Below are positions 1-64,000 of a stretch of 64,000 bases of DNA, one piece after another (the stretch's first letter is position 1; each line of letters starts with the position of its first letter). The notes beneath the pieces were generated by a model. The model saw only the letters and a list, made by a program, of their open reading frames with translations, did no database searches and had not been told where the DNA came from. Made by a program: the position numbers and the translations under genes. The DNA is from Lutibacter sp. B2 (GTDB taxonomy: Bacteria > Bacillota > Clostridia > Peptostreptococcales > Thermotaleaceae): NCBI GenBank assembly GCA_015686845.1, contig JADPRS010000002.1, positions 62,001 to 126,000 on the forward strand, written 5' to 3'.

Positions 1-304
1 TAGTAACAGTAACCTCTGAATACTCTATCCCCAATTTATTATTTTTATTATCTAAGGTTAGAGAAACCTCTGCCATACCTACAGGTTTTCTTTCTGTCGT
101 CCCTGCAAATATAACATCATCCATACGATTACCTCTCAGTGTTTTAGCACTTTGTTCTCCTAATACCCATCTTACAGCATCAAAAACATTACTTTTTCCA
201 CTACCATTAGGTCCTACGATTGCAGTAATTCCACTTTCAAATTCAATTTCCGTCTTATCTGCAAACGACTTAAAACCATGTATCTCAATTTTCTTCAGAT
301 ACAA
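1..304 (-). CDS. smc: Chromosome partition protein SMC, N-terminal part (cut by window edge)
   Basis: The first 101 residues of the condensin-type SMC ATPase, which compacts and segregates the chromosome with ScpA and ScpB. The N-terminal head begins [20 protein letters not shown] and carries a Walker A motif GPNGSGKS at residues 31-38 and a Q-loop region with WVLGEQ. The start is a TTG at 304-302, preceded by an AGAGGTG ribosome binding site; there is no in-frame ATG nearby, so an ATG-only search would miss this gene. It is the last visible gene of the rnc - radical SAM - smc order typical of Clostridia. The rest lies outside the window. Confidence 0.93.
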
Positions 305-370
305 ACTAAAACACCTCTTTTCATAATTACAATGCAATTTAAAATGTATCCTCTTCAAAATAGATAAATT

Positions 371-1447
371 TTAAATTGCATCCTGAATATATTGACTTAT
401 ACTATAAAGAATCTCATCTAATCCCGTCTGTATCAGTATTTGCCTATCCAACAAATCATTATTTCTAGTCATTTTTATCTTTTGAATTTTGTATTTTTTC
501 TTAATAAAATCCACATTTTTTCTTTTATGTCCTGCTAAACTAGACATGTCTTTATCATTTGCTTGCAAAGTAATATTTTCTAAATTTCGTATATTATATT
601 GATCAAATAGGAAATCTAACATATCACAAATAATTTCTGTTTCTACAAGTTGCCTTATAGAAGGGTGGAATGGTCCTGCTATTACTTCATTTCCCATTGT
701 AATATTTTCTGTTGGTTGAAGTCCAATTCTTATAACAGTAATGTTATTTTTTAAAAATGCTAAAAGGATTTTCTTTAATATTTCAACTGTCCCTTCAACA
801 TTTAATGGTTCATAGTCTCCCTTTACATACATTTTTTCAAGATATGTATCTTTTACAACCAATGTTGGATATATTCTAACAAAATCAGGCTTTAAAGAAA
901 TGATTTGTTGTGCAGTATAATAACTCTTTTCAGGAGTATCACTTGGTAATCCAATCATCATTTGTAATCCGATTTTAACATCAAACTTTTTCATGGTCTT
1001 TACTGCATTCATTACATCTTGTTTCACATGCCCTCTTGTGCTTTGTAATAGCACTTCTTCATCCATTGATTGAACGCCAAGTTCTATAATAGATACACCA
1101 TACTCTTTTAAGAACGTCATTATTGATTCATCAATATAATCTGGTCTTGTAGATATACGAATATCTTGAATAATGCCTCTCTTTTTCCATGCAAAAGCTA
1201 CACTTAATAGTTCTTTTTGTTTTTCTTTTTCTATGCCTGTAAAACTTCCTCCAAAAAAAGCAACCTCTACATGTTTATTTTCTATATCCTCTATAGAGTC
1301 TATATATTCTTCGATTCGCATTTCTACGTCTATCCCTGTAACTTCGATTATATTTCCGGTAATCTTTTTCTGATTACAAAAAACACAATCGTGTGGACAC
1401 CCTTTATGGGGTACGAAAATTGGAATAATATAATTTGTTTTAGCCAT
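371..1447 (-). CDS. Radical SAM protein, Elp3-like, without acetyltransferase domain
   Basis: A 358-residue radical SAM enzyme. The Fe-S cluster cysteines form C17-x3-C21-x2-C24 in HKGCPHDCVFCNQKK, followed by the AFFGGSFTGIE glycine-rich stretch near residue 65 that contacts SAM in this superfamily. The sequence resembles the radical SAM half of Elp3 (COG1243-like) but ends without a GNAT acetyltransferase domain, so tRNA-wobble acetyl-type chemistry cannot be assumed. Substrate unknown. The ATG lies one base after the rnc stop codon, indicating translational coupling with rnc. Confidence 0.85.
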   Translation of the reverse strand: MAKTNYIIPIFVPHKGCPHDCVFCNQKKITGNIIEVTGIDVEMRIEEYIDSIEDIENKHVEVAFFGGSFTGIEKEKQKELLSVAFAWKKRGIIQDIRISTRPDYIDESIMTFLKEYGVSIIELGVQSMDEEVLLQSTRGHVKQDVMNAVKTMKKFDVKIGLQMMIGLPSDTPEKSYYTAQQIISLKPDFVRIYPTLVVKDTYLEKMYVKGDYEPLNVEGTVEILKKILLAFLKNNITVIRIGLQPTENITMGNEVIAGPFHPSIRQLVETEIICDMLDFLFDQYNIRNLENITLQANDKDMSSLAGHKRKNVDFIKKKYKIQKIKMTRNNDLLDRQILIQTGLDEILYSISQYIQDAI

Positions 1448-1448
1448 A

Positions 1449-2159
1449 TTAAATCACCTTCTTCAAAGCCTCTTTTGCAGCTTTTTGTTCCGCTTCTTTT
1501 TTACTTTTTCCTGAACCTTGTCCAACTACTTTTTCCCCTATTTTCACTTGAATATAAAATACTTTATTATGATCTGGACCTTTTTCATTAATTACTTCAT
1601 ATTCAATTTTTTCTCCCTCTTTACTCTGTACAATCTCTTGTAAATGCGTCTTATAATCTTGAAAAATTCTGCCTTCAATTGCATCTTTAATTGTAGTTTC
1701 TAATCTATTCAAAATAAATTTACTTGCCTGTTCCAATCCACCATCTAAATAAATAGCTCCTATAATAGCTTCAAATGTATCTGCAAGGATGGAAACTCTT
1801 TCGCGTCCCCCTGTAACTTCTTCTCCTTTTCCAAGTAAAAGATACTCCCCTGCATTCATAATCATAGAAGCCTTTGCTAATGATGGTTCACAAACAATAC
1901 TCGCTCGTATCTTTGTTAATTCTCCCTCTTGAAAGGTTTCAAGATTGTTGTACAAATAATCACTAATAACTATACTCAGTACAGAGTCTCCTAAAAATTC
2001 TAATCGCTCATTATATTTCGTATTAATCCTTTTATTTTCATTGGCATATGAACTATGTGTAAGCGCCTCATTTAGTAATTCCTGATCCTTAAACTTATAA
2101 TCCACTTTATTAACAAAGTCCTTTAACACTTCAATTCGATGCTTATTACTGCTATGCAT
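1449..2159 (-). CDS. rnc: Ribonuclease III
   Basis: Double-strand-specific endoribonuclease that processes rRNA precursors and structured mRNAs in the cytoplasm. The 236 residues show the family signature ERLEFLGDSV at 51-60, a second catalytic block DTFEAIIGAIYLDGG near 127-141, and a C-terminal double-stranded RNA binding domain from about 165 ending in KEAEQKAAKEAL. A strong AGGAGG lies upstream of the ATG. The 183-base leader between fabF and rnc contains nested inverted repeats (see 2228-2341), a possible self-processing site as known for enterobacterial rnc leaders. Confidence 0.97.
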   Translation of the reverse strand: MHSSNKHRIEVLKDFVNKVDYKFKDQELLNEALTHSSYANENKRINTKYNERLEFLGDSVLSIVISDYLYNNLETFQEGELTKIRASIVCEPSLAKASMIMNAGEYLLLGKGEEVTGGRERVSILADTFEAIIGAIYLDGGLEQASKFILNRLETTIKDAIEGRIFQDYKTHLQEIVQSKEGEKIEYEVINEKGPDHNKVFYIQVKIGEKVVGQGSGKSKKEAEQKAAKEALKKVI

Positions 2160-2227
2160 GAATTTCCTCCTCTATATCCGTATCGATATAATTATATTTT
2201 GTCACCACATTTATTCTACACTTTTTT

Positions 2228-2341
2228 TAATCATTTTAAAAGTTTTATTAAAATAATAAGGAATGTTTAAAAAATAAATTAAATTAATGATTTATTTCTC
2301 ATAACACTCCTTATTATTAATAGTCTCATTTAAAATGATTA
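2228..2341 (-). repeat. Nested inverted repeats in the fabF-rnc intergenic leader
   Basis: Outer arms at 2228-2240 and 2329-2341 are a perfect 13-bp inverted repeat. Inner arms at 2252-2267 and 2303-2318 pair over 16 positions with one mismatch. In the transcript these would form a long interrupted double-stranded RNA directly after the fabF stop. The inner right arm contains AAGGAGTG followed by an ATG, opening a 7-codon reading frame (MRNKSLI, 2302-2279), so the stem would hide that ribosome binding site. There is no T-run that would make it a clear terminator. Function not known. Confidence 0.7.
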
Positions 2342-2342
2342 G

Positions 2343-3584
2343 TTATCTTTTATATTTCTTTAATAAAATAGATGCATTATGTCCACCAAACCCTAATGAA
2401 TTAGACAAAGCATAATTTACTTCTTGTTCTCTTCCTTTGTTTGGAACATAATCCAAGTCACACTCATCATCATCAACCGTTGTATAATTAATAGTTGGAG
2501 GTACAAATTTTTCATGTATAGCCAAAGCACACACGATTGCTTCAATTCCTCCTGCAGCTCCTAAAAGATGTCCAGTCATAGACTTTGTAGAACTGACTGC
2601 TAATTTGTATGCATGTTCATTAAATAAAGATTTAATAGCCATAGATTCAAACTTGTCATTAAATGTAGTAGATGTTCCGTGTGCATTAATATAATCTATA
2701 TCTTCTATTTTTACATTTGCATCATCTATTGCATTTTTCATGGATCTAACCGCACCTTCTCCTCCTGGAGCCGGTGATGTTATATGATATGCATCTGCAC
2801 TCATTCCATACCCTGCAACCTCAGCATAAATATGTGCACCTCTTTTTAAAGCATGTTCTAGTTCTTCTAATATTAACATGCCCGCTCCTTCACCCATAAC
2901 AAATCCATCTCTATCTTTATCAAAAGGTCTGCTTGCCTTTGTTGGTTCATCATTTCTTGTAGACAGTGCCTTCATATTTATGAATCCTGACACAGACATA
3001 GGTGTTATAGAAGCTTCAGTACCTCCTGTAATCATAATATCAGCATCGCCTCTTTGGATTACCTTAAAAGCATCCCCAACAGCATTCGTAGCAGAAGCGC
3101 ATGCTGTTACAACCGTAGTATTAGGCCCTTTTGCACCGAATGCCATGGATATACGTCCTGAAGCCATATTACTTATCATCATAGGTATAAAAAATGGACT
3201 TACTCTACCGGGTCCTTTTTCTAGAAGCTTTTCATGTTCAGTCTCAAGAGTCTCAATCCCTCCAATACCAGAACCAACGATAACCCCAAATTTATTTTGA
3301 TCTATGTTTTCTATATCTAAATTAGAATCTTCTATGGCTAGCTTTGATGCTGCAACACCAAATTGTGTAAATCTATCCATTCTTTTTGCTTCTTTTTTAT
3401 CTATATAATCTAAAGGATTAAAATCTTTTACTTCACCAGCAATTTTTACATTATAGTCAGTTGTATCAAATCTTGTAATTTTATCGATTCCACTTTTTCC
3501 TTCTTTTAACGAATTTAAAAATTCGTTTTTTCCAATCCCTATAGGTGTAATTGCACCTATTCCAGTAACAACAACTCTTCTCAT
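2343..3584 (-). CDS. fabF: Beta-ketoacyl-ACP synthase II (FabF)
   Basis: Condensing enzyme that elongates acyl-ACP with malonyl-ACP in type II fatty acid synthesis. The 413 residues match the usual length. The Cys-His-His triad is visible: Cys162 in [11 protein letters not shown], His302 in [11 protein letters not shown] and His339 in [11 protein letters not shown]. It follows fabG by 42 bases in the fapR-plsX-fabH-fabD-fabG-fabF operon. Many Firmicutes have acpP between fabG and fabF, but here the gap is too short to hold it. Confidence 0.97.
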
Positions 3585-3626
3585 CGTATAAACCTCCCCA
3601 TTGTAGTTAGTATCTTTATTTAAATA

Positions 3627-4370
3627 CTACATTACCATTCCACCGTCAATATTTATTACCTGCCCTGTTATATATTTTGCTTCATCAGAACACAAAAAGG
3701 CAATTGTATTTGCAACATCTTCTGGTGTTCCCAATTTTTTCATAGGAATCTGAGACATAATATGATTCTTTACTTCATCAGATAATACATCCGTCATATT
3801 CGTTTGTATAAATCCAGGTGCTACAGCATTTACATTTATTCCTCTAACGCCTAGTTCTTTAGCAATAGATTTTGTAAAGCCAATAATTCCCGCCTTAGAT
3901 GCTGCATAATTTGATTGTCCTGCATTTCCATTAACACCTACTACTGATGCAACATTTACAATCTTACCACTTCTTTGTTTCATCATTTTTCTACTAACAG
4001 CCTTCGTACAATTATAAGTACCTTTAAGATTTACTTCTATTACCTTATCCCAATCATCTTCATTCATTTTTATTAGTAACTTATCCTTCGTTATTCCTGC
4101 ATTATTTATTAAAATATCAATTTCTCCAAATTTTTCTTCTGCCTGACTTATAAAATTTTGTACTTCATCAAAATTAGCTACATTTGCTTTTATAGCAATG
4201 GCTTCTCTTCCCATGTTCTTTATTAATTCAACAACGTCTTCAGCCTGTTGAGCACTACTTGTATAATTAACTACAATATTTGCTCCTAGCTGGGCTAATT
4301 TCATTGCAATTGCTTTTCCTATACCTCTTGATCCACCTGTAACAATCGCTGTTTTTCCATCTAAATTCAT
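3627..4370 (-). CDS. fabG: 3-oxoacyl-ACP reductase (FabG)
   Basis: NADPH-dependent short-chain dehydrogenase/reductase that reduces 3-ketoacyl-ACP. The 247 residues show the cofactor motif TGGSRGIG at 11-18, NNAG at 89-92 and the catalytic Ser142, Tyr155 and Lys159 (YAASK). The C-terminal half has the PGFIQTNM segment common in FabG. It begins 13 bases after fabD and shares its operon. The full active site supports FabG rather than a general SDR. Confidence 0.96.
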   Translation of the reverse strand: MNLDGKTAIVTGGSRGIGKAIAMKLAQLGANIVVNYTSSAQQAEDVVELIKNMGREAIAIKANVANFDEVQNFISQAEEKFGEIDILINNAGITKDKLLIKMNEDDWDKVIEVNLKGTYNCTKAVSRKMMKQRSGKIVNVASVVGVNGNAGQSNYAASKAGIIGFTKSIAKELGVRGINVNAVAPGFIQTNMTDVLSDEVKNHIMSQIPMKKLGTPEDVANTIAFLCSDEAKYITGQVINIDGGMVM

Positions 4371-4383
4371 TCCTAATTCCTCC

Positions 4384-5334
4384 CTACTTATCTAATAGAT
4401 CATCTACTGTTTTATTTAAAGAGTTCATGTCTTCAACATTATGTATTTTTACTTTTTTATTTTCTTTTTTAGATATTTTTTTAATAAATTGGCTCAATGA
4501 CTTTCCAGGTCCAATCTCTATAAAAGTGTCCACTCCATCTTCAATCATCTTCATAACACTGTCTTCCCATAATACGGAACTACTCACTTGACTTACTAAC
4601 GTTTCTTTCACACTATCTTTTCCAGCATAATAATCTGCTGCAACATTAGAAATAACCGGTAATTTTAATTCATTGATCGAAACTTCATCCAGTTCCTTAT
4701 CAAGTTTTTCTCCTGCTAATGCTAACATAGAACAATGAAAAGGTGCACTTACAGGAAGTTTAACTGCTTTCTTTGCTCCTTGTTCTATCGCAAGCTCACA
4801 AGCTTTTTCTACTGCTTTTATCTCTCCAGATATAACAATTTGCCCTGGACAATTAAAATTAGCTGCCTCTACTATTCCATCCTTTTGAGCTTGTTGTAAT
4901 ACAGCCTCTAAATCATTTCTCTCCATACCTAAAATTGCAGCCATTGTTCCTACGCCCGCGGGAACAGCAGCTTGCATATACGCCCCTCTTTTTTTCACTA
5001 ATCCAACTGCCTCTTTAAAATCAATCACATTGGCAATTACCAAAGAAGCGTATTCTCCTAAACTCAAACCTGCGCTTACATCTGGGGTTATTCCCTTTTG
5101 TTCAATAACCTTTGCAATGGCTATACATGTAGTTAAAATCGCAGGTTGTGTATTCTCAGTTTTCATAAGTTCGTCTTGCGGTCCTTCAAAACACATTTTT
5201 TTCATATCATACCCTATAGCTTCACTTGCTTGTTTGAATACTTCATTGGCAATTTCATAGTTTTCTACAATTTCTTTTCCCATACCAACATATTGCGCTC
5301 CTTGTCCTGGAAAAACAAATGCTATTTTACCCAT
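4384..5334 (-). CDS. fabD: Malonyl-CoA:ACP transacylase (FabD)
   Basis: Transfers malonyl from CoA to acyl carrier protein, giving the elongation substrate of fatty acid synthesis. The 316 residues contain FPGQGAQYVGMG at 8-19, the nucleophile Ser91 in GLSLGEY and His200 in SAPFHCSML. The C-terminal SSVLWEDSV segment is also typical. It lies between fabH (15 bases upstream) and fabG. The ACP it charges is not encoded in this window. Confidence 0.96.
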   Translation of the reverse strand: MGKIAFVFPGQGAQYVGMGKEIVENYEIANEVFKQASEAIGYDMKKMCFEGPQDELMKTENTQPAILTTCIAIAKVIEQKGITPDVSAGLSLGEYASLVIANVIDFKEAVGLVKKRGAYMQAAVPAGVGTMAAILGMERNDLEAVLQQAQKDGIVEAANFNCPGQIVISGEIKAVEKACELAIEQGAKKAVKLPVSAPFHCSMLALAGEKLDKELDEVSINELKLPVISNVAADYYAGKDSVKETLVSQVSSSVLWEDSVMKMIEDGVDTFIEIGPGKSLSQFIKKISKKENKKVKIHNVEDMNSLNKTVDDLLDK

Positions 5335-5349
5335 GATATTTCCTCCTCA

Positions 5350-6348
5350 TTATTTATTCCATTTTATTACACATGATCCCCACGTTAGTCCTGCGCCAAA
5401 TCCCACCATGACCACTACGTCATTCTTTTTAATCTTCCCTTGTTTTACAGCCTCATCTAGGGCAATTGGTACGGATGCTGCAGATGTGTTTGCATATTTA
5501 TCTAAATTAACATGTATTTTATCTTTATTTAATTTCAATTTTTTAACAGCAGAATTAATAATTCTTATATTGGCCTGATGAGGTACAAGATAATCAATGT
5601 CCTCAACACCATATCCACTATCCTTTAAAACTTTTAAAGAGGCTTTACTCATTATTCTTACTGCAAATTTAAACACTTCACTGCCATCCATTTTTAGATA
5701 ATGAAGCTTTTGCTCAATACTTGAAATACTACTTGGAACTCTCGACCCTCCTGCAGGCATATAAAGATGTTTTCCACCATCTCCGTCTGCACCTATACTA
5801 GTAGCAAGAATGCCCATTCCATCTTCAGTAGGACCCACTACAGTTGCGCCTGCTCCATCTCCAAATAATACAGATGTGTTCCGATCTTCCCAGTCAATGA
5901 TCGTTGATAATTTTTCTGCTCCAATAACAAGAATCTTATCATGCATTCCAGTTGCTATAAATTGTTTTGCAACAGTCAGACCATATAAATATCCAGAACA
6001 TCCTGCGCCTAAATCAAATGCAGCAGCATTTTTAGCTCCGATATTACTTTGAACAATGCAAGCTGTAGATGGAAAAAACATATCTGGCGTTACTGTAGCA
6101 ACAATAATCAAGTCTATTTCTTCTGCTGCTACGCCTGCATCTTCTAATGCTCTTTTTGCTGCTACTGTTGCTAAATCTGACGTTGCTGTTTTTTCGTCTG
6201 CAATACGTCTTTCTTTAATGCCCGTTCTAGCGATAATCCACTCATCAGAAGTATCTACCATTTTTTCCAAGTCTTTATTCGTTCTAATGTTATCAGGTAC
6301 ACAGCTTCCTATTCCTAATATGCCAACAGATCTTACTCTATCCTGCAT
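5350..6348 (-). CDS. fabH: Beta-ketoacyl-ACP synthase III (FabH)
   Basis: Initiates fatty acid synthesis by condensing an acyl-CoA primer with malonyl-ACP. The triad is Cys117 in DLGAGCSGYLYGL, His257 in PHQANIR and Asn287 in YANTSAAS. An ATG at 6357 is in frame but directly abuts the GGAG; the ATG at 6348 has a 9-base spacing and gives MQDRVRSVGI, so it is preferred (332 residues). Either start overlaps the 3' end of plsX, indicating translational coupling. Confidence 0.95.
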   Translation of the reverse strand: MQDRVRSVGILGIGSCVPDNIRTNKDLEKMVDTSDEWIIARTGIKERRIADEKTATSDLATVAAKRALEDAGVAAEEIDLIIVATVTPDMFFPSTACIVQSNIGAKNAAAFDLGAGCSGYLYGLTVAKQFIATGMHDKILVIGAEKLSTIIDWEDRNTSVLFGDGAGATVVGPTEDGMGILATSIGADGDGGKHLYMPAGGSRVPSSISSIEQKLHYLKMDGSEVFKFAVRIMSKASLKVLKDSGYGVEDIDYLVPHQANIRIINSAVKKLKLNKDKIHVNLDKYANTSAASVPIALDEAVKQGKIKKNDVVVMVGFGAGLTWGSCVIKWNK

Positions 6349-7348
6349 GATCTTCATCTCCTATTTTCAAAATCTCTTCACTTATGATTTGAATAACATC
6401 CTTCTGTGCAAAAACCTTTGCTTGCAGTATAGCATTTTTTATTGCTTTCGCATTAGAGCTTCCATGTGCTTTAATGACTGCCCCTTTTACCCCTAAAAGT
6501 GGTGCGCCTCCATATTCTGCATAATCTAAATTCTTCTTAAAAGATTTTAAAGATGGTATAAGCATCATAGCTCCTAATTTGCTCAAGAAACTTTTTTTGA
6601 ATTCTCTTTTGAGCATACCCATCATTGTCATTGCTACACCTTCTGTAACTTTTAAAATGATATTCCCTACAAAGCCATCACATACAAGTATATCTACGAC
6701 TCCAGTAGGAATATCCCGTCCTTCTACATTTCCATAAAAATTAAGCTCATTTTTCGATAAAAGTTGGTATGCATCTTTTATCATGGGTGTGCCTTTTCCT
6801 TCCTCTTCTCCAATGTTAACAAGTCCTACTGATGGATTTTCTTTACCTAATACTTTTTGAGAATATATAGATCCCATCAAAGCAAATTCCAAAAGATTAC
6901 GTGGCTTACACTCAGCATTTGCACCTGCATCTACTAATAGCGACATTCCTTTATCCGTTGGATAAACAGTCGCAATAGCTGGTCTGTCAATTTTTTTTAT
7001 TCTTCCTACTTTAAGTAAACTTCCTGCCAATAATGCACCTGTATTTCCTGCGGAAATAAATGCATCTACCTCTTTATTCTTTAACATACTTAAACCTACA
7101 ACCATAGATGAATCCTTTTTTCTTTTTATAGCATCCACTGGTTTATCTTCATTTTCAATGACTTCGGTAGCATTTATTATATGTAATTTGGAATCATCAA
7201 ATTTATACTTTTTCAATTCACCTTCAATCAATTCTTGTTTGCCCACTAAATAAACTTCTAAATCAGTATCATTTATGGCTTGTATGCACCCTTTAACAAT
7301 CTCTATGGGTGCATGATCTCCACCCATTCCATCTACTGCAATTTTCAT
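6338..7348 (-). CDS. plsX: Phosphate acyltransferase PlsX
   Basis: Peripheral membrane enzyme converting acyl-ACP to acyl-phosphate, the first step of phosphatidic acid synthesis in Firmicutes, before PlsY. The 336 residues start MKIAVDGMGGDHAP and include the conserved CDGFVGN and GGAPLLG segments. It is preceded by fapR (22-base gap) and overlaps fabH by a few codons. Its partner plsY is not next to it, nor in the der-gpsA cluster where clostridia often carry it. Confidence 0.96.
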   Translation of the reverse strand: MKIAVDGMGGDHAPIEIVKGCIQAINDTDLEVYLVGKQELIEGELKKYKFDDSKLHIINATEVIENEDKPVDAIKRKKDSSMVVGLSMLKNKEVDAFISAGNTGALLAGSLLKVGRIKKIDRPAIATVYPTDKGMSLLVDAGANAECKPRNLLEFALMGSIYSQKVLGKENPSVGLVNIGEEEGKGTPMIKDAYQLLSKNELNFYGNVEGRDIPTGVVDILVCDGFVGNIILKVTEGVAMTMMGMLKREFKKSFLSKLGAMMLIPSLKSFKKNLDYAEYGGAPLLGVKGAVIKAHGSSNAKAIKNAILQAKVFAQKDVIQIISEEILKIGDEDHAG

Positions 7349-7370
7349 ATTAATCCCCCTCTTATGATCC

Positions 7371-7928
7371 TTAAATAGCTACAAGAATAAATTTACCCCT
7401 AAAAACTTGTTCTTGTTTAACATTAATCTTTACATGTACAAAATATTTATTTCCTCGTATTTTTGATACTTCCGCTTTTGCAATCAACTTTTGTCCTGCT
7501 AAAACAGGTACATTATACTTCATATTTGCAACGCCTGTTAAGGCTACCTTCGCATTAATAACCGCCATAGCTAAGGATTCTGCCATTGAAAAAATATGAT
7601 GTCCTTTCACCACATTTGTCTTCTCAAAAGCCATATCCTTACTTGTTTCTAATAAAGATATCCCATCTTTATCTAAACTAAGGTCAATTAATTCTCCTAT
7701 TATTTCCGACGCTCTTAAACTAATTACTTTAGAATAATTTTCTTTCGCTACTTTTTTAATTCTTTTTCTCAACTCAGGAATTCCTAATTCTAATCTATCT
7801 AGCCGTATAGTTTGTATACTCACTTGAAAATATTCACTTAATTCTTCATCCGTAACAAAAGGTTCTTTTTTTATGTTTTCCCATAATTCCTTTTGTCTTG
7901 TTTGTTTTGACTTCTTCTTATTAGGCAT
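7371..7928 (-). CDS. fapR: Fatty acid/phospholipid biosynthesis repressor FapR
   Basis: Transcriptional repressor released from DNA by malonyl-CoA, controlling fatty acid and phospholipid genes. An N-terminal DeoR-like helix-turn-helix ([20 protein letters not shown]) is followed by a hot-dog fold effector domain with [20 protein letters not shown] at 7937 is in frame, but the GAGGTG overlaps it; the ATG at 7928 has a 6-base spacing and is preferred (185 residues). It leads the fab operon and has its own operator over the promoter at 7956-7972, implying autoregulation. Confidence 0.95.
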
Positions 7929-7955
7929 TTTTTTCACCTCGTTTAGTACTTATAC

Positions 7956-7972
7956 TTAGTACCTACTACTAA
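7956..7972. promoter_or_regulatory. FapR operator of the fapR-plsX-fab operon
   Basis: TTAGTACCTACTACTAA, with perfect 6-base arms TTAGTA/TACTAA around a 5-base centre, matches the known FapR box pattern TTAGTACCTnnTACTAA. It begins 5 bases downstream of the -10 hexamer, so bound FapR would cover the start of transcription. A partial second half-site (TTAGTACTTATACTTA) lies just beyond it toward the gene. Confidence 0.88.
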
Positions 7973-7977
7973 TATTA

Positions 7978-8006
7978 AGTATATATTATATTAATACATA
8001 AATCAA
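7978..8006 (-). promoter_or_regulatory. Sigma-A-type promoter of fapR operon
   Basis: -35 TTGATT (8006-8001), a 17-base spacer and -10 TATACT (7983-7978), immediately upstream of the FapR box and about 50 bases before the fapR ATG. It lies downstream of the rpmF terminator, so the lipid operon has its own start. Confidence 0.75.
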
Positions 8007-8046
8007 GTAAGGATCTACCTATAGAAATTATAAATACAATAAAAAA

Positions 8047-8077
8047 ATAGTAATGATGCTTATGGCATCATTACTAT
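8047..8077 (-). terminator. Intrinsic terminator after rpmF
   Basis: A 13-bp perfect stem (ATAGTAATGATGC and complement) with a 5-base loop, followed on the minus strand by a run of seven T. It separates yceD-rpmF from the fapR operon. Confidence 0.9.
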
Positions 8078-8081
8078 CTTT

Positions 8082-8261
8082 TTATTGTACGCTTATTACC
8101 TCTTTATCCTTATAGAATCCACATTCTTTACATACTCTATGTTGTAATTTTGGTTCATGACACTGTGGACACTCAACAACATTAACTGCTGTCATTTTTA
8201 TATTTGATGCTCTTCTTTTATCTCTTCTAGATTTAGAAGTTTTACGCTTTGGTACTGCCAT
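8082..8261 (-). CDS. rpmF: 50S ribosomal protein L32
   Basis: Large-subunit ribosomal protein of 59 residues starting [19 protein letters not shown]. Two cysteine pairs, CPQCHEP and CKECG, form the zinc-ribbon of the zinc-containing L32 form. A GTG nine bases upstream is in frame but sits inside the GGAGGTGG ribosome binding site, so the ATG at 8261 is chosen. It follows yceD by a short gap, a widely conserved pair. Confidence 0.96.
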
Positions 8262-8293
8262 AATTTCCACCTCCTTAATGTATTATAATAAAT

Positions 8294-8788
8294 TTATTGT
8301 AACAAATGTTTTAATTTAGCAAGTCTTGGATCAATCTCTTCTTTTTCGCAATCGCATTGCTCTTCATTAAGATTTCCTCCACAAACTAAACATAATCCTT
8401 TGCAACTCTCATCACAAATTATTTTCATCGGAAGACATAGAATCAAGGTGTTTTTAATTATATCCGAAACATCTATCATTTTTTTCCTAATAACATACAC
8501 ATCATCTATCTCACCAGAATCTTCTTCAAGTAATTCTTCATGTACATTACTAACGATCTTTCGCCTAAACTTTTCTAAACACCTATTACAAATGAACTCA
8601 GCTTCTATCTCTACAGTAGCATCTAAGTACAAACTTGTATCCTCGCGATAGATCTTCCCTTTTAAAGACATAGGACCTATAATGGAGACTTCATCTCCTA
8701 AATAATTCAGTCCTTCAATATGTTCTTCTGCTTCTACATCGAGAACTTCCTTTTGCCCTTCTATTAACTCGGTTAAGCTAATTTTCAT
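8294..8788 (-). CDS. yceD: YceD/DUF177 family protein
   Basis: A 164-residue DUF177 protein, a family found almost invariably upstream of rpmF and associated with 23S rRNA or large-subunit accumulation in plants and bacteria; its biochemical activity is not established. The sequence has CNRCLEKF in the middle and a cysteine-rich tail CKGLCLVCGGNLNEEQCDC, suggesting metal binding, and ends in the conserved DPRLAKLKHLL. It is transcribed from a near-consensus promoter at 8819-8847. Confidence 0.9.
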   Translation of the reverse strand: MKISLTELIEGQKEVLDVEAEEHIEGLNYLGDEVSIIGPMSLKGKIYREDTSLYLDATVEIEAEFICNRCLEKFRRKIVSNVHEELLEEDSGEIDDVYVIRKKMIDVSDIIKNTLILCLPMKIICDESCKGLCLVCGGNLNEEQCDCEKEEIDPRLAKLKHLLQ

Positions 8789-8818
8789 TCATTTCACCTC
8801 ATCGCATTAACAGATTTT

Positions 8819-8847
8819 ATTATACAAATGTAATACCTATTTGTCAA
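8819..8847 (-). promoter_or_regulatory. Near-consensus sigma-A promoter of yceD-rpmF
   Basis: -35 TTGACA (8847-8842), a 17-base spacer and -10 TATAAT (8824-8819): a perfect match to the housekeeping consensus. The -35 is overlapped by a 7-bp palindrome (TCAAGTA-AAAA-TACTTGA, 8844-8861), possibly an operator. Confidence 0.88.
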
Positions 8848-8861
8848 GTAAAAATACTTGA
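8844..8861. repeat. Short palindrome overlapping the yceD -35 element
   Basis: Arms TCAAGTA and TACTTGA separated by AAAA. It is too weak and lacks a T-run to be a terminator. Its position on the -35 of a strong promoter is what an operator would look like, but no matching regulator is visible. Confidence 0.45.
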
Positions 8862-8895
8862 TAGGCATGCATATACAGAATTTTGTATAAATTAT

Positions 8896-8925
8896 AAAAA
8901 AGATGGGATAATTCCCACCTTTTTT
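8896..8925 (-). terminator. Intrinsic terminator of ackA
   Basis: A 12-13 bp stem (AAAAAGGTGGGA and complement, one G-T pair) with loop ATTA and a following T-run on the minus strand. The stem overlaps the ackA stop codon. Confidence 0.9.
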
Positions 8926-10117
8926 ATTTTAACAATGCTTGTGCATCTCTAGCAATCATTAATTCTTCATTCGTAGGAATAACTAATACTTTAACTTTTG
9001 AATCATCAGTACTTATAACAGCATCTTTTCCTCTTATATTATTCTTATCTTTATCAATCTTAATACCTAAGAATTCTAAACCGTTACATATATCTGCTCT
9101 ATTTGAAATTGAATTTTCACCTAGTCCTGCTGTAAATACAACAACATCAACGCCACCCATAGTAGCAGCATAAGAACCTATATATTTTCTAACTCTATTA
9201 TCAAATATATCTAATGCTAATTGAGCTCTTTCATTTCCTTCTTCAGCTGCATTTTCAATGTCTCTAAAATCGCTGCTCACACCAGAAATTCCTAATACGC
9301 CTGATTTTTTGTTAATTAAATCATTGATTTCATTTGAATCTAAATTTTCTTTGTCCTTAACAAATGTTAATATTGCAGGATCTATATCTCCACAACGAGT
9401 TCCCATTACTAATCCTTCTAGCGGTGTGAATCCCATACTAGTATCTAAACATTTACCGTCTTTAATAGCTGCTAAACTTGCACCATTTCCTAAGTGACAA
9501 GTAATAATTTTTAAATCTTCTACTTTTTCTCCAATAAATTCTGCTGCTCTTTCAGAAACATATTTATGGCTTGTACCATGGAATCCATATCTTCTAACTC
9601 CATAGTTTTCATATAATTCATATGGTAGTGCATATATGTAAGATTCTTTAGGCATTGTTTGGTGGAATGCAGTATCAAATACAACAACCATTGGTGTGGT
9701 TGGCATTAATTCTTTACAAGCATTAATCCCCATTAAATTAGCTGGATTATGAAGTGGTGCTAATTCTGAACACGCTTCAATGGCTTCCATTACTTCATCA
9801 GTAATAACTACAGATTCATTAAACTTTTCTCCACCATGTACAACTCTATGTCCAACTGCTGCAATTTCAGACATATCTTTAACTGCACCATGCTTTTCAT
9901 CAACTAAAGCATCTAAAACAAGTCCGATTGCCACCTTATGATCTTCCATAGGTTTTTCAATAACAACCTTGTCTATTCCAGTTTTTTCATGTTTTAGTAT
10001 AGAACCCTCTATTCCAATTCTTTCAACTAATCCTTTTGCAAGTACGCTTTCATCCGTCATATCAACAAGTTGATATTTTAAAGATGAACTTCCACAATTA
10101 ACAACTAATACTTTCAT
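8924..10117 (-). CDS. ackA: Acetate kinase
   Basis: Converts acetyl-phosphate and ADP to acetate and ATP, the energy-yielding last step of acetogenic fermentation. The protein starts [17 protein letters not shown] and contains the family blocks [22 protein letters not shown] and CHLGNGASL. An upstream in-frame ATG at 10147 would add ten residues, but GAGGAGG sits 8 bases before the ATG at 10117, which gives 397 residues, the normal length. The usual partner pta is not adjacent. It is divergent from tmcAL, an enzyme that consumes acetate. Confidence 0.96.
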
Positions 10118-10182
10118 TTCATTTTCCTCCTCATTACATTTATACATTTTTCAGTATATACGCCTTCTAATATATCAACTTA

Positions 10183-10210
10183 ATTATAATGTACTTATAT
10201 TTTTTTTCAA
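10183..10210 (-). promoter_or_regulatory. Promoter of ackA
   Basis: -35 TTGAAA (10210-10205), a 16-base spacer and -10 TATAAT (10188-10183) on the minus strand, about 65 bases before the ackA ATG. Confidence 0.65.
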
Positions 10211-10310
10211 GTATAAATTTATATTCTACGTGAAAAATATACAACTCATCTTAAAAGTGATCTTATTATTAGGCATATTTTAAAAGCAAATCAGGCATTT
10301 TATTGATTCT

Positions 10311-10339
10311 TTGATATTATTGACTAAATTTAGTAATAT
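10311..10339 (+). promoter_or_regulatory. Promoter of tmcAL
   Basis: -35 TTGATA (10311-10316), a 17-base spacer and -10 TAATAT (10334-10339), 36 bases before the tmcAL ATG. Together with the ackA promoter it fills most of the 257-base divergent intergenic region. Confidence 0.55.
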
Positions 10340-10374
10340 TATAGGTAAGAACATTTAGGAGGTCATTTATTCAT

Positions 10375-11613
10375 ATGAAAGTATTAGGTATAATTGCAGA
10401 ATATAATCCTTTTCATAATGGACACAAATATCATTTGTTAGACTCTTTACACAGAACTAACACGACTCACAGTGTGGCTATTATGAGCGGAAACTTTTTA
10501 CAAAGAGGTGCACCCGCTTTATTAAACAAATGGGAAAGAGCTAAAATGGCAGTAAAAGAAGGGGTCGACTTAGTAATTGAATTACCTTTTCCTTATGCCT
10601 GTAATAGTGCGGAGTATTTTGCATTTGGAGCTATTTCTCTATTAAACAGTTTAAATATCATTGATTATGTGAGCTTCGGAAGCGAATGTGGAAATATTGA
10701 GAAATTAAAAACTATTGCCAGTGTACTTACTGAAGAACCCATCGAATATAAAACATTATTAAAATCATTTTTATCAAAAGGGAATTCATTTCCGTCCGCA
10801 CGAGAAAACGCACTATCAACTTATTTAAATGATTCAACATTAGAAGAAATCATTCGTACGCCCAATAATATATTAGGTATAGAGTACATAAAAGCCTTGA
10901 TCAATCTAAATAGTAAAATGGAACCTTTTACTATAAACAGAATAAAAACAGAGTACCATTCTAAAAATATTGAAAATAGTATATGCAGTGCTACTGCTAT
11001 ACGAAATCATCTCACGAAAGATTCTTATGACATAAGTTTATTATCATCTGTTATGCCAAATGACAGTTATGCAATATTATCCGAAAATATAAAGGAAGAA
11101 TTAAGCCCCATTCATATTTCAGATTTTTCTCAAATGATTTTATATTCATTAAGAAAATCATCTACAAATGTTTTAAAAGAAATTGTTGATGTAACTGAAG
11201 GTCTAGAAAATAGAATTAAAAATGCATCTTCAAAAGCAGTAGATATAGAACTTTTTTTACAACTTACGAAGACAAAACGATATCCATTAACGAGGCTTCA
11301 AAGAATATGTATACATACTTTATTAGGTTTAACTAAAGATCATATATTAAAATTTAGCTCTTTAGGAACAGCTCCATATGCACGCATTTTAGCTTTCTCA
11401 TCAAAAGGGAAAGAATTGATTAAAACATTAAAAAAGACATCCAGCATTCCGATTCTAACCAATATTAATAAACAACCTTTATCCAATGAAATTGCAAACG
11501 AAATGCTTTCTTTGGACATACTTTCCAGTGATTTATACAATCTTGCATATGTAAATAAAAAAAATCGTACTGGTGGAGATGATTATTATGAGAAACCTTA
11601 TATCCATATATAA
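10375..11613 (+). CDS. tmcAL: tRNA(Met) cytidine acetate ligase (TmcAL/YlbM)
   Basis: The bacterial TmcAL family activates acetate with ATP and forms N4-acetylcytidine at the wobble base of elongator tRNA-Met. The 412 residues start MKVLGIIAEYNPFHNGHKYHL with the nucleotidyltransferase HNGH signature at 14-17, and carry ISFGSE-like and RTGGDDYYEKP-like segments near the ends. Ribosome binding site AGGAGG. It is divergent from ackA, whose product makes acetate; the pairing is suggestive but common gene order alone could explain it. Confidence 0.9.
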   Translation: MKVLGIIAEYNPFHNGHKYHLLDSLHRTNTTHSVAIMSGNFLQRGAPALLNKWERAKMAVKEGVDLVIELPFPYACNSAEYFAFGAISLLNSLNIIDYVSFGSECGNIEKLKTIASVLTEEPIEYKTLLKSFLSKGNSFPSARENALSTYLNDSTLEEIIRTPNNILGIEYIKALINLNSKMEPFTINRIKTEYHSKNIENSICSATAIRNHLTKDSYDISLLSSVMPNDSYAILSENIKEELSPIHISDFSQMILYSLRKSSTNVLKEIVDVTEGLENRIKNASSKAVDIELFLQLTKTKRYPLTRLQRICIHTLLGLTKDHILKFSSLGTAPYARILAFSSKGKELIKTLKKTSSIPILTNINKQPLSNEIANEMLSLDILSSDLYNLAYVNKKNRTGGDDYYEKPYIHI

Positions 11614-11630
11614 GCTCCTATGATTTTTCA

Positions 11631-11672
11631 AAATAGTACTTTATTATTCGAATAATAAAGTACTATTTTTTT
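11631..11672 (+). terminator. Intrinsic terminator of tmcAL
   Basis: An 18-bp perfect stem (11631-11648 with 11651-11668) and a two-base loop, followed by a T-run, between tmcAL and ylbJ. Confidence 0.9.
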
Positions 11673-11721
11673 CATTCTAAATATATATATGAATAACGAT
11701 CATTTATTCAGGAGGTCTACT

Positions 11722-12942
11722 ATGTTATTTTATATAAAAAAAATATTCATTATATTCATCATACTTTTCTTAGTCATTGCTGCTATTATTCACCCACAAG
11801 AAGCTTTTGATTCTGCAAAGAGTGGTGTATATACTTGGCTAAATATTATTTTTCCTGCACTACTTCCTTTTTTTATTGGTTCTGAACTACTCATTCAACT
11901 AGGATTTGTTCGGTTTATAGGTTTTTTATTAGAGCCCCTATTTAGACCTATATTTAACGTTCCTGGAGAAGGTTCCTTTATATTTGCAATGAGTGTAACT
12001 TCTGGATATCCTATGGGTGTTAAGATGATTACTGAGCTTAGAAATGATCATACACTCAATAAACATGACGCTCAAAGACTACTTTCATTTTGCAGTACAT
12101 CTGGTCCCTTATTTATAACTGGAGCAGTTGCAATTGGTATGTTTAATAATGTTCAATTAGGTGTAATTATTGCCTTATCTCATTATTTAGGTGCCATTAT
12201 AACAGGGCTTTTTTTTAGATGTTATAAAAATAAATCCATATTAAATGCTGCTACTACAAAACAGAAACAAGGTTTCTTTAAAAAAATATTCGAAAATTCA
12301 AATAGGAGCAATCAACCATTTGGTCTACTATTTGCAAATTCTGTAAAAAAATCTATTGAAACTTTAATGCAAATAGGAGGATTCATCATTCTTTTTTCCG
12401 TAATTATACGCCTATTAACCACTTTAGGGCTGGTTCATTTTCTTTCAAGTGCAATCACATTACTTCCATGGATTTCATTTCCTAATATTCAAATACTCGA
12501 TAGCCTGATCAGTGGCTTTTTCGAAATTACAGTAGGCTGTAAAAGCCTATCTGAAATTCATAATATTTCTTTTATACAACAAGCCCTTTTTTCCACGATT
12601 TTAATTTCATGGAGTGGATTATCCATTCATGCTCAATCAGCTAGTCTAATCGCGAAAACGGATTTAAGTTTCAATCTCTATCTAGTATCCAAATTATTCC
12701 ATTCATTATTTTCAGGAATGTTAGTAATCATTCTTATTCCAATTATGAATATATTATTTTATAATTTTCATTTACCAGTATTTTTAAACCATTCAAATAA
12801 AATACTAAATACTACTTTAACCTATAAGTTTATATTTTCTACCAAATTATTCATCCTAATTAACCTTTCTATCATTTTTATTTCTTTATTATTTTATACA
12901 TTTTTTACTCAACTAAATCATTTTAAACATATACAAAAATGA
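11722..12942 (+). CDS. ylbJ: Sporulation integral membrane protein YlbJ
   Basis: Polytopic membrane protein of the nucleoside-recognition/Gate domain type, required in Bacillus for a normal spore cortex and regulated in the mother cell there. The sequence has about eight hydrophobic segments and the characteristic IFPALLPFFIGSELLIQLG and SGYPMGVKMI blocks. The ATG at 11722 follows AGGAGGTCTACT and gives MLFYIKKIF (406 residues); an in-frame ATG at 11689 lacks a ribosome binding site. It ends 9 bases from the convergent 12951-13400 gene. Confidence 0.88.
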   Translation: MLFYIKKIFIIFIILFLVIAAIIHPQEAFDSAKSGVYTWLNIIFPALLPFFIGSELLIQLGFVRFIGFLLEPLFRPIFNVPGEGSFIFAMSVTSGYPMGVKMITELRNDHTLNKHDAQRLLSFCSTSGPLFITGAVAIGMFNNVQLGVIIALSHYLGAIITGLFFRCYKNKSILNAATTKQKQGFFKKIFENSNRSNQPFGLLFANSVKKSIETLMQIGGFIILFSVIIRLLTTLGLVHFLSSAITLLPWISFPNIQILDSLISGFFEITVGCKSLSEIHNISFIQQALFSTILISWSGLSIHAQSASLIAKTDLSFNLYLVSKLFHSLFSGMLVIILIPIMNILFYNFHLPVFLNHSNKILNTTLTYKFIFSTKLFILINLSIIFISLLFYTFFTQLNHFKHIQK

Positions 12943-12962
12943 AGGGCCTTTTATCCCTTCAT
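12939..12962. terminator. Bidirectional terminator between ylbJ and the convergent gene
   Basis: An 8-bp stem ATGAAGGG/CCCTTCAT around an 8-base loop overlaps both stop codons. A-rich on one side and T-rich on the other, it could serve both strands. Confidence 0.6.
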
Positions 12963-13400
12963 TCCTTTTAATTCTTGTCTATTTTGATTAATCATTTGCA
13001 TCATTTCTTCTAAATTTTGTTCCATGTTAGATAGCAATTCATCTGTATATTGTCTAGCACCTAAGCGCACTTCTTTTGCACTCATTTGTGCTTGAGAAAT
13101 AATTTCTTCAGATCTTTTTTGAGCTTGTTTTGTAAGTTCATCCTTTTCTACCATTTCTTCAATATGAGATTTTGCATTTTGTATAATTTCATCTGCATCT
13201 TGTTGCGCTTCTATTAAAATCTTTTGTCTTTCTTCCTTAATCCACAATGCTTGTTTCACTTCATCTGGTAATTGTATTCTAATTTCTTTTATCATATCTA
13301 GAATTTCAACTTTATCTATAAATGCTTTACCGGCAAAAGGAATGGAAGAACTATTTTCTATAACATCTTCAAGTTCATCTAATAAACTTAATACATCCAC
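12951..13400 (-). CDS. Coiled-coil protein, DivIVA/ATP-synthase-b-like
   Basis: A 149-residue, almost entirely helical protein rich in Glu, Gln and Lys, with a predicted long coiled coil from about residue 45 to 145 (IEAQQDADEIIQNAKSHIEE and following heptads). Proteins of this kind are commonly found next to coaD in clostridia and are annotated loosely as ATPase or DivIVA-related; no enzymatic motif is visible. It begins 15 bases after coaD. Function unknown, possibly structural at the envelope. Confidence 0.75.
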   Translation of the reverse strand: MDVLSLLDELEDVIENSSSIPFAGKAFIDKVEILDMIKEIRIQLPDEVKQALWIKEERQKILIEAQQDADEIIQNAKSHIEEMVEKDELTKQAQKRSEEIISQAQMSAKEVRLGARQYTDELLSNMEQNLEEMMQMINQNRQELKGMKG

Positions 13401-13415
13401 AACTATCTCCCCTTT

Positions 13416-13901
13416 TTATTTACAACATTCAAATTTTTGTTTCATTGCTTCAATAACTTCTTCTGGAACCAAACCGTTTATACATCCATTTAGACGAAAT
13501 GTTTCTTTAATAATACTAGAACTCAAATAAGAATATTCACCTTTGGTCATCATAAACATAGTTTCTATCTTTGAGTTTAACTTTTTATTCATAAGTGCCA
13601 TTTGAAACTCATATTCAAAATCTGATACTGCTCTTAAACCTTTTACTATAATATCTATCTTTTTCTCATTAACGTAGTCTACTAATAATCCACTAAAGCA
13701 TGTAACTTCTATATTTGGAATATCTTTCGTAACTTTTTTTAATAATCCGATCCTTTCTTCTACTGTAAAAAGAGGATTTTTAGCTGGATTATATAATACT
13801 GCAACAATTACTTTATCAACAATTTTCGAAGTTCTTTTTATAATATCTAAATGCCCATTTGTCACTGGATCAAAACTACCTGGGCATATTGCCGTCTTCA
13901 T
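13416..13901 (-). CDS. coaD: Phosphopantetheine adenylyltransferase
   Basis: Fourth enzyme of coenzyme A synthesis: joins ATP and 4'-phosphopantetheine to give dephospho-CoA. The 161 residues start [20 protein letters not shown], with TNGH at 14-17 as the nucleotidyltransferase motif, and contain [11 protein letters not shown] and the C-terminal YLSSSIIKE block. It starts 2 bases after rsmD, the usual rsmD-coaD pair. Confidence 0.96.
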
Positions 13902-13903
13902 GT

Positions 13904-14458
13904 TTATGCCTCCTCTGTGTAAATAGATATTCTAGTATTTCCATATTTCTTTTCCTTTATTTTTTTCAAACTTCCTATCTCAGCAGGAATATTGTCTTTT
14001 ATATCATGTTCAACAACAATAATTCCTTCCTCATCTAACAATCTTTCAGAATCTATAGCCTCAATACATGGAACAATAAGGTCTTTTAAATAAGGTGGAT
14101 CCATAAATATAATATTAATTTTTTTTCCATTTTCACCTAATTGTTTAATAACATTTAGTGTATCACTCCATAAAACTTCACTTTTTTCTTCAAAACCTGT
14201 AGTTTTAATGTTTTCATTTATAACTTTAATGCTATTTTTATTATTATCTACAAAATATCCATAATTTGCACCTCTACTAATTGCTTCTATGCCTAAACTT
14301 CCAGTTCCAGAAAAAAGATCTAATACATTACTTTCTATTATGTAGTTATTAATCATACTAAAGATCGACTCTTTCACCCTGTCTGTTGTAGGTCTTGTTT
14401 CCAATCCTTTTGGAGCCATTAATCGTTTTCCTTTTGCTATACCTGAAATAACTCTCAC
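13904..14458 (-). CDS. rsmD: 16S rRNA (guanine966-N2)-methyltransferase
   Basis: SAM-dependent methyltransferase acting on G966 of 16S rRNA. Visible motifs are [12 protein letters not shown] at the N-terminus, [13 protein letters not shown] for SAM binding and the catalytic FMDPPY. An upstream in-frame ATG at 14512 would add 18 hydrophobic residues, but GAGAGGAGA precedes the GTG at 14458, which gives the family-typical VRVISG start (184 residues). Confidence 0.94.
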
Positions 14459-14483
14459 AAAATTCTCTCCTCTCAACAAATAT

Positions 14484-14512
14484 ATTTTAGCACATATATA
14501 AAAGATAAACAA
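14484..14512 (-). promoter_or_regulatory. Promoter of rsmD-coaD
   Basis: -35 TTGTTT (14512-14507), a 17-base spacer and -10 TAAAAT (14489-14484), ending 25 bases before the GTG start of rsmD. Confidence 0.5.
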
Positions 14513-14616
14513 AATCTTAATCTATATTTTTTGCATATTTAATCTATTTTTAGGTCATATTAATATTGAGCACAAAATAACATTCCCCTTAAAGCTTTTT
14601 CTTCATTTCTCCTCTC

Positions 14617-14645
14617 AAAATACTGGTGTAATACACCAGTATTTT
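14617..14645. terminator. Strong hairpin between SASP gene and rsmD, orientation unclear
   Basis: A 13-bp perfect stem (AAAATACTGGTGT and complement) with a 3-base loop. The T-run follows it on the plus strand, where no gene lies upstream, and only a short TTTT follows on the minus strand. It may be a second terminator for the SASP transcript or the end of an unannotated plus-strand RNA. Confidence 0.6.
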
Positions 14646-14686
14646 TTATTCTAACAATCATTTTACAAGATAACAAGACAAAAATA

Positions 14687-14715
14687 ATAAAGAAGAGATA
14701 TTATCTCTTCTTTAT
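14687..14715 (-). terminator. Intrinsic terminator of the SASP gene
   Basis: A 13-bp stem (ATAAAGAAGAGAT and complement) with loop ATT and a T-rich tail on the minus strand, 9 bases after the stop codon. Confidence 0.85.
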
Positions 14716-14723
14716 CATTTGAT

Positions 14724-14927
14724 TTATTTACCTGACATTTGTTTTTCAGCCATTTCAACTAATTTTTTTGTCATATTTCCACCAACATAACCATTTTGTC
14801 TAGCTGTTAAGTTTCCTTTATCTACAGTTTGATAATTATTTAATCCTAATTCATTAGCAATTTCATATTTCATTTGATTTAATGCTGTTTTCGCTTCAGG
14901 TACAACCTTTGAATTATTATTTGCCAT
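14724..14927 (-). CDS. Alpha/beta-type small acid-soluble spore protein
   Basis: DNA-coating protein of the dormant spore that protects against UV and is degraded by the GPR protease at germination. The 67 residues contain LNQMKYEIANELGL with the GPR-cleavage-type context and the conserved GNLTARQNGYVGGNMTKKLV block. Strong TAGGAGGTG ribosome binding site and its own terminator indicate a monocistronic gene. A sigma-G promoter is expected, but I could not identify one convincingly in the 106 bases upstream. Confidence 0.95.
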   Translation of the reverse strand: MANNNSKVVPEAKTALNQMKYEIANELGLNNYQTVDKGNLTARQNGYVGGNMTKKLVEMAEKQMSGK

Positions 14928-15033
14928 TATTTTTTCACCTCCTAATGTTCTGTACTATTAATTTAACCAATATAAAAAAAAATATATCTAGTATATTTTT
15001 ACTCATATAGCACAGAATGTTACATTTAGGATA

Positions 15034-17100
15034 TTACAGACAAATATCTTCTATCATCTTTCCAAATTTTTCTATGATCTTGTACTTTAATTCTCTATTT
15101 TTTTCTAAGATTAGCATAGGATCTTCATCCATTATTCTTTTCGCTTCTTTTTGTGCTTGCTTCAATATTCTCATATGCTTAAAAAGATTTGCAATTTTTA
15201 ATTCCGGTAATCCATGTTGACTCGTTCCAAAAAATTCACCTGGCCCTCTTAATTCCAAATCTTTTTCAGCAATAATAAAGCCATCACTTGTGCTCTCCAT
15301 TATTTTCATTCTTTCTTTTGCGATTGCGCTTTTACTGTAATTAATTAAAATACAATAAGATTGATATTCTCCTCGACCCACTCTGCCTCTTAACTGATGT
15401 AATTGAGCCAATCCAAATCGTTCACTATTTTCTATAATCATAGTAGATGCATTGGGCACATTTACACCCACTTCAATAACCGTAGTAGCTACTAAAACTT
15501 GTAGCTCTCCTTGTTTAAATTTCTGCATAATTTCTTCTTTTTCATGTGGTTTCATTTTCCCATGCAAAAGACCTATTTCATACTCATTTAGATAAGATTC
15601 CTTTAACTCTATATAAATATCTGTAGCAGACAAAGCTTCTATTTTTTCCGAGTTTTCTACCAAAGGTGCCACAATATAAACTTGTCTGCCCAGTTCAATT
15701 TCTTTTTTTATAAAATTATATACCCTTTCCCTTTGTGCTTTTGCCACACAATATGTTTTAATCTTTTTTCTACCTGGTGGCAATTCATCTATAATAGATA
15801 TATCTAAGTCCCCATATAATATTAATGCCAAAGTTCTAGGAATAGGTGTTGCAGTCATTACTACCACATCAGGATTACAACCCTTACTAGCTAACACACC
15901 TCTTTGTCTTACTCCAAATCTATGTTGTTCATCTGTAATGACAAGCCCTAATTTTTCAAACGCTACATTTTCTTGTATTACCGCATGGGTGCCTATAATA
16001 ATATCTATTTCTCCACTTTTTAATTGATCTAATAGACCTTCTTTCTTCTTTTTATGGATACTACCCGTTAAAAGCGCCACCCGTATCCCTAATTTCTCCA
16101 ACAAATTATATGCAGCCTCATAATGCTGCTCTGCAAGAATTTCTGTGGGTGCCATTAAAGCCCCTTGATATCCATTTAATACACACTGATACAGTGCTAT
16201 AATAGCTATAATCGTTTTCCCCGAACCTACATCTCCTTGCACTAATCTATTCATAGGTTTATTATTTTCCATGCCACTTTGTATTTCTTCTAGTACCTTT
16301 TTTTGCGCTTGTGTTAATTCAAATGGTAAAGATTTTACGAACTGATCTACTTCATTTTTTTTTATAAAACGAATACCATTGTTATTCTTAACCATTTGAA
16401 TTTTTATTAACCAAAGTCCTAATTGTAATAAGAATAACTCTTCAAAAACCAATCTAAATTTTGCTATTTTCATATCCTGTATGGATAATGGAAAATGTAT
16501 ATTTGATAATGCAAATTGAATATCACATAATCTATTCAATTTCCTTGTATCATCAGGCAAAAATTCCTTTATACTATCTTTATAAGTATCTAACACCTGT
16601 TGTGATAACTTACTTATATCATTTTGAGTAATTCCATTCGTCAAAGAATACATAGGCCTAATCTTATTCATTCCTACATCTTCTTGTTTTTCATCTAAAA
16701 TTGTATACTCCGGATGTATTATTTGAAGTTGATCAAAGGATCTTTGTACTTTTCCATATAAGACTAAAGATTTTCCAATATGAAGTATATTTTTTAAAAA
16801 TGGAACATTATAAAAAACTGCATACATATTGCCAGTATCATCTTTTATAGGTACTTTATAAATTTTCAATCCTCTTTTAACAGCTTTTTCTTGAATGGGT
16901 CCAGCAATTTTCACTTTTAATATTGTTTTTTCATTTACAGTAATATTTTTAATTTGGGTCATGGTCCCTCGATCTTCATATTCTCTCGGGAAATTGTACA
17001 AAACATCTTCTATATTCTTAATGTTTATTTTATTTAAATATTGGAACTTTTTAGGTCCAATCCCCTTTAAATATTGAATTGATTTCTTTAAATCTTCCAC
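15034..17100 (-). CDS. recG: ATP-dependent DNA helicase RecG
   Basis: Branch-migrating helicase that remodels stalled forks and recombination intermediates. The 688 residues include an N-terminal wedge/OB domain, Walker A GDVGSGKT near residue 290, DEQHRFG as the DExH box near 390, TATPIPRTL and the C-terminal helicase domain with QLRGRVGRG. The start is GTG with AGGAGG; the T-run of the preceding hairpin (17118-17145) directly abuts this ribosome binding site. Confidence 0.97.
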   Translation of the reverse strand: MEDLKKSIQYLKGIGPKKFQYLNKINIKNIEDVLYNFPREYEDRGTMTQIKNITVNEKTILKVKIAGPIQEKAVKRGLKIYKVPIKDDTGNMYAVFYNVPFLKNILHIGKSLVLYGKVQRSFDQLQIIHPEYTILDEKQEDVGMNKIRPMYSLTNGITQNDISKLSQQVLDTYKDSIKEFLPDDTRKLNRLCDIQFALSNIHFPLSIQDMKIAKFRLVFEELFLLQLGLWLIKIQMVKNNNGIRFIKKNEVDQFVKSLPFELTQAQKKVLEEIQSGMENNKPMNRLVQGDVGSGKTIIAIIALYQCVLNGYQGALMAPTEILAEQHYEAAYNLLEKLGIRVALLTGSIHKKKKEGLLDQLKSGEIDIIIGTHAVIQENVAFEKLGLVITDEQHRFGVRQRGVLASKGCNPDVVVMTATPIPRTLALILYGDLDISIIDELPPGRKKIKTYCVAKAQRERVYNFIKKEIELGRQVYIVAPLVENSEKIEALSATDIYIELKESYLNEYEIGLLHGKMKPHEKEEIMQKFKQGELQVLVATTVIEVGVNVPNASTMIIENSERFGLAQLHQLRGRVGRGEYQSYCILINYSKSAIAKERMKIMESTSDGFIIAEKDLELRGPGEFFGTSQHGLPELKIANLFKHMRILKQAQKEAKRIMDEDPMLILEKNRELKYKIIEKFGKMIEDICL

Positions 17101-17117
17101 AGTATTTCCTCCTAAAA

Positions 17118-17145
17118 AATAGGAAATGATTAATCATTTCCTATT
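17118..17145 (-). terminator. Terminator-like hairpin between fakA and recG
   Basis: A 28-base perfect palindrome (AATAGGAAATGATT and complement) overlaps the fakA stop codon and is followed on the minus strand by T6 and then at once by the recG AGGAGG. It could terminate most fakA transcripts, with read-through feeding recG. Confidence 0.8.
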
Positions 17146-18757
17146 CTACCGAGAATATATAATAATATAATGGTTGCCCACCATAATAAACTTCTACATC
17201 CATATCCTCATACTTATCACTTAGCTTTTCTGCTAAATCATCTGCTTGTTCTTTCGTAATTTCTTCTCCATAAAAAATAGTTATTACTGCATCATCTTCA
17301 TCTACTATTTTCTCTATCGTATCATATGCTTCTTTTTCAATCTCTTTCCCAACATTTACAATATTACCATCTGAAATACCTAAAATGTCTCCTTCTTTAA
17401 TCTCCATTTCATTAAATTGTGTGTTTCTTACTGAATAAGTAATTTGACCCGTTTTAACACTCTTTATAGCCTCTGTCATGTTTTCTATGTTTTCATCTAC
17501 ACCTAGCTCCTTATTATAGGCTAAAGCTGCCGATATGCCTTCTGGTGCAGTCTTGGTAGGAATTACAATTATATTCTTATCACTTAATTCTTTAGCCTGA
17601 TTTGCAGCCAAAATTATATTACTATTATTAGGAAGAATAAATATATTTTTTGCCTTAATTTTATCGATTGCGTCTTTAATATCCTGTGTACTTGGATTCA
17701 TGGTTTGTCCACCAGTAATAACTTCATCTACATTCAAATCTTTAAATATATTACTTAATCCATCCCCCATAGTAACTGTAATTATTCCGTATTCTTTCAT
17801 TTCATTTTCACCTTGAAGAAGATCTCCCTCAAGCATTTTATTTTGATGTTGAACTCTCATATTATCAACTTTTATATCTACCAATTGTCCTACTTTAATT
17901 CCATGTTCTAAAACTTGTCCAGGATGATTTGTATGTATATGCACTTTTACTAAATCTGCTGTACCAACCACTAACATTGAATCTCCATAATTTACAATGG
18001 TTCTTTTAAATTTTTCTATATTTATATCTTTTCCTTTAATCATAAATTCAGTGCAATATCCAAATTCAATGTCTGTATTTTCTATGTTCACATTTACATT
18101 TTTATGTATATTATAATCTATTGGTTCACTTATTATTTCTTTTCCTGTTAGGGCTTCATAAAAACCATAAAAAACAAAAATTAATCCTTTTCCTCCAGCA
18201 TCAACTACGCCTGCTTCTTTTAATACCTTTAACATATCTGGTGTTTTATCTAATATCTTTTCAGCATGTTCAATTAATTTTTTAATAAAATCATCCATAT
18301 ACATTTGTTCTTTAGATAATTCAACTGCCTTTTCGCCAATTTCTCTAGCAATGGTCAAAATAGTCCCTTCTATAGGTTTCATAACAGCCTTATATGCAGT
18401 ATCAGCTGCATTTTTAAGAGCTTGTGAAAAATCTAAAATTCCTAATTTTTCTTTTCCCTCACACCCCTTAGCAAAACCCCTAAATATTTGAGATAAGATT
18501 ACGCCTGAATTTCCTCTAGCACCCATTAACAATCCATTTGCCAATCCTTGAGATATTTTTTCTACTGTATCATCAGATAACTCTTGTACTTCTTTTTTGG
18601 CAGAATTCATTGTAAGAGACATATTCGTTCCAGTGTCTCCATCTGGAACAGGAAATACGTTTAGCGAATCTACTTCCTGTTTATTTTCTTCTAAACACTG
18701 TGCGCCTCTAATAATCATTTTTTTTAGTAATATTCCGTCTATATATTTGATTTTCAA
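17141..18757 (-). CDS. fakA: Fatty acid kinase catalytic subunit FakA (YloV, DAK2/DhaL domain)
   Basis: Phosphorylates fatty acids bound to FakB (DegV-family) proteins, producing acyl-phosphate that PlsX and PlsY can use. The N-terminal DhaL-like kinase domain has VFPVPDGDTGTNMSLT at about 35-50 and GARGNSGVILSQ near 80; the middle and C-terminal domains match the YloV family, total 538 residues. No degV/fakB gene is in the window. It follows an asp23-like gene by 18 bases, the conserved order. Confidence 0.92.
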   Translation of the reverse strand: MKIKYIDGILLKKMIIRGAQCLEENKQEVDSLNVFPVPDGDTGTNMSLTMNSAKKEVQELSDDTVEKISQGLANGLLMGARGNSGVILSQIFRGFAKGCEGKEKLGILDFSQALKNAADTAYKAVMKPIEGTILTIAREIGEKAVELSKEQMYMDDFIKKLIEHAEKILDKTPDMLKVLKEAGVVDAGGKGLIFVFYGFYEALTGKEIISEPIDYNIHKNVNVNIENTDIEFGYCTEFMIKGKDINIEKFKRTIVNYGDSMLVVGTADLVKVHIHTNHPGQVLEHGIKVGQLVDIKVDNMRVQHQNKMLEGDLLQGENEMKEYGIITVTMGDGLSNIFKDLNVDEVITGGQTMNPSTQDIKDAIDKIKAKNIFILPNNSNIILAANQAKELSDKNIIVIPTKTAPEGISAALAYNKELGVDENIENMTEAIKSVKTGQITYSVRNTQFNEMEIKEGDILGISDGNIVNVGKEIEKEAYDTIEKIVDEDDAVITIFYGEEITKEQADDLAEKLSDKYEDMDVEVYYGGQPLYYYIFSVE

Positions 18758-18775
18758 AATCAGTACCTCCCTAAA

Positions 18776-19132
18776 TTACTTTTCTACTCTAACACCTTTT
18801 ACATTTATATTTACTTGTTCTACTTCAAGTCCTGTCATTAGTTCTATATTATATTTTACTTTATCAATAATATTTTTAGAAACAGTAGATATTCTAGTAC
18901 CAAATTCAATTATAATATATAAATCTATAACAATTTTATTGTCTTTTGCTTTAATTTTAACGCCTTTATTTATATTCTCTCGCTTCAATAATTCAGTCCA
19001 GCCACTAGTAGCTGATTTTTTTGACATTCCAACTAATCCATAACACTCCATAGCTGATACCCCTGCAATAGAAGCAATTACTTCATCATCTATAGCAATA
19101 TACCCCAATTTATTATCTATTTTTGCAGTCAT
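18776..19132 (-). CDS. Asp23/Gls24 family envelope stress protein
   Basis: A 118-residue member of the Asp23/Gls24 (DUF322) family, linked to cell-envelope homeostasis and almost always upstream of fakA/yloV. It starts MTAKIDNKLGYIAIDDEVIA after GGGAGG at 19132; the in-frame ATG at 19165 lacks a ribosome binding site. Residues 70-118 hold the typical DLYIIIEFGTRIS and VNINVKGVRV segments. No membrane segment. Confidence 0.92.
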   Translation of the reverse strand: MTAKIDNKLGYIAIDDEVIASIAGVSAMECYGLVGMSKKSATSGWTELLKRENINKGVKIKAKDNKIVIDLYIIIEFGTRISTVSKNIIDKVKYNIELMTGLEVEQVNINVKGVRVEK

Positions 19133-19252
19133 AATAATCCTCCCTCTTAATTTTTCATTATACATATATATAGTCTATTTTATCTAAAAAATTTCAACTA
19201 TTCAACCAAATATATATCCTTTATATTTCAAAAAAATATTTTCCTTTTATTC

Positions 19253-19282
19253 TTGCACATAACCTATATAATGTGGTAAACT
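19253..19282 (+). promoter_or_regulatory. Candidate promoter of rpmB
   Basis: TTGCAC (19253-19258), an 18-base spacer and TAAACT (19277-19282). A TATAAT at 19267-19272 is an alternative -10, but has no good -35. The assignment is uncertain. Confidence 0.35.
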
Positions 19283-19332
19283 GTTAGTGTTTGCTATTAG
19301 TGCGACATATTTATTTAAAGGAGGTGCTTTAT

Positions 19333-19524
19333 ATGTCAAGAGCATGCGATGTATGTGGAAAAGGTAGAATAACTGGTAATAATGTCAGTCACTCAAATCG
19401 TCATACAAGAAGAGTTTGGGCTGCTAACATAAAAAAGGTTAAAGCTGTAGTTAATGGTTCTCCAAGACGAATTAACGTTTGTACGAGATGCCTTCGTTCT
19501 AACAAAGTCCAAAGAGCTATATAA
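19333..19524 (+). CDS. rpmB: 50S ribosomal protein L28
   Basis: Large-subunit ribosomal protein of 63 residues, MSRACDVCGKGRITGNNVSH, with a CxxC pair at the N-terminus and a second (CTRC) at the C-terminus, the zinc-binding form. The ATG at 19333 follows AAAGGAGGTGC; an in-frame ATG at 19291 is not supported. It is a single gene on the plus strand, convergent with a tiny membrane-protein ORF. Confidence 0.97.
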   Translation: MSRACDVCGKGRITGNNVSHSNRHTRRVWAANIKKVKAVVNGSPRRINVCTRCLRSNKVQRAI

Positions 19525-19529
19525 TGTCT

Positions 19530-19555
19530 AAAGTCTACCTAACTCGGTAGGCTTT
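19530..19555 (+). terminator. Intrinsic terminator of rpmB
   Basis: A 10-bp stem AAAGTCTACC/GGTAGGCTTT (one T-G pair) with a 6-base loop and a T-rich tail on the plus strand. Confidence 0.8.
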
Positions 19556-19562
19556 ATTTATT

Positions 19563-19742
19563 TTAATGACAACAAAACAACTTATACCCTATATAAACCA
19601 TTATGCAAGCACCCATAAGAATACATATAGTACGCGGAAGAATAATAAACACTATAATCCCGATTCCAATGATCAATAATAATAATGCTAATCCTTTCTT
19701 ATCTAATCTTCTCCACTTATTTCTACATCTCCTTCTTCTCAA
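19563..19742 (-). CDS. Small membrane protein, TTG start, unknown function
   Basis: A 59-residue ORF: an Arg-rich N-terminus (MRRRRCRNKWRRLDKKG) followed by two hydrophobic stretches, GLALLLLIIGIGIIVFIILP and a second from about residue 38 to 56, ending KLFCCH. The positive-inside pattern fits a two-helix membrane protein. Start is a TTG at 19742 with AAAGGGG 8 bases before it. I do not recognise the family. It lies downstream of a second similar ORF at 19758-19912. Confidence 0.6.
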   Translation of the reverse strand: MRRRRCRNKWRRLDKKGLALLLLIIGIGIIVFIILPRTICILMGACIMVYIGYKLFCCH

Positions 19743-19757
19743 AATATCTACCCCTTT

Positions 19758-19912
19758 TCATATGATTTTGCACAATAACAGGATCAAAACAAGACCTAAT
19801 AACCCTAATACCATGTACCACACATATAATGGTACAATCTCTATAATGATCAAGGTTCCTCCTAAAGCTAATACCACGCCTAATATTCTTCTAATTAATT
19901 TCGCCTTCCCAA
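19758..19912 (-). pseudogene. Small membrane protein ORF lacking an in-frame start (probable one-base frameshift)
   Basis: Reading frame with KAKLIRRILGVVLALGG then two hydrophobic segments ending LLGLVLILLLCKII. AGAGGTGG is followed at 19912 by TTG, but that TTG is one frame off; the long frame itself has no ATG, GTG or TTG before an internal GTG at 19877 that lacks a ribosome binding site. One extra G in the GGG at 19908-19910 would join TTG to the frame as MGKAKLIRRILG. Either a decayed gene or a sequence error. Confidence 0.5.
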
Positions 19913-19996
19913 AATACCACCTCTTTTATACTAGTACTAAATTAAGTTTATACATTACTATAGTTTATTCATTGATCTCGTATTATGCCACAAAAA

Positions 19997-20019
19997 AAAA
20001 CCCATATAAAATGGGTTTT
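19997..20019 (-). terminator. Intrinsic terminator of thiN operon
   Basis: A 9-bp stem AAAACCCAT/ATGGGTTTT with a 5-base loop and a run of nine T on the minus strand, overlapping the thiN stop codon. Confidence 0.88.
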
Positions 20020-20653
20020 AATCTCTAGCTTTGATCACTAAAAGGTTTCCTTTATCAACAGTTATACTTGCACAGGAATCTGAAAATCTATTACTAACGC
20101 CCATTGAAGACCCCATACATATGGTTTGATTTTCAAGTACATATTCAAATCCTTTTAATGTAATACCTGTTACTTCTTCACTCAAAGGAATAATAGATAC
20201 ATATTCTCCAACATTTCCATTAATCTTAGTTTTTTTATCTATCACCATTATCTCATTATTTTCATCAATCATTTTAGCTTTAATATTCTTTTTCACTAAT
20301 GGAAGTAATAAAGTAATATTCGCAAGCGTATGATCCATTCTAGTTCCTATTGCGCCTATTATAGTAATCTCTTTTGCATTTTTCTTAGTAGCATATCGTA
20401 TGGCAAGTTCTGTATCTGTATAGTCTTTTTTGCTAGGAAATTTATAAAATTCAACTTTATTTTCATAAAAATAATGCTTACTTTCTTCATCTATAGAATC
20501 TAAATCCCCAATGATTACATTTGGCATTATTTTCAATTTAAAAAGGTGTTTTGCACCACCATCAGCACATATGATATAATCATGTTCCTTTATTATTTTT
20601 TCAATAAATGATAGACTTTCTATTCTCCCATTTGCTACAATTAAACACTTCAT
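20018..20653 (-). CDS. thiN: Thiamine pyrophosphokinase
   Basis: Transfers pyrophosphate from ATP to thiamine to make thiamine diphosphate. The sequence contains CADGGAKHLFK, the acidic VIIGDLDSI motif, FPSKKDYTDTELAI and GAIGTRMDHTLANI, all diagnostic. The GTG at 20665 is in frame, but the ATG at 20653 has AGGTGG at an 8-base spacing, giving 211 residues. It is the last gene of stp-prkC-rsgA-rpe-thiN. Confidence 0.94.
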   Translation of the reverse strand: MKCLIVANGRIESLSFIEKIIKEHDYIICADGGAKHLFKLKIMPNVIIGDLDSIDEESKHYFYENKVEFYKFPSKKDYTDTELAIRYATKKNAKEITIIGAIGTRMDHTLANITLLLPLVKKNIKAKMIDENNEIMVIDKKTKINGNVGEYVSIIPLSEEVTGITLKGFEYVLENQTICMGSSMGVSNRFSDSCASITVDKGNLLVIKARD

Positions 20654-20665
20654 CTTCACTTCCAC

Positions 20666-21325
20666 CTATATTTCATTACATTTTTCTCTAAAAGCTTTTA
20701 CTGTTTCTTCTATATTTTCTGTATTGAAAATAGCTGACCCTGCCACGATTACATTTGCTCCAGCTTCAATCACCTTTTTTACATTATCTAATTTTATGCC
20801 TCCATCTACTTCAATATCTATGTTTAACTTTTTATCATTTATCATTTTTCTCAATTTAGAAATTTTATCTAATGAAGAAGGAATAAATTTTTGTCCTCCA
20901 AAACCAGGATTTACGGACATGATTAATACCATATCTACATCCTCAAGGATACACTCTATAGAGTGTAATGAAGTTCCAGGATTTAATACTACACCGGCTC
21001 TAACACCATAAGATTTTATGTTTTGTATGGTCCTGTGAATATGAGGACAAGCTTCAATATGTACAGTAATTATATCTGCACCCGCCTTAACAAAGTCTTC
21101 TATATAACGATCTGGATTTTCTATCATTAAATGTACATCTAATGGCAGTTTCGTAACTTTTTTCACACTATTTAACACGACAGGTCCAATTGTAATATTA
21201 GGAACAAAATGTCCATCCATTACATCTATATGCAATAAATCTACACCTCCCTTTTCTACGTCCTTAATACCTTCTAATAAATTTGCAAAATTTGCTGATA
21301 AAATTGAGGGTGAAATTTTTACCAT
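20666..21325 (-). CDS. rpe: Ribulose-phosphate 3-epimerase
   Basis: Interconverts ribulose 5-phosphate and xylulose 5-phosphate in the pentose phosphate pathway. The 219-residue TIM barrel shows [12 protein letters not shown] at 6-17, [10 protein letters not shown] with metal-binding His and Asp, and [12 protein letters not shown] and VDGGI near the C-terminus. It starts 2 bases after rsgA. Confidence 0.96.
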
Positions 21326-21327
21326 GT

Positions 21328-22203
21328 CTAGTACCTCCTACTTTCGTTAATTTCTTTTAAAAACAATAGATAACTTTTATATCGATCCTCGTTAATTTGA
21401 TTTTCTAAAACTGCATTTTTTATTGCACATTCAGGTTCATTTACATGATTACAACTTTTAAATTTACAAGTTCCTATAAAAGGTATAAATTCCCTAAATA
21501 AATATTGTAAATCTTCTTTTTCAATAGATTCTATATTTAATGAACTAAACCCAGGTGTATCTAAAACCCAGCCATCAAAATCTAATTCCAATAATTCAAC
21601 ATGTCTTGTAGTATGTTTTCCTCTTTTATTTTTTTTACTAATCTCACCTGTTTGTAATTTTAAATTCGGCTGTATAGCATTCACAAGTGACGATTTCCCT
21701 ACACCTGAAGGCCCTGCAAATACTGTAATCTTATTTTTCAAAATATCTTTAAACTTATCAATTCCAATATTTTCTTTAGTACTTGTTTCAATGACAGTAT
21801 ATCCTGCATCTACATATATTTTTTTTAGGTCTTCTAACTCCTCTGCCTCTATATCTACTTTATTAAAACAAATAGTAATATCTAGTTCCTCTTGTTCTGC
21901 CATAACCAGAAACCGATCTAATAATAAAATATTAGGGTCTGGTTTTTTTACAGCAAAAACAATAACCGCTTGATTAATATTGGCAACGGGAGGACGCATA
22001 AGTTCAGTATCTCTTTTTAAAATTTCTTCAATAACACCTGTCTCTAATGGCTGAATTACTCCTATTTTCACTTTATCTCCAACCATAGGAATGATTTTAT
22101 CTTTTCTAAATATCCCTCTAGCTCTACATTCATACATTGTTTTATCTTTTGTTTGAACATAATAAAATCCGCCTATTCCTTTAGTAATAATTCCATCAAT
22201 CAT
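21328..22203 (-). CDS. rsgA: Small-subunit assembly GTPase RsgA
   Basis: Circularly permuted GTPase that checks late 30S maturation. An N-terminal OB fold is followed by G motifs in permuted order: CFNKVDI (G4), then [10 protein letters not shown] (G1) and DTPGFSS (G3), and a C-terminal zinc site [17 protein letters not shown]. The ATG at 22203 follows GGGGA by 6 bases and overlaps the end of prkC (ATGATTGA); the in-frame TTG at 22221 is less likely. 291 residues. Confidence 0.95.
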
Positions 22204-24133
22204 TAATCTTCCCCGTTTCAAAATCGATTTGTTTATCTGCTATCATTACATCATCAAAATAAATTTTAATCTTAGCATTGCCTCTTCCTTCTATTGTAAT
22301 TTTTTCTTTTCCACTCATAGATCTTTGATGAGTCTCGTTATGAACTTCAGTAGAAATTCCATTTTGTATCTTTTCGATTTTTAAAACAAATGCGTCTCTT
22401 TTAGCTTGTTCATAAAACAATCTAAAAGAGACAGTCTTCATTTGTAATTCATCTTCCTCTGAAGGTTGTTCTACAGTTTCTGGTCCTTTACTCAGCACTA
22501 AATTAACGGATTCATTTTCTACTACTTCTTTTCCGGCCGTTATGCTTTGTGAAATAACTGTATTTTTTTCTGAATCGTCATATTTGTACTCCGTTTTGTC
22601 CAATACAAGTCCCGAAGTTTCAATGGTTTTTTTTGCATTTTCAAATGACTCTCCTACTAAATTTGGCATTAAAATAACTTTCGTTTCTGGTCCTTGACTT
22701 ACAAAAAGATCTATCTCCGTTCCTTCTGTCACCTGTTCTCTTGCATTAGGATTTTGATCTATAATAATTCCTATAGGCAAAGAACTATATTGATACTTTA
22801 CTTGTCCCTCTTTTAACCCTTTGTTATCTAACAAAACATCCATTTCATTAATATTTTTATTGATTAAGGTTGGCACTTCAATCAATTTAGGCCCTTTACT
22901 AATGGTTACCTTTACTGGATATCCCTTTTTTCTATTGATTCCAGCAGAAGGATCCTGGGAAATTACATATCCTTTTTCATATTTTGTACTATTTACCTCA
23001 GTACTTAATTCCACCTTAAATCCTACATTCAGTAAATCTCTTTTAGCTTCATCAATAGATAACCCAACTATATTAGGAACCTTTACTTCTTTTATAAAAA
23101 ATACGTCTTTTAAATAAAATGTACTTCCTGTAACAATTAATGCTAGTACAAATGCCGTCAAAATTGCGCTCCACACAATTAAACCTTTTTTTTCCTTTTT
23201 CTTCCCTCTTACCTTAGACTTATCATTAAGCAGTAACTCATCATCCTTTATAACAGGTATTACTTGAGTAGGACTATCATCGTCCTCAATCATACGAACA
23301 AAACTTCCTGTTGGATAATGTAGTGCCTTATTTAAATCACGATACACTTCTTGTGCATTATTGTATCTTTTGGCTTGGTCTTTTTGCGTTGCTTTTAATA
23401 TAATATCTTCAATTGCCTTAGGTATATCTTTATTCACTAAGGAAGGAGGCGTTATGCTATCATTAATGTGCTTTAATGCAATACTAATAGGCTTTTCTCC
23501 CTCAAATGGCAACATTCCTGTGGCCATTTCATATAAGACAATACCAAGTGAATACAAATCTGATTTTTCATTTATATATCCACCTCTTGCTTGTTCTGGT
23601 GAAAAATAATGTACAGAACCTATGATATTGCCTGTATTTGTAACTGTAGATGATGTTACCGCCCTTGCTATCCCAAAATCTGTAACTTTTGCTCTTCCAT
23701 CCTCTGTAACTAAAATATTATGAGGTTTTATATCTCTATGTACAATATGATTGCTATGTGCATGTTCTAGGGCAAGTGAAATTTGTTTTCCTATTTCTAT
23801 CAACTTTTCGATTGATAAAGGAGCTTCTTCTTTAATAATTTGTTTTAAAGTTTTTCCTTTCACATACTCCATTACTATATAATAAAGATCATTTTCCCCA
23901 TTACCTACATCATAAATATTCACAATATTTGGATGTGATAAACTTGCAGCTGCCTGGGATTCATTTTTAAACGAACTAATAAATTCATCATCACTTGTAA
24001 ATTCTGCTCTTAATACTTTTACAGCAACATATCTATTCAGAAGATTGCATTTAGCTTTATAAACTAAAGCCATTCCTCCTCCTCCGATTTTTTCGATTAT
24101 TTCATATCTATTCCCTAGTATTCTTCCTATCAT
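22196..24133 (-). CDS. prkC: PASTA-domain Ser/Thr protein kinase (PrkC)
   Basis: Membrane kinase sensing peptidoglycan fragments; with its phosphatase it controls wall growth and, in Bacillus, germination. Kinase domain residues about 10-270 with GGGGMALVYKA, HRDIKPHNIL and DFGIAR; one membrane helix near 330-350 (LIVWSAILTAFVLALIVTG); then three PASTA repeats (PNIVGLSIDEA, PTLINKNINEM, PNLVGESFENA) and an extra C-terminal domain of about 85 residues. The ATG at 24133 follows AGAGGTG; the GTG at 24142 is too close. Confidence 0.95.
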   Translation of the reverse strand: MIGRILGNRYEIIEKIGGGGMALVYKAKCNLLNRYVAVKVLRAEFTSDDEFISSFKNESQAAASLSHPNIVNIYDVGNGENDLYYIVMEYVKGKTLKQIIKEEAPLSIEKLIEIGKQISLALEHAHSNHIVHRDIKPHNILVTEDGRAKVTDFGIARAVTSSTVTNTGNIIGSVHYFSPEQARGGYINEKSDLYSLGIVLYEMATGMLPFEGEKPISIALKHINDSITPPSLVNKDIPKAIEDIILKATQKDQAKRYNNAQEVYRDLNKALHYPTGSFVRMIEDDDSPTQVIPVIKDDELLLNDKSKVRGKKKEKKGLIVWSAILTAFVLALIVTGSTFYLKDVFFIKEVKVPNIVGLSIDEAKRDLLNVGFKVELSTEVNSTKYEKGYVISQDPSAGINRKKGYPVKVTISKGPKLIEVPTLINKNINEMDVLLDNKGLKEGQVKYQYSSLPIGIIIDQNPNAREQVTEGTEIDLFVSQGPETKVILMPNLVGESFENAKKTIETSGLVLDKTEYKYDDSEKNTVISQSITAGKEVVENESVNLVLSKGPETVEQPSEEDELQMKTVSFRLFYEQAKRDAFVLKIEKIQNGISTEVHNETHQRSMSGKEKITIEGRGNAKIKIYFDDVMIADKQIDFETGKIND

Positions 24134-24138
24134 TATTT

Positions 24139-24882
24139 TCACCTCTCTTTCCTTTCGCTATTTCTGATAGCAATCACAGTAATATTATCATTTCCACCTC
24201 GTTCATTTGCCAATTCTATAAGATGTTTACAAGCAAGATTTAAATCTTTACTACCACTTAGTATATTTCTCATTTCACTATTTTCTATCAAATTAGACAA
24301 TCCATCTGTACAAAGTACAATCATATCCTCTTTTTCAAAATCTAGTGAATAAGAATCCATTTTAATATCTTCTTCCGTTCCTACTGCACGAGTAATCATA
24401 TTTTTTTGAGGATGCACTTTAGCTTCTTCCTCAGTAATATTACCATTTCTTAAAAGCTCCCCAACAAGAGAATGATCTCTCGTAATTTGTGATATTTCTC
24501 CATTCCTAACAATATAAGCTCTGCTATCCCCCACATGGCCAATATATACTTTTGATAATATCAGCGCTAATGTTAAAGTAGTTCCCATTCCATGACAAGC
24601 GCTTTCATTTTGTGATTTAATGAATATATTTCTATTTGCAGTTATAATAGCTTCTCTCAGAATATCTACTGCTTCATCCTCACATTCTGAAAGCCTATCT
24701 TTATTTTCTTCTATATAACTTACAATAGAATCAATAGCAATATTACTCGCTACCTCTCCTGCATTATGTCCGCCCATACCATCTGCAACAATAAATAATT
24801 TAAACTCATCATTAGATATGAAATAAGCATCCTCATTAATTTCTCTTACATTACCAACATGAGAACAAGCTCCAACCTGCAT
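24139..24882 (-). CDS. stp: PP2C-type protein phosphatase (Stp/PrpC)
   Basis: Metal-dependent Ser/Thr phosphatase that reverses PrkC phosphorylation. The 247 residues contain NEDAYFI, VADGMGGHNAGEVAS, HVGDSRAYIVRNG and the late metal site GGNDNITVI. Its stop lies inside the prkC ribosome binding region, so the two are translationally coupled. It is the first gene after a promoter-like element at 24927-24935. Confidence 0.95.
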   Translation of the reverse strand: MQVGACSHVGNVREINEDAYFISNDEFKLFIVADGMGGHNAGEVASNIAIDSIVSYIEENKDRLSECEDEAVDILREAIITANRNIFIKSQNESACHGMGTTLTLALILSKVYIGHVGDSRAYIVRNGEISQITRDHSLVGELLRNGNITEEEAKVHPQKNMITRAVGTEEDIKMDSYSLDFEKEDMIVLCTDGLSNLIENSEMRNILSGSKDLNLACKHLIELANERGGNDNITVIAIRNSERKER

Positions 24883-24926
24883 TTAATCACCTCATAAATA
24901 CTTTAATTTTTCTCTTTATAAATTTA

Positions 24927-24935
24927 ATTATATCA
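24927..24935 (-). promoter_or_regulatory. Extended -10 promoter candidate for stp-prkC-rsgA-rpe-thiN
   Basis: TGATATAAT on the minus strand (TG at 24935-24934, TATAAT at 24932-24927) in the 70 bases between rsmB and stp. There is no good -35, which the extended -10 could offset. Confidence 0.4.
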
Positions 24936-24952
24936 TATCTTGTAGATGGATA

Positions 24953-26293
24953 TTATCTTATTCGTTTTAACTTACATATAAAAAATCCATCCGTTTTATG
25001 TGTATTAGGATATAATTGTAAAACTTTATCTTTCATTCTTAATGCTTTTGGTAAAAATTCATTTATATCTACCATTTCGTATTCCCCATGTTCATACAAA
25101 AACTTTTCTATTATGTTCATATTTTCTTCTTGTTCAATTGTACACGTGCTATATACCAAAAAACCACCTTTTTTTACATATTGACTCGCGCTACATAATA
25201 TTTTATATTGTAATTTAGAAATTTCTTTAATATCATCTATTGTTTTATTATACTTAAGTTCTGGTTTTCTTCTGATAATTCCAAGACCAGAACAAGGTGC
25301 ATCTACAAGTACTCGATCTACACTTTTAATGAGATTAGAGTCTACTTCGGTAGCATCAAATGACTCTGTATGAATAATATCAATCCCTAAACGATTAGCA
25401 TTATCATTTATTAATTTTAACTTATGATCATATATATCTCTTGCTATAACTTTTCCTTTATTATTCATCATTTGAGCAATATGCGTACTCTTTCCTCCTG
25501 GCGCAGCACATACATCTAGTATACATTCTTCAGGTTGTGGATCTAGCACATTTGCAACCAACATAGAACTTTCATCTTGCACTTGAAAAAATCCTTTTTT
25601 ATACGCCTCTAATTTTTCTATATCTCTAACCTTTCCGATATACAAAGCATCATTTACATACACACTTTCATCTACTTTTATATCATCTTCAAGTAATAAG
25701 TTTACTAACTCTTCTCGTGTGGTCTTTAAAGTATTGGTTCGTATTATAAGCTTAGGCGTTTCATTGTTTGCCTTAAGTAATTCCTCCGTAAACGCCTGTC
25801 CATGTTTTTTTATCCATCTTTTAACTAGCCACAGGGGGTGAGAATACATAATAGATAAATATTTTGCAGGATCCTTTTTTATCTTTGATAAATCCACCTG
25901 TTCTTTATTTCTTATAAAATTTCTTAAAATAGCGTTAACAAATCCACTAGATTTAAATTCTTCTTTTTTAGCAAGTCTAACGCTTTCATCTACCGCTGCA
26001 AATTGCGGTATTTTATCAAGATAAATAATCTGATATAATCCCATTCTTAATATATTCAGAACAGCAATACTTATTTTGTTCATCTTAATTTTAGAAAATT
26101 GTTCAATTATAAAATCTAAATAGATTTTGTTTTCAAGAACACCATAAACCAATTCTGTAATTAACCCTTTGTCAACATCTGATATTTCTTTATTTTTTAG
26201 ATGTTTTCTAATGGCGATATTTGAAAATGCATTATTTTTTTCCACATCTATCAAAATACTCAAAGCACATCTTCTAGCATTTGTCTTTATCAT
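24953..26293 (-). CDS. rsmB: 16S rRNA (cytosine967-C5)-methyltransferase
   Basis: SAM-dependent m5C methyltransferase for 16S rRNA. The N-terminal NusB-like domain (residues 1-130) is followed by a Rossmann domain with DVCAAPGGKSTHIAQ, the first catalytic Cys block VDAPCSGLGI and the second VYSTCTI. The 446 residues match the family. Downstream, stp follows after only 70 bases; the rlmN gene often found between rsmB and stp in clostridia is absent. Confidence 0.95.
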   Translation of the reverse strand: MIKTNARRCALSILIDVEKNNAFSNIAIRKHLKNKEISDVDKGLITELVYGVLENKIYLDFIIEQFSKIKMNKISIAVLNILRMGLYQIIYLDKIPQFAAVDESVRLAKKEEFKSSGFVNAILRNFIRNKEQVDLSKIKKDPAKYLSIMYSHPLWLVKRWIKKHGQAFTEELLKANNETPKLIIRTNTLKTTREELVNLLLEDDIKVDESVYVNDALYIGKVRDIEKLEAYKKGFFQVQDESSMLVANVLDPQPEECILDVCAAPGGKSTHIAQMMNNKGKVIARDIYDHKLKLINDNANRLGIDIIHTESFDATEVDSNLIKSVDRVLVDAPCSGLGIIRRKPELKYNKTIDDIKEISKLQYKILCSASQYVKKGGFLVYSTCTIEQEENMNIIEKFLYEHGEYEMVDINEFLPKALRMKDKVLQLYPNTHKTDGFFICKLKRIR

Positions 26294-26318
26294 AATGTCC
26301 TCCCTAAATATACAAATT

Positions 26319-26340
26319 AATGCACCCCCACGGGTGCATT
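26319..26340 (-). repeat. GC-rich hairpin between DUF116 gene and rsmB
   Basis: A 9-bp perfect stem AATGCACCC/GGGTGCATT with loop CCAC, 26 bases before the rsmB start codon. It has TTTT on the plus-strand side and only ATTAATTTG on the minus side, so it is a poor terminator in the transcribed direction. It could be an attenuator or RNA processing site. Confidence 0.5.
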
Positions 26341-26347
26341 TTAATCT

Positions 26348-27121
26348 TTATTGTTTCCCCTTTTCTATAAAAAACTTGATTGTTTCTTCAATTTTATCCA
26401 GGCTCACTCTAGTATTAATACAGGGGCCTTCGGGTCTTTCATTTAATATACCCATCACAGGAATTTTTTTAACATCTAAAATTCCACTACTTAAATCTCG
26501 TTCACATGCTACAGCAATAATTGCTTTTGGCCTTATTTCATTGATAATTTTTCTAGCTAATGTACCTCCTGTTGCTACAAATAATCTTACATTATATTGG
26601 TCTTTAAGTTCTACAAGTCCATTAATATCACACAACCCACATCTCTTACAATTATTAATATCTACCGTTATTTTATGAGGACAAGTTGTTTTTTGAAGAC
26701 AATGTGGCAATAAAACCAGTATTTCTTCTGGCTTAACCTTAAGCCCGGATGACAAAATTAAATTGTTGTTCAATTGAGAGAATACGTATCTAATCCTATT
26801 TTTATCTACTCTTAGTATTTGTGAACTATAAATAATAATTATATATATATATCTTAGAAAAAAATCCATCCAAATTCGTGACAAACTATTAATTTTCTTA
26901 CCTTTTAGTAATCTTACTATAAGAATTCCATTCATAAATACTAATATAGTACTTAAAACCGATCCTATTAATATTATATTCAAAATTGCATTATACAATA
27001 CTATATTACTTGATTTGATTAAATATATTGATAAACCTGCCATAAAAAGTGAAACAAACAATACAAGAAAAATCATTCTTATAAATAAGAAATTATTTTT
27101 ATCTGTAATTCTTCGATTCAT
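26348..27121 (-). CDS. DUF116 family membrane protein
   Basis: A 258-residue DUF116 protein with two N-terminal membrane helices (about 15-36 and 42-66), then a soluble domain with a cysteine-rich segment CLQKTTCPHKI...NNCKRCGLCDINGL and VACERDL, suggesting a bound metal or Fe-S cluster. Its role is not established; the family typically sits beside fmt and rsmB in anaerobes. The ATG at 27121 has GGAG 8 bases before it and lies one base after the fmt stop; the ATG at 27157 lies inside fmt. Confidence 0.85.
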   Translation of the reverse strand: MNRRITDKNNFLFIRMIFLVLFVSLFMAGLSIYLIKSSNIVLYNAILNIILIGSVLSTILVFMNGILIVRLLKGKKINSLSRIWMDFFLRYIYIIIIYSSQILRVDKNRIRYVFSQLNNNLILSSGLKVKPEEILVLLPHCLQKTTCPHKITVDINNCKRCGLCDINGLVELKDQYNVRLFVATGGTLARKIINEIRPKAIIAVACERDLSSGILDVKKIPVMGILNERPEGPCINTRVSLDKIEETIKFFIEKGKQ

Positions 27122-27122
27122 A

Positions 27123-28049
27123 TTATTCTCCAAGTATTGCACCTTCTTCAATTTCATGACCTCTTAAATAAGCATCTACTGTCATTCGACGACTATTTAA
27201 AAACTGTACCTCTTTTATAACTAATATACCATCTCCAGTGCATACAAATACACCTTGGTTATTTACTTCTATAATTTTACCCGGCGTGTCATTATCAATT
27301 TTTAGTTGTACTTCTGCCTTCCATACTTTAAATTTTTCTCCTTTATAAGTTGTATAAGCAGAAGGCCAAGGAATGACTCCTCTAATTAAATTTCGAATTG
27401 ATTCTGCAGATTTTTGCCAATTTATATTTCCTAGGTTTTTATTCATTATTGGTGCATAACTACTTTGAGAATCTATCTGCTTTTCTCTAGGTGCTCTACC
27501 CATTTCTATTAAGTTCAGTGTTTCATCTAATAATTTAGCACCTTCTGCTGATAGTTCATCATGTAACTGATCCGCCGTTTTATCTTCTATTAATATTTCA
27601 CTTTTTAAGATCATATCTCCTGTATCTAAACCTTCATTCATATACATAGTAGTTACACCCGTAATAGATTCTCCGTTTATGATGCACCAATTAATGGGTG
27701 CTGCTCCTCTATACTGTGGAAGCAAGGATGCATGGACATTGATACATCCAAATTTAGGAATATCCAATAGCTCTTTTGGAAGAATTTGTCCAAATGCAAC
27801 GACAACAATATAATCTGGATTTAATACTTTCATCTCTTCAATAAATTTTTCATCTCTAACTTTCAATGGCTGTAACACAATAATATCATGGAAAAGAGCT
27901 TTTTCTTTTACTGGAGGTGCACTCAATTTTTTTCCTCTTCCTTTTGGTCTGTCTGGTTGTGTTACCACCGCTAAAACTTCATGTTTATCTATGATTTCAT
28001 TTAAACATGGAACAGCAAATTCTGGTGTTCCCATAAATACTATTTTCAT
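27123..28049 (-). CDS. fmt: Methionyl-tRNA formyltransferase
   Basis: Formylates initiator Met-tRNA using 10-formyl-tetrahydrofolate. The 308 residues start MKIVFMGTPEFAVPCL and contain the active-site region INVHASLLPQYRGAAPINW and a C-terminal OB-like domain that contacts tRNA. It starts 9 bases after def, the common def-fmt pair. Confidence 0.97.
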   Translation of the reverse strand: MKIVFMGTPEFAVPCLNEIIDKHEVLAVVTQPDRPKGRGKKLSAPPVKEKALFHDIIVLQPLKVRDEKFIEEMKVLNPDYIVVVAFGQILPKELLDIPKFGCINVHASLLPQYRGAAPINWCIINGESITGVTTMYMNEGLDTGDMILKSEILIEDKTADQLHDELSAEGAKLLDETLNLIEMGRAPREKQIDSQSSYAPIMNKNLGNINWQKSAESIRNLIRGVIPWPSAYTTYKGEKFKVWKAEVQLKIDNDTPGKIIEVNNQGVFVCTGDGILVIKEVQFLNSRRMTVDAYLRGHEIEEGAILGE

Positions 28050-28058
28050 TGTATCCTC

Positions 28059-28499
28059 CTATTTTATAACCTTGTCCGTAAATAATATGCCTTCTAAATG
28101 ATCTATTTCATGACAAAAAGCTCTTGCTAGTAAATCTTCACCTTCTATCTCAACCATATTTCCTTTTCTATCCAATCCTCTTACTTTTACTTTTTGTGGT
28201 CTGCTCACATCCCCATTAACGCCCGGTACACTCAAGCATCCCTCCACATCAGTTTGTTCTCCAGATTCTTTCATGATTTCAGGATTTATAAGTTCTATAA
28301 TGCCATCTCCAATATCTATAACAATCACTCTTTTTAATATTCCCACTTGCGGAGCTGCTAAACCAACACCATTTGCATCATACATTGTTTCAATCATATC
28401 CTCAATCAATGTAATCAATCTTTGGTCAATCTTTTCTATCTTTCTTGATTTTTTCCTTAATGTTGGATCTCCATCTTTTACTACTCTTCTAATTGCCAT
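28059..28499 (-). CDS. def: Peptide deformylase
   Basis: Removes the N-formyl group from new proteins; iron or zinc enzyme. All three motifs are visible in 146 residues: [10 protein letters not shown] (44-53), EGCLSVPG with the metal Cys, and [11 protein letters not shown] with both metal His and the catalytic Glu. It lies between priA and fmt. Confidence 0.97.
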
Positions 28500-28511
28500 A
28501 ATATTCCTCCT

Positions 28512-30998
28512 CTAAAGCATACTCTGTGGATTTATATCAATACTTATTATTAAATCATTAAAATTTTTATTTTTTCTCAGCCTCATGTCCACATATTTTA
28601 TTATACCTTTTATTGCATTTTGGTCAATAAATTTACCTTTAATAATTAATTGCCATCTATATTTTTGTTTTACTTTTGATAAGGTAGCTGGATAGGGTCC
28701 AAAAATCATTTCATTATCCTTTATATTCTGTTTTGCTAACAGATCTTTTACTATATTCGTAAATTCATTTGCTAACTTGATTACCTCAAATTCTTTTATT
28801 CCTGAAAAAACAATATTGATCAAATCAGAATAAGGCGGATAAGAAAGTTGTTTTCTTAGCAGAATTTCTTGATTATAAAAGGAAATATAATCATGATTTT
28901 CGGATGCTTTTATTGCAAAATTATTTGGTTCATAGGTTTGCACTATTACTCGTCCTAATTCATCCCCTCGTCCAGCTCTTCCTGCCACTTGTGTAATCAA
29001 TTGAAACGTTCTTTCTGCAGATCTAAAATCTGGCAAATTCAAATTCATATCTGCTGCAATGACACCCACCAGCGTAACATTTGGAAAATCTAATCCTTTA
29101 GCAATCATTTGTGTCCCTATCAATATATCAATTTGCCCTTTTTTAACCTGATCAAGTATTCTGTCCATGGATCCTTTTTTACTCGTTGTATCCAAATCTA
29201 ATCTAGCAATTCTTGCCTCCGGAAAATATTTTCTTGTTAATTCCTCTATTTTCTCTGTTCCTACCCCAAAATATTTTATATATTTACTAGCGCATTTAGG
29301 ACAAATCCTTGGAGGAACAATCTTAAATCCACAATAATGACAAGATACATCATGCTTCGTAGAATGATACGTAAGAGAAACTTCACAATGAGGGCATTTA
29401 ACTACATATCCGCAATTTCTACATGAAATAAAAGTAGAGTAACCTCTTCTATTTAGAAATAATATACTCTGCTTTCCTCTATTTAGATTATCCTCAATAT
29501 TTTTGTATAAACTCATACTAAATATACTTTTGTTCCCTTTTTTCAGTTCATCTCTCATATCTATAATTTCAATTTTGGGCAATGGATTTTCATTAAATCG
29601 CTTGATCATTTCAATTTTTTTATACTGATTTTCTAGGGATTTTGAATAACTTTCTATAGATGGCGTTGCTGAACCTAAAACTAATATTGCGTTATTTTTT
29701 TCACAGCGAAACTCCGAAACATCTCTTGTATGATATTTAGGATTATTCTCAGATTTATAAGTGTATTCATGTTCTTCGTCTATAATAATAATGCCTAGAT
29801 TTTTAAAAGGAGAAAATATAGCTGATCTTGCTCCTATAACAATTTTCACTTCTTCTTTTCTAATTCTATTCCATTCATCATATCTTTCCCCTAATGAAAG
29901 TTTACTGTGAAGTACAGCTACAATATCACCAAATCTTGACTTAAATCGTTCTATCATCTGTCCAGTTAATGCAATTTCAGGTACCAGAACAATTGCCTCT
30001 TTAGACTTTCTGATTACCTGATCAATCAACCTCATGTATATTTCTGTTTTTCCACTTCCCGTTACCCCATGGATTAAAAATTTTTCCGATTGATCCTTAT
30101 GAATATAGGGTTCAATGGTTTCTATTGCATTTTTTTGTTCTGATGTAAGGTTTAAAACAGTTTTGCTCTCTATACTTATATTTTTGTAAGGTTGTCTTTG
30201 TTTTTCTATCGTTACAATTTCTACGATTCCTTTTTCTTTAAGAACATTCATTATACTTAAAGAAACATTCATTTCTTTTCTTACTATATCCCATCTAACT
30301 TCCTTATGCTTTTGCAAATAGTTTATTACTTCTCTTTGCTTTTGGGCTCTTTTACTAATGATTTCATCTATATTAAATGTATCATTAGATAGTCTAATTA
30401 TTTTTTCTGAAATTGTATTTACATCCCTTTTAAGCTGTTCCTGTACAATAATTATATTCTTCTTCTCTAAACTTTTTATAGATCTATATATACTATCTTC
30501 TTCTATATTATTTCTTAAAGATGTATATGTTGTATTTCTTTTTTTTAATAAAAAATTGACGATTTTCTTTTCAATATTAGATAATTTACTATTTACTAAT
30601 TTTCTTTCATCTATATCTGAATTAAGCATGATTTTTTTTTCTGATTTTAATGATGCACCTGTTGGCATAACACATTGAATAGCCTCTATAAACTTACACA
30701 AATATTCTTCTTTCATCCACTTACATAAATCTATCAATTCTTCTGTTAATAAAGTGTATTCTTCAACTACATCTTTTACATATTTTATTTTATACAAATC
30801 TATATCTATATCAATTTCATTTATTACATCTACTACGAATCCTTCTATAAATTTATTTCCTTGACCAAAAGGAACAATTACGCGGGAGCCTTTCCTTACT
30901 ATATCAATAATACTATTAGGAATTCTATACGTATATTCTCTATTGGTCATATTACTTTTATTATTAACAATTATCTTTACAAATTCGTTTTTTTCCAT
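28512..30998 (-). CDS. priA: Primosomal protein N' (replication restart helicase PriA)
   Basis: Restarts collapsed replication forks by reloading the replisome. The 828 residues include Walker A GVTGSGKTEIYM near 310, DEEHEYTYKSE as the DEEH box, and two zinc-binding clusters CRNCGYVVKCPHC and CHYCGFKIVPPRICPKC near 525-565, then QVAGRAGRGDELG. The gap to rpoZ (108 bases) holds a terminator, so priA probably has its own promoter. No coaBC gene lies between rpoZ and priA. Confidence 0.97.
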   Translation of the reverse strand: MEKNEFVKIIVNNKSNMTNREYTYRIPNSIIDIVRKGSRVIVPFGQGNKFIEGFVVDVINEIDIDIDLYKIKYVKDVVEEYTLLTEELIDLCKWMKEEYLCKFIEAIQCVMPTGASLKSEKKIMLNSDIDERKLVNSKLSNIEKKIVNFLLKKRNTTYTSLRNNIEEDSIYRSIKSLEKKNIIIVQEQLKRDVNTISEKIIRLSNDTFNIDEIISKRAQKQREVINYLQKHKEVRWDIVRKEMNVSLSIMNVLKEKGIVEIVTIEKQRQPYKNISIESKTVLNLTSEQKNAIETIEPYIHKDQSEKFLIHGVTGSGKTEIYMRLIDQVIRKSKEAIVLVPEIALTGQMIERFKSRFGDIVAVLHSKLSLGERYDEWNRIRKEEVKIVIGARSAIFSPFKNLGIIIIDEEHEYTYKSENNPKYHTRDVSEFRCEKNNAILVLGSATPSIESYSKSLENQYKKIEMIKRFNENPLPKIEIIDMRDELKKGNKSIFSMSLYKNIEDNLNRGKQSILFLNRRGYSTFISCRNCGYVVKCPHCEVSLTYHSTKHDVSCHYCGFKIVPPRICPKCASKYIKYFGVGTEKIEELTRKYFPEARIARLDLDTTSKKGSMDRILDQVKKGQIDILIGTQMIAKGLDFPNVTLVGVIAADMNLNLPDFRSAERTFQLITQVAGRAGRGDELGRVIVQTYEPNNFAIKASENHDYISFYNQEILLRKQLSYPPYSDLINIVFSGIKEFEVIKLANEFTNIVKDLLAKQNIKDNEMIFGPYPATLSKVKQKYRWQLIIKGKFIDQNAIKGIIKYVDMRLRKNKNFNDLIISIDINPQSML

Positions 30999-31066
30999 AG
31001 AACCTTGCCTCCATGGTATATCCTATTTGTGAACATTATTTTTAATGAATATTTCCTATAGATTAT

Positions 31067-31104
31067 AAAATTAAAGAAGTAGGGACCCCTACTTCTTTAA
31101 TTTT
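31067..31104 (-). terminator. Intrinsic terminator after rpoZ
   Basis: A 16-18 bp stem (AAAATTAAAGAAGTAGGG and complement) with a tight loop, followed by TTTTATAAT on the minus strand, directly after the rpoZ stop. Confidence 0.88.
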
Positions 31105-31106
31105 AC

Positions 31107-31313
31107 TTAAACTTCAACCTCTTCATCTCTTGTATATGCAATTTTACCAGCATCCATTTCATAAGTGGCAATTGTAACAGGTTTTTTAGAAGATATTTTT
31201 ATAAGAGGTGAAGCCCCTTCTACAATTTCTCTTGCTCTTTTTGAAACTGCTGTAACTAACGTATATCTACTGTCTACCTTTTTTATTAATTCATTAACTG
31301 ACGGGTTTAACAT
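31107..31313 (-). CDS. rpoZ: RNA polymerase omega subunit
   Basis: Small RNA polymerase subunit that supports beta-prime folding and assembly. The 68 residues contain VDSRYTLVTAVSKRAREI, the conserved omega signature, and an acidic tail. It overlaps the 3' end of gmk by 7 bases. It is the last gene of yicC-remA-gmk-rpoZ before a strong terminator. Confidence 0.95.
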   Translation of the reverse strand: MLNPSVNELIKKVDSRYTLVTAVSKRAREIVEGASPLIKISSKKPVTIATYEMDAGKIAYTRDEEVEV

Positions 31314-31924
31314 GATAATTCCTCCTTAAATTTTAAAATAATATTTTTAATATCTTGTTTTACCTTACATTGTTCGGCAATTATTATTGATTTGATACTT
31401 GCAACTGCTTCATTTACTTCATCATTTACAACACAATAATCGTATTGTTTTACATAACTAATTTCTTTAAGGGCGCTATTAAATCTTTTTTCAATGGCTT
31501 CTTTCGTTTCTGTTCCTCGTCCAACAATTCTATTTTTAAGTTCTTTCATAGATGGTGGTAAGATGAATATAAACACACCTTCAGGGTATTTATCTTTTAC
31601 CTGTAATGCGCCTTGAATATCAATCTCCAAAAGAACATTATTCCCTTTTTCAATTTCTTCAATCACATATTGTTTAGGTGTCCCATAATAGTTATCATAA
31701 ACTTTTGCATATTCAAAAAAAGAATCTGCCGGAATCTGCTTTTCAAAATCATATTTACTAGTAAAGTGATAATTCACTCCATCCACTTCACCAATTCTTG
31801 GTTCTCTTGTAGTTGCTGATATAGAAAGTTTTAAGTTTTTCATTTCCTGCAATAGTTGCTTGCATACGGTTCCCTTTCCTGCACCCGATGGACCAGATAT
31901 TACAACTAATTGTGCTTTATTCAT
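31307..31924 (-). CDS. gmk: Guanylate kinase
   Basis: Phosphorylates GMP to GDP. P-loop GPSGAGKGTVCKQL near residues 11-24 of a 205-residue protein, and the GMP-binding region TTREPRIGEVDGVNYHF. The ATG at 31924 has AAGGAG at a 9-base spacing; the in-frame TTG at 31945 overlaps the remA end and is not favoured. Confidence 0.96.
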   Translation of the reverse strand: MNKAQLVVISGPSGAGKGTVCKQLLQEMKNLKLSISATTREPRIGEVDGVNYHFTSKYDFEKQIPADSFFEYAKVYDNYYGTPKQYVIEEIEKGNNVLLEIDIQGALQVKDKYPEGVFIFILPPSMKELKNRIVGRGTETKEAIEKRFNSALKEISYVKQYDYCVVNDEVNEAVASIKSIIIAEQCKVKQDIKNIILKFKEELSC

Positions 31925-31941
31925 CTTTTGATTCTCCTTTA

Positions 31942-32229
31942 TCAAACTTTCTTTGTCTCATTTTCAATACATTCTTTATGATGTTCTTCTTTATCAACTA
32001 ATCTATGTGCAACTGTCTCTGGCTGAACAGCTGATAAAATAATATGTTCGCTGTCCGTAATGATTACTGCTCTTGTACGTCTTCCATAGGTTGCATCAAT
32101 TAACATACCTTTATCCCTTGCTTCTTGTATAATTCTCTTAATTGGTGCTGATTCTGGACTTACAATTGCTACTAATCTATTTGCTGAAACAATATTTCCA
32201 AAACCTATATTGATCAATTTAATGCTCAT
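31942..32229 (-). CDS. remA: Extracellular matrix regulator RemA/DUF370 family
   Basis: A 95-residue DUF370 protein; in Bacillus subtilis RemA is a DNA-binding activator of matrix and osmoprotection genes. The sequence shows [20 protein letters not shown] and [21 protein letters not shown], the conserved core, plus a charged C-terminal tail. It sits between yicC and gmk as in most clostridia. Its targets in this organism are unknown. Confidence 0.92.
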
Positions 32230-32239
32230 GTATACCCCC

Positions 32240-33121
32240 CTATTCGATATTTTGAACTTGCTCTCTTATTTTTTCTAGTTCACTTTTCACATCTACAACA
32301 TAGTCAATGCTCACTAAATCGTTGGATTTTGAACCTATAGTATTGACCTCTCGATTCATTTCTTGAATAAGAAAATCTAATTTTCTTCCTATTTGATCTT
32401 CCGATTTCAAAGCATTACTAAGCTGGGAAATATGACTCTTTAAACGCACAATTTCTTCAGTTATATTACTTTTATCAGCAATACATGCTATTTCAATATT
32501 TATTCTTTGTTCATCTATTTCAGCAGAACCGTCTATTATTTCATTGACTCTTTCTCTAAGTTTTTCCTTATATTCTAATACCACCTGTGGAGAACGTACT
32601 TCAATTTTATCCACTACTTCAGCTATATAACTACATCTATTTTCTATATCCTGAGCTAGTTTTTTTCCCTCTATCATTCTCATATCTACTAACTTAGCCA
32701 CAGCAGCATCAACGGCCTTTTCCAAGCAGCTCCAAACAGCCTCTTGGTCTTCTTCCTTGGACTCAATGATAAGAACATCTGGGAATTTTGAAATGAAAGA
32801 TACTGAAATATCGTCTACAACATCATACTGGGTGCTAATTGATTTTAAACATTTTATATATTCATTAGCCAAATCCTGGTTTAGAGAAATATTCACGTCA
32901 GATTTACTTGTATTTTCCACATTTATATAAACTTCTACTCGTCCACGTTTAACCATGTCTTTAATTTTATTTTTAATATTGTCTTCCAAATATGTAATCT
33001 TTCTAGGCATTCTTACAACAATATCATTATATCTATGATTTACAGACTTAACTTCCACTATAAAATTTCTTTCTAAATCCTTCGCTTCACCTCTTCCAAA
33101 TCCAGTCATACTTTTAATCAT
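32240..33121 (-). CDS. yicC: YicC family endoribonuclease
   Basis: A 293-residue YicC protein starting [15 protein letters not shown], with [19 protein letters not shown] and a C-terminal DUF1732 domain [21 protein letters not shown]. Enterobacterial YicC is an RNase; catalytic details for Firmicute members are not settled. It is first in yicC-remA-gmk-rpoZ and has a promoter at 33200-33228. Confidence 0.93.
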
Positions 33122-33199
33122 TTACATTCATCCTTCCATCAATTTCTTGAAATATTTATTATAACGATAAGTATTCCTTAATTATTATCATAAAATAGT

Positions 33200-33228
33200 A
33201 TTATATCATTTTTATTTGTAAAAATTAA
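33200..33228 (-). promoter_or_regulatory. Promoter of yicC-remA-gmk-rpoZ
   Basis: -35 TTAATT (33228-33223), a 17-base spacer and extended -10 TGATATAAT with TATAAT at 33205-33200. It lies about 80 bases before the yicC ATG in the 287-base divergent region shared with rqcH. Confidence 0.6.
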
Positions 33229-33344
33229 GCCTATAATAAAGTTTATTTATAAAAACGCCTATAATTATGATATTATACAAAAATATATATCATCTTCTTG
33301 TACGGTCCTACATTTTTTGTAATTGTTCGTGTTTCTATGATAAC

Positions 33345-33373
33345 TTTTATTTTTTTTAAAAGAATGATATACT
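33345..33373 (+). promoter_or_regulatory. Promoter candidate of rqcH
   Basis: Extended -10 TGATATACT (TATACT at 33368-33373) with a weak TTTTAT -35 17 bases upstream, ending 35 bases before the rqcH ATG. Confidence 0.4.
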
Positions 33374-33408
33374 GAATGAATAAATAATTAGTATTTGGAG
33401 GAATGTAT

Positions 33409-35196
33409 ATGCCTTTTGATGGTATTATGGTCTCAGCAATTACAACTGAATTGCAAGGAAAAATACTGAATGGTAAAATCGAAAAAATTTATCAACCAGA
33501 ATCAGATGAAATTAATATACTAATACGTTGTTTGGGTAAAAAATACAAGCTTTTAATTTCTGCAAGTAGTAATCATCCACGCATTCACTTAACGGATCTA
33601 CAAAAGCTTAATCCTCAATCTCCTCCTATGTTTTGTATGTTAATGAGAAAACACTTACAGGGAGGAAAAATATTAAATATCGAACAAAAAGAATCGGAAA
33701 GAATTATTACCATTGATATTGAGAGTTATGATGAGTTAGGTTTCATAGAAACCAAACAACTTATAATAGAATTCATGGGAAGACATAGTAATATAACATT
33801 AATACAAAAAGAAAATCAAAAAATAATAGACAGTATAAAAAGAATTTCCGCACAGATCAATAGATATAGAGAAATATTACCTGGGAAAACTTATATTTCT
33901 CCTCCTGACCAAGGAAAAGAAAACCCTAAGACCATAGATTTTGAAACATTTTGTGAAACACTAAAAAAATCTAATTCTGAATTTCCTGTTTTTAAAGGAA
34001 TCTATACATCTATGCAAGGTATAAGTCCTCTTACTGCCAAAGAAGTTTGTTATAATGCTAATATTGCGGATCATATTACTTCAGAAAATATTACAGAGCA
34101 AAATTACTATGACTTATGGACTTCTTTTCAACATTTACTTTCATCTATACAAAAAGGTGATTTTAGCCCTAATATATTAATAACAAAACAAGAAAAACAA
34201 GTAGCTGACTTTTTAGCAATCCCTTTTTATTCAACAAAAGATCTCTATGATACAATTCAGCTAGACTCTATCAGCACCTTATTAGAAGATTACTATATCA
34301 AAAGAGATTTATATGATAGGCTTAAGCAAAAATCCATAGATTTACATAAGCTTATTTCACATACACTTACTAAGCTCTATAATAAACACAAAAAACTTAA
34401 CAAAGAATTATCAACTTCTATGGATGCTCCAAAATATAAAATATTAGGAGAATTATTAACAGCCAATCTCCACCTTGTAAAAAAGGGAGATTTAAACATA
34501 GATGTGATTAATTTTTATGATCCTTTATGTGAAAATATATGTATTTCATTGAATAAACAATTAAGCCCTTCTCAAAATGCACAAAAATACTTTAAAAAAT
34601 ATAACAAATTAAAAAATGGACAAAAAGAAATTCAAAATCAATTACAAGAAACAAGTCAAGAAATACAATATTTTGAAACGATAGCCCATACACTAGAAAC
34701 TGTATCTAATTTAGGAGAAATAGAAGAAATACGAAATGAATTAATAGAAGAAGGCTATATCAGAAAAAGAAAACGCAACAAAACAAATAAAGTCTCTACT
34801 AGTAAACCTGTCCAGTTTACTTCGTCAGATGGTTTTAATATATTTGTTGGTAAAAATAATAAACAAAATGATTACTTAACTTTAAAATTTTCTTCTAAGA
34901 AAGATTTATGGTTTCATACAAAGAATATTCCAGGTTCTCACGTAATCATTTCAACAAAAGGATGTAATATACCTGAAAAAACCATCCTTGAAGCCGCTGA
35001 ACTTGCCGCTTTTCACAGTAAAGCTAAAATGTCTAGTAATGTTGCAATCGATTATACACAAGTTAAAAATGTAAAAAAACCAAATGGCGCAAAACCAGGA
35101 ATGGTCATTTATGAAAATAATAAAACAATTTATATTACGCCACGATATAATATTCATGAAATTCTATCATCAAACAATACACCCTCAAACTTATAA
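33409..35196 (+). CDS. rqcH: Ribosome quality-control factor RqcH (NFACT family)
   Basis: Binds stalled 50S-peptidyl-tRNA complexes and adds C-terminal alanine tails that mark proteins for degradation. The N-terminal NFACT-N domain starts MPFDGIMVSAITTELQGKIL and has IEKIYQPESDEI; helical coiled-coil segments at about 300-460 are followed by the NFACT-R domain with DLWFHTKNIPGSHVII. Start chosen at 33409, 7 bases after GGAGG (595 residues). Old annotations call this fibronectin-binding protein. Confidence 0.94.
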   Translation: MPFDGIMVSAITTELQGKILNGKIEKIYQPESDEINILIRCLGKKYKLLISASSNHPRIHLTDLQKLNPQSPPMFCMLMRKHLQGGKILNIEQKESERIITIDIESYDELGFIETKQLIIEFMGRHSNITLIQKENQKIIDSIKRISAQINRYREILPGKTYISPPDQGKENPKTIDFETFCETLKKSNSEFPVFKGIYTSMQGISPLTAKEVCYNANIADHITSENITEQNYYDLWTSFQHLLSSIQKGDFSPNILITKQEKQVADFLAIPFYSTKDLYDTIQLDSISTLLEDYYIKRDLYDRLKQKSIDLHKLISHTLTKLYNKHKKLNKELSTSMDAPKYKILGELLTANLHLVKKGDLNIDVINFYDPLCENICISLNKQLSPSQNAQKYFKKYNKLKNGQKEIQNQLQETSQEIQYFETIAHTLETVSNLGEIEEIRNELIEEGYIRKRKRNKTNKVSTSKPVQFTSSDGFNIFVGKNNKQNDYLTLKFSSKKDLWFHTKNIPGSHVIISTKGCNIPEKTILEAAELAAFHSKAKMSSNVAIDYTQVKNVKKPNGAKPGMVIYENNKTIYITPRYNIHEILSSNNTPSNL

Positions 35197-35208
35197 ACTT
35201 GAGGGTGT
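35179..35208. terminator. Bidirectional terminator between rqcH and pyrR
   Basis: A 10-bp stem ACACCCTCAA/TTGAGGGTGT with an AT-rich loop, T-rich on the plus-strand side (TATTATTATT). It serves the two convergent genes, although the minus-strand tail is weaker. Confidence 0.75.
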
Positions 35209-35213
35209 TATTA

Positions 35214-35762
<549 letters not shown>

Positions 35763-35768
35763 TTATCT

Positions 35769-36695
35769 TTACTTTTTCCCTTCCACTATATCCAATAGTT
35801 TTGAGAAATATTTAGGAACATCTGCATTAAATTCCACATACTCCTCTTTCGTAGGATGAACAAACCCTAATGTTTGAGCATGTAACATTTGTCCTTTTAA
35901 ATTAAATTTTTCCTTTTTCACCCCATATAAGGGATCTCCTACTAATGGATAATTGATGTAGGACATATGAACTCTTATTTGATGCGTTCTACCCGTTTCT
36001 AATTTCAGTTGAACATATGTATAATTTTTAAATCTTTCTAATACCTTAAAATGAGTAATAGCCTCTTTTCCATTTTTACTAACAACCGCCATTTTCAATC
36101 TATCTATTGGATTTCTTCCAATGGGTGCACATATAGTCCCTTCATTCTCTTTAATATTCCCATGTACGATTGCAATATATTTTCTATTACTTGTATGATT
36201 TTTTAATTGTTCTGCCAAACTTCTATGGGCTTGATCATTTTTAGCAACCATTAGCAACCCACTTGTATCCTTATCAATCCTATGTACGATTCCCGGTCTA
36301 ATAACACCATTAATGGATGATAAATTTTTACAATGGAACAGTAAAGCATTTACAAGGGTACCTTTCCTATGTCCCGGTGCTGGATGAACAACCATACCTT
36401 GTGATTTATTTACAACAACTACATCTTCATCTTCATATACAATTTCAATAGGAATATTTTCTGCTTCTACTTTCAATAGCTCAGGTTCAGGTATTTTAAT
36501 TTCTATATGATCATTTACTTTTATTTTATATTTTTTTATAGTAAGTTGTTCATTATTTATATATACATTTCCTTGTTCTATAAGTTTTTGTATATAACTC
36601 CTAGACTCATTTTGTAATTGATTTGATAAATAGGCATCTACTCTTTTTCCTTCATCTTTTTCTTCTACTAACAATTTTTCTATATCCAATAGCAC
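35769..36695 (-). CDS. rluD: Pseudouridine synthase, RluD family
   Basis: Isomerises uridines in large-subunit rRNA. An N-terminal S4 domain (about 12-75, GKRVDAYLSNQ) is followed by the catalytic motif HRIDKDTSGLLMVAKN with the essential Asp, and RTHQIRVH near residue 240. The 308 residues match RluD/YlyB proteins. Which uridines are modified cannot be read from sequence. Confidence 0.93.
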   Translation of the reverse strand: MLLDIEKLLVEEKDEGKRVDAYLSNQLQNESRSYIQKLIEQGNVYINNEQLTIKKYKIKVNDHIEIKIPEPELLKVEAENIPIEIVYEDEDVVVVNKSQGMVVHPAPGHRKGTLVNALLFHCKNLSSINGVIRPGIVHRIDKDTSGLLMVAKNDQAHRSLAEQLKNHTSNRKYIAIVHGNIKENEGTICAPIGRNPIDRLKMAVVSKNGKEAITHFKVLERFKNYTYVQLKLETGRTHQIRVHMSYINYPLVGDPLYGVKKEKFNLKGQMLHAQTLGFVHPTKEEYVEFNADVPKYFSKLLDIVEGKK

Positions 36696-36704
36696 TCTTC
36701 CCTT

Positions 36705-37145
36705 CTACTCATTGACCGTATCAATCTTAATTAGATAATAGGCTAAAAGTAAAGCACCTATTACAATACTAATATCTGCTATATTAAATACGGGCCAAAT
36801 TCTAAAATCAAAAAAATCAATCACATATCCTACCCTTACTCTATCAATGAAATTTCCAATGGCTCCTCCAACAATTAAACTAAGGCTATAAAAAACAACC
36901 TTATGCATATTCTTGTATTTGAAAGAAAATCCAACTATTCCTGTAATCACTACTATTGTCATAACTATAAAAAACAACTGTTTATGTTGCATTATTCCAA
37001 AAGCTGCTCCAACGTTTCTAACATAAGTAAGATGAAAAACATTTTTTATAATAGGAATAGATATCAATGTTGAAAGTTTTGTTTGAGCAAGGTATTTTGT
37101 AAATTGATCACACATTACTATAACGAATACCAATACATAATTCAT
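36705..37145 (-). CDS. lspA: Signal peptidase II (lipoprotein signal peptidase)
   Basis: Membrane aspartyl protease that cleaves lipoprotein signal peptides. The 146 residues hold four hydrophobic helices, YVRNVGAAFGI near 50-60 and the two catalytic Asp regions GNFIDRVRVGYVIDFF and FNIADISIVIG. First of lspA-rluD-pyrR. Confidence 0.96.
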   Translation of the reverse strand: MNYVLVFVIVMCDQFTKYLAQTKLSTLISIPIIKNVFHLTYVRNVGAAFGIMQHKQLFFIVMTIVVITGIVGFSFKYKNMHKVVFYSLSLIVGGAIGNFIDRVRVGYVIDFFDFRIWPVFNIADISIVIGALLLAYYLIKIDTVNE

Positions 37146-37211
37146 ATCTATACTACACCTCCCAAATATATGTATATATGATTATAACACACCTTAGTGG
37201 CATTTATTATA

Positions 37212-37238
37212 AAAAAGTGAAGCATTGCTTCACTTTTT
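37212..37238 (-). terminator. Intrinsic terminator of the yteA-like gene
   Basis: A 12-bp stem AAAAAGTGAAGC/GCTTCACTTTTT with loop ATT and flanking A/T runs, 2 bases from the stop codon at 37240. Confidence 0.9.
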
Positions 37239-37239
37239 A

Positions 37240-37878
37240 TTAATCCTTATCTACTTCTACTACATGAAAAGAATCCTCCAGAAACTCCGTCTCTTTTATT
37301 GTATTTGAAACATTTCCATCATACATATTATTGTCATACCAATCTAAAGCCATATGATTTTCATGTGTCTTATTAAAACTTGTAACGGACTGTAGCGCAT
37401 CTTCACCGTCAAACCCATTATAATTTTCATTTTTGTCCAAAAAAGTTCTTCCAAATGGATTCGCTAAAACCTGTTCCTCAATTGGCCTTGTTTTATTTAT
37501 TTCATCTAAAGGAATTTCCTCTTTTTTCTCACAATTAATACATAATTTAGATATAGGTAATATTTCCAATCTTTCTTCAGATATTTCTTTTCCGCATAAC
37601 TCACAGATGCCATAGTTTCCATTTTCCATTCTATCCAACACATCATCTATTTTCCTAATATATACATCTTCACTATTTTTCAAACACATATTCATTTCCA
37701 TTTCAAACATTTCTGTTCCTATATCTGCTGGATGGTTATCATATACAGATAACTCACTAAAATAGTTTTGCATAGAGGAATTGGGTTCATTCTCATTCAT
37801 ACTCTTCAATGTTTTTTGTGTATTTATTTTTTCTTTTAATAACATATTTTTAAAGTGATTTATTTTTTCTTTATTCAA
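37240..37878 (-). CDS. yteA: TraR/DksA-type zinc finger protein, YteA-like
   Basis: A 212-residue protein of the YteA family linked to sporulation. An N-terminal coiled coil (1-75) is followed by a four-cysteine zinc finger of DksA type: CELCGKE and CINCEKK near 110-135, and a long C-terminal tail with HMALDWYDNNMYDG. A role modulating RNA polymerase is inferred from the DksA similarity only. It is downstream of a DUF5665 gene. Confidence 0.82.
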   Translation of the reverse strand: MNKEKINHFKNMLLKEKINTQKTLKSMNENEPNSSMQNYFSELSVYDNHPADIGTEMFEMEMNMCLKNSEDVYIRKIDDVLDRMENGNYGICELCGKEISEERLEILPISKLCINCEKKEEIPLDEINKTRPIEEQVLANPFGRTFLDKNENYNGFDGEDALQSVTSFNKTHENHMALDWYDNNMYDGNVSNTIKETEFLEDSFHVVEVDKD

Positions 37879-37892
37879 AGGATATTCCTCCT

Positions 37893-38171
37893 TTATTTAT
37901 AATTCTCAATAATTTCTATTAAACGAGCAATGTGTTTTCCAATTAATGGTAAGTCAACAATTTGATTTAGTATATAGAAAAAAATCGCAGCTAATATTGT
38001 TAATCCTATAGCCGTTCCTAGCCCCCTAGCAAGACCTATCATAAAATTAACATACAAAAGTTTCATTGGTTTATCTAACATATCTACATACTCTGATATT
38101 CTTGTCTTTTCTAAATCTCTCATTAAATTTGTTAATTTTTTTTCTATATTTATTAAATTCTTTTCTCTCAT
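37893..38171 (-). CDS. DUF5665 family small membrane protein
   Basis: A 92-residue protein: a charged helical N-terminus (MREKNLINIEKKLTNLMRDL), the conserved YVDMLDKPMKLLYVNFMIGLARGLG and one membrane helix (IGLTILAAIFFYIL), then a short tail. The ATG at 38171 has GAGG 8 bases before it; the ATG at 38189 (six residues longer) has no site. The family is of unknown function and often near lspA in clostridia. Confidence 0.8.
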   Translation of the reverse strand: MREKNLINIEKKLTNLMRDLEKTRISEYVDMLDKPMKLLYVNFMIGLARGLGTAIGLTILAAIFFYILNQIVDLPLIGKHIARLIEIIENYK

Positions 38172-38263
38172 TATTATATCCTCATTCATCTTATAATATT
38201 TTAATATTTTCTAACGCAAGTCTTTTTATTTTATTCTTGTTATGTCCTAGTTTTCCTTTAATT

Positions 38264-38304
38264 ATTCAAAAAAACCTATGAACTTATCATAGGTTTTTTT
38301 GAAT
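38264..38304 (-). terminator. Intrinsic terminator of the ylm/divIVA/mtnN operon
   Basis: An 18-bp perfect stem (38264-38281 with 38287-38304) containing CCTATGA/TCATAGG and a run of seven T, just after mtnN. Confidence 0.92.
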
Positions 38305-38315
38305 ATAAATATATT

Positions 38316-39008
38316 TTATAAATTTTTAATTATTTTTTGCACCATTTCCATAGAATTTTTTGCTGCATGTTCTACAAACTCATTATAGTTCATATGAGCA
38401 CTTCCATCTGCCTTGTCAGACATAGATCTTATGATTACAAATGGAATATCATTCATAAAACAGGTATGTCCAATAGCTGCGCCTTCCATTTCTGCACAAT
38501 ATCCTTTAAACTCATTCCACAAAAGATCTTTTTTCTCTTTAGATGCAATAAAAATATCACCAGATACGATTCTTCCTACTTTTGTATTATGACTTGCATT
38601 TTCACTAGCCTTGACAGCTAACTCTATTAATTGCTCACTAGCCTTAAATATGGACGTATCCATTCGAGGAATTTCTCCTAACTTATATCCAAAACCAGTT
38701 GCATCAAAATCATGCTCCACTAAATCAGTAGAGATTACAATATCTCCTACTTCTAATTCATCATGAATTGCTCCAGCTACGCCTGTATTAATGATTGCAT
38801 CTACATTAAATTCATTCATTAATATTTGAGAACAAATAGCAGCATTTACTTTCCCTATACCACTTCTAACTAGCACAACATCTTTTTCGCAAAATACACC
38901 TTCAAAAAAAATCATTCCTGCAATCTTTTTTTCACTATGTATTTGCATTTTTTCTTTCATAATTATAATTTCTTCATCCATTGCTCCTATTATACCAATT
39001 TTATTCAT
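38316..39008 (-). CDS. mtnN: 5'-methylthioadenosine/S-adenosylhomocysteine nucleosidase
   Basis: Hydrolyses MTA and SAH, recycling SAM by-products. The 230 residues start MNKIGIIGAMDEEI and contain NTGVAGAIHDELEVGDIVIS, CAEMEGAAIGH and the catalytic Asp in RSMSDKADGSA. It is the last gene after divIVA, 12 bases downstream, before a strong terminator. Confidence 0.95.
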   Translation of the reverse strand: MNKIGIIGAMDEEIIIMKEKMQIHSEKKIAGMIFFEGVFCEKDVVLVRSGIGKVNAAICSQILMNEFNVDAIINTGVAGAIHDELEVGDIVISTDLVEHDFDATGFGYKLGEIPRMDTSIFKASEQLIELAVKASENASHNTKVGRIVSGDIFIASKEKKDLLWNEFKGYCAEMEGAAIGHTCFMNDIPFVIIRSMSDKADGSAHMNYNEFVEHAAKNSMEMVQKIIKNL

Positions 39009-39020
39009 GACAATTGCCTC

Positions 39021-39470
39021 CTATATTTCTTCATCTTTATCATATATAGACTCAAGCTGAGCTTCTAACAATGTTTTAAATCTTGTTTTAAATATATGCA
39101 TTTGTTTCTTTACTTCTTCATACTCTCTTTGAATTCTATATACTTGGTTATTTGCACTCTCAATTATTTTAATTCCTTTTGCTTCTGCTTCTACTATAAT
39201 AAATTCAGCCTGCTTTTGTGCATTTTTTGCAACCTCTTCAGCTGTACTCTGTGCAATTACCAAGGTATTATTTAAAGTTCTTTCTAAAACTTTATACTTT
39301 TCTATCTGTTCATTTAATATATCCATCTTATCTTTCAAATCATTTTTTTCTTTAAATATTTTTTCATAATCCACAATTACTTCATCTAAAAACGCATCTA
39401 CTTCACTTTCTTTATAACCTCTCATAGATTTTTTAAATTCTTTATTTTGTATATCAAGTGGTGTAATCAT
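39021..39470 (-). CDS. divIVA: Cell division initiation protein DivIVA
   Basis: Recognises curved membrane at poles and septa and recruits division or polarity proteins. The N-terminal membrane-binding domain MITPLDIQNKEFKKSMRGYKESEVDAF is followed by a long coiled coil to residue 140. The 149 residues and the position after ylmH are typical. Confidence 0.95.
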   Translation of the reverse strand: MITPLDIQNKEFKKSMRGYKESEVDAFLDEVIVDYEKIFKEKNDLKDKMDILNEQIEKYKVLERTLNNTLVIAQSTAEEVAKNAQKQAEFIIVEAEAKGIKIIESANNQVYRIQREYEEVKKQMHIFKTRFKTLLEAQLESIYDKDEEI

Positions 39471-39483
39471 TATATCCTCTCCC

Positions 39484-40272
39484 CTAAAGCATTCTTTTGA
39501 TAGTCACTTTGATTCTATCTTTTTTTGTTTTATCTCCGATATGCTCTACAATAATCCGCCCGCTTCCCCTCAAAGATATAATATCCTGTTTTGAAATCAT
39601 ATGCGAAGACTGTTGTACTGTCTTAAAGTTCACCTTTACTTTTTCATTATTTATAGATCTACTTATTATATTTCTAGATACAGAAAAACCAGCTGATGCC
39701 ATTGTATCTAACCTCAAAGAGGCTACTGTTGTCTGAATTATTTTAAACTCTTCTTCTTTCTCAATTAAATCTTTACAATCCATATCTTCAACAATAACCT
39801 TGTATTTTGAAACCTTATCTAAATTCAAACGAATATATTCACCTAACTCCTTATAAACAACCAGATTAATGACTCCATCATTGATCAAAAGATCTCCAAT
39901 TTTTTCTCTTTTCAAACCGAGTCCTAATATGGCTCCTAAGAAATCTCTATGTGTTACGTCCTTTTTAGTAAAATTCCCATGAATCTTTAAGGCTCCTATG
40001 GGCTTATCCTTTTCTTCAAATGAAAATATAGATGGGCAAACCATAATGATCTTTCTTTCTGCCTCTTTATAACCGCCAAATACACCATAGTTTAAATCAC
40101 TAATCTGATCTAATACAGAACTACATAGTGATATTTCATAGGGATCATAAAAATCTGTAGAACACACCATATAATTCTTTAGGGCTTTTTCTACTTTATT
40201 TAAAGTCTTCATAACAATTTGTCTATCTTGACGATCCTTTATATGTCTAATTAACTTTTCTTTATCTATCAA
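39484..40272 (-). CDS. ylmH: YlmH family RNA-binding protein (S4 domain)
   Basis: A 262-residue YlmH protein; recent work on Bacillus links YlmH to rescue of stalled 50S-peptidyl-tRNA complexes alongside RqcH. The C-terminal S4 RNA-binding domain is visible as LDTMASAGFSVSRNIISRSI to the end; the N-terminal domain has GVFGGYKEAERKIIMVCPS. It lies between yggT and divIVA. An rqcH gene is also present in this window (33409-35196). Confidence 0.92.
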   Translation of the reverse strand: MIDKEKLIRHIKDRQDRQIVMKTLNKVEKALKNYMVCSTDFYDPYEISLCSSVLDQISDLNYGVFGGYKEAERKIIMVCPSIFSFEEKDKPIGALKIHGNFTKKDVTHRDFLGAILGLGLKREKIGDLLINDGVINLVVYKELGEYIRLNLDKVSKYKVIVEDMDCKDLIEKEEEFKIIQTTVASLRLDTMASAGFSVSRNIISRSINNEKVKVNFKTVQQSSHMISKQDIISLRGSGRIIVEHIGDKTKKDRIKVTIKRML

Positions 40273-40285
40273 AATATCCTACTTT

Positions 40286-40549
40286 CTATAACATACTATA
40301 TATAAAATTTCTAATAACATCTAATGCTAATACGGCAAGAATAGGTGAAAAATCTATCATTCCTCCACCTAATCCAATCTTCAATAATAAATTTCTAAAA
40401 GGCAATAGTATTGGCTCAGTTAATTGATACACAATTCTATTCACAGTTGAATATGTATTTTGACTTAACCATGATAATACAATTCTTGCTATAATTAAGA
40501 AGTTCAATACTCTAAAAAAATAATCAATAGATTCTTTCATAATCCACAT
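40286..40549 (-). CDS. yggT: YggT family membrane protein
   Basis: An 87-residue protein with two hydrophobic segments flanking the conserved SWLSQN...LTEPILLPFRNLLLKIG. Family function is not settled; its place in the sepF-yggT-ylmH-divIVA order suggests an envelope or division role. The ATG at 40549 follows GGTGGTGA. Confidence 0.9.
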   Translation of the reverse strand: MWIMKESIDYFFRVLNFLIIARIVLSWLSQNTYSTVNRIVYQLTEPILLPFRNLLLKIGLGGGMIDFSPILAVLALDVIRNFIYSML

Positions 40550-40573
40550 TTTTTCACCACCAAAACATTATTT

Positions 40574-41008
40574 TTACCATGTAAATATGCCTTTATTGTC
40601 CACTCCATTTGGTGCATTTCCAGCAATATCTACATTGTTAGGTGCTAAAACAAATATTCCTTGAGAAACTTTTTTAATATTTCCATCCAACGCATATATG
40701 GCACCATTTAAGAAATCAAATATTTTTCTAGCTACTTCTGGATCTAATTTTTCTAAATTAATAATTACTGCTTTTCTATTTTTTAAACTATCTACAATTT
40801 TAGGGGTTTCTTCAAAATCAATAGGCTCATATACCACTACCTTCATTTGTGGATTTGTATGAATATTAACAACTTTATTCTTTTTATTATTCACAGGTAT
40901 CATCTCAGGATCTGGTTCCTGAAATTCTTCTTGTTTTTCATAATCTTCCTCTTCATACTCATCTAAACCCATAAAATATTTAACTTTGTCCGCAAATTTA
41001 CCTGCCAT
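40574..41008 (-). CDS. sepF: Cell division protein SepF
   Basis: Membrane anchor and bundling factor for FtsZ. An N-terminal amphipathic helix MAGKFADKVKYFMGL, an acidic linker (about 15-45) and a C-terminal SepF fold with VVYEPIDFEETPKIVDSL and KKVSQGIFVLAPNNV. 144 residues. No ftsA is in the window, which raises the importance of SepF as an FtsZ anchor here. Confidence 0.95.
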   Translation of the reverse strand: MAGKFADKVKYFMGLDEYEEEDYEKQEEFQEPDPEMIPVNNKKNKVVNIHTNPQMKVVVYEPIDFEETPKIVDSLKNRKAVIINLEKLDPEVARKIFDFLNGAIYALDGNIKKVSQGIFVLAPNNVDIAGNAPNGVDNKGIFTW

Positions 41009-41020
41009 AATATTTCCTCC

Positions 41021-41713
41021 TTATTTCGTATAATTTCTATAACCAAAAATACCAGTTCCAACTCGAATTAAATTAGAACCTTCTTCAATTGCAATCTTAT
41101 AATCATTCGTCATACCCATGGATAAATACTTCATTTCTACATTGGATAAATTTTTACCTTTTATTTCTTCAAACATTTCTTTTAATCTTTTAAAGTACTT
41201 CCTTACATTTTCTACATCTTCATCAAATGGAGCAACCGTCATTAAACCCTTAACTCTAATATTTTCAAGTGATTGTATCTCATTTAAAAACGAATATACC
41301 TCTTCACAGGAAAGTCCAAACTTAGTAGATTCGTTTGCTACATTCACTTGAACTAACGTATCCATGATTAGATCATGTGATTTTGCTCTCTTATCAATTT
41401 CTTTAGCTAGACTTAATCTATCCAAAGAATGTATTAACTTAACTTTGTCAATTATATATTTAACTTTATTCGTTTGCAAATGTCCAATCATATGTATATT
41501 AACTGGACTTAATTCTTGATGCTTGTCCATAATTTCTTGTACTTTATTTTCTCCAATATCTTCAACCTCTTCAATAGCAATATTTATTCTATTCGTATCT
41601 ATGGTTTTACTAACTACTATTAGTGTAACTTCTTTAGGATCTCTTCCTACCTTATTACAAGCTTCTTTAATTTCATTTTTAGTGTATTCTATATTTTCTT
41701 TAATCCTTATCAT
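41021..41713 (-). CDS. ylmE: YggS/YlmE family pyridoxal phosphate homeostasis protein
   Basis: PLP-binding protein with alanine-racemase fold but no racemase activity, controlling PLP availability. The 230 residues show VSKTIDTNRINIAIE with the PLP lysine, IHMIGHLQTNKVKYI and YLSMGMTNDYKIAIEEGSNLIRVG at the C-terminus. It starts 22 bases after the HlyD-like gene. Confidence 0.94.
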   Translation of the reverse strand: MIRIKENIEYTKNEIKEACNKVGRDPKEVTLIVVSKTIDTNRINIAIEEVEDIGENKVQEIMDKHQELSPVNIHMIGHLQTNKVKYIIDKVKLIHSLDRLSLAKEIDKRAKSHDLIMDTLVQVNVANESTKFGLSCEEVYSFLNEIQSLENIRVKGLMTVAPFDEDVENVRKYFKRLKEMFEEIKGKNLSNVEMKYLSMGMTNDYKIAIEEGSNLIRVGTGIFGYRNYTK

Positions 41714-41735
41714 TTTCTTCGTTCCCTTCTGTCCC

Positions 41736-42998
41736 TTAATATATCATTTCTCCTTGTTCCACTTTTGATGCTCGTCTTACCATTTCATCGTATAATTTTA
41801 CAGTACTGACTGCTTTTACTTCATCGCCATCTTTTTCATAATAAACATTACTTTGAATAATGGCATACTTATCATCATATCCAATAATTTTTATAGGTTT
41901 AAAAATTGCATGTCTATTAATATCTAATACATACACCCCAACTTGTTTATCTTTTCTTTCTACAATACTATCTTTATAAATTTTTAATCCTTCATAATTT
42001 ACAACGACTACGTCTAAATTAATATTTCTTGATTTATAAAAATCATCCGCATTTTGTTGTATCTTAAAGACCACCAAAGTATCTTTTTCATTTTTTATGA
42101 TTTTATGTATTTCTCCTTCTACTTTTTCATCTTTAAGATTAAAAATTACATTTTTTCCAACCTTATAATTTATTACATTATCATTATCTATCCAAGTAAT
42201 AATATACCACAAATTATTATTTACTATTTTAAATAAGGGCTGATTTATTATTGCCTTATCTGTTTTCAAATCAGTCATATTATATTCTAACTTTTTTAAT
42301 TTGTCATGTTCTATACTTAAAATAGTTGTTGGCGTTAATACATTTTCATATCCATCAATACAATAGCTTATAATTCCAGAAATAGGACTGATCATTTCCT
42401 CAATTCCATTATTAATTTTTTGCTCTAACTGAACTTGTTCCTTTTTTAATGACTCTAAATTTCTTTCTCCAAAACTTTCATCCCCATACATAATCCTTTT
42501 TTTTTCTAATTTTAAATTCAATTCATTTTTCAGTTGGATGATTCCTAATATATTTCCATTTTTTTTAGTGCCATTGATTTCGCCTATTATTTCATCAATA
42601 TCATACTCAATTTTTTGTATATCATTTTGAAAAAGTGCGTCTTTATTTTGATTTAGATTCTCTATTCTTTGTGTAATAACTTCAAATTTTCTTTTCGTAT
42701 TTTCTTCCACGATATCCTTAGCTATCTCTACTACTTTATGTCCTTTTTCTACTTTTTCTCCTTCTTGTACAAAATAGCTAACATTACCTTCTATGTTTGT
42801 TTTAACTAATCTTTCGTTCCTTATTATATAACAATTTAAATTATCTACAATTTGAATATTTCCATATTTTACAATGCTGGTTTCATTAGTAGGTGAAAAA
42901 ATCCACGGCATTAATTTTATAATCATATAAGCTATAATGATCCCAAATACAAAGTATCTAACTCTAAATTTTTTATTTTTTTTTCGTTTTGAAATAAT
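41736..42998 (-). CDS. HlyD-like membrane fusion/adaptor protein, non-AUG start
   Basis: A single-pass protein with a basic N-terminus (KRKKNKKFRVR), one helix (YFVFGIIIAYMIIKLMPWIF), a lipoyl-like half (YFVQEGEKVEKGHKVVEIA), a coiled coil and beta-barrel domains, resembling membrane fusion proteins. The first ATG (42926) is inside the helix; the frame is open up to a TAA at 43028-43026, and GGAGAGGAGG at 43017-43008 sits 9 bases before an ATT at 42998. An AUU start (420 residues) best fits. No transporter partner is adjacent. Confidence 0.78.
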   Translation of the reverse strand: MISKRKKNKKFRVRYFVFGIIIAYMIIKLMPWIFSPTNETSIVKYGNIQIVDNLNCYIIRNERLVKTNIEGNVSYFVQEGEKVEKGHKVVEIAKDIVEENTKRKFEVITQRIENLNQNKDALFQNDIQKIEYDIDEIIGEINGTKKNGNILGIIQLKNELNLKLEKKRIMYGDESFGERNLESLKKEQVQLEQKINNGIEEMISPISGIISYCIDGYENVLTPTTILSIEHDKLKKLEYNMTDLKTDKAIINQPLFKIVNNNLWYIITWIDNDNVINYKVGKNVIFNLKDEKVEGEIHKIIKNEKDTLVVFKIQQNADDFYKSRNINLDVVVVNYEGLKIYKDSIVERKDKQVGVYVLDINRHAIFKPIKIIGYDDKYAIIQSNVYYEKDGDEVKAVSTVKLYDEMVRRASKVEQGEMIY

Positions 42999-43040
42999 CT
43001 CTTTAGTCCTCCTCTCCAGTGTCCATTAACTTAAAACCAT

Positions 43041-43046
43041 ATTATA
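43041..43046 (-). promoter_or_regulatory. Candidate -10 for the HlyD-ylmE-sepF-divIVA operon
   Basis: TATAAT on the minus strand, 43 bases before the proposed ATT start. No convincing -35 is visible 16-18 bases upstream, so the assignment is weak. Confidence 0.3.
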
Positions 43047-43091
43047 TTTATTATTCTTCATATAAATTTATTTTCCTTCAGACTAATGGAC

Positions 43092-43139
43092 TATTTTGTT
43101 TTATTTTTTTATATACTTATAAAAAAATAAAACAAAATA
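43092..43139. repeat. 48-base AT-only perfect palindrome
   Basis: Arms of 22 bases (43092-43113 and 43118-43139) pair perfectly around loop TACT. It lies between the tRNA-like gene's terminator and the HlyD gene. The composition is almost pure A/T, with one G-C pair per arm. It could extrude as a cruciform or act as a weak second terminator. Confidence 0.75.
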
Positions 43140-43143
43140 ATAA

Positions 43144-43163
43144 GACCATGAATCATCATAGCC
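43144..43163 (-). terminator. Intrinsic terminator of the tRNA-like gene
   Basis: Stem GGCTATGA/TCATGGTC (8 bp with two wobble pairs), loop TGAT, then TTATTATTTTGTTTT on the minus strand, 12 bases after the tRNA-like 3' end. Confidence 0.7.
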
Positions 43164-43175
43164 TTATCATTTCAG

Positions 43176-43249
43176 TCTGGGTACTAAAACTTGAACGCAT
43201 GACCTCTAGAACAACATTCTAGCATGCTACCAAACTGCACCACAGCCAG
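43176..43249 (-). tRNA. Degenerate tRNA-Pro-like gene with GUU anticodon (probable pseudo-tRNA)
   Basis: The minus strand folds as a 74-base tRNA: acceptor CTGGCTG/TACCCAG (one C-C mismatch), D-arm GTGC-AGTTTGGTA-GCAT, anticodon stem CTAGA/TCTAG with loop ATGTTGT (anticodon GTT, Asn-like), variable AGGTC and T-loop TTCAAGT. The body resembles tRNA-Pro, including C1-G72, not tRNA-Asn. The T-stem has two mismatches and two wobbles, and the 3' end reads ACTGA rather than ACCA. A good promoter and a terminator flank it, so it is probably transcribed. Function as a translating tRNA is doubtful. Confidence 0.6.
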
Positions 43250-43266
43250 GTGAGTATATGTCTTTT

Positions 43267-43295
43267 ATTATACATAATAAAATCTCTTTTTACAA
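43267..43295 (-). promoter_or_regulatory. Promoter of the tRNA-like gene
   Basis: -35 TTGTAA (43295-43290), a 17-base spacer and -10 TATAAT (43272-43267). It would start RNA about 10 bases before the tRNA-like 5' end. Confidence 0.7.
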
Positions 43296-43327
43296 GTATA
43301 GGGGGTGATATATCCTTCATCGTAGAT

Positions 43328-44806
43328 CTATAATATAATACAAATCAAACCTCCGTTTCCATCATTTACAATTTTCTGTAATGTGCGTTGCATTTTCTGT
43401 CTTGCATCTTCAGGCATCATGAATAATTTATTTTGTAATTGTTCTTTAACCATGTCATGCAATGATTTTCCAAACATATTCGTTTCCCATATTTTACCAG
43501 GATCTGATTCAAACTCTTTCAATAAATATTTCAACAATTCCTCACTTTCTTTTTCTGTACCAATAATAGGTGAAACCTCCGTTGCTATATCGGCTCTTAT
43601 TAAATGTAGTGAAGGTGCATTAGCTCTTAGCTTAACACCAAATCTATTTCCATGCTTAAAAATTTCTGGTTCCTCTAATTCTAACTCCATCAAACTAGGT
43701 GCTACCAATCCATATCCTGTTTCTTTTGCATCTTTAAGTGCAGATTCAACTTTACTATACTCTTTTTTTGCTCTTGAAAATTCTTTCATTAGCCCTAATA
43801 ATTGATGATCTCCTTCAATTTCATATCCTGTCATCTCTTCTAAAATTTTGTAAAATAATCCTTCTTGCGTTTTCACATTAATATGTGTAATCCCTTGACC
43901 TAGTTCAATATTATTTAACAAAACTTCTGATATTTGTTCTACCTCATCAAACTTATTTAATGCTTTTTTAATATCATTTACTTTCGTAATATCTTTACTC
44001 CAGCCTTTAATCGTTCCAATAATATCTTTCTTTAACCAGTGATCTAATTCTAATCCATCCACCCAGCCTGGTAATGTTATATTAATCTCTTTAATAGGAA
44101 ATTCGAATAATACATTTTCTAAAATTGTATTCACATCATCTACTTCCATCTGCGCACAATTCGTTATTACTACTGGAACTTGATATTTTTCTTCTAATTG
44201 TTTTTTCAATTCTACAGTTTCTAAAGCTTGTGGTTTAATAGAATTAAGTACTATGACAAATGGTTTATTCAAATCTTTCAATTCTTGAATAACTCTATTT
44301 TCTGCTTGTATATATTGATTTCTACCAATATCAGTTACGCTACCATCCGTTACAACTACTAATCCAATAGTAGAATGATCCGTAATTACTTTTTTTGTTC
44401 CTATCTCAGCTGCTTCTGCAAAAGGAATTTCTTTATCATACCAAGGCGTTGTTACCATTCTGGCCTTTCCATCTTCTTCATGACCAAGTGCACCATCTAC
44501 TAAGTATCCTACACAATCAACTAACCTAACTTTAAATTTCGCATTATCCTTTAGATGTAATTCTACCGCTTCATTTGGTACAAATTTGGGTTCAGTTGTC
44601 ATGATCGTTTTTCCTGCACCACTTTGAGGAAGTTCGTCTTTCGCTCTTTCTCTACTATGTGCATTTTCAATATTTGGAATTACCATCAAATCCATAAATC
44701 GTTTTATAAATGTTGACTTCCCAGTTCTAACTGGACCTACCACACCTACATAAATATCACCTTGTGTCCGTTGTGCAATATCATTATATATATCGAATTT
44801 TTCCAT
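43328..44806 (-). CDS. spoIVA: Stage IV sporulation protein A (spore coat morphogenetic ATPase)
   Basis: Polymerises on the forespore surface in the mother cell, using ATP, to form the coat basement layer. The 492 residues start MEKFDIYNDIAQRTQGDIYVG, with Walker A GPVRTGKSTF near 24-33, LPQSGAGKTIMTTEPKF and VTDGSVTDIGR, and end in the conserved GGLICIIL anchor. The family is exclusive to endospore formers. Probably sigma-E dependent; a CATACACT at 44881-44888 matches the sigma-E -10 but lacks a matching -35. Confidence 0.97.
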   Translation of the reverse strand: MEKFDIYNDIAQRTQGDIYVGVVGPVRTGKSTFIKRFMDLMVIPNIENAHSRERAKDELPQSGAGKTIMTTEPKFVPNEAVELHLKDNAKFKVRLVDCVGYLVDGALGHEEDGKARMVTTPWYDKEIPFAEAAEIGTKKVITDHSTIGLVVVTDGSVTDIGRNQYIQAENRVIQELKDLNKPFVIVLNSIKPQALETVELKKQLEEKYQVPVVITNCAQMEVDDVNTILENVLFEFPIKEINITLPGWVDGLELDHWLKKDIIGTIKGWSKDITKVNDIKKALNKFDEVEQISEVLLNNIELGQGITHINVKTQEGLFYKILEEMTGYEIEGDHQLLGLMKEFSRAKKEYSKVESALKDAKETGYGLVAPSLMELELEEPEIFKHGNRFGVKLRANAPSLHLIRADIATEVSPIIGTEKESEELLKYLLKEFESDPGKIWETNMFGKSLHDMVKEQLQNKLFMMPEDARQKMQRTLQKIVNDGNGGLICIIL

Positions 44807-44907
44807 TCATTCTCACTCCTTTTCTATCTTAATAGAATAATTCTATTTTTATTTAGACATACTAACAATATATATATATGAGTGTATGAATTGGATTATT
44901 CCATAAA

Positions 44908-44937
44908 AAAAGATACCTACGTAAGTAGCTATCTTTT
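44908..44937 (-). terminator. Intrinsic terminator of gpsA
   Basis: A 13-position stem AAAAGATAGCTAC/GTAGGTATCTTTT with one mismatch, loop TTAC and a T-run on the minus strand; overlaps the gpsA stop. Confidence 0.85.
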
Positions 44938-45973
44938 ATTTACATTTCCATTTATTATTCGTACTTTCAACAACCTCTTCCATCTCATGAGTTCTACTTC
45001 GCATCATTAGGTTTACTACAGCTTCTCGTACATCTCTATTTTCATTAATAATACGATAAATTTCTGAAGTAATAGGCATTTCAACATCATATTTTTTTGA
45101 TAATTCATAGGCTACATTGGTTGTAATAATCCCTTCTACAACCATGCCAACAGATTCAATGGCATCTTCTACCTTTTCTCCCTGTCCAATCTTAATTCCA
45201 CATCTTCTGTTCCTACTATGCATACTTGTGCAAGTAACGATCAAATCTCCGATGCCTGACAATCCAGCAAATGTATTAATATTAGCGCCCACCGTTTGAC
45301 CTAGCCTAGCGATTTCTCTTATCCCTCTTGTTATTAGCGCAGCTTTGGCATTATCCCCATATCCTAATCCATCAGAGATCCCCGCTCCAAGAGCAATAAC
45401 ATTTTTCAAAGCCCCTCCTAATTCAACGCCTATTACATCTGGATTTACATACATCCTCAATTTAGGAGATATAAAAATATCTTGAACATATTCTGCAACA
45501 GCCTTAGAATCAGAAGCCACAACTAATGTAGTGGGCATATCTCTGCATACTTCTTCCGCATGGGATGGACCTGATAACACAGCAAATGAATTTTTAGGCA
45601 ATTCTTCTTTTACTACTTCTGATATTCTTAATAAGGTACTTTTTTCTAATCCCTTTGCGGCATTTACAATAACTTGATTCTCTTTTACAATATCTTTAAA
45701 TGATTTTAAAATGCCTCGTACTGCTTGTGAAGAAACAGTCAATAAAATTAAATCCGTATCAATAACAGCTTCTTCTATATGGTTAAATAGCATAATATTT
45801 TCTGGTAACAATACACCAGATAAATATTTTATGTTTTCTCTGCTTTTTTCCATTTGTTCAAATTGCTTAGGATTTCTCATCCATAGCTTTACCCTGTGCC
45901 CTTTTTTAGCAAGAGATATAGCCAAAGCTGTTCCCCAACTTCCAGCACCAATAACACTAATAATCGACTTCAT
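44936..45973 (-). CDS. gpsA: Glycerol-3-phosphate dehydrogenase [NAD(P)+]
   Basis: Reduces dihydroxyacetone phosphate to sn-glycerol 3-phosphate, the backbone of phospholipids. The 345 residues have GAGSWGTALAISLAKKGH at 8-25, VNAAKGLEKST, LSGPSHAEEV and the catalytic Lys region GGALKNVIALGAGISDGL. It is the last gene of DUF512-der-gpsA; a FapR operator at the head of that unit suggests co-regulation with fatty acid synthesis. Confidence 0.96.
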   Translation of the reverse strand: MKSIISVIGAGSWGTALAISLAKKGHRVKLWMRNPKQFEQMEKSRENIKYLSGVLLPENIMLFNHIEEAVIDTDLILLTVSSQAVRGILKSFKDIVKENQVIVNAAKGLEKSTLLRISEVVKEELPKNSFAVLSGPSHAEEVCRDMPTTLVVASDSKAVAEYVQDIFISPKLRMYVNPDVIGVELGGALKNVIALGAGISDGLGYGDNAKAALITRGIREIARLGQTVGANINTFAGLSGIGDLIVTCTSMHSRNRRCGIKIGQGEKVEDAIESVGMVVEGIITTNVAYELSKKYDVEMPITSEIYRIINENRDVREAVVNLMMRSRTHEMEEVVESTNNKWKCK

Positions 45974-46003
45974 AATAAAGCCCCCTATTTATATTAAAAT
46001 TAA

Positions 46004-46051
46004 GGCATATTCAAAAAACAGCCATTTCACTGGTTATTTTTTTCATATGCC
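46004..46051 (-). repeat. Imperfect 21-bp hairpin between der and gpsA
   Basis: Arms at 46004-46024 and 46031-46051 pair with about four mismatches around loop TTTCAC; the outer GGCATAT/ATATGCC is perfect. It occupies most of the 84-base gap. It has no T-run following it on the minus strand. Confidence 0.55.
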
Positions 46052-46057
46052 CAAGCA

Positions 46058-47380
46058 CTATTCTTTTCCACCTTTTTCTCTATTAATAATACGAATCGGT
46101 GTTCCTTCAAATCCAAATGCATCTCTGATCTTATTTTCAAGATATCTGGTATAAGAGAAATGTGCCAATTCTTTATCATTAATAAATATTACTATTTTCG
46201 GAGGACAAACAGAAATTTGTGTTGCATAATATATTTTTAAACGCTTTCCTTTATCAGAAGGCGGTTGATTCAATAAAATCGCTTCATTAATTACATCATT
46301 CAACCTACCTGTTTGCACTCTCATGGCATGTTGATTTGATACAAATTTAACCGTTTCTAATATTTTAGGAAGTCTTTGCTTCGTTAAAGCAGATACAAAT
46401 ACAATAGGTGCATAAGGCATAAATGAAAGTTCATTTCTTATATTTTTTGTAAATTCCTTCATAGTGTTTGTTTCTTTTTCTATAAGATCCCATTTATTCA
46501 CAACAATAACTGTAGCTTTACCTTCTTCGTGAGAATAACCTGCAATTTTTTTATCTTGTTCGGTTACACCTTCCGTTGCATCTAGGATTAACATACATAC
46601 ATCCGTTCTCTCCACTGCATTCAGAGCCCTAATAACGCTATATCTTTCTATATTTTCATTCACTCTACTTCTTCTTCTTATTCCTGCAGTATCTATGAAA
46701 ACATAATTGTCTTCTCCTTGTGAAAAAGGAGTATCTATTGCATCCCTTGTTGTTCCAGCAATCTCACTTACAATTACACGTTCTTCTCCTAATATGGTAT
46801 TGATAATAGATGATTTGCCTGCATTTGGTTTTCCAATCACGGCAACCTTTATTGTATCCTTTTCATATTCGTCATGCTTTTCTTTTGGAAATTTAGATAC
46901 AATTTCATCCAATAAATCTCCTAATCCTAATACATTTGTAGAAGAAATAGCAAAAGGTTCTCCCATTCCTAGTTGATAAAAATCATAAAAAGAAGAAGGA
47001 AGATCACTTGTATCCACTTTATTAACTACTAATATAACAGGTTTACCTGCTTTTCTTAATATAGCTGCAACGTCCTCATCTTGAGATACTAATCCTATTC
47101 TTCCGTCTACCATAAATACAATAACATCCGCTGTATCCATCGCCATATATGCTTGATTTCTCATCTGTGACAAAATGATATCTTTAGAATCAGGTTCCAC
47201 TCCACCTGTATCTATTATTGTAAATTCATTATCCAACCACTCTGCATCTGCATAAATTCTGTCTCTAGTAACACCTGGTGTATCCTCAACTATAGATATT
47301 CTTTTTCCAGCTAATTTATTAAATAAAGTAGATTTTCCAACATTCGGTCTTCCAACAATCGCCAAAACTGGTTTCGACAT
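46058..47380 (-). CDS. der: Ribosome assembly GTPase Der (EngA)
   Basis: Double-GTPase required for 50S maturation. The first G domain has GRPNVGKSTLFN (9-20) and the second GKPNAGKSSIIN near 185, followed by a KH-like C-terminal domain. Start chosen at the ATG 47380 after GGAGGTGTTGAA (440 residues); the in-frame ATG at 47398 is upstream of that site. It begins 23 bases after DUF512. The plsY gene often found between der and gpsA in clostridia is absent. Confidence 0.96.
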   Translation of the reverse strand: MSKPVLAIVGRPNVGKSTLFNKLAGKRISIVEDTPGVTRDRIYADAEWLDNEFTIIDTGGVEPDSKDIILSQMRNQAYMAMDTADVIVFMVDGRIGLVSQDEDVAAILRKAGKPVILVVNKVDTSDLPSSFYDFYQLGMGEPFAISSTNVLGLGDLLDEIVSKFPKEKHDEYEKDTIKVAVIGKPNAGKSSIINTILGEERVIVSEIAGTTRDAIDTPFSQGEDNYVFIDTAGIRRRSRVNENIERYSVIRALNAVERTDVCMLILDATEGVTEQDKKIAGYSHEEGKATVIVVNKWDLIEKETNTMKEFTKNIRNELSFMPYAPIVFVSALTKQRLPKILETVKFVSNQHAMRVQTGRLNDVINEAILLNQPPSDKGKRLKIYYATQISVCPPKIVIFINDKELAHFSYTRYLENKIRDAFGFEGTPIRIINREKGGKE

Positions 47381-47403
47381 TTCAACACCTCCACACAATA
47401 CTT

Positions 47404-48723
47404 TTATCTGATTATTTTGTTAATAAAATCTTGCCCATCATTTTTGACGGCATATGATTTAACATCTAATTCTTTTTCTAAGTCTTTAATAGATAAATCA
47501 TCCAAAAAAATAGATTCACCTGATTTTAACATACTTTCAGAAAATATCAATTTTTCCCCCAACGATTTACCTTTTAATTGATTAATTATATCTGTTGCTG
47601 TTACTAATCCTGTAACAGATATTGTTTCTCCAAAGAAATCATTTCGTATTTCATAAACATTCACTTGGATATTATTAAATTTTTTATGTAATTTTTCACA
47701 TAAACCATCTATAAATTTCTTTGCTGATTTTCCTGTAGCAATACTCACCTTTTTATTGATCTCCAAATCATCCTTTATACTTTCTAGATAGTGCTCAAAT
47801 TCATACTCAAGTTTTGTCATAAGGCCAACACCATTTTCTATTAGTGGAAACCCCTCATATTCTTCATAGTTTGGTAATTCTTTATCAGCAAGAACATAAA
47901 ATTCATCAGATAAATGTACAAAACGAGTCCCCAATTCACTTATGAATTTATTCTGCCACTTTTCCACTTGATGTATTACTTCACATGACATATTATGGTC
48001 AAAAGTTCTTAATGGGTATAAGTTATTTCTAAACTTAGTTACGCCTACTGGTACAATGGCCATACTGTATACACTAGGATATAAGTCAGCTAAATGTTTA
48101 ATGGTTTGATCTAACTTTTCTTTGTCGTTAAGACCAGGACATAATACAATTTGCCCATTGATTTGAATGCCTGCCTCTGCTAGTCTCTTAAGTCTGTTAT
48201 ATATATTTCCCGCAGTCTTATTATTAAGCATTTTAACCCTAGTCTCAGGTTCTGTCGTATGTATTGACACATTAATAGGACTAATCCTATATCTTATAAT
48301 TTTATCTATATCATGGTCGGACATATTGGTCAAAGTGATAAAATTACCTTGCAAAAAAGATAATCTAGAATCGTCATCTTTAAAATATAAAGTTCCCCTC
48401 ATATTTGGTGGTAATTGATCAATAAAACAAAACACACATTTATTCTTACAACTTTTCGCTTGATCTATAATTGGATTTTCAAAAACAATTCCTAAATCTT
48501 CATCAAATTCTTTATAAATTTTAAATTTCTTTACTTCTCCATCTTTTTTTTCAATCTCAATTTCAATTTCTTCATCCGAAATTAAAAACATATATTCGAT
48601 AATATCTTCAATCATTTGACCATTAATTCTTAATAATTGATCACCCGGTTCAATTCCTACTCTTTTTGCTTTTCCTTTTTCATCTACTTCTAATATTACA
48701 TTTTTTATCTGTTGCTCTAACAT
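47404..48723 (-). CDS. DUF512 family protein with PDZ and radical SAM-like domains
   Basis: A 439-residue protein: an N-terminal PDZ-like domain (KAKRVGIEPGDQLLRINGQ), a radical SAM-type region with CKNKCVFCFIDQLPPNMRG, and a C-terminal DUF512 domain. Function not established; it is conserved upstream of der. The ATG at 48723 lies 6 bases after AAAGGTG; the GTG at 48732 is inside that site. A promoter with a FapR box precedes it. Confidence 0.87.
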   Translation of the reverse strand: MLEQQIKNVILEVDEKGKAKRVGIEPGDQLLRINGQMIEDIIEYMFLISDEEIEIEIEKKDGEVKKFKIYKEFDEDLGIVFENPIIDQAKSCKNKCVFCFIDQLPPNMRGTLYFKDDDSRLSFLQGNFITLTNMSDHDIDKIIRYRISPINVSIHTTEPETRVKMLNNKTAGNIYNRLKRLAEAGIQINGQIVLCPGLNDKEKLDQTIKHLADLYPSVYSMAIVPVGVTKFRNNLYPLRTFDHNMSCEVIHQVEKWQNKFISELGTRFVHLSDEFYVLADKELPNYEEYEGFPLIENGVGLMTKLEYEFEHYLESIKDDLEINKKVSIATGKSAKKFIDGLCEKLHKKFNNIQVNVYEIRNDFFGETISVTGLVTATDIINQLKGKSLGEKLIFSESMLKSGESIFLDDLSIKDLEKELDVKSYAVKNDGQDFINKIIR

Positions 48724-48763
48724 ACTATACACCTTTCCGCATTTTCATATTGTTTATTATTTT

Positions 48764-48780
48764 TTAGTACCTGATACTAA
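48764..48780. promoter_or_regulatory. FapR operator in front of DUF512-der-gpsA
   Basis: TTAGTACCTGATACTAA matches the FapR box pattern TTAGTACCTnnTACTAA completely, with perfect TTAGTA/TACTAA arms. It starts one base downstream of the -10 of the DUF512 promoter, the same geometry as the fapR operator at 7956-7972. Confidence 0.85.
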
Positions 48781-48781
48781 T

Positions 48782-48790
48782 ATTATATCA
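48782..48790 (-). promoter_or_regulatory. Extended -10 promoter of DUF512-der-gpsA
   Basis: TGATATAAT on the minus strand (TGA 48790-48788, TATAAT 48787-48782), 59 bases before the ATG. No clear -35 at 17 bases; TTGATT lies too close. It abuts the FapR operator. Confidence 0.6.
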
Positions 48791-48866
48791 TAAAATCAAT
48801 ATGCATACACTCTAAATAGAAATGTTATCACGTTCTATTCTATTTCGTCAAGAAAAATTTAAAATA

Positions 48867-49061
48867 TCAATGTTTTACGATTACATAAGATCCATTCTCT
48901 AAATCATGCACCATTCCTGTAGTTACTTTAGATACTAATAGTGCAACTCGTTCCTTTTCCTCTTCTGTACTGGCATAAAATACAGGTACTGTTGTTGTTG
49001 AAATCATGCTTCTATCTGTTGTTATAATGGCTATAATGCTATCTTTAATCCCATAATCCAT
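48867..49061 (-). CDS. Capping complex subunit for YIEGIA
   Basis: A 64-residue protein (MDYGIKDSIIAIITTDRSMI, then STEEEKERVALLVSKVTTGM) of the small family encoded next to YIEGIA membrane proteins in spore formers. Its role is not known to me beyond this association. It starts 14 bases after the YIEGIA gene stop. Confidence 0.8.
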   Translation of the reverse strand: MDYGIKDSIIAIITTDRSMISTTTVPVFYASTEEEKERVALLVSKVTTGMVHDLENGSYVIVKH

Positions 49062-49075
49062 CTTTTTTCTCCTCT

Positions 49076-49999
49076 CTACTCCTCTTTACTGGCCTTATAT
49101 CCTACTTTTGATTGTAGTGGTTTTCTTTTAGACGTTTCAAGTACTGGCGTAGTTTTTACTGATTCTACCAACAATTGAGTATCACTTACCATAGGTACCA
49201 TTGCCATAACAATATTTCCATTTTCTAAATTACGCCTAGCAATCGGTGTAAAGTCAGGTGTATCCACATCTTTTTTAAGGCCTAATTGAATTGCTGCATT
49301 ATGTACAATAGCTTGTCTTTGCCCTATATTCCCTAAAGTAGCCCTTGCATTACTATCATTCGGAACAATCTCTATGGCAATTCCATATTTTAGATATATT
49401 TCTCTAGACTCTTTTAATCCTATATTCATGATAGAAACGCCATTTACTTTTAGTATGGGTCCATCAAAATCAATCTTAGCTTCATTCACGTTAGCAATTT
49501 CCATAATCAGTTGTCGTCTTAACAGCCCTTTTAAAATAATAGCAATAATACTTCCTGATAATATCCCTGAAATAACTTGTATATATATATTAAAATTCAT
49601 ATACTTTGTACTAAAAATTGCACAACTAGTTATCAAAGCTGTAATAATAACCATATAGTTTCTTGCCTCAAATGCTTTTGCAATATCCTCTATATAGGCC
49701 ATTCCTCTTGAGACCAATTCTGTTGGTTCTATATTATCTAAACTCTGGCGCTCCATGCTTCGTACATCTCGAAATTGCTGTGCTGCTAGAGCTAAAAAAG
49801 TAACTGCTCCAAATTCTTTATTAATTAGCGAGGGAACTGCTACAGACCCTAAAAATGAAGCAATGAGTCCCAATGTCAAATGTGAAATTAATCCCTGTGG
49901 ATAACTAGGATATTGTCTTTGATCTATCCTAATCATATATATTCTAGCAAATAAGCCCATGAACAGTGATACTATAATCGGAATACCAAATTCAATCAT
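49076..49999 (-). CDS. YIEGIA family membrane protein (motif here YIEDIA)
   Basis: A 307-residue protein with an N-terminal membrane helix (5-22), a second at 42-58, and two more near 120-160 (VIITALITSCAIFSTKYM, VISGILSGSIIAIILKG). The family-defining motif appears as YIEDIA at 102-107, with Asp replacing Gly. The C-terminal 140 residues are soluble. Conserved in endospore-forming clostridia; function unknown. Paired with the capping subunit gene. Confidence 0.82.
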   Translation of the reverse strand: MIEFGIPIIVSLFMGLFARIYMIRIDQRQYPSYPQGLISHLTLGLIASFLGSVAVPSLINKEFGAVTFLALAAQQFRDVRSMERQSLDNIEPTELVSRGMAYIEDIAKAFEARNYMVIITALITSCAIFSTKYMNFNIYIQVISGILSGSIIAIILKGLLRRQLIMEIANVNEAKIDFDGPILKVNGVSIMNIGLKESREIYLKYGIAIEIVPNDSNARATLGNIGQRQAIVHNAAIQLGLKKDVDTPDFTPIARRNLENGNIVMAMVPMVSDTQLLVESVKTTPVLETSKRKPLQSKVGYKASKEE

Positions 50000-50085
50000 G
50001 TTTTACCTCCCTTTTATTAAATGAATCTATATTAGTATTTACATTTTATAAATTTTTATCGGTTTGTAATTTTCTATAAATAAAA

Positions 50086-50106
50086 AAAACGGTCTACGAC
50101 CGTTTT
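50086..50106 (-). terminator. Intrinsic terminator of the two-component operon
   Basis: A 9-bp stem AAAACGGTC/GACCGTTTT with loop GTA and eight T on the minus strand, one base after the histidine kinase stop. Confidence 0.9.
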
Positions 50107-51879
50107 CTAAATGGGTATTTTTACAATAAATTCAGAGCCTTTTCCCAACTCACTATTAACACTAATGTTACCTTTAAAAGCTATTACAATATGTTTAACA
50201 ATTGCAAGTCCTAATCCAGTTCCACCTATTTTCCTTGATCTCGCTTTATCAACTCTGTAAAATCGTTCAAATAATCTCGAAATATCTTCTTGAGGTATTC
50301 CTATTCCAGTATCTTTTACTATAATAAAAATATAATTTACCCGCTTATAGGCTCTAACTGTAACTTTTCCAAAGTCTGGTGTATATTTGATTGCATTTTC
50401 AATTAGATTTATTATCATCTGCTTAAACCAATCTCTATTTCCTCGTACAATGGGAAGTGAATATTCTATTTCTATTTGATACTCTATCTTTTTATGTTTT
50501 GCTATTCCTTCAGTCATAATAAATACTTCATCAATAATTTCATTAATACAGATGTCCTCTTTTCTATATGAAAACCGCTTACTTTCAATTTCAGATAAAT
50601 TCAATAAGTCATCAATCAACCTAGTCAATCTTTGAGTTTCTATATCTATTATATCAAGAAATCTATTTCTTACAGTCCCATCTTCAATTGCACCATCTTT
50701 CAAAGTCTCTATAAATCCACTTATGGACGTAATCGGTGTCTTTAATTCATGAGAAACATTTGCAACAAATTCTGAACGAATATTTTCTAATTTTGTTACC
50801 TCTGTTATATCTTCTATCAATGCCATAGTCCCAATCACTCGATTTGGATCAATATCTAATCTTATAAAATTCGTATATACTTTAAAAACTCTTTGTTCTT
50901 CATTGTCAATTACAATTTTTTTCTTTCCTATTTGTCCCTTTAAAATAATATTCTTTATTCTACTATTCAAATCATTGTTTTTAATGACTTCAAAGATATT
51001 TTTTCCATATACATGATCTTCTTCAATTCCAAACAACAACATAGCTAAAGGATTCATCAAAATAATTTTATTATGTTTATCTACAGCAAATACAGCATCT
51101 TTCATACTTGTTAACATAGATTGTAATTTGGTATTTTTATCTCTAAGCTCCCAAACACTATCTTCTAACTTCTGCGTCATTTTATTAAAAGTATTTGCTA
51201 ACATTTCAATTTCATCATCTGTTTGAATATAGACCCGATCTTTAAAATGACCATCTGCAATCCTACTTGAAGCCTTTGTGATTTCTTTAATAGGTTTCAT
51301 AATATTATTTACATACCTATACCCTAAAATCATACTAACAAAAATACCACAAATTACAGCTATGCAAGTATATTCTAACAATTCATAATACACCTTACGT
51401 ATTTCATTTAATGGATATGCTAATCTAGTAGTACCCGTAATATGATTATTCTTTTTTATAGGTAGTGCCACATAGATATAATCTATTTTTACAGTATTAC
51501 TATATCTATTTTTTTTTCCAATTTTTCCTTTTAATGCATCTCTAATTTCTGGTCTATCTAGGTGATTTTCTACTTTCATTAAATCACTCTTTAATATTTC
51601 TGAGTCACCTACTACTATCCCCTTAGAATCTATAAAGGTTACTCTAATATGAATTTTTTTCGAATATTCTTTTGCATATTTATCAAAATCAATTTCATCC
51701 ATATCAGAAGTGTCTAATTTTTCCTCAATAAAGCTATTAATCAATTCTATTTTGCTAAGCAATTGGTATTCAGCATTTTCTATATAATTTATTCTAATAA
51801 AACTAACTGTAATTAATCCAGTTAATACAATTCCAATAAGTATGAGTAAAACATATGTTATAAAAAATTTTCTTCTCAT
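50107..51879 (-). CDS. Sensor histidine kinase, PhoR/PnpS-like
   Basis: A 590-residue membrane sensor: helix 1 (9-28), an extracellular domain of about 135 residues, helix 2 (170-186), HAMP (about 190-240), PAS domain (DAVFAVDKHNKIILMNPLAM), HisKA with phospho-acceptor His in NVSHELKTPITS, and HATPase with NLIENAIKYTPD, GIGIPQEDISRLFERF and GTGLGLAIVKHI. Layout matches PhoR/PnpS/WalK-like kinases. Downstream of its regulator by 8 bases. The signal cannot be deduced from sequence. Confidence 0.9.
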   Translation of the reverse strand: MRRKFFITYVLLILIGIVLTGLITVSFIRINYIENAEYQLLSKIELINSFIEEKLDTSDMDEIDFDKYAKEYSKKIHIRVTFIDSKGIVVGDSEILKSDLMKVENHLDRPEIRDALKGKIGKKNRYSNTVKIDYIYVALPIKKNNHITGTTRLAYPLNEIRKVYYELLEYTCIAVICGIFVSMILGYRYVNNIMKPIKEITKASSRIADGHFKDRVYIQTDDEIEMLANTFNKMTQKLEDSVWELRDKNTKLQSMLTSMKDAVFAVDKHNKIILMNPLAMLLFGIEEDHVYGKNIFEVIKNNDLNSRIKNIILKGQIGKKKIVIDNEEQRVFKVYTNFIRLDIDPNRVIGTMALIEDITEVTKLENIRSEFVANVSHELKTPITSISGFIETLKDGAIEDGTVRNRFLDIIDIETQRLTRLIDDLLNLSEIESKRFSYRKEDICINEIIDEVFIMTEGIAKHKKIEYQIEIEYSLPIVRGNRDWFKQMIINLIENAIKYTPDFGKVTVRAYKRVNYIFIIVKDTGIGIPQEDISRLFERFYRVDKARSRKIGGTGLGLAIVKHIVIAFKGNISVNSELGKGSEFIVKIPI

Positions 51880-51887
51880 ATAATCAC

Positions 51888-52577
51888 CTATTTCATTTTA
51901 TAACCAATTCCTCTAATGGTTTCAATATACAAAGAAGACTTATTATCTTCTATTTTTTTCCTCAAATGTCTAATATGTACATCCACCGTTCTTGTTTCTC
52001 CAAAATAATCATATCCCCATACCTGGTCTAGTAAAAAATTTCTTGAAAGAACTTTCTGCCTATTTTGAGCTAAAATCCTAAGCAATTCAAATTCTTTTAA
52101 TGTAAGCTCAATCATTTTTTCATTTTTTATTACTTCGTGTTTTTCAATATCAATTGTAATATCATTAATTTGTATTATATCTTTTGTACTAATAGGTACC
52201 TCTTCAAATCTTCTTAATACAGCTCTTATTCTAGCAATCAATTCTCTTATACTAAATGGTTTTGTTAAATAGTCATCTGCACCTAATTCTAAGCCCACTA
52301 TTTTATCTATTTCCTCGCCCTTTGCAGTAAGCATAATAATAGGAATTTTACTTAATTTTTCAGCATTTCTTATTCTTTTGCAAACTTCAAAACCATCTAT
52401 ACCTGGTAGCATCAGATCCAATATAATTAAATCTGGCATTTCTAAATGAACAAGCTTAATAGCTTCTTCTCCATTTTCGCTAGTAAGAACCTCAAATCCA
52501 TTTTTCTCCAAATTAAACTTTATTAACTCTATTATATGTTGTTCATCATCTACTACAATAATTTTCTTTTTATCCAA
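51888..52577 (-). CDS. OmpR-family response regulator, PhoP/PhoB-like
   Basis: A 229-residue regulator with receiver domain (VVDDEQHIIELI, phospho-Asp in PDLIILDLMLPGIDGF, Lys in GADDYLTKPFSI) and C-terminal winged helix (RNFLLDQVWGYDYFGETRTVDVHI). Start is TTG at 52577 after AAAGGGG. It forms one unit with the kinase. Phosphate control is a guess from similarity; no pst genes are nearby. Confidence 0.9.
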   Translation of the reverse strand: MDKKKIIVVDDEQHIIELIKFNLEKNGFEVLTSENGEEAIKLVHLEMPDLIILDLMLPGIDGFEVCKRIRNAEKLSKIPIIMLTAKGEEIDKIVGLELGADDYLTKPFSIRELIARIRAVLRRFEEVPISTKDIIQINDITIDIEKHEVIKNEKMIELTLKEFELLRILAQNRQKVLSRNFLLDQVWGYDYFGETRTVDVHIRHLRKKIEDNKSSLYIETIRGIGYKMK

Positions 52578-52598
52578 CCCAATGCCCCTTTTCTTTTG

Positions 52599-53420
52599 TC
52601 ACAGTAATTGAATTATACCAACCATTCTCCCTGTAGTACCCTTATCTTTTCTATATGAAAATAGTTTTTCACTATTACACATAGTACATATATTACTCAT
52701 GGATATATTACTTTCTAAAATTCCATTTTCCACTAAAATCATCTTATTTACTTTCCATAAGTCTAACATATATTTACCATCATCTTTCAGTAGTGTAAAA
52801 TCAGATATATCTTCAAATGTCTCCTTAAACTGGTCTATCACCTTACCATCAACCTCATAACAACAGGGTCCTATAGAGGGTCCGATTGCAGCTAAACAAT
52901 CCTTAGGATTGGTCCCAAAGTGTTCTTTCATCATGACCAGTGCTTTAGAAACTATTTTTTTAACAGTTCCTTTCCATCCTGAATGAACCAATGAAATAAC
53001 TTTTTGTTTTCTATCTAATAAAAATATAGAAACACAATCTGCATATACATTTACTAATGCCACATTCTTTTCATTTGTAATAAAACCATCTACTTCAAGA
53101 ATGTCACTATCATATAAAACACCTTTTCCTCTATCCTCTTTTGTTAGAATTCTTATGTTGTCCTTATGTACTTGATCTGAAAGTACTAAATTTTGTATAG
53201 ATATGTTCGTAGCTTCACATACGTTTTTAAAATTATCAATAATATTTTCTTTTTTATCATCTGTTTTTATGCCCAAATTTAACGAAGAATAATTACCTTT
53301 ACTTACGCCTCCTATTTTGGTTGTAAAACACGTTTTTACTAAGTTCGTTTTATCAAAGGTAGGAATAGAATAATATACTACTCCATTTTCACCTTTTTGA
53401 ATCTTAAAAGAAGAACCCAT
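52599..53420 (-). CDS. pgeF: Purine nucleoside phosphorylase / laccase-domain protein PgeF (YlmD/YfiH family)
   Basis: A 273-residue member of the multi-copper polyphenol oxidase/DUF152 family; members have purine nucleoside phosphorylase or peptidoglycan-editing activity. Metal-ligand motifs LSDQVHKDN, NVYADCVSIFLLDR, VHSGWKGTVKKIV and GPSIGPCCYEV are visible. In many Firmicutes ylmD is next to ylmE; here it lies 11 kb away between nrdR and the two-component genes. Confidence 0.9.
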   Translation of the reverse strand: MGSSFKIQKGENGVVYYSIPTFDKTNLVKTCFTTKIGGVSKGNYSSLNLGIKTDDKKENIIDNFKNVCEATNISIQNLVLSDQVHKDNIRILTKEDRGKGVLYDSDILEVDGFITNEKNVALVNVYADCVSIFLLDRKQKVISLVHSGWKGTVKKIVSKALVMMKEHFGTNPKDCLAAIGPSIGPCCYEVDGKVIDQFKETFEDISDFTLLKDDGKYMLDLWKVNKMILVENGILESNISMSNICTMCNSEKLFSYRKDKGTTGRMVGIIQLL

Positions 53421-53442
53421 ATCTTTTCCTCCTATATTTTAA

Positions 53443-53474
53443 TAATAACAAGTTATTAACATAACTTGCTATTA
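53443..53474 (-). terminator. Terminator-like hairpin between nrdR and pgeF
   Basis: A 14-bp stem TAATAGCAAGTTAT/ATAACTTGTTATTA with loop GTTA on the minus strand; the downstream TTAAAAT tail is only moderately T-rich. Confidence 0.65.
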
Positions 53475-53498
53475 TCACAAAACTATCACTTTACATTT

Positions 53499-53957
53499 TT
53501 ATTTTTTTTCATGTAACATCTTAGTTAGCTCTTCCATAAAAGTATTTATATCCTTAAATTGCCTATATACAGATGCAAATCGAACATATGAAACCTCATC
53601 TAACTTTTTTAAAGCATCCATCACTAATTGTCCTATAAATGTACTCTTTATTTCTTTCTCCATAGTATTATATAAACATTTTTCTATATCATCTACAATT
53701 GCTTCTATCGTTTTAACTGAAACTGGTCTTTTTTCACAAGCTCTTATGATTCCATTTAATATTTTATTTCTATTATAAACTTCTCTATTTCCATCTTTTT
53801 TCACAATCATGATAGGAATCTCTTCAATTTTCTCATATGTGGTGAATCTTTTTTTACACTTACTACATTCTCTTCTTCTTCGAATTACTTGTCCTTCTTC
53901 TGTAGGACGGGAATCAACAACTTTTGTATCAAAGCATTCACAAAATGGACAATTCAC
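53499..53957 (-). CDS. nrdR: Transcriptional repressor NrdR
   Basis: ATP/dATP-sensing repressor of ribonucleotide reductase genes. A zinc ribbon (MNCPFCECFDTKVVDSR ... CSKCKKRFTTYE) is followed by the ATP-cone domain (IPIMIVKKDGNREVYNRNKI). GTG start with GGGGGTGA upstream. 152 residues, normal length. No nrd gene or NrdR box pair is visible nearby. Confidence 0.96.
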   Translation of the reverse strand: MNCPFCECFDTKVVDSRPTEEGQVIRRRRECSKCKKRFTTYEKIEEIPIMIVKKDGNREVYNRNKILNGIIRACEKRPVSVKTIEAIVDDIEKCLYNTMEKEIKSTFIGQLVMDALKKLDEVSYVRFASVYRQFKDINTFMEELTKMLHEKK

Positions 53958-54017
53958 TACTTCACCCCCTATAAAACAACAAATTATATTTCAAATATAT
54001 AATCTAGTCTTATTCAA

Positions 54018-54047
54018 ATTATAATATGTCTATTATAGGGATGTCTA
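54018..54047 (-). promoter_or_regulatory. Promoter of nrdR with tandem repeat
   Basis: -35 TAGACA (54047-54042), an 18-base spacer and -10 TATAAT (54023-54018). The octamer ATGTCTAT occurs twice (54026-54033 and 54041-54048) at a 15-base period, once over the -35 and once in the spacer. Confidence 0.5.
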
Positions 54048-54073
54048 TAAATTTCTTTGAAAATCAAAAAATA

Positions 54074-54382
54074 CTATTGCTTTTTAATAAAAATCTCTTC
54101 TGATATTGCCTCTTCATAAATTTCATCCTCTTGGTTTGTTTCCACTACTTTATTGCACTGTACTAAGATGACATCCACGCCAATTTTTTTTATTTGGTGC
54201 CATTTAATAATATGCTCTTCGTGTTTACCAAATATCCCCAAGAACTTTCCAACCCCAGGAACAATAATTGAATCAATTCTTCCTTTTTCTAAATTTACTT
54301 CTATATCCTCTACATACCCTAATTTCCTTCCATCTGCTAAATTTATAATTTCTTTTTCTCTTAATTCTGTAGTGCTAATCAT
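54074..54382 (-). CDS. ylmC: YlmC/YmxH family sporulation protein (PRC-barrel)
   Basis: A 102-residue protein of the YlmC/YmxH family: MISTTELREKEIINLADGRKLGYVEDIEV, a PRC-barrel-like fold, then GKFLGIFGKHEEHIIKWHQIKKIG. Associated with sporulation in Firmicutes, mechanism unknown. The ATG at 54382 follows GAGGCGGGGATGAA; the in-frame ATG at 54478 has no site and would add 32 atypical residues. Confidence 0.88.
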   Translation of the reverse strand: MISTTELREKEIINLADGRKLGYVEDIEVNLEKGRIDSIIVPGVGKFLGIFGKHEEHIIKWHQIKKIGVDVILVQCNKVVETNQEDEIYEEAISEEIFIKKQ

Positions 54383-54481
54383 TTCATCCCCGCCTCTATA
54401 TATTTTTCGCTTTTTATAATTATATATACTTTTTCTACTATTTATGAACAAAAATAAAATAGTTTTTTTATAATACATATT

Positions 54482-54516
54482 AAAAACACAAAAGCTAAAC
54501 TAGCTTTTGTGTTTTT
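54482..54516 (-). terminator. Intrinsic terminator of sigG
   Basis: A 16-bp stem (AAAAACACAAAAGCTA and complement) with a 3-base loop and a T-rich tail on the minus strand, 2 bases after the sigG stop. Confidence 0.9.
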
Positions 54517-54517
54517 T

Positions 54518-55294
54518 CTAAACATGTTTTCTCATATGTTTTAATGCTGTTTTTTCTAAACGAGATACTTGAGCTTGAGAAATGCCAATTTCTTCAGCTA
54601 CCTCCATCTGTGTTCGTCCTTTAAAAAATCGAAGGGTTAAAATATGTTTTTCTCTATCATTTAATTTCCTAAGAGCCTCTCTAAGTGCAATACCTTCTAA
54701 CCAGGATTCATCTTCACTTTTTTCATCACTTACTTGATCCATAACAAAAATAGCATCTCCACTATCATGATAAATTGGTTCAAACAATGATATAGGATCT
54801 TGAATTGCATCTAGCGCAAATACGACTTCTTCTCGGTTAACATTTAATTCCTTTGCTATTTCTGCTACGGTAGGCTCCTTTGAGTGTTTATTAATTAGGT
54901 GATCTCTTATTTGTAGTGCCTTATAAGCTGTATCTCTTAAAGACCTACTTACACGAATTGAATTATTATCTCGTAAATATCGTCTTATTTCTCCTATAAT
55001 CATAGGTACAGCATATGTAGAAAATTTTACATTATGACTTAAATCAAAATTATCAATGGCTTTAATCAATCCAATACATCCTATCTGAAATAAATCATCT
55101 ACATGTTCTCCTCTATTATTAAACCTTTGTATCACGCTTAATACTAATCTTAGGTTTCCTTGGATAAACTCTTCTCTTGCAGACAAATCTCCTTGGTAAA
55201 TTCTTTCAAAAAGTTTTACCATTTGCTTATTGGTAAGCACAGGTAGCTTAGCTGTATTAACTCCACAGATTTCTACTTTATTAATATGCATCAT
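54518..55294 (-). CDS. sigG: RNA polymerase sporulation sigma factor SigG
   Basis: Late forespore sigma factor. The 258 residues begin MMHINKVEICGVNTAKLPVL; VNTAKLPVL resembles the SigG N-terminus rather than SigF. Region 2 has DDLFQIGCIGLIKAIDNF and KFSTYAVPMIIGEIRRYLRD; region 4 has RTQMEVAEEIGISQAQVSRLEK. It lies downstream of sigE, the spoIIGA-sigE-sigG order. A sigma-F-type promoter at 55338-55367 lies in the 154-base gap. Confidence 0.95.
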   Translation of the reverse strand: MMHINKVEICGVNTAKLPVLTNKQMVKLFERIYQGDLSAREEFIQGNLRLVLSVIQRFNNRGEHVDDLFQIGCIGLIKAIDNFDLSHNVKFSTYAVPMIIGEIRRYLRDNNSIRVSRSLRDTAYKALQIRDHLINKHSKEPTVAEIAKELNVNREEVVFALDAIQDPISLFEPIYHDSGDAIFVMDQVSDEKSEDESWLEGIALREALRKLNDREKHILTLRFFKGRTQMEVAEEIGISQAQVSRLEKTALKHMRKHV

Positions 55295-55337
55295 ATATTC
55301 CTCCGATTCTATGGATTATTGTCCCCTTACTTAATAA

Positions 55338-55367
55338 AATTATTGCCTCAACATTTTTTCTTTATAC
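55338..55367 (-). promoter_or_regulatory. Sigma-F-type promoter of sigG
   Basis: -35 GTATA (55367-55363), a 15-base spacer and -10 GGCAATAATT (55347-55338), fitting the sigma-F/G pattern GYATA n15 GGnnAnAnT. It ends 43 bases before the sigG ATG, as expected for sigma-F-dependent spoIIIG. Confidence 0.65.
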
Positions 55368-55431
55368 ACCTATATTTAAATACATGGACAAAATCCAAAA
55401 TTTACATTGCCCATTATTTTCCAAAATAAAA

Positions 55432-55450
55432 AGACAGCTATTAGCTGTCT
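55432..55450 (-). terminator. Intrinsic terminator of sigE
   Basis: An 8-bp stem AGACAGCT/AGCTGTCT with loop ATT (AAT on the minus strand) followed by TTTTTATTTT on the minus strand; overlaps the sigE stop. It separates sigE from sigG transcription. Confidence 0.85.
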
Positions 55451-56183
55451 ATGTGATCCTCTGTATTTCTTTTTTTAACCTTGAAATAATTCTTTTTTCT
55501 AATCTTGAAATATACGATTGAGATATACCTAATAAATCCGCAACTTCTTTTTGTGTTTTTTCTTCTCCATTTTTAAGACCAAACCTTAATTCCATGATTT
55601 TCTTCTCTCTATTGGATAGTTTTTTTAATACAATATCTAATAGTTCTCTATCTACCTCTTCTTCTAAAAGTTTATATATAATATCATTATCTGTTCCTAA
55701 TATATCTGAGAGCAAAAGTTCATTGCCATCCCAATCTATATTTAATGGTTCATCAAAAGAAATTTCTGATTTAGCTTTATTATTTCTTCTTAAATACATT
55801 AAAATTTCATTTTCTATACATCTGGATGCATATGTAGCTAGCTTTATCTTTTTACTCGGGTCAAAAGTATTTACTGCTTTTATTAAACCAATAGTCCCTA
55901 TTGAAATCAAATCTTCCACACCAATACCTGTATTTTCAAACTTTCTTGCTATATAGACTACCAATCTTAAATTTCGCTCAATTAAAATTGTCCTGATTCT
56001 TCCATCATCTTCACCTAATCCATCCAAAAGTGCTAACTCTTCTTCTGCTTTAAGGGGAGGGGGCAGTGCCTCACTTCCCCCAATATAAAATATCTCTTTT
56101 ATATTTTTTAGTTTAAACTGCTTAAGTATTTTTTCTATAAACATCATGTATTTTAATTTAAGCTTTTTCATAACTTTTACCAT
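55449..56183 (-). CDS. sigE: RNA polymerase sporulation sigma factor SigE (pro-sigma-E)
   Basis: Early mother-cell sigma factor made as an inactive precursor cleaved by SpoIIGA. The N-terminal pro-region ([20 protein letters not shown], about 30 residues) precedes the [14 protein letters not shown] junction typical of SigE. Region 2 shows [19 protein letters not shown] and region 4 ends in [20 protein letters not shown]. The ATG at 56183 is 7 bases from GGGAGG; 244 residues. Confidence 0.96.
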
Positions 56184-56212
56184 GTTCACGCCTCCCGTTA
56201 GATGTTTAACCC

Positions 56213-57100
56213 TTATTGTAATACATCAGGATGTAATAAAGCACTGTAATCTCCGTTTCTAGATAAAGTTTTTTCATATATACCAATGATTATATTTTGT
56301 ACACATTTTTGATCTTCTACTTGTACTTGATCTGGTTTAAATCCTATTAAAATTCCATTTTCTTTCCCTAATGATTTAAAAGGAATAACTCTTAATCTAT
56401 TTACCCAGCCTGATGTTTGAGCCATTTTTGATATAGCTTCAAAATTTATATTGTTTGCATTGTCAAACACATCTTGAATTTCTAATGGTAATAAATCTTT
56501 AATAGCCTTATATTCTACAATAATTACTGGAGATTTAGATAATGGATCTTCTAGCGCATTCCCCGTATCTATAAGTGCTTTTAGATTACTGATGTGATTT
56601 TCAACCTCAATAGATATTGGAATATAAATTTTATCTCTCGAAACTTTAACTTGAATATATTCCCAACAAAATCGAATTAAAATATATGCAGTAATACCTG
56701 AATAAATTAATAACTTCATAGTAAAATTCCCTGTGTAAAATATTCCATTGCTTACCAAACCTTCAAAATCAGTAAAATAAAACAATGCAAAGGCTACTCC
56801 TCCAAATGTAAAAGATATCAGATAAAATATGCCCATTAGTTTAAAAAAATCTTTGAATTTATATGGCATGAATGTAATTACTATTATGAATATTGAGACA
56901 ATAATTTTCATTAAAAACGAGTACATAAAATTTAGAAAAGGGAAAAAAAATACAAAGGCATAGCAAGCTCCTATTATGGCACCAATCCAGATTCTGTACT
57001 TAGGTACCTTACTTTTACTAAAATAGCACGTCAAATGTAAAATCAACCAATTCATGAGCAAATTTTCTAAAAAGAGATATTCTGCATAAACTTCAAACAT
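56213..57100 (-). CDS. spoIIGA: Sigma-E processing peptidase SpoIIGA
   Basis: Septum-embedded aspartic protease that activates pro-sigma-E. The N-terminal half has about five membrane helices (residues 5-155), the C-terminal half carries the catalytic motif [14 protein letters not shown] near 190. The ATG at 57100 lies 7 bases after GGAGG; the ATG at 57106 is too close. It precedes sigE by 29 bases. Confidence 0.95.
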
Positions 57101-57170
57101 ATACATTCCTCCGTTTGAGCAATATTAATACTCACTAAACACATATTTATTTGTCCCATGACTTATATTC

Positions 57171-57203
57171 ATTATATAGTATTTGTTTTCAAAATTTTGT
57201 CAT
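57171..57203 (-). promoter_or_regulatory. SpoIIG-like promoter with 21-base spacer
   Basis: -35 ATGACA (57203-57198), a 21-base spacer and -10 TATAAT (57176-57171), upstream of spoIIGA. The known Bacillus spoIIG promoter also has an unusually long spacer and needs Spo0A-P. Here TTCGACT (57217-57211) lies just upstream of the -35 and matches 6 of 7 bases of the Spo0A box complement. Confidence 0.5.
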
Positions 57204-57210
57204 ACTACGT

Positions 57211-57217
57211 AGTCGAA
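57211..57217 (-). promoter_or_regulatory. Spo0A box (6/7) upstream of spoIIGA
   Basis: AGTCGAA on the plus strand against the TGTCGAA consensus, 8 bases upstream of the -35 at 57203-57198. Confidence 0.4.
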
Positions 57218-57255
57218 ATGCTACTATTTCTAAAAAAAAGTTCCATGATATGACA

Positions 57256-57281
57256 AAAGATCACTTAAATAAGTGACCTTT
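57256..57281 (-). terminator. Intrinsic terminator of ftsZ
   Basis: An 11-bp stem AAAGGTCACTT/AAGTGATCTTT (one G-T pair) with loop ATTT and a short T-rich tail on the minus strand. Confidence 0.75.
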
Positions 57282-57286
57282 CTAAT

Positions 57287-58372
57287 CTATCTTCTTCTTC
57301 TTAAAAAAGTAGGAATATCTAAATCATTCTTAAGTTCTTCCTCTTGAGGTTCTTCCTCTTTCTTCTGTTGCTCACCCTCATCTTTATCTTTTTTTATAAC
57401 TTTTTTTATAGGTTCTATACCATTTTCAAATCCTGTTGCAATAACAGTAATAACTAATTCATCTTTTAATGATTCGTCAATAACTGCTCCAAAAATAATA
57501 TTTGCATCTGGATCTGCTGCTTGTGATACTAACTCTGCAGCCTCATTTACTTCAAATAATCCTAAATTTGAGCCTCCTGTAATATTTAACAATACGCCTT
57601 TTGCTCCTTGAATAGAAGTCTCCAACAATGGACTTTGAATAGCTTGTTTAGCTGCTTCAACAGCTCTATTTTCTCCACTAGCCATTCCTACGCCCATGTG
57701 GGCTAACCCTTGTTCAACCATAATTGTCTTTACATCTGCAAAGTCTAGATTTACTAATCCTGGTACAGCAATTAAATCTGAAATACCTTGCACACCTTGC
57801 TTTAAAACATCATCAGCAATTTTAAAAGCCTCCATAATAGATGTCTTTTTCTCTATTACCTGAAGTAATCTATCATTTGGAATCGTTACTAAAGTATCTA
57901 CCTTTTCTTTTAAATCCTTTATACCTTTTTCTGCATGTTGCATTCTTCTTTTTCCTTCAAAAGTAAAAGGTTTCGTTACAACGCCAACTGTTAATATACC
58001 CATTTCTTTTGCAATTTGTGCAACAACCGGGGCAGCTCCAGTTCCTGTTCCGCCTCCCATTCCTGCAGTTACAAATACCATATCTGCTCCTTGTAATGCT
58101 TTGCAAATATCTTCTTTGCTTTCTTCTGCAGCTTTCCTTCCAATGTCAGGGTTAGCACCAGCACCTAATCCCCTTGTTAATTTGTCTCCAATTTGAATTC
58201 TATGTTCTGCTTTAGATGTAAATAAAGCCTGCTTGTCCGTATTTATGGCTATAAATTCAACGCCCTGTAATTGAGATTCAATCATTCTATTAACAGCGTT
58301 ATTCCCTCCGCCTCCAACTCCTATAACTTTAATCTGAGCAAATTGCTCTATATCTACATCAAACTCTAACAT
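57287..58372 (-). CDS. ftsZ: Cell division GTPase FtsZ
   Basis: Tubulin-like GTPase forming the division ring. Visible: [13 protein letters not shown] at the N-terminus, the tubulin signature [10 protein letters not shown] near 105-114, [11 protein letters not shown] and a charged linker ending in the conserved [12 protein letters not shown] tail that binds SepF/FtsA. The ATG at 58372 is 7 bases from GGAGG; an in-frame TTG at 58375 is adjacent. 361 residues. Confidence 0.98.
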
Positions 58373-58585
58373 CAAACTTCCTCCTCCTTTAGCTATGACT
58401 ATACTACACAGCCTACAAATACATTTTAATATTCTTTTTTATGTTTTAATTATGTTTAGTAGGTAAAAGTTCTATTTTACACTTATTTTTTCACTAATTT
58501 ATCTCCCTACCTTTACTATTTCTTCATTTCACTATATGTAAATTCAACGCATAATTTAAATATCCTCTTTTTTTTACCAAAAACA

Positions 58586-58936
58586 TTACTTTTGTCTCAT
58601 TTTTTCGATAAAACATCTTCTCAATATTGCAAAGTTTTGGAATAGTCTCCCACCAAAGGTAAATATTGCAGCATAATATAAGGGTACTCCAAGTCGATCT
58701 CCAATGTAAGCAAGCATTCCTGCTAAAATTGCATTTCCAAAAAATCCAGATACAAAAATAAGTGTGTGAAATTTTTCTTGAACATATGCCCTTAGCCCAC
58801 CAAAAACTGAATCTAATGCTGCTAAAATCCCAACAGATATATATAATGAATAGGAAGTAGGATATGTAACAGGAATATACAAACCTACAAACACTCCTAT
58901 CATTAAACCTATTATAGCTATATACAATCTACTCAC
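58586..58936 (-). CDS. sbp: Small basic protein (DUF1290/sbp family)
   Basis: A 116-residue membrane protein with three to four hydrophobic segments and the conserved LAALDSVFGGLRAYVQEKF and GRLFQNFAILRR. The family sits between DUF881 genes and ftsZ or ftsA in many Firmicutes; function unknown. Its ATG overlaps the end of the upstream DUF881 gene by 8 bases. The 213 bases to ftsZ hold no other gene and no clear promoter that I could identify. Confidence 0.88.
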   Translation of the reverse strand: MSRLYIAIIGLMIGVFVGLYIPVTYPTSYSLYISVGILAALDSVFGGLRAYVQEKFHTLIFVSGFFGNAILAGMLAYIGDRLGVPLYYAAIFTFGGRLFQNFAILRRCFIEKMRQK

Positions 58937-59654
58937 CTTCTTCTAATGATTTTGAATATCTAATATTTATTTTTTCAGAATATCTAGGTATATTTATATA
59001 TGAAGCAATATTAACCTCAACATAAAGATCATAGTATTCTTTTAGGAAAGTCCCATTTGCTTCTGGTGCAATAAGTGCTGCCTCTAATACCTTCGGCGCG
59101 CCAATTGCTTTTATAATAAATGGCTGAGCAAAAAATTGATCATTGATTCTCACACTATGTCCTGCACAACTTAATTCGCTACTAGCTAATAATCGTTGTC
59201 CATTGATAGATATTGCTTCTGCTCCTGCCTCCTTAAGATCATTAATCAACATTAACACGTATATATCATGTACTAAAATATCATTTGGATCTTCTCCTTC
59301 ATATAATTCTCTTTTACTATCATCTAATGTAAGAATAATACCTGGTCCTTCTAAATCAGAAAAACCTGCAATCATTTTTTGCTTTTTAAGTTCAACTGAT
59401 ATGGCGTCCTTAAATTTTCCATCTTTTTCTTTAATTTTCTCATATGCTAAAATACGTTGATTTCTCTCTCTAATAATCTCTTTTAAATTGTCAACTTCTT
59501 TTTTTTCACTTTCTATAGATACCTTATACTCATGGATTACTTTTAATGGTACGTATGAATAGATATCTTTAACATTTTTAAACTGTAGAGAAATCAAAAC
59601 ACCCAATAAAATAGCAATTATCAAAATATTAAATTTCCATATACTATACTTCAT
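58929..59654 (-). CDS. DUF881 family protein (first copy next to sbp)
   Basis: A 241-residue DUF881 protein: one N-terminal membrane helix (FNILIIAILLGVLISLQF), a coiled coil (KVSIESEKKEVDNLKEIIRE) and an extracytoplasmic domain with GPGIILTLDDSK, LKEAGAEAISINGQRLLASS and IKAIGAPKVLEAAL. Family function unknown; linked to division clusters. About 14 bases after its paralogue at 59668-60405. Confidence 0.87.
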   Translation of the reverse strand: MKYSIWKFNILIIAILLGVLISLQFKNVKDIYSYVPLKVIHEYKVSIESEKKEVDNLKEIIRERNQRILAYEKIKEKDGKFKDAISVELKKQKMIAGFSDLEGPGIILTLDDSKRELYEGEDPNDILVHDIYVLMLINDLKEAGAEAISINGQRLLASSELSCAGHSVRINDQFFAQPFIIKAIGAPKVLEAALIAPEANGTFLKEYYDLYVEVNIASYINIPRYSEKINIRYSKSLEEGE

Positions 59655-59667
59655 GCATTCACCTCAA

Positions 59668-60405
59668 TTATTGTTGTTGTTCTTCTACAGGCTTAGCATA
59701 TCTAAATTTTATCACTTCATTATATCTTGGTATATTTATTTCATCTTGTTTTTTAACAGACACTTGAAGATTATACCTATCACTTCTCATTTGTTCAACA
59801 ATACCAAATCGAATATTCAAAACAGAAGCAAGTGTATCCGAATTCCCTATAGCCTTTATAACAAATGGTGGTGCTGTAGGTACTGAATTAATATTCACAT
59901 TGCTTCCAGCAAGACTAATTTCCGTACGAGAAACAAATCTTTGTTCATTTATAGATATCGCTTCTGCTCCTGCATCATTTAATTTATTTATTAAACTAAG
60001 TAGTAAATCATAATTATACATAATCACACTTACATCTAATGGAAACTGAGGATCCATTAGAGGATCGTCAACTACTACCACTACCCCTGATCCTTTTACA
60101 GGTCTCACCCCAGAAATAACTTTATATTTTTCAAGCTCTGAACTAATATTTTTTACCAAAACATCTTCTTTCGACTCTGCTTCTTCTATTTCTTTAATTT
60201 TACCTTCAAGTGCATTAACCTCACTTATTAGAGCCTGTTTTTCTTCTCTAGTCTTTTTTAACTCAGCAGCTAGTTCTTGTGCTTTTTGTCCAGATCCAAT
60301 TCCTTGTAAATAATTATTTTGAACAGTGCGAAACTGCAATGTGATTACGATTCCTAAAATAACACATACAATCCCAATTGCTAGTTGCGCTTTACCATCT
60401 TTCAT
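59668..60405 (-). CDS. DUF881 family protein (second copy)
   Basis: A 245-residue paralogue of the neighbouring gene with the same plan: helix (LAIGIVCVILGIVITLQF), coiled coil (ELAAELKKTREEKQALISEV) and domain with GSGVVVVVDDP, LNDAGAEAISINEQRFVSRT and IKAIGNSDTLASVL. The tandem pair suggests duplication or hetero-oligomerisation. Between ftsQ and the first DUF881 copy. Confidence 0.87.
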   Translation of the reverse strand: MKDGKAQLAIGIVCVILGIVITLQFRTVQNNYLQGIGSGQKAQELAAELKKTREEKQALISEVNALEGKIKEIEEAESKEDVLVKNISSELEKYKVISGVRPVKGSGVVVVVDDPLMDPQFPLDVSVIMYNYDLLLSLINKLNDAGAEAISINEQRFVSRTEISLAGSNVNINSVPTAPPFVIKAIGNSDTLASVLNIRFGIVEQMRSDRYNLQVSVKKQDEINIPRYNEVIKFRYAKPVEEQQQ

Positions 60406-60416
60406 TCTTCATCCTC

Positions 60417-61166
60417 CTATTCTATAGGCCTATAGGTGGGATATCCATTATGGCTCATATCAATAATACCTCTCGTAATTTCTCTTTGTTCTAAATCTTT
60501 CAGCATATTCTTTACAAAAATTAAGCGATAATCTAAATTTTCCGAGGGTCCTATTTTACATATTAAATCATCCGTCAACTTAATGATAATATTATTTTTT
60601 TCTGATACATTTACCTCTTTTATAGATATCCCTATAGAATTCATCCCCTTAATTATTTCTAATGCTTTATTGAATTCCTCTCCATTTTTAGTATTTAATT
60701 TTTCTCCTTCTATACATTGTTGAAACTCTACCCCAGATATTATTTTAAACATTTCAGAATCTAACGAAGATCGTAAGACGGTTCCTTCATTATCAATAAT
60801 TAAATACGTATCTATAAAAGATATAGCAGCTTCTTCTATTCTTTCATCAATTTGAATAATAATTTTATTAGGCATTTTTCTTTTGACTACTACATCCTTT
60901 ATATAGGGATTAGATCGTAAATTTTTCTTAATATTTTCAATTTTCTCCTTTAAGATATGATTTTTGATTGTAATCCCTGATTCTTCAATTATATCACTTT
61001 TCTTTAATTTATGGTTACCATAAACTTCAACAAATTTTACGGTAAATATATCCGTTTTAAAAAAAACAATAAATGCTACAATACTTGTTAATATCATAAT
61101 GGCTATAATCACATGGACATTTTTCTTTTTTACATTCATCTGTACACTTTGTTTTATTATACTCAT
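60417..61166 (-). CDS. ftsQ: Cell division protein FtsQ/DivIB
   Basis: Bitopic division protein linking divisome assembly to septal wall synthesis. A cytoplasmic basic stretch, one helix (VIIAIMILTSIVAFIVFF), then a POTRA domain (VKFVEVYGNHKLKKSDIIEES) and a beta domain. 249 residues. It follows murA, the murG-murA-ftsQ order. Confidence 0.92.
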   Translation of the reverse strand: MSIIKQSVQMNVKKKNVHVIIAIMILTSIVAFIVFFKTDIFTVKFVEVYGNHKLKKSDIIEESGITIKNHILKEKIENIKKNLRSNPYIKDVVVKRKMPNKIIIQIDERIEEAAISFIDTYLIIDNEGTVLRSSLDSEMFKIISGVEFQQCIEGEKLNTKNGEEFNKALEIIKGMNSIGISIKEVNVSEKNNIIIKLTDDLICKIGPSENLDYRLIFVKNMLKDLEQREITRGIIDMSHNGYPTYRPIE

Positions 61167-61209
61167 TCCTTATCATCCTAAGTAGGTTTATTCTTTTTTT
61201 ATTTATTAA

Positions 61210-61227
61210 AAGCAGCAAAAGCTGCTT
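61210..61227 (-). terminator. Weak terminator-like hairpin after murA
   Basis: A 7-bp stem AAGCAGC/GCTGCTT with a 4-base loop and a moderately T-rich tail (TTAATAAATAAAAA) on the minus strand. It may give partial termination before ftsQ. Confidence 0.55.
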
Positions 61228-61228
61228 C

Positions 61229-62482
61229 CTAATTCATTCTGTATACCTCTGCTCCTAATTTCCGTAGCATTTTATCTATCATATCATATCCTCTATCAAT
61301 ATGCTTTAAATTATTAACAATTGTAACGCCTTCCGCAGTAAGTCCTGCTAAGACTAAAGCTGCTCCGCCTCTCAAATCTTTTGCCGTAACATTTGCACCC
61401 GTAAGCCTTTTCACTCCTTGCACTACAGCAACTCTTCCATCAACTTTGATTTTGGCTCCCATCCTAATTAACTCATCTACATGCTTATATCTATTTTCAA
61501 ATACAGTTTCAGTAATAATACTTGTTCCTTGTGCAATGGTCATTAAAGACATAAACTGTGCTTGCATATCTGTTGGAAATCCTGGATATGGTAAAGTTTT
61601 CGTTACCTCAATTGCATTGAATTTTCGTGTTGATTTTAGTTTTAGCGAATTACCTTCTTCTATAAGCATACATCCAGCTTCCCTTATCTTTGATATTACG
61701 GGCTTAATGTGCTCTACCATTACATTCTTCAGTATGATTTCTCCTCCTGCAATTGCACCTGCCACTAACATAGTACCTGCAACAATTCTATCTGGCATAA
61801 CTCTATGCTCTACTCCACTGAGCTTCTGTACACCTTCTATTATAATTTGACTTGTACCAGCACCCTTAATTTTTGCCCCCATTTTATTTAAATAGTTTTG
61901 CAAATCAACAATTTCCGGTTCTTTTGCAGAATTCCTTATTCTCGTTGTCCCTTTTGCCATAACTGCAATGAGCATTGCATTTTCAGTAGCACCAACACTT
62001 GGATAATCTAAATTAATTTCCGTTCCCTTTAAATCTATCACTTCACACTCTAAAAAACCATGGGCCTCTTTTATTTCTACACCTAATTGTCTTAACGCTT
62101 TCAAATGTAAATCAATAGGTCTAGGCCCTATTTCGCATCCCCCTGGATAACTTATTTTAATTTTTCCACATCTAGCTAACATAGGTCCCATCAAGAAAAT
62201 AGAAGACCTCATTTCTCTTACTAAATCCTCTGGTATTTCATGTGATGAGAGTACACTTGAATCTACACGCATCATTGAATTATTAAATTCCACCTTACAA
62301 CCAATAGCTCTTAATATCTCAATCATTGCGTCTACATCACTAAGTCTAGGACAATCAAATAATATATTTTCTCCTGCATTCATTAGAGTAGCAGCTAATA
62401 TAGGTAATACAGCATTTTTAGCACCACTTATTCTAAGTTCGCCATTTAGTTCATTTCCACCGTTTACAAGAAGTCGGCTCAT
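61229..62482 (-). CDS. murA: UDP-N-acetylglucosamine 1-carboxyvinyltransferase
   Basis: First committed step of peptidoglycan synthesis, target of fosfomycin. The protein starts MSRLLVNGGNELNGELRISG; catalytic Cys in PGGCEIGPRPIDLHL (near 117), and YPGFPTDMQAQFM near 300. The ATG at 62482 follows GGAGGTGG; an in-frame ATG at 62584 would add 34 unrelated residues. 417 residues. Confidence 0.96.
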   Translation of the reverse strand: MSRLLVNGGNELNGELRISGAKNAVLPILAATLMNAGENILFDCPRLSDVDAMIEILRAIGCKVEFNNSMMRVDSSVLSSHEIPEDLVREMRSSIFLMGPMLARCGKIKISYPGGCEIGPRPIDLHLKALRQLGVEIKEAHGFLECEVIDLKGTEINLDYPSVGATENAMLIAVMAKGTTRIRNSAKEPEIVDLQNYLNKMGAKIKGAGTSQIIIEGVQKLSGVEHRVMPDRIVAGTMLVAGAIAGGEIILKNVMVEHIKPVISKIREAGCMLIEEGNSLKLKSTRKFNAIEVTKTLPYPGFPTDMQAQFMSLMTIAQGTSIITETVFENRYKHVDELIRMGAKIKVDGRVAVVQGVKRLTGANVTAKDLRGGAALVLAGLTAEGVTIVNNLKHIDRGYDMIDKMLRKLGAEVYRMN

Positions 62483-62617
62483 ATATTCCACCTCCGAAAT
62501 TTTCACAAATGCAATTGGTACTATATACTGGAATTTTTTTAAGACCCTTCTCTCAATATATAATATATTAATCATTTTATGCATAATTCTCCAAGGTGTT
62601 CACATAAGTAAGCCAAT

Positions 62618-63724
62618 TTATGATTTTAAGATACTTAAAATGTTGGAATAGATAATATCTGTTGCATTTATTTTTTCAAGTTCCTTACTTTTGACTGCCA
62701 TTTCACTAAGTTCATCCCTATTTTTGTTAAATCTGTTTATTAATTTAACGATTTCCTCTCCCGTTAATTCTTTTTCTTTTAGTAATACAGCCGCTCCATT
62801 TTTTTCTAATACTCTTGCATTTAATTCTTGATGATTATTCGTTACATATGGAGAAGGAATCAAAATTGAAGGCAATCCCATGGCTGTAACTTCTGCTAAA
62901 GTAATAGCCCCTGATCTGCATATAACAAAATCAGCAGCACTCATAAATTTTGCCATATCATGAACATATTCTTTTACAATACCATGTTGATTTTGACTAA
63001 AATTACACTGTTTTAATTTTTCTAATACCTTTTTGTAGTGAATACTACCCGTAACATGAATGATTGTAATCTCTTTATTCATCTTTAATTTATTTAAAAC
63101 ATTGATCATAGCATCATTTATTTTTTCTGCTCCTCTACTTCCGCCAAAAGATAGAACTACAAAATTTTGTTCTTCTATTTCTAACTCTTTTCTAGATAAA
63201 TTTTTATCTGTATGAATGAAGTCTTTTCTTACCGGATTTCCCGCCACTACAACTTTATTACTGTGATTAAAATATTCTTTTGACTCATCGAAGCTCACCA
63301 AAATCTTATTAACAAATTTGCTAAGTATTTTATTCGTTACTCCTGGTATAACATTTTGTTCATGAATAATCGTCTTTATATTTAACATAGATGCCACAAA
63401 AACAACTGGTCCACAAACATATCCACCTGTTCCTATAACCAAATCTGGTTTAAAATCTTTAATAATCTTTATTGCATCTTTAATTCCACAAAACAAATCA
63501 AATGCAGACTTAACCGTATCTTTAGATAATCTTCTTTTGAATCCACTTACTGTTATTGTTTTAAATCTATACCCTTCATTAGGCACAAGCTGACTTTCTA
63601 GTCCTTTTTCTGTACCCACAAATAAAATTTGAGCATTCTTAATCTCATCCTTTATCTTATTTGCAATTGCAATTGCTGGGTAAATATGTCCACCTGTGCC
63701 ACCGCCTGTAATTAATACCTTCAT
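62618..63724 (-). CDS. murG: Undecaprenyl-PP-MurNAc-pentapeptide GlcNAc transferase
   Basis: Membrane-associated glycosyltransferase making lipid II. The 368 residues carry GGGTGGHIYPAIAIA at 7-21, GTGGYVCGPVV, HEQNVIPG and SFGGSRGAEKIN, the usual MurG motifs. It starts 4 bases after ftsW/spoVE. A 135-base gap to murA holds no other gene. Confidence 0.97.
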   Translation of the reverse strand: MKVLITGGGTGGHIYPAIAIANKIKDEIKNAQILFVGTEKGLESQLVPNEGYRFKTITVSGFKRRLSKDTVKSAFDLFCGIKDAIKIIKDFKPDLVIGTGGYVCGPVVFVASMLNIKTIIHEQNVIPGVTNKILSKFVNKILVSFDESKEYFNHSNKVVVAGNPVRKDFIHTDKNLSRKELEIEEQNFVVLSFGGSRGAEKINDAMINVLNKLKMNKEITIIHVTGSIHYKKVLEKLKQCNFSQNQHGIVKEYVHDMAKFMSAADFVICRSGAITLAEVTAMGLPSILIPSPYVTNNHQELNARVLEKNGAAVLLKEKELTGEEIVKLINRFNKNRDELSEMAVKSKELEKINATDIIYSNILSILKS

Positions 63725-63728
63725 TACT

Positions 63729-64000
63729 TCAACTCCTATCTAAATTCGAATACCTAGAAATATTTAATAATATTCCGATTGCAGCCATGAATATTGACAG
63801 AGAAGTTCCTCCCCAGCTAATAAAAGGAAGTGCTATTCCTGTAACTGGCATTGATGATGTAGCTACTGCAATATTAATAATAACTTGAACTGCAACCATT
63901 GCAGTAATCCCTGTAGCAAGCAAGCATCCAAATAAATCTGGCGCATTAATTGCAATTCTAATACCTCTCCAAATCAACAAAACAAATAATATAATAATAG
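63729..64000 (-). CDS. FtsW/SpoVE/RodA-type lipid II polymerase, C-terminal part
   Basis: The last 90 or so residues of a SEDS glycosyltransferase, open to the window edge. Hydrophobic helices and the conserved PVTGIALPFISWGGTSLSIFMAA C-terminal block are visible, followed by a basic tail (ISRYSNLDRS). The position just upstream of murG supports FtsW or SpoVE; the N-terminal part is outside, so the two cannot be separated. Confidence 0.92.
   Translation of the reverse strand, partial: IIILFVLLIWRGIRIAINAPDLFGCLLATGITAMVAVQVIINIAVATSSMPVTGIALPFISWGGTSLSIFMAAIGILLNISRYSNLDRS

What the first reader, a model, noticed from the sequence alone, without database searches (positions are those of the whole stretch)
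43144..43295. Complete transcription unit for a degenerate tRNA-Pro-like RNA with GUU anticodon
A tRNA-Pro-like fold with C1-G72 carries an Asn-type anticodon, a broken T-stem and ACTGA instead of ACCA, yet has a 17-spacer promoter (TTGTAA/TATAAT) 18 bases upstream and an intrinsic terminator. Kept expression signals around a damaged tRNA suggest a non-translational tRNA-like RNA, as known for some Firmicute atypical tRNAs, or very recent decay. Position beside spoIVA and the division cluster adds interest.
Basis: partly seen in the sequence, partly recalled or inferred. Interest (0 to 1): 0.6.

Follow-up and report, generated by a model that had tools for sequence, protein, structure and literature searches.

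The report
Decayed proline tRNA gene beside spoIVA
This is most likely the worn-out remnant of an ordinary proline tRNA gene (anticodon GGG) that stands intact at the same place, just after the sporulation gene spoIVA, in the related bacteria examined, rather than a new kind of RNA.

Summary
In detail: minus strand 43249-43173 is a tRNA-Pro-like sequence with GUU anticodon, a damaged T-stem and ACTG for ACCA, after a TTGTAA-17-TATAAT site and before a strong terminator. ARAGORN does not call it; Rfam tRNA gives 27.5 bits (cut-off 29). It is the ortholog of tRNA-Pro(GGG): in 15 of 15 fetched spoIVA loci of relatives an intact tRNA-Pro(GGG) follows spoIVA on the same strand. The copy here differs from them at 16-19 positions; intact family orthologs differ from each other by 4.9 on average (at most 10), and this genome's tRNA-Pro(UGG) is identical to a relative's. 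Changes are mostly C/G to A/T, hit anticodon bases 35 and 36, and break stem pairs about as often as random scatter; but all 13 tertiary-core residues checked are kept, which random scatter seldom does (3.5-6.6%). The sister genome has the gene intact, so function was lost on this branch. The terminator hairpin is conserved and may also end spoIVA. Best reading: a pseudogene of a dispensable isoacceptor. A retained non-translational role (an asnS T-box with AAC specifier exists) is not excluded and lacks direct support.

The parts
43173..43249 (-). decayed ortholog (probable pseudogene) of tRNA-Pro(GGG); anticodon now GUU, ACTG instead of ACCA
43267..43295 (-). sigma-70/sigma-A type promoter-like site TTGTAA-17-TATAAT, 17 nt before the tRNA start
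   Evidence: best upstream site of 10/12 or better in 8 of 14 orthologs scanned, 7-9/12 in the other 6 (no chance control there); in the window not above chance on its own
43133..43174 (-). intrinsic terminator, stem of 19 pairs by the scan (16 compared with orthologs), loop 4, T-rich tail
   Evidence: 16 of 16 stem pairs kept with 3 double and 3 single changes against the version found in G008 and G015
43328..44806 (-). spoIVA, upstream neighbour and synteny anchor
   Evidence: TIGR02836 spore_IV_A, 814 bits, cut-off 460
41736..42926 (-). downstream neighbour, HlyD-like putative membrane fusion protein, second synteny anchor
   Evidence: TIGR02828 72 bits, below its cut-off of 154; orthologs downstream of the tRNA in 14 of 15 loci, the fifteenth contig ending at the tRNA

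Best explanation
A pseudogene of the tRNA-Pro(GGG) gene that sits between spoIVA and an HlyD-like gene in this clostridial family. The gene was under tRNA constraint until some time after the window's lineage split from its nearest examined relative, G013, and then lost it. The other isoacceptor, tRNA-Pro(UGG), is intact here and can, by established knowledge from enterobacteria, read all CCN codons when its wobble U is modified, so the GGG isoacceptor can be dispensed with. Mostly C/G-to-A/T changes then removed anticodon bases G35 and G36 (needed for CCC/CCU), broke one acceptor and two T-stem pairs and removed the encoded CCA. The terminator hairpin is kept, most likely because it also ends the spoIVA transcript; the promoter-like site has had little time or is there by chance. 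Shown: orthology, acceleration, loss on this branch, paired changes in the terminator. Inferred: loss of function, takeover by tRNA-Pro(UGG), the terminator's second use.
For: The 19 other matches that were given loci in the relatives search are all tRNA-Pro(GGG) by ARAGORN; spoIVA lies upstream in 15 of the 19, and the other 4 show none in the ~1.5 kb held. In 15 of 15 larger spoIVA loci (14 family genomes, 1 outside) the tRNA follows spoIVA on the same strand. Of 25 named spoIVA loci 8 carry it (two Marinisporobacter MAGs, Anaerosolibacter, Anaerophilus, Alkaliphilus, Maledivibacter, Natronincola, Anaerovirgula). 16-19 differences here against a mean of 4.9 (max 10, 91 pairs) between intact family orthologs; 14 other tRNAs of this genome differ by 0-9 from G006's, tRNA-Pro(UGG) by 0, this one by 18. 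9 of 62 columns invariant in 14 full-length orthologs are changed. 18 of 21 pairs kept, random scatter gives 17.6 (P 0.53-0.54; 0.23-0.50 with three other references). Cloverleaf energy -7.2 against a minimum of -23.5 kcal/mol; the intact G012 ortholog has -25.3 against -28.8. The sister G013 (support 100/99) has the gene intact. tRNA-Pro(UGG) is present and DNA searches found no second GGG copy in this genome. UGG reading all four proline codons in E. coli: PMC4519876, abstract and passages seen. Auxiliary tRNAs lost more than gained: PMC4041420, passages seen (it has no occurrence of 'GGG' or 'proline').
Against: All 13 tertiary-core residues I checked (list recalled) are kept; random scatter does this in 3.5-6.6% of runs, and together with 18 or more pairs kept in 0.6-2.7%, depending on the reference. 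The D-stem C11-G24 to U11-A24 double change keeps a pair (at least one such change in 28% of runs). CCC is not avoided: 44 of 495 proline codons in long window ORFs, within the range of 14 relatives. The assembly is a draft with 20 tRNAs over the cut-off (150 of 220 candidates scored) against 134 matches in G006, so an unassembled intact GGG copy cannot be excluded. No same-genus genome was in the set. The fourfold distance to G013 is about 1.0, so the loss need not be recent, and a promoter-like site kept over a long decay would need explaining.
Confidence: 0.84

Rival explanations
1. A retained non-translational tRNA-like RNA: transcribed from its own promoter, folding around a kept D-arm, anticodon arm and T-loop, and acting outside translation, for example as a GUU-bearing decoy or effector for the asnS T-box leader.
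For: D-stem 4/4, anticodon stem 5/5 and all 13 core residues checked are kept, jointly with the pair count rare under random scatter (0.6-2.7%); promoter-like site and terminator present; this genome has an asnS T-box with AAC at the specifier position; tRNAOther of Bacillus cereus is a precedent (PMC3399842, abstract and passages).
Against: Broken pairs are as many as random scatter gives; the predicted minimum-energy fold is not a cloverleaf (nor is that of the intact ortholog, but by a far smaller gap); seen in one genome only, so there is no conservation to show a new constraint; earlier tRNA function on the same branch would also explain the kept core; with 19 T-box matches in this genome (17 over the cut-off) a random anticodon often matches one; no CCA encoded.
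Confidence: 0.09
2. A tRNA with switched identity that reads Asn codons AAC/AAU, charged with Asn or Pro.
For: Anticodon GUU on an intact anticodon stem; no tRNA-Asn among the tRNAs found in the draft.
Against: 46% identity to a relative's tRNA-Asn against 77% to its tRNA-Pro(GGG); keeps C1-G72 and A73 of tRNA-Pro while that tRNA-Asn has U1-A72 and G73; broken T-stem and no CCA; a missing tRNA-Asn fits a draft that lacks tRNA arrays (20 against 134).
Confidence: 0.02
3. An integration scar: a mobile element replaced the 3' half of the tRNA and the intact gene lies elsewhere.
For: Many of the changes lie in the T-arm and 3' end.
Against: No indel in 77 nt; the terminator directly downstream matches that of several orthologs such as G008 and G015, though not that of G013; the anticodon and D-stem are changed too; spoIVA, HlyD-like gene and ylmE lie around it as in relatives; no intact copy found.
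Confidence: 0.02
4. Sequencing or assembly error in an intact tRNA gene.
For: Draft assembly in 77 contigs.
Against: 16 or more scattered substitutions without an indel, while the adjacent spoIVA reads through all 492 residues.
Confidence: 0.01

Closest known systems
tRNA-Pro(GGG) of the same clostridial family (intact orthologs 3' of spoIVA)
   Same: Place, strand, length of 77 nt, C1-G72, A73, anticodon stem, D-loop and T-loop core; a matching terminator in several orthologs (G008, G015) and a promoter-like site of 10/12 or better in 8 of 14 scanned.
   Different: Anticodon GUU, three broken pairs, no encoded CCA, not called by ARAGORN, 27.5 bits against 60.8 for the G006 ortholog.
tRNAOther pseudo-tRNA of Bacillus cereus (PMC3399842)
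   Same: A tRNA-derived sequence in a Firmicute that looks unfit for translation, with an anticodon that could match a T-box.
   Different: tRNAOther flanks an island, is found in some other Bacilli, is transcribed as part of larger RNAs and has a deletion phenotype (passages); here one genome, conserved chromosomal neighbours, no expression data.
Loss of auxiliary tRNAs in bacteria (PMC4041420)
   Same: A non-mandatory isoacceptor is lost in one lineage; that this GGG isoacceptor counts as auxiliary is my inference.
   Different: Here the decaying copy is still visible; 'pseudogene' has no occurrence in the main text of that paper.

Membership tests
tRNA-Pro(GGG), orthology | Same place and strand relative to spoIVA | tested here: met
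   15 of 15 larger spoIVA loci
tRNA-Pro(GGG), orthology | Closest sequence among the tRNAs compared | tested here: met
   77% to tRNA-Pro(GGG) of G006, next 64% to tRNA-Pro(UGG)
functional tRNA-Pro(GGG) | Anticodon GGG | tested here: not met
   GTT
functional tRNA-Pro(GGG) | All four stems paired | tested here: not met
   18 of 21 pairs; 15 of 15 orthologs 21 of 21
functional tRNA-Pro(GGG) | Encoded CCA, as in the orthologs | tested here: not met
   ACTG for ACCA; 14 of 15 orthologs ACCA, the fifteenth (G001) cut one base short by its contig end
functional tRNA-Pro(GGG) | Recognised by tRNA models | tested here: not met
   ARAGORN none, Rfam 27.5 bits under 29
tRNA pseudogene | Accelerated change against functional orthologs | tested here: met
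   16-19 against a mean of 4.9 differences, max 10
tRNA pseudogene | Substitutions blind to structure | tested here: inconclusive
   pairs P 0.23-0.54 (as random); core residues P 0.035-0.066, joint 0.006-0.027
tRNA pseudogene | No functional RNA product | not testable with these tools
   needs RNA data
regulatory pseudo-tRNA (tRNAOther-like) | Conserved as a pseudo-tRNA in several species | tested here: not met
   intact tRNA-Pro(GGG) in 15 of 15 orthologs; no same-genus genome among the 16 of the family
regulatory pseudo-tRNA (tRNAOther-like) | Expression and phenotype of a deletion | not testable with these tools
   no RNA or mutant data held

The most novel reading that the evidence does not exclude
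A tRNA-Pro(GGG) gene freed by redundancy was recruited as a non-translational RNA: with GUU on a kept anticodon stem and a kept D-loop/T-loop elbow but no encoded CCA, it competes with tRNA-Asn at the asnS T-box leader (AAC specifier) and tunes asparaginyl-tRNA synthetase expression.
Probability: 0.04. Interest if true: 0.65.

Novelty: new member of a known kind. Interest (0 to 1): 0.14.

Why it matters
It is a clear view of a dispensable tRNA gene caught while decaying, with the intact gene at the same place in relatives. It shows that a promoter-like site and a terminator around a damaged tRNA need not mean a new function. If the recruited-RNA reading were right, it would be another Firmicute pseudo-tRNA acting on a T-box.

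Tried and rejected
Switched-identity tRNA-Asn: set aside on sequence (46% to tRNA-Asn). Integration scar: set aside, since register, neighbours and a terminator shared with several orthologs are kept. Sequencing error: set aside, too many scattered substitutions beside an intact spoIVA. Depletion of CCC codons as a sign of the loss: not seen. Wobble-modification enzymes: PF01136 gave three matches in two open frames of this genome; that such U32-type proteins make the wobble modification is recalled, so this is weak. Other weak Rfam matches near the site (Phe_leader, several microRNA models) lie far below their cut-offs and are taken as chance in A+T-rich sequence. Paper searches on tRNA pseudogenes with tRNA-Pro/GGG and on pseudo-tRNAs in Firmicutes showed no paper on a decayed bacterial tRNA-Pro(GGG) among those listed (15, 8 and 12 of 860, 25 and 14); only titles and starts of abstracts were seen there.

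Scripts that failed: one search stopped with an index error after the tables used here, because the G001 row has 76 nt; the position table was redone (G001 left out of the invariant-column count, 14 of 15 rows kept). One search stopped on a length check and was rerun. On rereading I had first called neutral sites saturated against all relatives and the loss late or recent; one search shows that the sister G013 is not saturated, and the joint simulation result had been left out. For both reasons I lowered the pseudogene reading from 0.87 to 0.84 and raised the non-translational rival from 0.07 to 0.09 and the novel case from 0.03 to 0.04.

Full report
What is there. The minus strand from 43249 to 43173 reads as a 77-nt tRNA without insertions or deletions against its full-length relatives: C1-G72, A73, D-stem 4 of 4, anticodon stem 5 of 5, acceptor 6 of 7, T-stem 3 of 5, anticodon GTT, 3' end ACTG. 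ARAGORN finds no tRNA in the window and no Rfam family reaches its gathering score there; in a local search the tRNA model gives 27.5 bits against a cut-off of 29. The promoter-like site TTGTAA-17-TATAAT lies 17 nt before the tRNA start; such sites are as frequent as expected in this A+T-rich stretch (4 found, 3.3 +/- 2.0 expected). The terminator is well above expectation (1 found, 0.1 +/- 0.3).

What it is. A DNA search of 59 genomes with the 171-nt unit gave loci for the best 20 matches, the window itself included. The other 19 are tRNA-Pro(GGG) by ARAGORN, and in 15 of the 19 the held stretch shows spoIVA upstream; the other 4 show none in about 1.5 kb. I then fetched 16 larger stretches: 15 hold spoIVA (14 genomes of the same family and G020 of another), and in all 15 the tRNA-Pro(GGG) follows spoIVA on the same strand. 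The sixteenth, from the incomplete genome G003, was taken at its tRNA-Pro(UGG) and holds no spoIVA; G003 showed no GGG match. Among 25 named spoIVA loci, 8 carry tRNA-Pro(GGG) downstream, one carries a tRNA-Arg and 16 none; the 16 are more distant in spoIVA (50-67% identity) and some are cut short downstream. The 8 are two Marinisporobacter MAGs, Anaerosolibacter carboniphilus, Anaerophilus nitritogenes, Alkaliphilus transvaalensis, Maledivibacter halophilus, Natronincola peptidivorans and Anaerovirgula multivorans. The window's neighbour matches TIGR02836 spore_IV_A at 814 bits. The element is thus the ortholog of a long-standing tRNA gene.

How it has changed. It differs from the 15 orthologs at 16 to 19 positions (G001, cut at a contig end, compared over 76); intact family orthologs differ among themselves by 4.9 on average and at most 10 in 91 pairs. 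Of 18 distinct intact tRNAs of this genome, 14 have a counterpart of the same anticodon in the G006 loci held, and these differ by 0 to 9; tRNA-Pro(UGG) is identical, while the GGG ortholog differs by 18. Of 62 columns invariant in 14 full-length orthologs, 9 are changed here, among them G35 and G36 of the anticodon, C61, C75 and A76. Against G012, 12 of the 16 changes are C/G to A/T.

Random or constrained? Scattering the same changes at random over the G012 ortholog keeps 17.6 of 21 pairs on average; 18 are observed (P of at least that many 0.54; 0.50, 0.44 and 0.23 with G013, G006 and G010 as reference). One paired double change (C11-G24 to U11-A24) is seen, and at least one is expected in 28% of runs. 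The cloverleaf energy is not clearly better than chance (P 0.15). The predicted minimum-energy fold is not a cloverleaf and lies 16 kcal/mol below it; the intact ortholog's minimum is not a cloverleaf either, but the gap is 3.5. Against plain decay: all 13 tertiary-core positions that I listed from memory are kept, which random scatter does in 3.5 to 6.6% of runs with four references; kept core and at least 18 pairs together occur in 0.6 to 2.7%. Constraint during the earlier, functional part of the branch would explain this, and so would a remaining structural role.

When. A spoIVA tree of 18 rows puts G000 beside G013 (support 100/99), and G013 has an intact tRNA-Pro(GGG). Fourfold-degenerate sites of spoIVA are at or near saturation against most of 13 family genomes, for example 47 of 125 identical (0.376) against G012 with 0.382 expected; against G013 they are not (64 of 125, 0.512, 0.402 expected), giving a rough distance of 1.0 substitution per site for both branches together. 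Some 16-19 changes in 77 (0.21-0.25 per site) would then fit unconstrained change over up to about half of the window's own branch. This is my arithmetic and rough; the loss followed the split from G013 but need not be recent.

Why the signals remain. The terminator stem keeps 16 of 16 pairs against the version found in G008 and G015, with three double changes and three single changes that keep G-U pairs, which speaks for selection on the hairpin; the sister G013 has a different hairpin at this place, so on which branch the changes fell is not known. In G000 the scan of 42930-43340 finds no other terminator on this strand, whereas upstream stretches of G008, G012, G014 and G015 show a hairpin followed by Ts between spoIVA and the tRNA (sequences, read by eye). 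I infer that the terminator here also ends spoIVA. The best upstream promoter-like site scores 10/12 or better in 8 of 14 orthologs scanned and 7-9 in the other 6 (G001 was not scanned). The window's site may be an unchanged remnant or chance.

Why loss is tolerable. tRNA-Pro(UGG) is present and intact. In E. coli the UGG isoacceptor with its modified wobble U reads all four proline codons and is essential (PMC4519876, abstract and passages); auxiliary tRNAs are lost often in bacteria (PMC4041420, abstract and passages). CCC is still used here (44 of 495 proline codons in long ORFs of the window), within the range of 14 relatives. The draft shows only 20 tRNAs over the cut-off (150 of 220 candidates scored) against 134 matches in G006, so a hidden intact GGG copy is possible; in 14 of 15 other family genomes there is exactly one match of 89% or more to the GGG query, and in G003 none. 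Either way the copy here is decayed.

The bold reading. tRNAOther of Bacillus cereus is a pseudo-tRNA with a regulatory effect that was linked to a T-box (PMC3399842, abstract and passages). This genome has 19 T-box matches, 17 over the cut-off, one of them before asnS (TIGR00457, 356 bits on a 300-residue part, cut-off 343) with AAC where the alignment to the model has what I recall as the specifier. The GUU anticodon could pair there. But a random anticodon would often match one of so many T-boxes, no CCA is encoded, and no conservation supports it. I put it at 4%.

Verdict. Most likely a tRNA-Pro(GGG) pseudogene, ordinary in kind, with one unexplained hint of kept tertiary-core residues.

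Noticed in passing
43092-43139: Overlapping the end of the terminator lies an almost pure A+T perfect inverted repeat of two 22-nt arms (43092-43113 and 43118-43139); the terminator's T tract lies in one arm. Read by eye.
   Followed up: no
L023 1582-1658 (G000:C5): ARAGORN labels a tRNA as tRNA-Pyl(cta); the loop CTTCTAA in a 5-pair stem reads as anticodon TCT, so it is most likely tRNA-Arg(UCU) and no sign of pyrrolysine.
   Followed up: partly
L079 7919-9371 (G006): spoIVA matches in two pieces (residues 1-395 and 394-484) in different frames, a possible frameshift or assembly error in that genome.
   Followed up: no
L131 1501-1725 (G000:C62): T-box leader before asnS with AAC at the likely specifier position.
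   Followed up: partly
L127, L129, L132, L133, L134, L138 (G000): T-box leaders in front of open frames that look like amino-acid transporters (not checked against a family library).
   Followed up: no
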